Below, in pieces: positions 1 to 26,770 of a DNA stretch of 26,770 nt. The position numbers and the translations under genes were made by a program. Source of the stretch: a virus. Under the pieces are notes generated by a model. The model worked only from the letters and a program-made list of their open reading frames with translations, ran no database searches and was not told the DNA's origin. Within the stretch, counting starts at the first letter, position 1, and every line of letters begins with the position of its first letter. The DNA lies in IMG/VR virus record IMGVR_UViG_3300009481_000079, positions 1 to 26,770 of that record. One strand, written 5' to 3'.

Positions 1-1
1 A

Positions 2-829
2 AGATACACGATGGCGCAAGTCGCAGATGGTCCCGCAGGATTTGCTAACTGCCTTAAAATAACAACTACTACGGCTGACACATCTATAGCGGCTGGCGAA
101 AATTTACGAATTAGACAATCGTTCGAAGGGCAAGACCTGCAACAATTGCAGAAAGGAACTGCTACTGCAAAGCAAGTAACCGTTAGCTTTTACGTTAAGG
201 GCAATGCTTCCGCTACATATACCTGCGAGCTGAATGATATAGACAACGGTAGAACCATCAACCAGGAGTTTTCGGTTACGACTAGTTGGAATAGAATCGA
301 GTTAACTTTCGCGGCGGATACCTCTGGTCCGCTGGATGATGACAATGCCCGAAGTTTGGATTTACATATTTGGTTACATGCCGGTTCTGACTTCACGTCT
401 GGTACATTTTCATCTAACGCATGGAAAGACGCTGTTAACAATACAAGAGTGTCAGATTCACAAACCTCTATCTTCGATTCCACATCGCGCACATTCTTTA
501 TAACGGGTGTTCAGATGGAGATTGGAGCAACGGCTACTGACTTTGAGTATCGCACCTACGGTGAGGAACTATTTGATTGTCAGCGATATTACGAGAAGCT
601 GCAAGGCTCTGGCGGTGGCGGCGGGATACTAGGTACATACGGAAACGGTGGACTTAGTTATGCGACATGGAATTTCAAAAATACAAAAAGAGCAACACCA
701 ACAATGACTCAACCGGCATCTGGAATGGATACGATTCAGAACACAAGTACGGAAATGAGCAACGGCTATAAAGCAGCAACAAATTATGCTTTCTGGGGCT
801 GGGGCGCAACAGCAGATGCGGAGCTTTGA
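2..829 (+). CDS. Tail-fibre-like structural protein, C-terminal part (5' end outside window)
   Basis: The reading frame is open to the left edge; the codons before the ATG at 11 (R-Y-T) read as protein, so this is probably the C-terminal ~275 residues of a longer virion protein. The N-terminal half looks like a beta-sandwich carbohydrate-binding or jelly-roll module (VTVSFYVKG, SWNRIELTF, DLHIWLHAG). It ends in FFITGVQMEIGATATDFEYR followed by ELFDCQRYYEKL, a module that recurs at the C-terminal end of many phage fibre and tail-spike proteins. A Gly-rich linker (GSGGGGG) precedes the final ~70 residues, probably the receptor-contacting tip. The next gene starts one base after the stop. Role in host recognition is inferred from this pattern; no enzyme motif is visible. 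Confidence 0.75.
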   Translation, partial: RYTMAQVADGPAGFANCLKITTTTADTSIAAGENLRIRQSFEGQDLQQLQKGTATAKQVTVSFYVKGNASATYTCELNDIDNGRTINQEFSVTTSWNRIELTFAADTSGPLDDDNARSLDLHIWLHAGSDFTSGTFSSNAWKDAVNNTRVSDSQTSIFDSTSRTFFITGVQMEIGATATDFEYRTYGEELFDCQRYYEKLQGSGGGGGILGTYGNGGLSYATWNFKNTKRATPTMTQPASGMDTIQNTSTEMSNGYKAATNYAFWGWGATADAEL

Positions 830-830
830 A

Positions 831-1010
831 ATGACAATTAGCAATGCCAAATGGGTGAAAGATGAAATGATGGACAATGCTCAGCAGTCTATTCAAGCAG
901 AGATTAATGGCGTAGTGAGTTTTGTACCGATTGATTTGGATAACGCTGATTATGCCGAAATTATGCGGCTCGTTGCGGCGGGTGAATTAACTATCGACGA
1001 CGCCGACTAA
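831..1010 (+). CDS. Small conserved-type phage protein, 59 aa, unknown function
   Basis: A 59-aa acidic protein starting MTISNAKWVKDEMMDNA. The ATG at 831 is preferred to the upstream in-frame start at 786 because it follows the fibre-gene stop by one base and has a GGAG sequence about 8 bases upstream. The C-terminal half (YAEIMRLVAAGELTIDDAD) looks like a small helical unit. It holds no cysteine, signal peptide or membrane segment. Short proteins of this kind commonly follow fibre genes, and its position suggests a virion-assembly or accessory role, but I do not recognise a named family. Confidence 0.7.
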   Translation: MTISNAKWVKDEMMDNAQQSIQAEINGVVSFVPIDLDNADYAEIMRLVAAGELTIDDAD

Positions 1011-1035
1011 GCACTTTAACTAAGAGAATAAAAAT

Positions 1036-1215
1036 ATGCCCGAACCAAGAGTACTAACTACTGATGATATAGAAATGATTGCTGAAAGAGCCGCAGATAA
1101 AGCGTTAGAAAAAGTTTACGCGGATGTTGGCAAGTCATTGGTAAAAAAGTTTTTTTGGGCGTGCGGACTTGTGGTAATTACTGTAGCTGTTTGGGTGTCT
1201 AAAGATACATTTTAA
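1036..1215 (+). CDS. Small single-TM membrane protein, holin-like
   Basis: A 59-aa protein below the usual ORF length cut-off. The N-terminal ~37 residues are charged and helical (DDIEMIAERAADKALEKVY). One hydrophobic segment follows (about residues 41-55, FFWACGLVVITVAVWV), and a short charged tail KDTF ends it. This topology, an amphipathic N-terminal helix then one membrane helix, is common in a family of small phage membrane proteins near structural or lysis genes. A holin or holin-like role is possible, but no endolysin is adjacent in the window, so it remains inference. Its TAA shares one base with the ATG of the next gene (TAATG), implying translational coupling. Confidence 0.65.
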   Translation: MPEPRVLTTDDIEMIAERAADKALEKVYADVGKSLVKKFFWACGLVVITVAVWVSKDTF

Positions 1216-1418
1216 TGGCTAACTTTACTAACACAGGTTGGTCACGAGGTAGCTGGGGTCAAGGTAAATGGAATGGTGGTGCAAATAAATCTAGTCTACT
1301 AGAAATTAGAGTAGAGCAAAGCAGATTAAAAAAATTAAAACGACAACAGTATAGATTGCAAGATGACGAAGAAGTATCTGCACTAATACTGCTAAAACAA
1401 ATGCAACGGAGAGGATAA
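1215..1418 (+). CDS. Hypothetical basic protein, 67 aa
   Basis: Starts inside the stop codon of the preceding membrane-protein gene (TAATG overlap). The N-terminus is rich in Gly, Trp, Asn and Ser (GWSRGSWGQGKWNGG), and the C-terminal half is a strongly basic predicted helix (EQSRLKKLKRQQYRLQ). The net positive charge and Trp/Gly head could suit a nucleic-acid or virion-surface contact, but I recognise no family. The tight packing and shared codon usage with its neighbours support a real gene. Confidence 0.6.
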   Translation: MANFTNTGWSRGSWGQGKWNGGANKSSLLEIRVEQSRLKKLKRQQYRLQDDEEVSALILLKQMQRRG

Positions 1419-1425
1419 AATAGCT

Positions 1426-1689
1426 ATGGATATATCTGAACAAAATAAATATGACACTATGTTTAGTACACTTAGTACAGAAGGCTGGGGAATACTTAGA
1501 GACCGACTACTTGAAATGTATACCCAACAAAATAATGTACTAAGTATACCGGATGAAAAAATTTTTTGGCAACAACGCGGTTCGTTAAGCATGTTGCACT
1601 TTATGATTGAAATCGAACAAGTTTTACAAAATGAACTTGCACAAATAAATGCAGAAGAAAAAGAAGAAGAGGATAACAGCAATGATTAA
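1426..1689 (+). CDS. Hypothetical acidic protein, 87 aa
   Basis: An acidic protein (MDISEQNKYDTMF at the start), mainly helical by composition, with a strongly acidic C-terminus (AEEKEEEDNSND). GAGGATAAA lies upstream as a ribosome-binding site. The last 8 bases overlap the start of the downstream zinc-ribbon gene. No catalytic motif, signal or membrane segment is visible and I do not recognise a family. Confidence 0.65.
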   Translation: MDISEQNKYDTMFSTLSTEGWGILRDRLLEMYTQQNNVLSIPDEKIFWQQRGSLSMLHFMIEIEQVLQNELAQINAEEKEEEDNSND

Positions 1690-1915
1690 CGATTATCGTT
1701 GTTTAAATTGTCAAAAAGTTTTTGAAAGGTGGTCTCGGGAAATAACATTACCGTGTCCTTGTCGTTTAAAAAAGACGGCAGAAAAAATTATTTCGGGCGG
1801 GAAATTCTCATTACCTGGAATAGATTCTGGTTTTCCAACGTCTGCCGATAAATGGGCAAAAAGACACCGGAAAGCAAACCATGCCAACTTAAAAGAGTTA
1901 GGCATACCACATTAA
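1682..1915 (+). CDS. Small zinc-ribbon (FmdB-like) protein
   Basis: A 77-aa protein starting MINDYRCLNCQKVFERW. It carries a Cys-x2-Cys pair (C7, C10) and a Cys-Pro-Cys pair (C25, C27), the spacing of a small FmdB-type zinc ribbon; the C-terminal part (DKWAKRHRKANHANLKELG) is a basic helix. The ATG at 1682 is preferred because it gives the usual MxxYxC beginning of such proteins; the in-frame start at 1649 would add a lysine-rich extension lying inside the previous gene. Zinc binding is inferred from the cysteines. Proteins of this type occur next to portal, scaffold or terminase genes in many phages, but the function is not established. Confidence 0.7.
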   Translation: MINDYRCLNCQKVFERWSREITLPCPCRLKKTAEKIISGGKFSLPGIDSGFPTSADKWAKRHRKANHANLKELGIPH

Positions 1916-1950
1916 ATCCCCTGTAAAAAGGTTAAGATTGGAGATACGTT

Positions 1951-2778
1951 ATGGCAGAGATACTTGTAGATAATGACAACGTTACGGATCAGATTGAGGA
2001 TTCTAAACTTGTTACAAAACTTCAGGAAGAATTGACACCTAATAATGAACAACCCGTAGTTGAAGAACCTGAAATAGCAGCCGAAGTGCTTCCTGAAAAA
2101 TTTAGGAATAAAAGCGTAGAAGATGTTATTGAGTCTTACCAAAATTTAGAAAAGCAGTATGGTAAGCAGGGTAATGAAATGGGCGAGTTGCGAAAATTAG
2201 CCGATAGCTTGATACAAAAAAATCTACAGGAATCTAATACTCAATCCCCTGCAGACATACTGGAAAGTGAGTTGTCAGAAGATGACTTTATTCTTAATCC
2301 AGTTGATGCAGTAAAGCGTGTTGTAGAAGATGCCCTACGTCCGGTTAAGCAGGAATTAACTAAGGCGCAATCTGATCAAACTATGCAAAGAGTGTTAAAT
2401 GCTCACCCAGATGTAGAGTCTGTTGTGGGTAGTGCACAGTTTGAAAAGTGGGTAATGGATTCTAAACCACGTCAAGAAATGTGGCTTAAAGCAAATAGCG
2501 GTGACTTTGAATATGCTGATGAATTGCTTACGCAATATAAAGCACTAAACTCTGTTAAAGATTTAGAACAACAAGCAACAATTCAAACTGCAAAGGAAGA
2601 AGAATTAAAGGCCGCTACTTCTGTGTCGAAAGGTAATTCGTTTGAAGCATCGTCTACAGCAAATAAACCTATATATCGTAGGTCTGAGCTTATACGACTC
2701 CAAATGTCTGATCCCGCTCGATATGCCCAACTAGGAAATGAAATCACCCAAGCGTATGCCGAAGGTCGAGTTCGATGA
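1951..2778 (+). CDS. Capsid assembly scaffolding protein
   Basis: A 275-aa acidic, helical protein immediately upstream of the coat gene, the position of T7 gene 9. After a disordered acidic N-terminus (about residues 1-50) comes FRNKSVEDVIESYQNLEKQY followed by GNEMGELRKLAD, a signature seen in many podoviral scaffold proteins. The C-terminal ~45 residues are polar and end in a helix with basic residues (RRSELIRLQMSDPARYAQLG), typical of coat-binding ends. Scaffolds template procapsid assembly and leave before DNA packaging. It has a ribosome-binding site (GGAG) about 10 bases upstream and a ~30-bp gap to the coat gene. Confidence 0.85.
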   Translation: MAEILVDNDNVTDQIEDSKLVTKLQEELTPNNEQPVVEEPEIAAEVLPEKFRNKSVEDVIESYQNLEKQYGKQGNEMGELRKLADSLIQKNLQESNTQSPADILESELSEDDFILNPVDAVKRVVEDALRPVKQELTKAQSDQTMQRVLNAHPDVESVVGSAQFEKWVMDSKPRQEMWLKANSGDFEYADELLTQYKALNSVKDLEQQATIQTAKEEELKAATSVSKGNSFEASSTANKPIYRRSELIRLQMSDPARYAQLGNEITQAYAEGRVR

Positions 2779-2808
2779 CTAATTTTAATCTTTTAAAGGA
2801 GACTTAGC

Positions 2809-3729
2809 ATGGCAAATTTTAGTGCCGCGTCAGCGATGAATACAACTACTCAGGATAAATTTATTCCTGAATTGTGGAGTGATGAAGTTGTTGCCGCTTA
2901 TAAAAGTAATTTAGTACTAGCAAACCTAGTTACTAGAATGAATCACAACGGAAAAAAGGGCGATACTGTCCATATTCCTAAACCTACTCGTGGTGATGCA
3001 AGTGCAAAAACTACGCGACAACAGGTTACTTTGATTGCTGCTACGGATACGGAGCTTTCCATTTCCATTGACCAGCACTATGAGTACTCTCGTTTGATTG
3101 AAGACTTGTTGGATAAACAAGCTTTGTCTAGTATGCGTGCGTTTTACACGGATGATGCGGGTTTTGCGCTGGCTAAACAAGTAGACACGGCTCTTTGGAC
3201 GCAATCATATGCGTTGCAGGGTGGTGATGGTGCTGCTGCGTATCATGGAGATACGGCTGTTATTGGTTCAGACGGTAGCACGTTATTTAGTGCAAGTCAA
3301 GCTGGTGTTGCTATTGCTGATGCTGGTTTGCGTAAAGTTATACAAACCCTAGATGATGCGGATATTCCTATGTCCGACAGATTCCTAGTGGTTCCTCCGG
3401 TTGAGAAGAAAAATCTTACCGGTATTGCTCGATTTACAGAGCAAGCGTATGTAGGTGAAATCGGTGGCGGTAATACAATTCGTAATGGTCTAATTGGAGA
3501 CCTTTATGGAATTCCCGTCTATGTGTCTTCAAATGCACCGACAAATAATAGTGCGCGTGCGTGCCTACTTTCCCATAAATCTTCGATGGTTATGGTAGAG
3601 CAGATGAGTGTTCGTACCCAAACTCAGTACAAACAGGAGTTTCTTGGTGATTTGTTCACTGCGGATACTATCTATGGTACTGGTGAACTTCGTAATGATG
3701 CGGGTATTTTAATCGCTGTTCCTACCTAA
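2809..3729 (+). CDS. Major capsid protein
   Basis: A 306-aa protein directly downstream of the scaffold gene, preceded by a strong ribosome-binding site (AAAGGAGA). The N-terminus MANFSAASAMNTTTQDKFIP leads into FIPELWSDEVVAAYKSNLVL and GDTVHIPKPTRGDAS, an arrangement seen in HK97-fold coat proteins of podoviruses. Later segments include the probable spine region (DAGFALAKQVDTALW) and a C-terminal beta-rich domain (GIPVYVSSNAP). The size fits an unprocessed coat protein, and no protease domain or maturation gene is seen beside it. Function is inferred from family resemblance plus gene order. Confidence 0.88.
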   Translation: MANFSAASAMNTTTQDKFIPELWSDEVVAAYKSNLVLANLVTRMNHNGKKGDTVHIPKPTRGDASAKTTRQQVTLIAATDTELSISIDQHYEYSRLIEDLLDKQALSSMRAFYTDDAGFALAKQVDTALWTQSYALQGGDGAAAYHGDTAVIGSDGSTLFSASQAGVAIADAGLRKVIQTLDDADIPMSDRFLVVPPVEKKNLTGIARFTEQAYVGEIGGGNTIRNGLIGDLYGIPVYVSSNAPTNNSARACLLSHKSSMVMVEQMSVRTQTQYKQEFLGDLFTADTIYGTGELRNDAGILIAVPT

Positions 3730-3782
3730 AAAAGGCGGTGGTCTTATATCTAAATATTTAAACTGGTAAAAGGAGATTTAAC

Positions 3783-4088
3783 ATGGCTTTACCAACAGGC
3801 ACAAACTACGGGCAATCTGTGACTAAATACGCAATTGCCTCTGAGACCAAAGACTGGGGAAGCGTTTCTGATGGCGACGAAGCTGCTGAAGAGGTCACCG
3901 TAACTGGTGCACAACTAGGCGATTTTGCTTTGGCATCAATGAGTATTGATACTACGGATATTACGCTAACCGCTACTGTAACGGCAGCGGACACGGTTAC
4001 GGTCATATTGGCTAATAACACGGGCGGCGCAATTGACTTAGGGTCTGGCACTTTGTATGTCATGGTGTTACCACGCGAAGTTATCTAA
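3783..4088 (+). CDS. Probable capsid decoration/head stabilisation protein
   Basis: A 101-aa, Thr/Ala/Val-rich all-beta protein between coat and adaptor genes, with a good ribosome-binding site (AAAGGAG). Features such as GAQLGDFALASMSID, VTAADTVTVILANNTGG and LGSGTLYVMVLP match a small beta-sandwich repeated in many phage head-decoration proteins (pattern LGD..L.S, then V.AADTVTV.L.N.TG). It has no cysteine or membrane segment. It is probably co-transcribed with the coat gene and followed at once by a terminator, so both genes would be made at high level. The decoration assignment is inference. Confidence 0.6.
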   Translation: MALPTGTNYGQSVTKYAIASETKDWGSVSDGDEAAEEVTVTGAQLGDFALASMSIDTTDITLTATVTAADTVTVILANNTGGAIDLGSGTLYVMVLPREVI

Positions 4089-4099
4089 GGTCGTTAAAG

Positions 4100-4127
4100 G
4101 GGGGGAGGGCAACCTCCTCCCTATTTT
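4100..4127 (+). terminator. Rho-independent terminator after the capsid genes
   Basis: A nine-pair stem (4100-4108 with 4113-4121, one G-T wobble), nearly all G-C, closed by the tetraloop GCAA and followed by TATTTT. It lies 11 bases after the decoration-gene stop and ends 17 bases before the adaptor start. T7 has its T-phi terminator at the equivalent place after gene 10. The short T tract suggests partial rather than complete termination, so downstream tail genes could still be read through at lower level. Confidence 0.8.
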
Positions 4128-4144
4128 AAACACAGGAGTACGGT

Positions 4145-4915
4145 ATGGCTACAGTAGGCGTAACACTACTTGATGTAGTTAACAGAATAAATATTCGTCT
4201 TCGCGACACTATTGTCACGTCTATTACGAGTACTGTATCGTCATCCCCAGCAACTACGACTGGAATGACTAACTACACAGATACGCTGGTTAGGTTAATT
4301 AACGATGCAAAACGAGAAGTAGAAGATGCTTTTGATTGGTTAGATTTACAGGAAACAGTTACATTTGACACAGTATCTGGTACAAACACCTACGCAGTGC
4401 AACAAACTAGTGGGGGAGTTATTTATACTAACTCTCGTACACGATTAATGGATGTGTACAACACGACAAATAATGTTCGGCTAACTGCTTACCCGTATAA
4501 TTATTTACGGCAACTAGCACAAAACACAAACGTGACAAATGCAGAGCCAACTTCATATGCTATTAAAGGGTTAATAACGCCGACCTATGGTACTGACGGC
4601 ACAAACACTGTTAACCAGTCGGTTGAAGCGTACTTATATCCTACACCAAATAGTGCATATAGTTTGTCTATTGAATGTGTTATTCCGCAAGAAGATTTAT
4701 TTAACAACACAGATTATTTTAAAGTGCCTTGGTATCCTATATACTTACGAGCATTGGCTTTGGCTATTCGGGAACGAGGTGAGGATGAAGGAGAATTATC
4801 AAGTGATGTAGAGGCGGCTTACCAACAGGCTTTAGGGGATGCTATGGCTTACGAGCAAAAAAATCTTTGGCAGTCCCAAGGAGGTGGTGATTGGTATGTT
4901 GGAGGAGATTACTAG
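4145..4915 (+). CDS. Head-to-tail adaptor (T7 gp11 / P22 gp4-like tail tubular protein A)
   Basis: A 256-aa protein in the gp11 position between coat and tail hub. The helical N-terminal part (LVRLINDAKREVEDAFDWLD) matches the helix that opens tail-tubular-A/gp4-type adaptors, and WYPIYLRALALAIRERGEDEG with the following AAYQQALGDAMAYEQ is the C-terminal helical bundle of the same family. Such proteins form a dodecameric ring under the portal that connects it to the tail hub. A ribosome-binding site (CAGGAG) precedes the ATG. The stop is followed two bases later by the hub gene's GTG, and the hub gene's ribosome-binding site lies inside this gene's last codons. Confidence 0.8.
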   Translation: MATVGVTLLDVVNRINIRLRDTIVTSITSTVSSSPATTTGMTNYTDTLVRLINDAKREVEDAFDWLDLQETVTFDTVSGTNTYAVQQTSGGVIYTNSRTRLMDVYNTTNNVRLTAYPYNYLRQLAQNTNVTNAEPTSYAIKGLITPTYGTDGTNTVNQSVEAYLYPTPNSAYSLSIECVIPQEDLFNNTDYFKVPWYPIYLRALALAIRERGEDEGELSSDVEAAYQQALGDAMAYEQKNLWQSQGGGDWYVGGDY

Positions 4916-4917
4916 CT

Positions 4918-7900
4918 GTGCCTAGTCGATTAAAATCTATTGTTCTGCGAGCGCCAGGAAAAGCAGGGTTAAACTTTGAAGGGGAAAGTATGCAAGCTTC
5001 CCCATCATATGCGGATACAGCTAATAACATTGCTTACGATTTTGCTGGAAGACTAGCCAATAGAAAAGGTTGGGAAGCAAGTACAACTTTAGCAAACCAT
5101 TTAGGGAAACAAAGCCTTACAAATCCATTTACAACAGTAACAACTGCAGGATTACAAGGGCGCGTAACAGTTACTGATAATTCTCACGGAGCTTCTTCAG
5201 GAGATTTTGTAACTTTTACAGACGCAAGTGCTTTTCAAGGAATTACTGCAGCACAAATAAATACACGGTTTTCAATAACAAAAATAGACCCAAATAGTTA
5301 TTACATATACACAGATGGTACAGCTACAGGAGCAGCAGGTTCGCAAGGGGGGTCTGTAGTAGCCTATTACGAGCCACAAATAACTACTTTGTTTACATAC
5401 AACTATAACGATGCTGCTTTACTTATTGCTTCGGCTATTGTTAGAGGTGCAGGAAAAATATACGATCACCCTGTAGGGTCTTCTGCAGCAGCATTTACAG
5501 ACCGCAGCGGAGGTTCGGATCTTCAGGCATTATCTGCTACAGACGCTAAGTGGCAATTTAACAACTACAAGTCTGTATCAACAGTAGTATGTGTAGGTAC
5601 TAATACGGACAATACTAAGGTTCCTATTGTAAAAACAGGCGCTGGAAACTGGGCGGGAGTACTGCCTATGCCCGAGCGATTAGATTATAGTAGTAGTTTA
5701 GATAGCCAGGGTGCAAGTACAACCCACGTTGTTGCTGCTGCTCAACCCGGAGCTGATGGGTTGTCCACAATTGCAAATGGAGTTTTTACTACAGGAAGAA
5801 TTATTACTGTAACTGTTGCGGGAACTAGCGAAGGTACTAGACATATACGCATTACTGGAAAGGATGCTGCTGGAGGCACTTTGGTTGCTTTTAAAGGTCT
5901 TGGAGAATCAGCAACAACGCATACCTTGACTTCTGCTGATAACCCATCACCTACCTCGCAAACAACAGACTTATATTTTAAAACAATAACAGAAGTAAGA
6001 ATTGAAACCTCTTCTACCGATACTACTGTTATAAACACAGTAGGTAATATTTCTGTAGGTGTTGCGGCAGGTACAGTAGAAGTGGCTGGACTTAGTAATT
6101 TAGCTGTAGCTTCTGCACCTACAGACGTACCAACAGGCGGCGTATCACATAGTGCTTTTGGTAGGTTATGGATTCAAAAAGAAGCTACCGGAGTAAACCA
6201 AAATACAATCGTATATTCTGGAGCAAATAATCATCAACAATGGTATGTGGGGCCAAGTGGTGCAAATGCTGGTGAGTTAGATTTAGCAGCAAACTTTAGT
6301 GCTTGGAAAAACGGCTATGATGAGTTAGTTGCTATTAGCTCGTTTGATAAATTTTTAGTAGCGTTTATGCGTAACAGTATTATTGTTTATGAAAGTCCTG
6401 ACAATGTAGCCAACATTAAAATTAACATGGCTTTACAAGGTGTGGGATGTTTGTCTAAAGACAGTATACAAAGTATAGGTAATGATTTATATTTTTTATC
6501 TGCTACTGGGGTAAGGTCTTTACGCCAAGTTTTACAATCTGGAGACAAAGTAGAGCTATCGGATATATCAGTATTGGTTCGACGAGCCTTAATGGAGGAC
6601 GTAGCTCCATCAGAAACGGTATTAACAAGTGTGCGTAGTAACTACGACCCTGAAGAAGGGCAGTACTGGTTAAAAAGTGAAGGAGGTACAATTTGGGTAT
6701 TTGACTTAGCGTCTTTGAATCCAGGTATTCCTACACGCATTACCAAGTATATTGACACAGATTGGTTTAGTTTTTCTTATCATGAAGGAGATTCATACTT
6801 AGGTTACCGAGGTAGGATTGGAAAATATAATAACTACCTTGATGATGGCGTTGCTTATCAATGTGAGTGGCTTAGTAATCCTTTTGATTTGGACACATCA
6901 AGTTTAAAAGTACTTAAAAAAATTGGTATAACAATTGAAGGACAGAGCACTGACGAAGTTACGATAAATACACAATTTGCTGAAGGTGGGTCTTCAGGAC
7001 TTACTATGCTACTGAGCGAAGGTTTATCTGACAGTAGGTCTGCCGCAGGAACTAAAGCTGAATGGAGTTCTAGATATTCTAAAGGCTATTTGTTATGCGG
7101 AGTAGATTTAACAGACATACAATACCCGTATGTTTTACCTCACAACGCACCGTTTAAAATTACGGTTAACGGAACTACGTCTGGCACTATAAATTTACCT
7201 GCTGCGTCATATGATAATGCAGCGGCTATTGCTACAGCAGTTGCTACTGCCATTAATAACGACGCTACTTTAGGCGATAATAATGTAACAGTAACTGTAG
7301 ATTCTCCAACAACTGTAGATTACCAACCGTGGAATATTGGTAGTAGATTAAGAATTACTTCTACCTCGACAGCAACTACTTCTGCGGTAACTATTCCTTC
7401 AGGCGATACTACCACAACGGCTGTTACTGGAACTGGTGGACATAAAGTTGTGCCGTATGTTTCCAGAATTTTTGATGGGTTAGTTGGGTTAACAAATACT
7501 TTATATGACACGGATAATGGAGCGGCTACAGTTTCTACTATAGGTGCAGAGTTAGCTTCCGGCGCAAGCACTTGTGCTTTATCTGCTGCTAACCAGGATG
7601 CAAAGCTACGAATGACCGGAGATATGGCTGTATCGTTAGCAAACAATAGCGGAACAATACGCATTGGAACGGAAACAATTAGGTATGATGGCATAACAGG
7701 TAGTCCACCTACGTTAGGCGGATTAACACGCGGAATTAATGCGGCGGCTATTTCTAGTGCAGCCTGTGTATCCGGTAGTTCAACGGTAACTATTACTACA
7801 GCAGCAGACACAAACTATAAAATAGGTGACCTAGTTACTATTGCAGCGGCAGATGATGGGTTGGGAAATGGTATGGTTGGCGCTGTGTTAAACCAAACAC

Positions 7901-8352
7901 ATACTATTACCGCAATGTCTGGTGTAAGGGTTTTTACATTTACGGCTATTAATTCTTCAGGGTCTGTGGTAACGGCTTCGGGTTCAAACTCATCTGATGA
8001 TCTAGGAGGCAGCGCAACAATTAATGCTGCAGCTACGCATGCTGCGGGTAGTGAATATCATCTTGTAAACGAAGCAGGAGATTTTACTAACGAACATATA
8101 GTATTAGAGCGTGATGCTGGTATTGCTAGGGCAGCTACAGAAGGACAAGATTTTTCAAATTCTTCTCGACAAGCTACTGACACTAACGAAGGTGAATGGG
8201 GCGGTGGGTCTGTTAACGTAGTTAATTTAACTCACGCTAGTTCTGGTGCGGGAAGAAGTTTGCGTGTAGGAGTAAAATTTAATTCTAACGGATACAAAGT
8301 CGCCTTAGACCAAGTATCGCTATTCTTAAAACTAGGGCGGGAAGGTAGATAA
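4918..8352 (+). CDS. Large tail hub/nozzle protein (T7 gp12 tail-tubular-B-like)
   Basis: A 1144-aa protein read from GTG at 4918, chosen because GGAGGAG sits 10 bases upstream and the protein then begins MPSRLKSIVLRAPGKAGLN; the TTG at 4891 would overlap the adaptor gene. The family-like core is FEGESMQASPSYADTANN near the N-terminus, then FGRLWIQKE, NTIVYSGANNHQQW, FLVAFMRNSIIVYE and NDLYFLSATGVRSLRQ (about residues 415-540), which look like beta-propeller blades of a nozzle. T7 gp12 has 794 residues, so ~350 extra are present. Candidates are a beta module near residues 75-155 (RVTVTDNSHGASSGDFVTF), a flagellar-hook-IN-like module near 745-830, and a Ser/Thr-rich stretch near 930-1070. These probably form surface domains on the tail. 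Confidence 0.75.
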   Translation: MPSRLKSIVLRAPGKAGLNFEGESMQASPSYADTANNIAYDFAGRLANRKGWEASTTLANHLGKQSLTNPFTTVTTAGLQGRVTVTDNSHGASSGDFVTFTDASAFQGITAAQINTRFSITKIDPNSYYIYTDGTATGAAGSQGGSVVAYYEPQITTLFTYNYNDAALLIASAIVRGAGKIYDHPVGSSAAAFTDRSGGSDLQALSATDAKWQFNNYKSVSTVVCVGTNTDNTKVPIVKTGAGNWAGVLPMPERLDYSSSLDSQGASTTHVVAAAQPGADGLSTIANGVFTTGRIITVTVAGTSEGTRHIRITGKDAAGGTLVAFKGLGESATTHTLTSADNPSPTSQTTDLYFKTITEVRIETSSTDTTVINTVGNISVGVAAGTVEVAGLSNLAVASAPTDVPTGGVSHSAFGRLWIQKEATGVNQNTIVYSGANNHQQWYVGPSGANAGELDLAANFSAWKNGYDELVAISSFDKFLVAFMRNSIIVYESPDNVANIKINMALQGVGCLSKDSIQSIGNDLYFLSATGVRSLRQVLQSGDKVELSDISVLVRRALMEDVAPSETVLTSVRSNYDPEEGQYWLKSEGGTIWVFDLASLNPGIPTRITKYIDTDWFSFSYHEGDSYLGYRGRIGKYNNYLDDGVAYQCEWLSNPFDLDTSSLKVLKKIGITIEGQSTDEVTINTQFAEGGSSGLTMLLSEGLSDSRSAAGTKAEWSSRYSKGYLLCGVDLTDIQYPYVLPHNAPFKITVNGTTSGTINLPAASYDNAAAIATAVATAINNDATLGDNNVTVTVDSPTTVDYQPWNIGSRLRITSTSTATTSAVTIPSGDTTTTAVTGTGGHKVVPYVSRIFDGLVGLTNTLYDTDNGAATVSTIGAELASGASTCALSAANQDAKLRMTGDMAVSLANNSGTIRIGTETIRYDGITGSPPTLGGLTRGINAAAISSAACVSGSSTVTITTAADTNYKIGDLVTIAAADDGLGNGMVGAVLNQTHTITAMSGVRVFTFTAINSSGSVVTASGSNSSDDLGGSATINAAATHAAGSEYHLVNEAGDFTNEHIVLERDAGIARAATEGQDFSNSSRQATDTNEGEWGGGSVNVVNLTHASSGAGRSLRVGVKFNSNGYKVALDQVSLFLKLGREGR

Positions 8353-8354
8353 TA

Positions 8355-9053
8355 ATGGCAAATTATACAAGAACACAAAATTTTACGGTTAAAGATAGTT
8401 TAGATACCGGTGACGCCGAAAAGATTATTTCTGGTGCCGACGTTGATGGGGAATTAAATGCTATTGCTACCGCTATTGCTAGTAAAGCTGAGTCGTCTTT
8501 TGAAGCAGGAGTTAAAATGGTTTTTGTTGGGTCATCTGCTCCAAGTGGATGGTCTTTGGTTACAACCTACGACGACAGAGTGCTAGTTATACAGAACGCG
8601 GCAAGTGAATCTACAGCAGGAAACTGGAGTATTGGTGGTACACAGCTTGCAGCAGCTACTACAGGAAATGTACCTGACCATAGTCACAATACAGGTAACC
8701 ACACGCACACTACTGCAGCGCATAACCACGCAGATAATTTTGTGGTAAGTAATGCTACAGGGTCTACGTATACAGGGGGTATACAGGGTACTAACGCGGT
8801 GGCGGATACTACTTTTTTTGCAACAGGAAACGACGCTAAGACAAATGGTAATACTACCATTGACTTTAACCTTTCGGGTAGCGTGTCGGCGTCTAACGCA
8901 CTTACTACTGGCAACCCAAATGGTACTCCCGATACAGGAGGTATTAACGCTAATAATGTAGACATAACTATGTCTACGGCACTTTCGGGAACTATGGTTA
9001 ACGGTAACTATCGCCCTGCGTATGTTAATGCGTTTATTTGCTCAAAAAATTAA
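8355..9053 (+). CDS. Tail fibre tip / collar-type protein with His-rich metal-binding motif
   Basis: A 232-aa protein beginning two bases after the hub stop. The N-terminal ~65 residues (MANYTRTQNFTVKDSLDTGD, then VDGELNAIATAIASKAE) look like a virion-attachment segment with a helical trimerisation stretch. The C-terminal domain has APSGWSLVTTYDDRVLV, the cluster DHSHNTGNHTHTTAAHNH and the ending YRPAYVNAFICSKN. This is the pattern of collar/fibre-tip domains in which HxH motifs from three chains bind metal ions along the trimer axis, as in the T4 gp37 tip. It probably contacts the host receptor. Confidence 0.75.
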   Translation: MANYTRTQNFTVKDSLDTGDAEKIISGADVDGELNAIATAIASKAESSFEAGVKMVFVGSSAPSGWSLVTTYDDRVLVIQNAASESTAGNWSIGGTQLAAATTGNVPDHSHNTGNHTHTTAAHNHADNFVVSNATGSTYTGGIQGTNAVADTTFFATGNDAKTNGNTTIDFNLSGSVSASNALTTGNPNGTPDTGGINANNVDITMSTALSGTMVNGNYRPAYVNAFICSKN

Positions 9054-9058
9054 TTAGT

Positions 9059-9433
9059 ATGAAGGTAAATTATCTCACAGCTAAAAAGTATAAGAACGCT
9101 TTTAATTGTAAAAAGTGTCCACAATCTTTAGAAGAAGATGGGTGTCCGGTTTGGGCAGAGCAGATTTGGACAGATAAATTGTCAGGAGAATCTATAGTTA
9201 ACAAAGGGTGCGGCTTTGCGTTGATGCAACATTTACTTGTAGACGTTGTTAAACAAGCAGCTACTGCCCCTGCGGAAATATCACAGATGCGCCAAGAAGT
9301 AGTTGAAAGTGTGCAGAAGGCAACTGTAGCTACGTTAGCGTTTCACAAAGCTAAAGAGGAAGCTTTAAACAGTTCTAAAAATATAACTGAAGATGATATT
9401 GTATTAATAGAAAAGAAAGTTAACGAAAACTAG
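9059..9433 (+). CDS. Hypothetical four-cysteine protein, 124 aa
   Basis: Read from ATG at 9059 (MKVNYLTAKKYKNAFNCKKC), five bases after the fibre-tip stop. Four cysteines (C17, C20, C29, C51) in a CxxC...C...C pattern sit in an N-terminal ~60-residue domain that also has EEDGCPVWAEQIW and NKGCGFALMQHLL. The C-terminal half is helical (EISQMRQEVVESVQKATVAT). The cysteines suggest zinc or an iron-sulfur cluster; neither can be decided from sequence. It sits among virion genes, which is unusual for a metal-binding protein, so an assembly factor is possible. I recognise no named family. Confidence 0.65.
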   Translation: MKVNYLTAKKYKNAFNCKKCPQSLEEDGCPVWAEQIWTDKLSGESIVNKGCGFALMQHLLVDVVKQAATAPAEISQMRQEVVESVQKATVATLAFHKAKEEALNSSKNITEDDIVLIEKKVNEN

Positions 9434-9445
9434 GAGAAATTAAAA

Positions 9446-9748
9446 ATGGGACAAGTAAACTATAATGATGTGCAGTATTCGCTGTTTGCACACGGCACCG
9501 GCACTAGCGCAGTAACAACTAGTCCCGTTATTTTGTATAAAATTCATTGTGTCACTGCAACAGCAACCGAAGATTTTGAAATTAGGGATGGTTCTGGCGG
9601 TAACTTAATACTAGATATTAAGGCAAGTACAGCTATTAATACCTCGTTTGATTTTGAAAATGGTCTTAAGCTGCAAAATGGAATTCACATTACTGTTGGA
9701 AGCAGTGCTACGGGTACGTTTCGTTTTGATTACAGCGTTGCTGGCTAA
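9446..9748 (+). CDS. Small all-beta structural-type protein, 100 aa
   Basis: A 100-aa protein rich in Thr, Ser, Gly and Asn with alternating beta pattern (PVILYKIHCVTATATEDFEI, SSATGTFRFDYSVAG), without membrane segment or paired cysteines. AGGAGAAAT upstream is the ribosome-binding site. It resembles small decoration or tail-accessory beta-sandwiches encoded between tail and internal-protein genes. The role is inferred from composition and position only. Confidence 0.6.
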   Translation: MGQVNYNDVQYSLFAHGTGTSAVTTSPVILYKIHCVTATATEDFEIRDGSGGNLILDIKASTAINTSFDFENGLKLQNGIHITVGSSATGTFRFDYSVAG

Positions 9749-9762
9749 CGGGGAGTTAACTC

Positions 9763-10944
9763 ATGCTTGATTTAGGAAAATTCGCAGAACTCGGCAGGAA
9801 CGGTGACGACACTATAGGGCATTTGACTACTGGTGAACGGATTATTCCTAAGGGAGTTTTAGGTGCAGAACTTACTAATAAAATTATACAAGAAATGGAA
9901 GCGTCTGGTTTAGATCCTTCGCAATATGTAGTGGGGAATAAGAACAATTCTTTAAATCCTGCTACGGGCCAACCGGAATTTGCTATTACTACGCCGGGAC
10001 AATTTGATTTTGGTCCGACACCTTTCGGCTCTCATGGGAGAATGGCTCGACTTCAGACCCAAATGACACCTTTCGTCGAAAGCCAAGCCGATGCTATAGC
10101 AGGACTTACGCAGCAAGTTGTACCTACAAGTACTATTCTGGGTACTACAATGGAAGGTCGTGCAGAATTATCGCCACAAATGCAACAGTTTGTAGACCAA
10201 AACGCGATGCAAGGTGGTTTATTTAATAATCAGATAGGCCAACAGTTAGCGCAATCTCAACTAGGCTCTAACCAACTGCAAGATGCATATAGTAGTTTCG
10301 GACCATCGTCGTATACCACTAGACAGGATTTAGAAAACTTGTTTATGGATCAAGCAGGAATGCAATCCAACCAAAATACGATGTTTAATAACTCGAATTT
10401 GGCTAGTTTAATTGGTGGAGCAGGGGGTGGTACTAGTACTTACAGTGGGGCAGGAGCACTGGAAGGAGCTAATCGTTTAGCAAATCAACAACTAAGGATT
10501 GGTGCTTATCAAGGTGCACAGAATGCTTTTAACTCTGAGATAGAAGGGTTACAACGAATGCTTACTGGTGCCTCTGGTTTAGAAACGGCTGCAATAGACC
10601 GGGCACGCGGTTCACAGGAAGCGTTTAATACTAACCTTGCTAATCTTGGAAGCATTGGACAGAGCCAAATAGACCAGATGATGTTAGGAAGAGGTCTTGG
10701 TGAGGATGCGACTAACTTTCAAATGAATCGTTTAGCGGGAGTTATGGGTGCGTTCAATCCACAGCTTCAGCTTGCCGCGTTCCGCGCATCAACGCCTAAG
10801 GCGAGTAAGGGTATCCTTGGGACTGGAATAACTGGTGGAGACCTGCTACGGGCTGGTGGGGCTGCTCTTAAGGGATATAGTACTGGCGGATGGGGAGAAG
10901 CCGCGATGGCGGGATTTGGTTCTTTGGGTTCTTCAACGGGTTAA
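9763..10944 (+). CDS. Probable internal virion/DNA-ejection protein (393 aa)
   Basis: First of three consecutive large genes after the tail genes, in the place of T7 genes 14-16 or P22 7-20-16. The N-terminus has DTIGHLTTGERIIPKGVLG and GLDPSQYVVGNKNNSLNPAT, segments I associate with this protein type in marine podophages. The body is Gln/Asn/Gly-rich (QQFVDQNAMQGGLFNNQIGQ), with Gly-rich flexible segments (SLIGGAGGGTSTYSGAGALE). The C-terminal ~45 residues are Gly/Ala-rich and moderately hydrophobic (LLRAGGAALKGYS, AAMAGFGSLG), like a membrane-active end. Such proteins leave the capsid with the DNA and form a conduit through the cell envelope. The start has GGGGAG upstream. Confidence 0.6.
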   Translation: MLDLGKFAELGRNGDDTIGHLTTGERIIPKGVLGAELTNKIIQEMEASGLDPSQYVVGNKNNSLNPATGQPEFAITTPGQFDFGPTPFGSHGRMARLQTQMTPFVESQADAIAGLTQQVVPTSTILGTTMEGRAELSPQMQQFVDQNAMQGGLFNNQIGQQLAQSQLGSNQLQDAYSSFGPSSYTTRQDLENLFMDQAGMQSNQNTMFNNSNLASLIGGAGGGTSTYSGAGALEGANRLANQQLRIGAYQGAQNAFNSEIEGLQRMLTGASGLETAAIDRARGSQEAFNTNLANLGSIGQSQIDQMMLGRGLGEDATNFQMNRLAGVMGAFNPQLQLAAFRASTPKASKGILGTGITGGDLLRAGGAALKGYSTGGWGEAAMAGFGSLGSSTG

Positions 10945-10971
10945 AGTAGTTAAACAACAGAGGATAGGATA

Positions 10972-12534
10972 ATGGCAGCATTTCAAGGGTGGGGAGCAGG
11001 TCCGAATTTTAGCGGAGTAGCTCAGAACATAGCGACAGGTCAGCAGCTAGAAGAGCAGAGAAAAGCTAGGCAGCAAAAGCAATTTGAAAATCTACTTACA
11101 AATTTGCGCGACGACAAAAGACGGAAGGAAGATCAAGCTATTGCCGCCGCTGCTGCCACGCAAGCACAAAAGAATACAGAAGCTACTCGTGCGGTAAATT
11201 TATATACGGCGATAAGTAATCAATCTAGTCAACTTCAATTGCGAGAGCCTAAACTGATGGACTTTCTCGGGGATCAAAGCGCCTACAAAACAGCACTTGA
11301 TACTTGGAAAAATGCCGTCGATAGAAATCAAGCTCAGTTGCGCGAACTAGAAGCAAATAACCCTAATTTACGAGCGATGCTAGGTGCTCAAGAAGGTGGG
11401 AGTGGTACTGGGGAAACTAAAGTAACACTAGAAGGTGGGAGTGGTACTGGTAGCGTTGATTCTTTGTTTCGCAGGGTAGTGAGTCCGGGGAATAACACAA
11501 CGGGTAATGCTGTCACAGGTAATATTACTGGCACAGAGTCAAGAACGCCAGTACAACCAGGCGTCGCGAGTAGTACTAATAATAATAATTTGGAGTTCGG
11601 TGGTAACGCCCAGACTAATACGGCGACCAATCAAGATTCTTCGGGGAACATATTTGACCGAACTGGAAGATACATAGGTGGGGCACTTGCAGACCTTACA
11701 CTTCCTTATGACCCTAACGCGGTCGGAGCGGACCCTACTACGGACCAGCGTGGTTGGCTTGAAAACGTACTCAGACAAGGACACAGTCTAGGTCTAGATG
11801 CTAAATCTTTGTACACTATGCTTGAGGATAGGGCACAAAAACAAAGGCTAGGGTCAGAGGTAGGGCAAGAAGTAGGTTTGGGTACGGATGATGATGTAGT
11901 AACTACGCCAAGGGAAACACCAGCTAATTTATCTGGAGAGGAGGCACGAGGGGATACACCAGAAAGTACTAGGCGAGCAATTCAAGACACAATATTTAAT
12001 GCTATAGAGCAGTCACGTATCGGCCTTGGTGATATGGCTGGTGAGGTATATGATGCAATTACCACTAGTATAGATAAGGTTATACCAGATGGTCTGGAGC
12101 GACGTATAGATGCGTTTGGGGAGTCTAATTTAGGCGATAGAGAAAATGCACAAGAAGTAATTACGCTTAAAGAGATTGCAAAAGAATCTGCTAAGGGCGC
12201 TGTAGCAGGTATTGCAGGAGGAATGTCGGTAGTTCTTGGTCTAACGGCTTTAAGGACTATTAGACCCGGACAACGGCAAGTGGTTGCAGCGGCGACAAAA
12301 AGATATAAAGCCCAACTAAAACGAATTAGGAAGGCAGAAAAGCTTAGAGCTGCGAGAAGGGAATATCAAAAGAAAGCAGATAAACTAGCGAAAGCGAGGG
12401 CTGCGAGAGAAAAAGCTGAGAGAAAAGCGAGAGAAAAAGCTAACAAACGTGGACAAGCAACCTCTAATTCTAAGGTTCGACCTAAAGACTTCCTTCCTGG
12501 TAACCGCGTAAACTATAACTTCAGGGTTAGATAG
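10972..12534 (+). CDS. Probable internal virion/ejection protein with basic C-terminal tail (520 aa)
   Basis: The N-terminal ~130 residues are a polar helical segment (GQQLEEQRKARQQKQFENLL, then AIAAAAATQAQKNTE). A low-complexity linker (about 140-240) contains a duplicated EGGSGTG unit. A mixed domain (about 245-400) follows. Near residues 408-427 is a Gly/Ala hydrophobic segment (GAVAGIAGGMSVVLGLTAL), then ~60 residues very rich in Lys, Arg and Ala (about 437-495), probably a long basic helix. Hydrophobic segment plus basic tail would suit a protein that crosses or lines a membrane while contacting DNA. Its place between two other probable ejection proteins supports the call. No peptidoglycan-cleaving motif is seen. 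Confidence 0.6.
   Translation: MAAFQGWGAGPNFSGVAQNIATGQQLEEQRKARQQKQFENLLTNLRDDKRRKEDQAIAAAAATQAQKNTEATRAVNLYTAISNQSSQLQLREPKLMDFLGDQSAYKTALDTWKNAVDRNQAQLRELEANNPNLRAMLGAQEGGSGTGETKVTLEGGSGTGSVDSLFRRVVSPGNNTTGNAVTGNITGTESRTPVQPGVASSTNNNNLEFGGNAQTNTATNQDSSGNIFDRTGRYIGGALADLTLPYDPNAVGADPTTDQRGWLENVLRQGHSLGLDAKSLYTMLEDRAQKQRLGSEVGQEVGLGTDDDVVTTPRETPANLSGEEARGDTPESTRRAIQDTIFNAIEQSRIGLGDMAGEVYDAITTSIDKVIPDGLERRIDAFGESNLGDRENAQEVITLKEIAKESAKGAVAGIAGGMSVVLGLTALRTIRPGQRQVVAAATKRYKAQLKRIRKAEKLRAARREYQKKADKLAKARAAREKAERKAREKANKRGQATSNSKVRPKDFLPGNRVNYNFRVR
11392..11450 (+). repeat. Perfect 20-bp direct repeat inside the 520-aa gene
   Basis: GAAGGTGGGAGTGGTACTGG occurs at 11392-11411 and again at 11431-11450, a 39-bp period, both copies in frame. 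Each encodes EGGSGTG in the flexible linker. The repeat is identical at the DNA level, suggesting recent slippage or duplication and a linker tolerant of length change. Confidence 0.9.
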
Positions 12535-12545
12535 TAGGATAAGCG

Positions 12546-15500
12546 ATGCCAACATACGATGAACTACCGAACGACAATCAATTCCTTTCTGATGGTATTA
12601 AATACTTGCGCCTGTCAGGAGAGGACGTAGGTGACACATCTGACACACCAGAAAATAGAATAGCGTTGCGAGATAGAATCCTATCGGAGAACCGATGGAA
12701 CGTTGCAAACTTACTGGATGCTCTTGAGCTAGGAAAAAATGTTTACGGTGACAATGTCGGACAAGAAGATTTGGCTGCTGTAGGTAGAGTAATGTCTACT
12801 ATAGATAATATGCCTGATTGGTACAAACCGGGAGGTGCTCCAGCGTTTGACACGATAAAAGACTACGCTTTAGCTAGTATAGCAGACCCAACTAACGTAG
12901 CGGGTGCATTGTTAGGAATGGCTACTTTTGGTTTTTCGGGTGGTGCAAGTCTCGCTGCAAAGCAAACTGCAAAGACTGGTGTTAAGAGCTACATAAAGAA
13001 CAAGGCAACGCTTGCTGTCAGTGCTCCGGTATTAAAGGCCGCTGCTACTGAGGGTGCTATAACCGGCGCAGGTAGCGCATACAGAAGTGTTGTAGACCAA
13101 AGGACTAAGATTAAGGTGGGACTACAATCTGAGGTTGACCCTGTTGAAGCGTTAATGACGGGTGTCCTTGAGGGTCCGTTATCTGTGTTTGGTGGTGGCG
13201 TAGTTGCTACCGGTCTAGGTGCAGCATCCAGAGGTGTAGGCAATGCAGCATCAACTAGCACGGGAAAAGCTTTTGGGCTAGAGTGGATGAAGAATAATCT
13301 GCTGCCTAAGTCTGCGAACGATGCCGTGTCTAATCGACTTGCAGAAGAGTTCATGGGAAGAAGTAACTCTTATCAAAAAGAAATTAGTAGTTTAGGAAAA
13401 TTAATGGAGAGGCAGATTACCAAGCACCACTCCGGAAATAAGAACGAAACTATTGACACTATCAACGCGCTCTTGGACGGAAAGGCAACGGCAGACGATT
13501 TAACAAACTTAAACGCCGACTTACGCCAAACAGTTTTGAGTAGTAAGCGTTTAATCACTGAAGTACAAGAGTACATTAAGACCAACCCAAATGTTGGCAA
13601 AGAACTACTAAAGACCATTGGGAAGCATGATGACTACGCTAGAAATGTGTACGAAGTTTTCCAAGTTAAGAAGCGTGCAGTTTCATTTAAGAAGTTTATC
13701 GACAAGAATCCGCAGGTACTTAAAGAACTAGCCGATACAATTGCGGAAGACCCTTCGTTTTTAGGTAGGATACAAGCAGATAATCCTACGTATGCCCGAG
13801 GATTGACACCGGAAGACTTTCAAGGTGGTTCAGATGCGGCCCTTAAAGCGGCAAGGGATTTAGCAAAGCAGCTATACGATCCTAAGAAAGGCCGCTACAG
13901 TAGCATAAAAAGTACGACAGAAACAAGGCAGGAGATCCCCGAGGTATTGAATAAAATCTGGGGTAAGAACTACAACCCTGCAGCACGAGTAAGGCAGTCG
14001 GTTGATGGTTTGATAAAGCGTACCCAGGGGGTTATGCTTGGAACAAGTCTTGCTGATAGTTTAGCGGGTCGTGGTTTAGCTTCTGTTAACCCGGTACGTC
14101 GTGATCTAGGTAGACAAGGTGCCGATAATGTTTTAAAGGAGTCTCCAAGACAAGCCGCAGCACGAGAGTTGAACGTTGCGCGAGAGCAACAGGGTGCCCC
14201 ATTGTTAAAGCCTACGGAGTTAGTTCGGTTGCTTGGGCCTGAGCAGACTGATTTAGTTAGCTTAAGAAAGGGCGACATAAATGCAAAAGCTAGTTACAAA
14301 GATGTATACGTAGCGCCGGAAACAGCAGCTAACCTTCGCCCAATACTGAGCCAGCTTTCAAACTATAAACCCTTGTTTGATGGTAGACACAGTTTCCTAG
14401 AGAATACTGGTAGAGCCTTAGGTAGAACACAGGGCGTGCTTAAGGTAGGTAAAACTGTTATAAGCCCAGTTACTATAGTAAGAAACGCGGTTGGTGCTTC
14501 TTTAGCAATGATAGGTTCAGGAAACCCGGTGAGATGGGTTCGGGATTTTGCTAGTGTGGCTAGGGATTTTACTAGCTCTGAGGTAACCCAAACTGCACGC
14601 GACCTTAGAAATTTAGGTGTAACAGGGTCGTCTGTAGACATTGGACAAATTTTGACCCGTCTGGGAAAAGACATAAACGAAGACCCCGGTATAATTGAAA
14701 AGGTAGGTACATTTGGTTTAGCAGGAGCTTTTCCAAAAGCATATCAAAAAGCGCAAGCCTTTTACGGTGGGACTGATGATTTTTTTAAGTCCCTTACATA
14801 CATGGCTGAGTACGGAAAAGAAAAATCCATATGGGACAGTTTGACTGAATCGCAACGCGCTAATCGCCTTGAGTTATTTAGAGCAGAAGCGGGGCAGGAT
14901 ATCGAGTTATTCAGACCGGACGCGAAGCAGGATATTACGCCAGACAATTACCTTTCTCAGAAAGCGGCGTGGAACACGAAGAATGTTATGCCTGTATATT
15001 CCAGAGTACCGGCTATAACCGAACACGCCCTTGTACGAAGCATACCAGTGATAGGTAACTTTTCCGCGTACCCTTCTGAGATGTTCCGCAACGTATTCAA
15101 CATCTATAAGTTGGCTGCTGAAGAACTAGAGCAGGGTTTTGCATACAATAACTTGAGACTAATTAACAATGGTCTTATGCGTATGGCAGCTTTCCCTGCG
15201 GTTGCCAGTGCAGGATATGTAGTAGCAGAATCAATTGCCGAGTCGGAGGGAACTAAGGACGCAGTAGAAGCGTTGCGTTCTTTGGCACAACCTTGGGATA
15301 AATATGGTGCACTTGTTATTACTGGCAACGAGGTTAAGAACGGGCGTAACATACTTAAGTACACGAACCTAAGCTACAGCAACCCATACGCGCCTTTTGT
15401 GAACGTGTTAATGCCTACAATAACTGCTTTAGCAAACGGTGAGCCGCTTCAGAAAGTTCTTAGTGAAGGGTTGCTGGAATCTTCCAAAGCATTCGTATCT

Positions 15501-16325
15501 CCTTACACTGACCCTGCACTAACGTCTGTTGCGGCAGAGGCTTTAGTTGGAGGAGACTTGGGTAAGCTCTACAAGACTGTCCAACCTGGATTTGTGAAGG
15601 TAGGTCTTGATACCGCTAAACAGTTAGGCGCTCTAAAAGGAGAAGACAGTATCTTGGGTTTAAACGTGACTCCTCAGGATATTGAGCGTGCGTTATATCC
15701 TAAAGCCTTTGGTTCTGACTCGGCTGCACCAGAAAGTGTGGAAGACCTCAATAAGATTATGGCAAAAGAAGGTCAGAACTTAGCAGGTTTAAACGAGCGG
15801 GAAATAGACCTAACGACTGCGCTGGGATTTGCTGCACTTGAGATGTCTAATAACTACGAAGAGCACTACAATAAGGCGTCTAGCAAGATAAGGACTTTCC
15901 TAACCGACCCGAACTATAGCTTGACCCCCGGTAGCGATGCAACCAATCAGATGCTAGAAGAGTACGAGACTGTACTGGAGTTAGACTTTGTAAGGGACCA
16001 GCAGTTACATGAGTTGTACAGGGACATGATTACCTTAACCGGTAGTAAAATGGCGGCGCGTAAAGTCTTACTAGACCCTGCAATTAAAAAGGCTGTGGGT
16101 AGCAATGACAAACTATCTACCATCATGTCTGATAAGCCTAGATTTCTACCTAAACAGTTTTTCAATACCACAAAAATAAAAGCACTGTATCGGGATATAA
16201 GTCAACTTCCGGCGAACGTGAGGAGATCTAAGTCTGCGGCGCTGTCTAACTTCCTCTCGGAAGTATATCGATTGGAAGGCTTATACAGAAGCAAGAGTTT
16301 ACTAGACACGCCGGAACTGGATTAA
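12546..16325 (+). CDS. Large internal virion/DNA-ejection protein (1259 aa)
   Basis: The largest gene of the window and last of the three probable ejection genes, in the position of T7 gene 16. Near residues 112-140 is SIADPTNVAGALLGMATFGF, a DPTN..G element followed by Gly-rich hydrophobic sequence that I have seen in large phage ejection proteins. A second hydrophobic Gly/Ala stretch (about 210-235, SVFGGGVVATGLGAASRGVG) and a third near 880 (FPAVASAGYVVAESI) could insert in a membrane. The rest is long helical sequence with many charged residues, as in gp16-type proteins. I find no convincing lysozyme or transglycosylase motif. The start follows the previous stop by 11 bases with AGGATAAG as ribosome-binding site. 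Confidence 0.65.
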   Translation: MPTYDELPNDNQFLSDGIKYLRLSGEDVGDTSDTPENRIALRDRILSENRWNVANLLDALELGKNVYGDNVGQEDLAAVGRVMSTIDNMPDWYKPGGAPAFDTIKDYALASIADPTNVAGALLGMATFGFSGGASLAAKQTAKTGVKSYIKNKATLAVSAPVLKAAATEGAITGAGSAYRSVVDQRTKIKVGLQSEVDPVEALMTGVLEGPLSVFGGGVVATGLGAASRGVGNAASTSTGKAFGLEWMKNNLLPKSANDAVSNRLAEEFMGRSNSYQKEISSLGKLMERQITKHHSGNKNETIDTINALLDGKATADDLTNLNADLRQTVLSSKRLITEVQEYIKTNPNVGKELLKTIGKHDDYARNVYEVFQVKKRAVSFKKFIDKNPQVLKELADTIAEDPSFLGRIQADNPTYARGLTPEDFQGGSDAALKAARDLAKQLYDPKKGRYSSIKSTTETRQEIPEVLNKIWGKNYNPAARVRQSVDGLIKRTQGVMLGTSLADSLAGRGLASVNPVRRDLGRQGADNVLKESPRQAAARELNVAREQQGAPLLKPTELVRLLGPEQTDLVSLRKGDINAKASYKDVYVAPETAANLRPILSQLSNYKPLFDGRHSFLENTGRALGRTQGVLKVGKTVISPVTIVRNAVGASLAMIGSGNPVRWVRDFASVARDFTSSEVTQTARDLRNLGVTGSSVDIGQILTRLGKDINEDPGIIEKVGTFGLAGAFPKAYQKAQAFYGGTDDFFKSLTYMAEYGKEKSIWDSLTESQRANRLELFRAEAGQDIELFRPDAKQDITPDNYLSQKAAWNTKNVMPVYSRVPAITEHALVRSIPVIGNFSAYPSEMFRNVFNIYKLAAEELEQGFAYNNLRLINNGLMRMAAFPAVASAGYVVAESIAESEGTKDAVEALRSLAQPWDKYGALVITGNEVKNGRNILKYTNLSYSNPYAPFVNVLMPTITALANGEPLQKVLSEGLLESSKAFVSPYTDPALTSVAAEALVGGDLGKLYKTVQPGFVKVGLDTAKQLGALKGEDSILGLNVTPQDIERALYPKAFGSDSAAPESVEDLNKIMAKEGQNLAGLNEREIDLTTALGFAALEMSNNYEEHYNKASSKIRTFLTDPNYSLTPGSDATNQMLEEYETVLELDFVRDQQLHELYRDMITLTGSKMAARKVLLDPAIKKAVGSNDKLSTIMSDKPRFLPKQFFNTTKIKALYRDISQLPANVRRSKSAALSNFLSEVYRLEGLYRSKSLLDTPELD

Positions 16326-16337
16326 GAAGGACTTACT

Positions 16338-16511
16338 ATGGACTCTCAAATATTTTTACCCGATGTTGAATACACTAGCATCGAGCACACTATTGCTGTT
16401 TTTGCAGCGACTATGCAGCTACGTCAGAAAAAGCTTGAGTTAGATGAACTGCTGTTTTTACATGACCTGCTGGAAAAGGAAATAGAAAAACACGAATTGA
16501 TGCTGCATTAA
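16338..16511 (+). CDS. Small helical protein, 57 aa
   Basis: A short gene 12 bases after the large ejection gene, with GAAGGA 6-7 bases before its ATG. The protein starts MDSQIFLPDVEYTSIEHTI and continues as one long amphipathic helix (RQKKLELDELLFLHDLLEKE). The heptad-like Leu spacing suggests a coiled coil. No family is recognised. It may be a late-operon accessory protein; length, spacing and ribosome-binding site support translation. Confidence 0.6.
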   Translation: MDSQIFLPDVEYTSIEHTIAVFAATMQLRQKKLELDELLFLHDLLEKEIEKHELMLH

Positions 16512-16537
16512 ATTACCACTAAAATAACTTACATAAC

Positions 16538-16543
16538 TATAAT
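16538..16543 (+). promoter_or_regulatory. Possible -10 element before the oxygenase gene
   Basis: TATAAT stands in the only AT-rich gap of the late region (16512-16575, 64 bp). No good -35 is visible at 16-18 bp; the nearest is TTACCA at 19-bp spacing. It could give the oxygenase gene its own weak promoter, but one hexamer in AT-rich DNA is weak evidence. Confidence 0.25.
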
Positions 16544-16575
16544 AAAATGTTGCACACTAGAGAGGAACTTTTACG

Positions 16576-17130
16576 ATGGACTCATTTATACGGGGATATA
16601 ACGACGTACTAGATAAAGATATATTGGACAGGGTTATTGCAGCGTTTGAGGAGATACAAAAAAACTCCGGGTACAACGGCGATACTCAGTTTTCAGGTAG
16701 GGCTGGTAGGCATGACAGGTCGATTAATATAGAAGACCACAACTCTGCCCTAGCAGGAGCAGTAAACAAAGCCTTAAACCCCTACCTAAATGACTACTTA
16801 GCAGAATTTCCTGGTGGTGAAAATGTTAGCGTTATCGGATATAACATTAAGGTACAAAAGACTGAACCTACCGGTGGCTATCACGTTTGGCATTGTGAGC
16901 ATTCAGGAAAGGTGGGTACTAGTAACCGCGCTTTGGTGTGGGTATTGTATCTAAATGACATTGAGGAAGGTGGAGAAACTGAGTTTTTAAATCAGAAGCA
17001 GCGCATAGAGCCAGCAGCAGGACGCCTTGTAATTTTCCCAGCGGCGTTTCCTTGGCAGCATCGAGGTAATCCCCCGCTAGTAGGTACAAAATATATAGCT
17101 ACTGGTTGGTGGCACTACCATCTGGTATAA
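16576..17130 (+). CDS. 2-oxoglutarate/Fe(II)-dependent dioxygenase (prolyl 4-hydroxylase-like)
   Basis: A 184-aa double-stranded beta-helix oxygenase. Iron ligands by alignment to the P4H family are H106 and E108 (in YHVWHCEHSG) and H162 (in WQHRGNPPL), with K172 (GTKYIATGW) ten residues after the distal His, as expected for the residue that binds 2-oxoglutarate. LYLNDIEEGGETEFLNQ is the typical beta-hairpin between them. The usual HxD is HxE here. Such enzymes hydroxylate protein side chains while decarboxylating 2-oxoglutarate; substrate is unknown. Homologues are common in marine phages near structural genes, so a virion or host protein target is possible. GAGGAA lies 8-10 bases upstream. 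Confidence 0.85.
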   Translation: MDSFIRGYNDVLDKDILDRVIAAFEEIQKNSGYNGDTQFSGRAGRHDRSINIEDHNSALAGAVNKALNPYLNDYLAEFPGGENVSVIGYNIKVQKTEPTGGYHVWHCEHSGKVGTSNRALVWVLYLNDIEEGGETEFLNQKQRIEPAAGRLVIFPAAFPWQHRGNPPLVGTKYIATGWWHYHLV

Positions 17131-17139
17131 GCGAACCTC

Positions 17140-17406
17140 TCATTCTCCCGGCTCTTCGTCGGGAGCTTTTTTTCCGGCTGCTTCCTCAAGTTTAGGTACT
17201 AAGTTAAGTACCGCTGCAGGTTCTTGGTGTTCATATTGTACTTCGTACTCATACTCGTATTCGTATTCTTCTCCTCTAGGGAGATAGACTTGGTAATACG
17301 CCGAACATACGGGACACCGTAATTTAGTTACAAACTCCCAGTCGGGGTCTGGTAAATCTAAATCCTCCTCCCACGCAAGTTCTTCATCACAGTGCCAACA
17401 GTTCAT
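17140..17406 (-). CDS. Zinc-ribbon protein with Glu-Tyr repeat, 88 aa
   Basis: The last gene of the leftward operon, convergent with the oxygenase gene (9 bp between stops). The N-terminal domain has MNCWHCDEEL (C3, C6) and LRCPVCSAYY (two further cysteines), a classic four-Cys zinc ribbon. A run of alternating Glu and Tyr (EYEYEYEYEVQYEH) follows, and an acidic Pro/Lys-containing tail ends it. AAGGACTAT upstream provides the ribosome-binding site. The strong negative charge of the second half suggests protein rather than DNA binding, or DNA mimicry, but this is speculative. Function unknown. Confidence 0.7.
   Translation of the reverse strand: MNCWHCDEELAWEEDLDLPDPDWEFVTKLRCPVCSAYYQVYLPRGEEYEYEYEYEVQYEHQEPAAVLNLVPKLEEAAGKKAPDEEPGE
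17145..17173 (+). terminator. Rho-independent terminator closing the late operon
   Basis: The inverted repeat CTCCCG (17145-17150) / CGGGAG (17160-17165) with a nine-base loop is followed by C and seven Ts (17167-17173). It works in the + direction, 14 bases after the oxygenase stop. It lies wholly inside the 3' end of the opposing zinc-ribbon gene, so those bases serve as both coding sequence and terminator. The reverse direction has no T tract. Confidence 0.8.
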
Positions 17407-17432
17407 GTTATAGTCCTTATCGATATGGACAA

Positions 17433-17510
17433 CTAAAAGCTGAGTAAATATCCAACCAATACCCAGCTTAGGATGTAGACAATAACTAGAATAGTCTCCT
17501 CACGATGCAT
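17433..17510 (-). CDS. Possible 25-aa membrane microprotein
   Basis: An ATG nine bases after the reductase stop, in the same frame, opens a 25-codon ORF. After the charged N-terminus MHREE the rest (about residues 6-25, TILVIVYILSWVLVGYLLSF) is one continuous hydrophobic helix, a composition unlikely by chance. It fills most of the only noncoding gap in this part of the operon. Against it: no clear ribosome-binding site, and its start lies in an inverted repeat. Translation after termination on the reductase gene is conceivable. Confidence 0.4.
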   Translation of the reverse strand: MHREETILVIVYILSWVLVGYLLSF

Positions 17511-17515
17511 TCTAG
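17486..17515 (-). repeat. Inverted repeat around the microprotein start
   Basis: CTAGAAT at 17486-17492 pairs with ATTCTAG at 17509-17515 (perfect seven-base arms, 16-base loop). In the leftward transcript the stem would include the first two bases of the ATG at 17510 and the loop holds GAGGAG. A second, weaker pair (AAGCTG 17437-17442 with CAGCTT 17464-17469, followed by TTAG on the - strand) could be a poor terminator after the reductase gene. Confidence 0.5.
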
Positions 17516-17519
17516 GCTG

Positions 17520-19169
17520 TCATACCCCGCATACTCCAGCGCCGCAAGGATCGTTTTCCTCGTAAACAACGCCTTTGTGCCTAACCGCTTCAGCGTAGTC
17601 AACGGCTGTAATAGGTTGTCCTCCTCTACTACCATCTGGGTAACAGGTAAGTCCACGTAATCTACTCGCGTACTTGGCTAGTATTTTAGCAAACTTATCC
17701 GCACCTAGAGTACCACTAGCAACTGTAGGAAGATTAATGGTTGACGAAATACTCTGGTCAACATAGTCCTGTATATCGGCTTGGAATTTAATTCGTTGTT
17801 CTGGTTTGCTGGATAAATCATTTGCCGAGTCTATTGATGATGGCTTAACGCCTAAGTGGTCAATAAGCGTTTGCGCCGTTCCATCCACACAAAACTCGTA
17901 CTTCCACCGAGTCCCCTCAGTAAGATACCTTCTCTTGTACGCAACAGCATACACGGGTTCGATACCTGTAGTGGTTCCGGCAAGTATTCCAATTGTTCCT
18001 GTAGGTGCTATAGCTCGATAGGCAACCGGCTTGGAGATATAGAGTCTATCACAATGTTCGTTAGCCGCTTTTTCAGACTCTGTTTTATACACATTTAACC
18101 ACTTGTGAAGCTCTGGACTTACTTCATAGTTGGAACCAGACTTAAGTAGCCATTCGTGGATACCCATAAGCCCAAGTCCGAGTCTTCGGTTTTTACTGCG
18201 AACCTTTTGAACTTTGTCATACGGTAAATCGGCCCTGACTGTTCCGCAGACCAAGAATTTTGAGGCGAGGGCAACCACATCTTTGAATTCTTCCAGACTC
18301 TCGATATTGCCCATATTGATTGAGCCAAGATTACATACGTCACTGTCATCCTCACTCGTAACCTCAGTACATGCGTTTCTAAGGGTCTCATTACTTTTGT
18401 CTCCGAAGTTAAAACTAAAGCCAGGTTCGCCAGTAGTAAGTGCTTGTTGACAGTTCTCTAAAAACACGGGGTCTTTCCAAGCATCGTCGCCTAGATTTAA
18501 CCAATCATCACTATAGTTTACCGAAATATTCGTCTGGTCTAGTGGGGCAGGAAAATTAAAGTTAACTTCTTTCGCTTGTGCCAGAGTTACTTTATCCGTG
18601 ATAGGCATGTTCTGCCAGTCCTTTGCATGTAGGAAGGCGCTAATGTCCTCATGTTCCCTGTCGAGAGAGGCATATATAGCAGACCTTCGAGAACCTCCCT
18701 GCATGACGTTCCTGCCTATTTCGTTAATCATATTCATAAGGGGTAGGGGTCCACTAGAAACACCGCCTGTGCGCGATAGGGCGCGTCCTGATGGCCTAAG
18801 AATAGAGTAGTCCACCCCTATTCCTCCCCCTAACATAAGGCAGCTATTTGCCCTCCATATTAAGTTAGACCACTCCTCGCGGGTATCTTCTTCAGCGCGT
18901 AAAAGAAAGCAGTTATTCCATGCGTGAAGCTTTCGACCTGCATAGTACAGGTATCTCCCGCCGGGAATAAACTTCATAGTAGTTATGTAGTGAACTAGTT
19001 GCTCGCGGTCATTCGTACCAAGAATGACATGATGCCCCGTACCCATGTCTCCGCACACGTCTTCCACGCATCGTCTAGCGAGGCATTGCCAACTGTCTGT
19101 TGGTCCTTGGGCATACTTTGTCCTAAATACGTTCTCGCCTAAAGTAGTGCGAAAAGAATTACTTTGCAT
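17520..19169 (-). CDS. nrdJ: Ribonucleotide reductase, class II (adenosylcobalamin-dependent) type
   Basis: A 549-aa compact reductase making deoxynucleotides from ribonucleotides for phage DNA synthesis. Visible residues: redox Cys C87 (NNCFLL); the radical site N265-A-C267-T-E269, equivalent to NxCxE; second redox Cys C279 (DVCNLGSINMGN); AIAPTGTIGILAGTTTGIEP, the phosphate-binding loop; and the C-terminal pair PCGAGVCGV that would be re-reduced. No ATP-cone and no partner small subunit are seen, which favours class II over class I. ATG at 19169 (MQSNSFRTTLGENVF) is chosen over the TTG at 19205 because the latter overlaps the upstream gene by 47 bp. Length and architecture match the B12-dependent enzymes of SIO1/cobavirus-type phages (established for that group; membership here inferred). 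Confidence 0.88.
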   Translation of the reverse strand: MQSNSFRTTLGENVFRTKYAQGPTDSWQCLARRCVEDVCGDMGTGHHVILGTNDREQLVHYITTMKFIPGGRYLYYAGRKLHAWNNCFLLRAEEDTREEWSNLIWRANSCLMLGGGIGVDYSILRPSGRALSRTGGVSSGPLPLMNMINEIGRNVMQGGSRRSAIYASLDREHEDISAFLHAKDWQNMPITDKVTLAQAKEVNFNFPAPLDQTNISVNYSDDWLNLGDDAWKDPVFLENCQQALTTGEPGFSFNFGDKSNETLRNACTEVTSEDDSDVCNLGSINMGNIESLEEFKDVVALASKFLVCGTVRADLPYDKVQKVRSKNRRLGLGLMGIHEWLLKSGSNYEVSPELHKWLNVYKTESEKAANEHCDRLYISKPVAYRAIAPTGTIGILAGTTTGIEPVYAVAYKRRYLTEGTRWKYEFCVDGTAQTLIDHLGVKPSSIDSANDLSSKPEQRIKFQADIQDYVDQSISSTINLPTVASGTLGADKFAKILAKYASRLRGLTCYPDGSRGGQPITAVDYAEAVRHKGVVYEENDPCGAGVCGV

Positions 19170-19401
19170 TGGTAGTACCCTTTTTAACAGTGTTATATTT
19201 ATCAACTACCTCATTGTAGCACTCTTGAAAATGCTCGTAGGTAAACTCCCAACTACCTCTAGTTAGGTTGAGTTTTGTCGTCATCAAAAGCATCGCCCCA
19301 TTCAAATAAGTCTCGTGTTCTATAGAGCCTTTTTTCTTTGCTGCGGTGGTACTTTTGTTTCGGGGCTTCGTGCTCTGTTTTGGTGTGTTTAAAGCGGTCA
19401 C
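19159..19401 (-). CDS. Hypothetical small protein (80 aa from GTG, or 41 aa from ATG 19284)
   Basis: The C-terminal ~40 residues (LNLTRGSWEFTYEHFQECYN, EVVDKYNTV) look like a real folded helical protein. The N-terminal part is Lys/Thr-rich and overlaps another plausible ORF in a different frame. GTG at 19401 has AGGA nine bases upstream; ATG at 19284 gives a 41-aa product (MTTKLNLTRGSWEF) with a poor ribosome-binding site. The stop overlaps the reductase start by 11 bases, so translation is probably coupled to the reductase gene. No family recognised. Confidence 0.5.
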   Translation of the reverse strand: MTALNTPKQSTKPRNKSTTAAKKKGSIEHETYLNGAMLLMTTKLNLTRGSWEFTYEHFQECYNEVVDKYNTVKKGTTNAK

Positions 19402-19417
19402 GTTTATGTTTCCTCAT
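19259..19417 (-). CDS. Possible 52-aa basic protein overlapping the 80-aa ORF
   Basis: An ATG ORF in a different frame from the 80-aa ORF. The protein begins MRKHKRDRFKHTKTEHEAPK and ends RDLFEWGDAFDDDKTQPN: a strongly basic N-terminal two-thirds and an acidic end with aromatic residues. This looks more protein-like than the alternative frame over 19285-19401. It overlaps the previous gene's end by 14 bases, as do other genes in this operon. No clear ribosome-binding site is visible. Either this and the 41-aa ORF are the true pair, or the 80-aa GTG ORF is real. Confidence 0.45.
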   Translation of the reverse strand: MRKHKRDRFKHTKTEHEAPKQKYHRSKEKRLYRTRDLFEWGDAFDDDKTQPN

Positions 19418-19610
19418 GGGGTTCATTAATTTCACCTATCAGCAGATAATCCATGCTGACCTCTTCAAGCTCAAACTTGTGTTGTTTGTCGATAAACTTT
19501 TCTGGGAATGCCTGTATCAGTTCGCTACTAGATAAATCTAAAAGATCGACAATAACATCAGGGTCGTACCTTTCAGCAACTCGAAGCATAAACTCCTCTA
19601 AAGTGTACAC
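19404..19610 (-). CDS. Hypothetical acidic protein, 68 aa
   Basis: Read from GTG at 19610, which shares one base with the metallophosphoesterase stop (TAGTG) and has AAGGAG 11 bases upstream. A longer ATG start at 19706 would overlap that gene by 97 bp. The protein begins MYTLEEFMLRVAERYDPDVI and continues VDLLDLSSSELIQAFPEKF, a helical motif (ERYDPD..VDLLDLS..EL..AF) that I have seen as a small phage protein of unknown role. Coupling to the phosphoesterase suggests they are used together. Confidence 0.65.
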   Translation of the reverse strand: MYTLEEFMLRVAERYDPDVIVDLLDLSSSELIQAFPEKFIDKQHKFELEEVSMDYLLIGEINEPHEET

Positions 19611-20374
19611 TATCTTGCGTACTCCTTCAACAGGTATTCCATGCTTACTTCCATCAGATCGTAATCGCCACCAGATACCTCGTGCTTTAATAAAATTCCG
19701 CTCCAACTCTGGGAGTTTTTTTGCGGTCCTAAGTATTCATGGTAGTCAGGGTAAAAGCGTCCGCACACTAATCCACGCCGTCGCTTACCAGTGCAGGTGT
19801 AAATTTCACCGGTTTGTTTTTTCTGTTGGTGTCCCATAGTAAAGCTATGCCCTAAATTTTTAAGCTTGCTTTCTATTGTTCCACCTATAGCGTTAGAAAA
19901 TAAACTTGTAGGATTAACGAAGTAGTGGCTGTAACAAATACCATCTAACTCAAGTATCGTGAGGAAGGGGTGCGTTATTACTCCAAGGGAGTTTAGTGGG
20001 TTGAGTATCACTTTCTCTAGGCTTAACATACTCCCTAGCATACGCATATGTGCAGAATTTGAAGCCCGTATAATACGTTCCTCGTGGTTACCCACTAAGT
20101 AATGTATCTCAGGGTCGTACTTTGTTGTTCTCAATCCTCGCAGAAACATATGCATAGCAGCCCATCCCGCGTCGAGGTCCGCTTTAACGCATTTGTCTTC
20201 CCATCCCTTGTCTCCAGGTTTGTCGTAGCTGGACACGCTAGGCATATCCCACCAGTCACCGATAAGAATTATTTTTTCTGGTTTGTGCTTTCGCAGGTAT
20301 CTAGCGGCAGCAGAAATATGCGTAACATCACTGCCTGGATAGATTTGAGTGTCTGGAATCATCGCGTGCTTCAT
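19610..20374 (-). CDS. Metallophosphoesterase (calcineurin-like)
   Basis: A 254-aa enzyme of the calcineurin-like phosphoesterase fold. Metal-site motifs in order: D8 in IPDTQIYPG (DxQ instead of the usual DxH), GD40WWD43, GN96H97E98 (GNHEER), H150 (CYSHYF) and GH182QQ. Spacing fits the family. These enzymes cleave phosphomonoesters or diesters with two metal ions; the substrate here is unknown and could be nucleotides or DNA ends given the replication context. It overlaps the upstream gene by four bases and the downstream gene by one. Similar genes occur in marine podophages beside endonuclease and reductase genes. Confidence 0.85.
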   Translation of the reverse strand: MKHAMIPDTQIYPGSDVTHISAAARYLRKHKPEKIILIGDWWDMPSVSSYDKPGDKGWEDKCVKADLDAGWAAMHMFLRGLRTTKYDPEIHYLVGNHEERIIRASNSAHMRMLGSMLSLEKVILNPLNSLGVITHPFLTILELDGICYSHYFVNPTSLFSNAIGGTIESKLKNLGHSFTMGHQQKKQTGEIYTCTGKRRRGLVCGRFYPDYHEYLGPQKNSQSWSGILLKHEVSGGDYDLMEVSMEYLLKEYAR

Positions 20375-20658
20375 ATATTAAGCTCTGTAGCCGTATCTTT
20401 TTTCGTTAACTTTACTTGTTTTAAAAATTGGTAGGGGGTGGCTTCTATTCCCGCGTGGCGGCGTTCTTTATAGCCTTCATACCAATCTGTATACCTTTGC
20501 GCGCTTGGAAAATATAACCAACTAGGGACAGAATGCTGATAAACTAAAACCCTGTGGTGTCTCCACTGTATTTCATACTCTACGTTGTGGTTATTTAATA
20601 CCTTAGTCAGATTACTCAGGCAGTGACCAAACGAAACCCTTTTCCACTTAGCGGCCAT
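20371..20658 (-). CDS. Hypothetical protein, 95 aa
   Basis: Lies between endonuclease I (3-bp gap) and the metallophosphoesterase (4-bp overlap). Rich in aromatic and basic residues (HNVEYEIQWRHHRVLVYQHS, SAQRYTDWYEGYKERR), with a short pattern that could be a small alpha/beta fold. No cysteine cluster, membrane segment or known catalytic motif. The tight packing implies co-expression with nucleic-acid enzymes. I recognise no family. Confidence 0.65.
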   Translation of the reverse strand: MAAKWKRVSFGHCLSNLTKVLNNHNVEYEIQWRHHRVLVYQHSVPSWLYFPSAQRYTDWYEGYKERRHAGIEATPYQFLKQVKLTKKDTATELNI

Positions 20659-20661
20659 AGC

Positions 20662-21177
20662 TCACCTTACCCAGTCTTCGGGGATGTCCCGCCCGACTGC
20701 ACAAATAATACTCTTATCAGCACACCACTCAGTGTACCGTCGATACTTCTTCTTAGTTAGCCAGTTGTCATACATAAATAGCATTCGGAAATTATCTCTG
20801 GTAAGGTCATTGTCACTCTCCAGTACAGCGAGTATTTTTGTTCTTCCTTTACCGTCCCACTTACCTTTTGTTTCTACCCATAGCTTAGTCTTTTTCAGGA
20901 AAAAATCCGGGGTATAGGTTGTTTTCCTACCCACGCTAGTTGAATGGCAGTCAAAGCACGATCCTTGGTGCACAGGAAAGTAGTAATCAAATGATTTAGG
21001 CTCATATTGAAACTTTACCTTACGTTCGACCAGTCTTTGTGCTACCTGCTTCTCGTAATTAGAACGGAAAACATATACTTTTCGACCTACTTTAAGCTTT
21101 AAACGGGCATTCGTCGGGTATTTCACGCCATATCCATAGGAGGTCGCAGTTTTTGTTGAACTTTTCTTGCCACCCAT
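20662..21177 (-). CDS. Endonuclease I, Holliday-junction resolvase (T7 gp3-like)
   Basis: A 171-aa nuclease of the T7 endonuclease I family, which cuts branched DNA during recombination and before packaging. Catalytic residues by motif: E42 (SNYEKQVAQRL), D91 (YTPDFFL), E102 and K104 (LWVETKGKWDGKGR), matching T7 E20, D55, E65, K67. Between E42 and D91 there are ~14 extra residues relative to T7, including SCFDCHS, a CxxC pair that might bind metal. ATG at 21177 is chosen for its strong AAAAGGAG seven bases upstream; this start lies inside the exonuclease gene (86-bp overlap), leaving a basic N-terminal extension. The family start nearer residue 35 has no usable start codon. Confidence 0.88.
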   Translation of the reverse strand: MGGKKSSTKTATSYGYGVKYPTNARLKLKVGRKVYVFRSNYEKQVAQRLVERKVKFQYEPKSFDYYFPVHQGSCFDCHSTSVGRKTTYTPDFFLKKTKLWVETKGKWDGKGRTKILAVLESDNDLTRDNFRMLFMYDNWLTKKKYRRYTEWCADKSIICAVGRDIPEDWVR

Positions 21178-22039
21178 CCCCAAACTCCTTTTTGTATTGG
21201 CCGATAACAACTGCTTTATCGATGTCGCTATCCTTTTTTAAGGTCTCTTTATCACAATGGTAGTCTAGAACATGCTTTACACCGTCACTCGGGAAGGGAA
21301 TCATTCGTTCCGCTTTCTTTGGGCCAATTTGATTTATGCCTGTGATGTTATCTGCCCTGTCTCCTTCGAGCATTTGCCTCCAAAAGATTTTGTTTGCTTG
21401 TCTATCGGACACCACATAGAACTCATCCTTCACGAAGTTATAATGTATCCCAGCAATCTGGTTTAAATCCTTATCTATGGTTACCACAATGGGCACCATC
21501 TTTTCTTTTTCTGCATCAATGCACGCCTGACCAAAAAAATCATCTGCCTCACACCCCTCGGAGACCTGTGCAAAGTGGTGTGTTTGCAAATACTTTCTTA
21601 TGGCTGGGAGGTGTTCTGGTTTCTTAACGTCCTTTCTATTCGCTTTATATTCAGGATCGATATGATGCCGGAAATTTTTACTGCCCGTTAAGAACGTGGT
21701 ATAAATTACCTGCTCACGGGTAGCGACTTGGCTGGTAGTAGCCATATCTATTGTATTTTCAATCATAGATTTGCAATTCTGAAGAGCATTAGCTACCGGC
21801 TCCAACTCACGGTACGAGTCTAAATGCTCAAGTTCTACATGTTGCTTCGCTTCTTTTTTGGATGCGTAAATAGCACCCCCCATATCGGGGGGTGAACGCT
21901 TATCAAAGTACACTTTTTTCTCTGCTCCAAATCCTGCTCTGTATGCCAGGATGTCCCCATCGAACAGTAAAAGCACATGCTTCATTCCCGCTAACCGAAG
22001 GTCTTGTCCATTCCACAGCAAGTCAGGATTGAAGTTCAC
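21092..22039 (-). CDS. 5'-3' exonuclease / flap endonuclease family (T7 gp6-like)
   Basis: A 315-aa nuclease with the PIN/FEN metal-site motifs in order: LLFDGDILAYRAG, DPEYKANRK, EGCEADDFFGQA, TIDKDLNQI and GDRADNITGINQIGPKKA (the helix-hairpin-helix DNA-binding region). It would remove RNA primers, degrade host DNA and process ends during replication. The GTG start at 22039 is four bases after the ssDNA-binding gene's stop; an ATG at 21985 (MKHVLLLFDGD) is an alternative 18 codons in, with only a close GGGA upstream. The last 86 bases encode the start of endonuclease I in another frame, so the two nucleases are translationally linked. Confidence 0.88.
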   Translation of the reverse strand: MNFNPDLLWNGQDLRLAGMKHVLLLFDGDILAYRAGFGAEKKVYFDKRSPPDMGGAIYASKKEAKQHVELEHLDSYRELEPVANALQNCKSMIENTIDMATTSQVATREQVIYTTFLTGSKNFRHHIDPEYKANRKDVKKPEHLPAIRKYLQTHHFAQVSEGCEADDFFGQACIDAEKEKMVPIVVTIDKDLNQIAGIHYNFVKDEFYVVSDRQANKIFWRQMLEGDRADNITGINQIGPKKAERMIPFPSDGVKHVLDYHCDKETLKKDSDIDKAVVIGQYKKEFGDGWQEKFNKNCDLLWIWREIPDECPFKA

Positions 22040-22043
22040 AGTA

Positions 22044-22592
22044 CTACGACGCTTTTTGTTGGTAGCCGTAGTCGATTGCTGCAGACTCCCAATCTTCCGG
22101 GGTGACTTCTTTGTCCTCAGTCAAGGGCTTTGGGGCGTCTGCTTCTCCGCTCGTGTAGTCAACGAACTTACGTGCCAGCGCGATAATGAGGTCGGCAGTA
22201 GCAGTGATGTCCGCACCCTCTTGTGTCGATGCTAGGATAACGTCTGCTGCAACTTTCATCATTGACTGTCGTTGAATGCACATGTCCCTGCTAAGGTTCT
22301 TATCTACACTCGCCGCCCCAACCGTGGATATGTTAGTGGCAGGGCTGGAGGCTGGAACCTTCTTGATGCTTTGCGGCGAGGCGTTGTAGTAGTCCTTTCC
22401 CCCAAACTCTTTGACTTCATACGTGAATGAGATATGGTCTCCGGGTTGCGCCGCCCAATCCTCTGCAGGAATGTGGTTAAACAGCTTATAGTACACGGGA
22501 TCATTCTCTAACTTAAATGACCCAGACGAACCACCACCCTTTTTTTCAAAGGGCTTGCCGATAAACGCTAATTGTCCGGTCTTTGTTGGCAT
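22044..22592 (-). CDS. Probable single-stranded DNA-binding protein
   Basis: A 182-aa protein between DNA polymerase and exonuclease genes. The N-terminal ~80 residues (LAFIGKPFEKKGGGSSGSFK, DHISFTYEVKEFGGKDYYN) look like an OB-type beta barrel with a basic/Gly loop. The central part has SRDMCIQRQSMMKVAADVIL, a motif (S.D..I.RQ...K.A) I associate with phage OB-fold replication proteins. The C-terminus is acidic (ADAPKPLTEDKEVTPEDWES) like the acidic tails of SSBs, though the last residues are not the usual phenylalanine-ended tip. AGGAG lies 8 bases upstream of ATG and a promoter stands before it. The SSB call rests mainly on context and tail. Confidence 0.6.
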   Translation of the reverse strand: MPTKTGQLAFIGKPFEKKGGGSSGSFKLENDPVYYKLFNHIPAEDWAAQPGDHISFTYEVKEFGGKDYYNASPQSIKKVPASSPATNISTVGAASVDKNLSRDMCIQRQSMMKVAADVILASTQEGADITATADLIIALARKFVDYTSGEADAPKPLTEDKEVTPEDWESAAIDYGYQQKAS

Positions 22593-22626
22593 ACTAATCT
22601 CCTGGTTTATGTAACATTACGTACTA

Positions 22627-22655
22627 ATTAAAACACATCTCGCGAAGTTTGTCAA
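22627..22655 (-). promoter_or_regulatory. Sigma70-type promoter for the SSB-exonuclease-reductase operon
   Basis: On the - strand TTGACA (22655-22650) is followed after 17 bp by TTTAAT (22632-22627), near-consensus for bacterial sigma70. The -35 overlaps the stop codon of the polymerase C-terminal gene, and the predicted start near 22620 leaves a ~28-base leader before the ssDNA-binding gene. Host RNA polymerase could drive the leftward genes from here. Confidence 0.7.
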
Positions 22656-23461
22656 GCGGCGTGTTTAACTTCCTCCAACGTTTTGCCGGTAGAGTAATCA
22701 ACGGGGAACTCTACAGGTGACTCCACTCCAAATAACTTATGCAGCGAGGCAGGTACACTTTCTAAAGATTGTTTAGCAGCGTGGACAGCATCCTCTAGCA
22801 AATTATCTGGAGCCTCCAACAGCACACTATCGTGGACTGTATTTAGCATTCGCACTTGCCCATCAAAATCGCGAGATAAATCCTCGTCAAGTACTCCCAA
22901 CATCATAATCATAATGTCTGCACCTGCGCCTTGGATAGGATAATTTTTAACCTTGGTGGGGCTAACCTTATACTCGCCGTTCCATTGGTCTGCTAAAAGA
23001 AAGAAGGCTTCTTTATCTCCCCATATGTTGCTCACGTAATAGCTGGGAATACTCAACGAGTCCTTACTCGATTCTCCTCGGTACTCGAAAGATGATTCTG
23101 CCTGTTTGAGCCAAGACTCTTGCCACTTTTTTACCTTTTTGTAGCGGTCGTAATAGTCCTTGATAAAGCCTTTTACGAGTTGTGTGTCAACGTTCCAACT
23201 CTCTGCGATGGACCTGTATCCTGCGCCGTATTGTAGTTGAAACGAGAATCCTTTGGCTAACTTGCGCTCTGCCTGAGACACCTCTTCAACGTCCTTGTTA
23301 AAGATTCTGCTGGCAAAATACGTGTGCATGTCCCGTCCAGAAACCAAGTCCTCAACTAGGTTTTTGTCACCAGTAGCCAAAGCAAGTACCCGGATCTCAA
23401 GCTGTGCATAGTCAAGCTCGATAAAAGTACCTTCCGCTTTAAAGTGACTGAGTATCGTCAT
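22652..23461 (-). CDS. DNA polymerase family A, C-terminal palm/fingers part (split gene)
   Basis: A 269-aa protein with the three polymerase motifs: A, ELDYAQLEIRVLA (D17); B, R66-KLA-K70-GFS-F74-QLQ-Y78-G; and C, NTVHDSVLLEAP (near residue 207). It lacks the exonuclease and the TGRLSS..NLQNI region, found in a separate gene ending 1.46 kb upstream. The residue equivalent to E. coli Pol I 762 is Phe (F74). The ATG at 23461 has AAGGA 11 bases upstream and overlaps the MazG-like gene's end by 23 bp. Catalytic residues are intact, so it presumably works by assembling with the N-terminal part; this is inferred. Confidence 0.88.
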   Translation of the reverse strand: MTILSHFKAEGTFIELDYAQLEIRVLALATGDKNLVEDLVSGRDMHTYFASRIFNKDVEEVSQAERKLAKGFSFQLQYGAGYRSIAESWNVDTQLVKGFIKDYYDRYKKVKKWQESWLKQAESSFEYRGESSKDSLSIPSYYVSNIWGDKEAFFLLADQWNGEYKVSPTKVKNYPIQGAGADIMIMMLGVLDEDLSRDFDGQVRMLNTVHDSVLLEAPDNLLEDAVHAAKQSLESVPASLHKLFGVESPVEFPVDYSTGKTLEEVKHAA

Positions 23462-23750
23462 TTTCTTTTATATCCTTAAGAGATAAGCCCAGACTCTCCA
23501 CATTCCGTTCGGCAATGTCCGCAAGTGACAACTCTAAGTCCTCGGCTAAGACGTTCGCGTAATACAGAACATCCCCCAAGTTTTCCATGAGTTGAAGGAT
23601 GTCTAACCCCTCGTCATCCACCATCTTCCGCACTTCCTTCGCTATCTTACCCGTTGCTTCGGAAAGACCCAGGCTGGGATAGATGACTTCATCCTCAAAG
23701 GGGTGGGTAATAGTCTCTCTAACAAGATTTGAATAGCCTCCAAAAGTCAT
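23439..23750 (-). CDS. MazG-fold NTP pyrophosphohydrolase-like protein, metal site degenerate
   Basis: A 103-aa protein starting MTFGGYSNLVRETITHPFED at ATG 23750, which has GGAGAG seven bases upstream and is offset one base from the previous stop. YPSLGLSEATGKIAKEVRK and LMENLGDVLYYANVLAEDL, then LSLADIAERN, follow the all-alpha MazG pattern closely. However, the four acidic metal ligands (ExxE and ExxD) align with A32, K35, N57 and D60, so three of four are replaced. Active MazG proteins hydrolyse NTPs, and phage homologues are thought to act on nucleotide or alarmone pools. This one may be inactive or regulatory. It lies last in the block separating the polymerase halves. Confidence 0.75.
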   Translation of the reverse strand: MTFGGYSNLVRETITHPFEDEVIYPSLGLSEATGKIAKEVRKMVDDEGLDILQLMENLGDVLYYANVLAEDLELSLADIAERNVESLGLSLKDIKENDDTQSL

Positions 23751-23751
23751 T

Positions 23752-24408
23752 TTACTCTCCTTTCTCTGCTGACCATGTTCCACACACTGTATCAGAAGAA
23801 TCACAAAAAGCGTGTGATTGTTGCGGAGGTTTTTCCAGTCCATCCGTCTTTGAGGTGCGGTGAAAACTAGCCAGTACCAGCATAATTTGCTCAAAATTTG
23901 CCTTATACTCGACCAGTATTTCGTGCTGTTCCAGAAGACTAGCCTCGTTCAGAATCAACCGAAGCTCTAGATTTGACACCGCCGCATCCAGCGCAGCCTC
24001 GTTGCGTTCGTCACTTTTTGACAATTTGCCGTGCAGTTCGCCGTATTCCGTATAAAGGTCGTGGAGTTGTCTTCCGTGACTCTCACGAAGCTGTTGCAGT
24101 GACAAAGAATAGGTAGCAGCAGCTTGAGCAATGTTGTCAGAAAGCCCTATCAAAATTTTGTCTGTGTCACGGTGCTTGCGATGGGAGACTTGCAAAGATC
24201 GCTGCGCACTGCCCAAACCTTTCCGCAACCCCCGCACGTTCGTATACAAATCCTCGTCGGTGAGGGTGCTGGCTGTCGAAAACTGCTCGAAATTATGCCC
24301 AAGCATACCGACCCACAGCAGCATTGCTGTCATGATGAATAAAAAAAGCCACCTGAGTCTAAGCAGAAAGGTTATTTTTTCTTGCGTTTTGTTGTCGTCT
24401 TCAGTCAT
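23752..24408 (-). CDS. Membrane-anchored coiled-coil protein, 218 aa, unknown function
   Basis: After a charged cytoplasmic N-terminus (MTEDDNKTQEK) comes one strong membrane helix (about residues 15-38, LLRLRWLFLFIMTAMLLWVG). Then follows a long polar helical region (about 60-185) with heptad-like spacing (SLSLQQLRESHGRQLHDLY, AVSNLELRLILNEASLLEQH), probably coiled coil. The C-terminus has two cysteines (CDSSDTVCG) that could form a disulfide if periplasmic. Positive residues before the helix favour N-in, with the coiled coil outside the membrane. It overlaps the DUF3310 gene by eight bases. Spanin, exclusion protein or membrane tether are all possible; none is supported specifically. Confidence 0.7.
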   Translation of the reverse strand: MTEDDNKTQEKITFLLRLRWLFLFIMTAMLLWVGMLGHNFEQFSTASTLTDEDLYTNVRGLRKGLGSAQRSLQVSHRKHRDTDKILIGLSDNIAQAAATYSLSLQQLRESHGRQLHDLYTEYGELHGKLSKSDERNEAALDAAVSNLELRLILNEASLLEQHEILVEYKANFEQIMLVLASFHRTSKTDGLEKPPQQSHAFCDSSDTVCGTWSAEKGE

Positions 24409-24637
24409 TGTTTGTCTCCATAGCTTCCGTGATTAACATGTCAACGTAATGTTTTGCTTTTCTCAAATCATCGACTCCACCCTTTTCGCGCCAGCGGCAA
24501 ACATACTTAATGACATTGCCCTCGGCAAATGGTACTCGATTTTTGATGCAAAAAACCACCGGCTCGATGGCATACTTTGTGTAATATTTCGGTCCATGAT
24601 TAGACAATTTGTTGTCCGTATTCGTAGGTCTTTCCAT
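24401..24637 (-). CDS. DUF3310 family protein (T7 gp1.7-related)
   Basis: A 78-aa protein with the DUF3310 core: KYYTKYAIEPVVFCIKNRVP, FAEGNVIKYVCRWREKGG and DDLRKAKHYVDMLI. T7 gp1.7, which contains this domain, is reported as a nucleotide kinase, so a role in nucleotide metabolism is plausible. ATG at 24637 is chosen for its GAGGA eight bases upstream; a TTG at 24652 would add five residues. It sits in the block between the polymerase halves and overlaps the next gene by eight bases. Confidence 0.85.
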   Translation of the reverse strand: MERPTNTDNKLSNHGPKYYTKYAIEPVVFCIKNRVPFAEGNVIKYVCRWREKGGVDDLRKAKHYVDMLITEAMETNND

Positions 24638-24648
24638 GTCTGCAATCC

Positions 24649-24870
24649 TCAAGAAATATTATCGAGCGCCCATCGTGCAATTTTGGTGGCGCTCATGTTG
24701 TTTTTGGATTTGTTCAAACGTTTTAGCTCAGCGATCCGGTTTAAAATTTGCTCATCGGTCCACGGTTTTGCTTGCGGATGCTGCTTACCAAAGAGCAATA
24801 CAACGATGTCCTCGCGTAACTTTTCTGCCTCCGCGCTCTTTTTTCTTCTGGTTAAAATTGTTTTTAGCAT
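24649..24870 (-). CDS. Hypothetical basic protein, 73 aa, first gene of the inserted block
   Basis: Starts at ATG 24870 (MLKTILTRRKKSAEAEKLRE). The N-terminus is strongly basic, and the C-terminal half (DEQILNRIAELKRLNKSKNN, MSATKIARWALDNIS) is helical and could contain a helix-turn-helix-like pair. There is no ribosome-binding site, and the predicted transcription start of the promoter just upstream coincides with the ATG, suggesting a leaderless message. An in-frame TTG at 24921 would overlap the polymerase stop codon and is not preferred. I do not recognise the family; DNA binding is a guess. Confidence 0.55.
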   Translation of the reverse strand: MLKTILTRRKKSAEAEKLREDIVVLLFGKQHPQAKPWTDEQILNRIAELKRLNKSKNNMSATKIARWALDNIS

Positions 24871-24877
24871 CTGTCGA

Positions 24878-24905
24878 ATTGTACATAAAATTAGCCTAAT
24901 GTCAA
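24878..24905 (-). promoter_or_regulatory. Sigma70-type promoter immediately after the polymerase N-terminal gene
   Basis: On the - strand TTGACA (24905-24900), a 16-bp spacer and TACAAT (24883-24878): perfect -35, five-of-six -10. It begins 13 bases after the polymerase stop, in the only noncoding gap of the block. The expected start at about 24871 is adjacent to the ATG at 24870. Confidence 0.7.
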
Positions 24906-24917
24906 GCTTTGATTTTA

Positions 24918-26123
24918 TCAACTGTCTTTGCCCGAAATATTTTGCATGTTCGGTTTCGAGCTTGTAAGGCGTCCGGTCTGAGCAATTGTATGGTTATACG
25001 AGGGGTGGACTCGTCCCAAACAAGCTCGGTCGATGTACGGGTCGAAGTAAGTGCTCGCAGATTTTGCCAGCGTCCTGAACTCAATTAAGTCTTCGCACAA
25101 CTGCTTGGTTTTGCTGTCGTGGAGCTTGATTCGCGAGAGTGCCTGGATGTCTGCATTTTTCTTCCAGTTGAAGCGTTCAAAATGATCTCTCGTTCTCTGT
25201 GTTGTGAGCCCCGGATGCATAACTTCACCTTCTGCGGTCCTGTACTTCGGTTCGCCCTTCTTGGGTCCGCTCTTGTAGAATGCGGGGATACCTTCAGCGT
25301 CGCGTACTCGTTCTTGGAGCGCCGTTTTGATAGGTCCACCCCACAACAAAGTTGCCATCTGCAGAGGACTCTCTAGGCTAAATGCCGCCTTTGCTTGGGG
25401 AGGCCACATCTTGGATAGGCTCTCCGTCAAAGTGTCCGCCGCAGCCTCCAGCTTGTGTTGCAGCGCGGTCCTTTCAACCTGTGCTGAATCCGTGTCGAAG
25501 GGCATACCAGAGTAAGACATTTTGGAGGTCACCATGACGCCTTGCATTAGCATGGAATGGTAGCTAGTGCAGGTTTTGGCCTGCTTCAAGAAAATATCTT
25601 TCGTTGCACGCACATCTTCCACCAAATACTTTGCAAGTAGCTCCCTGTCAATTTTGTCTGACCCTATGCCCACCTTAAACCGCTCCTTGACTTCGGTATC
25701 TTTGGTGAAGGGTACTTTCAACCTGTGTGCAGTGTTTTCGAGCGAAGGCATTACCTTGGACTTGCCTGTGGATAAGTATTCGTACACCTGCGTGTCGAAA
25801 ATTGGGAACAACGGTAGCTTGCCGAAGTATGGATACAAGTAGCCGAGGTCGAATGCGAGATTATGTCCAACAATCAGGGCATCGGATGTCAAGAATTTGC
25901 ACAACTCTTTCGGGTCATCCGTAACTTTAAAAGCGTCCTCCGGTAGTTCCTTTTCGCCGTTCATTTCTTTGCCGTAAAGCGTGCAATACCCCGCCAACAC
26001 GATACGGTTATCTGGATAAAATGACGCTGCGCCAAAATGAGGCTCAGGAGCGTTGATCGTGGTCTCCAGGTCCAATACGACCACACGCGTAAAGTCCGCC
26101 TTGAACCAATTATTTATACTCAT
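24918..26123 (-). CDS. DNA polymerase family A, N-terminal exonuclease/thumb part (split gene)
   Basis: A 401-aa protein starting MSINNWFKADFTRVVVLDLE at ATG 26123 (chosen over the start at 26177, which would add 18 residues inside the helicase gene). It has the DEDD 3'-5' exonuclease motifs: D18 and E20 (VVVLDLETT), the Exo II Asp in IVGHNLAFDLGYLYP (about residue 90) and the Exo III Asp in KYLVEDVRATKD (about 168). The thumb follows, ending with AQTGRLTSSKPNMQNIS (about 380-397), a conserved element just before motif A. It then stops (GKDS, TGA). Motifs A, B and C are in the downstream gene at 22652-23461. It overlaps the helicase stop by 14 bases. Confidence 0.88.
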   Translation of the reverse strand: MSINNWFKADFTRVVVLDLETTINAPEPHFGAASFYPDNRIVLAGYCTLYGKEMNGEKELPEDAFKVTDDPKELCKFLTSDALIVGHNLAFDLGYLYPYFGKLPLFPIFDTQVYEYLSTGKSKVMPSLENTAHRLKVPFTKDTEVKERFKVGIGSDKIDRELLAKYLVEDVRATKDIFLKQAKTCTSYHSMLMQGVMVTSKMSYSGMPFDTDSAQVERTALQHKLEAAADTLTESLSKMWPPQAKAAFSLESPLQMATLLWGGPIKTALQERVRDAEGIPAFYKSGPKKGEPKYRTAEGEVMHPGLTTQRTRDHFERFNWKKNADIQALSRIKLHDSKTKQLCEDLIEFRTLAKSASTYFDPYIDRACLGRVHPSYNHTIAQTGRLTSSKPNMQNISGKDS

Positions 26124-26770
26124 ATTGTCCCCGCATTGAGATAATTTGTGCACGTTCCTTGTCCAGCTTAATCGCACACCCTTCGCTACGAAAATCTGGG
26201 TGAGCTTTCGCTAGTTTATTCTTTGGTGCTCGCAGGAACCGCACATCTGCCCCCGCTTCGTTGTCTTGACCAATCATCAGAATAGCATCAGCTTCACCCT
26301 GTACGCTCGTTTTAGACCCATACAGCGTGCCTATTTCTGGGTACTTAACGTTATCCGCTGTACCGTCAATCTGGGTAGCGCCTATAACACACCCAAAATG
26401 CTTTGCGAGGTCACGGACGTATTGGGCTAGTTTAGCATACCGGTCAATGCCTGATAGTTCCTTCTCGAATCCACCAAGCTTCCAGATTTGATCAATAATA
26501 ATAATCTTGGGGTTATACGCTTCCATGGCAGCTTCAACGTCGTACACTGTCATAAACGACTTGTTCAAACTTTGAATGACGTTTGGACCTACTACTTTTC
26601 TATACGCTTCCACCGTCGCTCTGGTGTCCTTTTCCAACTCTGCATTTGTCCAGTTCAAAGCTGCCTGAACTCGACGCTGGGCTACCCTTTCCTCAGGTTC
26701 CTCGTTATTGCACCAAAGCATACATTCGCCCTCTTCAAGCTGCTTGGCAAAATGCACTGCTTGCGACGCC
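26110..26770 (-). CDS. Replicative DNA helicase, DnaB/RecA-type ATPase, C-terminal part (5' end outside window)
   Basis: The frame is open to the right edge and the residues before the apparent start (ASQAVHFAKQL) read on as the helix after a Walker A loop, so the gene is partial. Visible: MLWCNNEEPEERV; Walker B NPKIIIIDQIWKL; CVIGATQIDGTADN, the position of motif H3; and GEADAILMIGQDNE with RFLRAPKNKLAKAH, like the H4 region and arginine finger area of DnaB-type helicases. It would unwind DNA ahead of the polymerase encoded next. Any primase domain would be outside the window. A RecA-like recombinase is the main alternative. Confidence 0.75.
   Translation of the reverse strand, partial: ASQAVHFAKQLEEGECMLWCNNEEPEERVAQRRVQAALNWTNAELEKDTRATVEAYRKVVGPNVIQSLNKSFMTVYDVEAAMEAYNPKIIIIDQIWKLGGFEKELSGIDRYAKLAQYVRDLAKHFGCVIGATQIDGTADNVKYPEIGTLYGSKTSVQGEADAILMIGQDNEAGADVRFLRAPKNKLAKAHPDFRSEGCAIKLDKERAQIISMRGQYEYK

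Follow-up and report, generated by a model that had tools for sequence, protein, structure and literature searches.

A phage family A DNA polymerase encoded as two genes whose junction seems to receive small gene cassettes

The family A DNA polymerase (PolA) gene of the viral DNA analysed here (IMG/VR record IMGVR_UViG_3300009481_000079, 26,770 nucleotides, hereafter the window) consists of two intact pieces on the minus strand. This two-part polymerase is real and inherited, and it is common to many related phages. We consider it probable (about 0.86) that one operon encodes two predicted polypeptides that assemble into one family A polymerase, that the gene underwent fission in an ancestor, and that the junction later became an insertion site. 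The genes concerned are listed below in the order in which they are read.

24918..26123, minus strand: PolA upstream half, with 3′-5′ exonuclease, thumb and first palm motif (PF00476, PF01612, phrog_17, phrog_9556)
24649..24921, minus strand: cassette gene 1, 90 amino acids, without known family (from the ORF list); TTG start overlapping the PolA stop as TTGA
24401..24652, minus strand: cassette gene 2, DUF3310 protein, 83 amino acids from a TTG start (Pfam PF11753, E 1.6e-11)
23752..24408, minus strand: cassette gene 3, 218 amino acids, membrane/coiled-coil protein, ATGA overlap with gene 2 (homologue in the L008 cassette)
23439..23750, minus strand: cassette gene 4, MazG-like protein (phrog_229, E 2.9e-11; homologue in the L008 cassette)
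22652..23461, minus strand: PolA downstream half, motifs A to C, palm and fingers, 269 amino acids (PF00476, phrog_2573, phrog_17)

The upstream half starts with an ATG at 26123 and ends with TGRLTSSKPNMQNISGKDS before a TGA stop at 24918-24920 (minus strand), while the downstream half starts with an ATG at 23461, has the N-terminus MTILSHFKAEGTFIELDYAQLE and stops at 22652-22654. A sequence-only reading of the window had described this as a PolA split just before motif A by a 1.46-kb four-gene block, and the arrangement is indeed that of two intact ORFs with 1,456 nt from stop to start and four small genes on the same strand inside. The upstream half matches positions 63-133 of the 381 in the Pfam DNA_pol_A profile (E 1e-14) and the downstream half positions 145-379 (E 2.5e-40); in the NCBIfam Pol I model, the former extends up to position 640 and the latter begins at 659. 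Because 13 residues cover these ∼18 model positions, at most about five residues are missing at the split, in line with the earlier view that almost nothing had been lost. Likewise, both parts have kept their catalytic residues as claimed: the exonuclease set (D18, E20, N88, D92, Y166, D170) is intact and invariant in 17 relatives, and the polymerase set (D17, R66, K70, F74, Y78, H210, D211) is intact and invariant in the aligned relatives. Motifs A, B and C with the catalytic Asp, the Pol I fold predicted for a natural fusion and the 3′-5′ exonuclease motifs together place the protein in family A. In 17 of 17 aligned split sequences, motif C has HDS where HDE is usual; this is thus a group trait rather than damage. 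A second intact polymerase, which would have spoken against a working split enzyme, was not found: the 26.8-kb record (26,770 bases, possibly a genome fragment) holds no other PolA, no PolB and no PolC.

The genes between the halves form an operon-like cassette, as had been proposed. Gene 2 has an alternative ATG 15 nt inside its TTG start. Gene 3, in which a hydrophobic N-terminal segment and a likely coiled coil can be read from the sequence, has a homologue (40%) in the junction cassette of the nearest relative and none in the phage collection. The MazG-like gene 4 is preceded by GGAGAG and shares its last 23 nt with the downstream PolA half. A ribosome-binding site of the downstream half's own had been noted before; AAGGA is present ∼11 nt from the ATG, but it is weak, and coupling to the overlapping MazG-like gene may therefore also contribute to translation. 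None of the four cassette genes matched a homing endonuclease in profile searches of Pfam, PHROGs and NCBIfam. The absence of a homing nuclease from the window was therefore correctly observed, but relatives carry HNH endonucleases exactly at the junction, which makes it likely that homing has played a part.

The nearest relative, L008, whose halves are 74% and 85% identical to those of the window, has a cassette of 1,137 nt in which the membrane/coiled-coil and MazG-like genes have homologues but DUF3310 is absent; the cassette at the L085 junction contains a homologue of the window's DUF3310 gene. Among the viral contigs and isolates sampled more widely there were 129 split and 62 one-gene loci, counts that include repeats of the same contig and are not frequencies in nature because the searches were seeded with split sequences. 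The sequence-only reading had proposed to search for genomes with one fused gene; L027 is one such one-gene relative. Clustering of the downstream halves at 93% gave 102 representatives: 32 had the window's break (S1), 35 a break ∼15 residues further (S2, the kind known from phages MEP401/402) and 35 a single gene. The window's break lies between QNIS and the ILSHF/IKRC helix, as in Vibrio phage ICP2. At about 20 of the 32 S1 junctions the two genes abut or overlap (-11 to +19 nt), mostly as ATGA, and the other 12 contain inserted genes. Most of the relatives come from metagenome assemblies that lack reads for verification; an assembly error, raised earlier as a possible refutation, was rejected since many contigs, and isolates too, have the break at the same place.

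The pairwise divergences of the two halves are correlated across S1 (r 0.89), and in the L009 group, which comprises close relatives with different inserts or none, both halves have dN values of 0.003-0.012 against dS values of 0.13-0.28. In the relatives, purifying selection thus acts strongly on both halves. Simple dN/dS estimates between the window and L008 run into saturation of synonymous sites.

Downstream halves that are > 93% identical carry different inserts exactly at the stop/start junction. An HNH_3 endonuclease gene was tested in L009, and the same insert is found in L010, L012, L028 and L031, as well as in L016, whose downstream half is cut short. L011, with a downstream half > 93% identical to the L009 group, has an MT-A70 methyltransferase gene at this position; two other members of the group, L015 and L029, have an 89-amino-acid gene without known family, and L013 has no insert, with an overlap of 1 nt. 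Elsewhere, ICP2 has an annotated HNH gene at the junction where Vibrio phage Saratov-12 has 9 nt, and L162, from the S2 group, has an HNH_3 gene. Homing endonucleases were recognised only in these three sampled lineages (the L009 group, ICP2 and L162). The cassettes are mostly non-homologous between lineages, with a related small ORF recurring within the MEP401 group, and most of them begin a few bases from the upstream stop, which suggests that translational coupling was kept. Collectively, the inserts suggest that small genes have landed at the polymerase junction again and again. As in T4-type phages, HNH homing endonucleases may drive these insertions. In a fuller version, to which we give slightly less than even odds, the polA fission in this phage group would be old and the junction a stable docking site, where HNH homing endonucleases repeatedly enter the stop/start overlap harmlessly and bring, or yield to, other small genes (a methyltransferase, DUF3310, MazG-like and membrane proteins). 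If true, these phages would harbour rapidly swappable early genes in the replication operon.

In a tree of the downstream halves, S2 formed a single clade (support 100), the window's clade comprised 20 split and two one-gene rows, and the ICP2-like phages formed a second S1 group. AU tests rejected neither a single origin of all split genes (p-AU 0.585) nor S1 as one clade (p-AU 0.544), so that one or two fissions are both possible. The one-gene L027 and the split L026, 88% identical overall, differ by one missing base at the overlap (TAATGAGTAAG versus AAATGGTAAG), which indicates that one base suffices to switch between the split and the fused state, provided that this is not an assembly error.

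Structure predictions, for which the alignments were built with the window and viral-contig sequences only, agree with a two-chain enzyme. The natural one-gene relative L027 gave a fold with a pLDDT of 87 that matches the Bst Pol I large fragment (E 2e-29; TM 0.80 by target length), and its weakest segment, residues 393-400, is the split loop; L027 is hence predicted to be a complete Pol I large fragment in which the split site is the weakest loop. The downstream half of the window, modelled alone with AlphaFold, reached a pLDDT of 92.7. That two polypeptides assemble, as the sequence-only reading had suggested, is well supported by the conserved split, the selection on both halves and these predicted folds, from which we infer the physical assembly of the chains and their polymerase activity. 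One operon would thus give rise to two chains, exonuclease-thumb-palm1 and palm2-fingers, whose boundary falls in the flexible loop that separates the QNI motif from motif A; these chains would bind via the palm core and act as a single polymerase. The ancestral polA fission would most simply have been a small stop/start change that left overlapping genes. The split junction would then have offered a safe intercistronic spot that small genes entered and in which they replaced one another, HNH endonucleases among them in the relatives, and the four genes of the window would be one such exchanged cassette.

Several other explanations would account for a divided gene. A group I intron with internal genes might be spliced out to yield a single polymerase, a possibility raised for MEP401/402 (PMC10580990); phage PolA genes with group I introns are known, according to references cited in that paper, and the annotation of ICP2 gives its polymerase as a join of two pieces. 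However, positions 22500-26200 of the window gave no Rfam match at E 1, and the inserts are mostly unrelated between lineages. The upstream halves stop after a short added tail and the downstream halves have their own starts. An intron would not fit in ∼20 relatives that share the break, and splicing of an insert cannot make the polymerase in phages whose genes abut. We therefore regard splicing as very improbable. Programmed ribosomal frameshifting might instead join the halves in the abutting relatives, where the downstream frame overlaps the stop codon of the first gene, and L027 illustrates how a one-base shift gives an open fusion. Yet none of the abutting junctions examined has a slippery heptamer in its last 60 nt, and in the window 1.46 kb of other genes would have to be bridged. 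Protein splicing would require an intein, whereas neither half contains an intein domain (Pfam at E 1; NCBIfam) and both end within a few residues of the break. Joining by either route is as improbable as the intron. It is scarcely credible, finally, that the halves are remnants of a decaying polymerase in a phage that uses another one: the record may be incomplete, but no PolA, PolB or PolC was found elsewhere in it, and the very low dN/dS in the L009 group, the full catalytic sets and the conservation across many lineages all speak against decay.

A different order of events that leads to the same two-chain enzyme deserves more weight, although we consider it unlikely. Here, a homing endonuclease inserted into an intact polA and thereby caused the split, and later losses gave rise to the abutting genes. 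The HNH genes at the junctions of the L009 group, ICP2 and L162 fit this order, and so does a precedent in PMC2988022, in which a mobE insertion divided nrdA of phage Aeh1 and the two-piece enzyme remained functional. In contrast, within the window's clade the genes most commonly abut, the recognised HNH carriers are scattered, and the recent pairs reflect insertion into, or loss from, genes that were already split; at the root, the tree is compatible with either fission or endonuclease entry coming first. A fission that preceded the insertions, with two chains forming one enzyme, remains our preferred account.

The sequence-only reading had considered that such a split might be undescribed, which is not the case: split PolA is already known as a kind. 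MEP401/402 and most of their metagenomic relatives have a split PolA, for which the authors considered an intron and left the question open (PMC10580990); a few Zobellviridae have the two polymerase domains as separate genes (PMC10143988, the VirClust paper); ICP2 is annotated with a polymerase in two pieces; and PHROGs includes families that match only one PolA half each. The literature search covered open-access papers, and those consulted do not mention a break point this early with genes that overlap, evidence that speaks against splicing, or different cassettes at a single junction. Relatives that overlap by ATGA argue strongly for two chains rather than a spliced gene, the very point left open in the published account. 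Biochemists thereby gain a concrete target in a two-subunit family A polymerase, which also offers a natural model of split polymerases. Likewise, alternative cassettes between near-identical polymerases offer a testable system for the exchange of small early genes by phages.

Among split enzymes described outside family A, gp43A/gp43B of the T4-like Aeromonas phages 25 and 44RR form a split replicative polymerase, and the halves of phage 25 gp43 co-purify and are active (PMC2988022). This enzyme differs from that of the window in belonging to family B and in its break point, and its split site contains a homing endonuclease or an untranslated spacer according to the same text. In NrdA/MobE of phage Aeh1, an essential enzyme is likewise encoded in two genes with an HNH endonuclease, and its parts still function as a complex; this enzyme, however, is a ribonucleotide reductase, the endonuclease lies within the gene, and the available part of PMC2988022 reports no alternative cassettes. 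PMC2988022 also describes mobE overlapping the nrdA stop as UAAUGA in T4-type phages, and functional products of split nrdA and gene 43.

Within family A, the MEP401/MEP402 type (Zobellviridae; PMC10580990) resembles the window in that a gene for the exonuclease and the N-terminal polymerase part is followed by one for the C-terminal part, with small ORFs in between (one in MEP401/402, four in the window). The MEP401-type break, NFDGEIKTLFxSRY followed by the stop and then MLLQADAKQLEW, is situated ∼15 residues further, directly before motif A, and the corresponding downstream halves form a separate clade, with the window placed in another. The Vibrio phages ICP2 and Saratov-12 (Zobellviridae, Icepovirus) have the same break as the window, with upstream halves ending in QNISN and downstream halves starting with MSDIKRCIxSRF, and, again like the window, a helicase gene just upstream; their halves are ∼30% identical to those of the window. 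Unlike the window, with four genes and no HNH endonuclease among them, ICP2 has a single annotated HNH gene at the junction. As a separate observation, the capsid gene of the window matched other phage groups first.

Among four related loci whose PolA downstream halves are > 93% identical, the junction between the upstream-half stop and the downstream-half start exists in four alternative states. It holds an HNH_3 endonuclease gene, an MT-A70 methyltransferase gene or an 89-aa gene of unknown function in L009, L011 and L015, and is empty in L013. The final 50 nt of the upstream half in the empty form are only ∼82% identical to those of the others, vs. ∼95% elsewhere. The widest gap seen, 3.6 kb with approximately seven annotated genes including a cytosine methyltransferase, separates the PolA halves of Caudoviricetes sp. 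ct2os315 from Manatee Spring (L053:4998-10467).

The annotation of Vibrio phage ICP2 gives a single polymerase protein, with two pieces joined across an HNH gene (NC_015158, 40112-42680). Contrary to this joined annotation, Vibrio phage Saratov-12, which has the same break, suggests two separate polymerase proteins, and the single-protein annotation of ICP2 may be wrong. A one-gene form was seen in one of two related contigs, L026 and L027, which differ by a single missing base at the junction; one is split, while the other encodes a single 675-aa polymerase, which may have fused naturally or may reflect an error in assembly. In the window (22652-23461), motif C reads His-Asp-Ser rather than His-Asp-Glu, as it does in all aligned split polymerases (17/17).

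Judged by protein similarity, the window genome is a mosaic, with its capsid, ribonucleotide reductase and polymerase pointing to different phages. The window features concerned, and one further gene, are:

2809-3729 and 17520-19205, capsid and ribonucleotide reductase

16576-17130, plus strand, 2OG-Fe(II) oxygenase gene, adjoining the meeting point of the two gene arms

The top-scoring among the capsid matches listed was Mastigocladus phage CHP58 (E 3e-28). The ribonucleotide reductase shares 59% identity with its Roseobacter phage CRP-3 counterpart, and the polymerase belongs to the ICP2 type.
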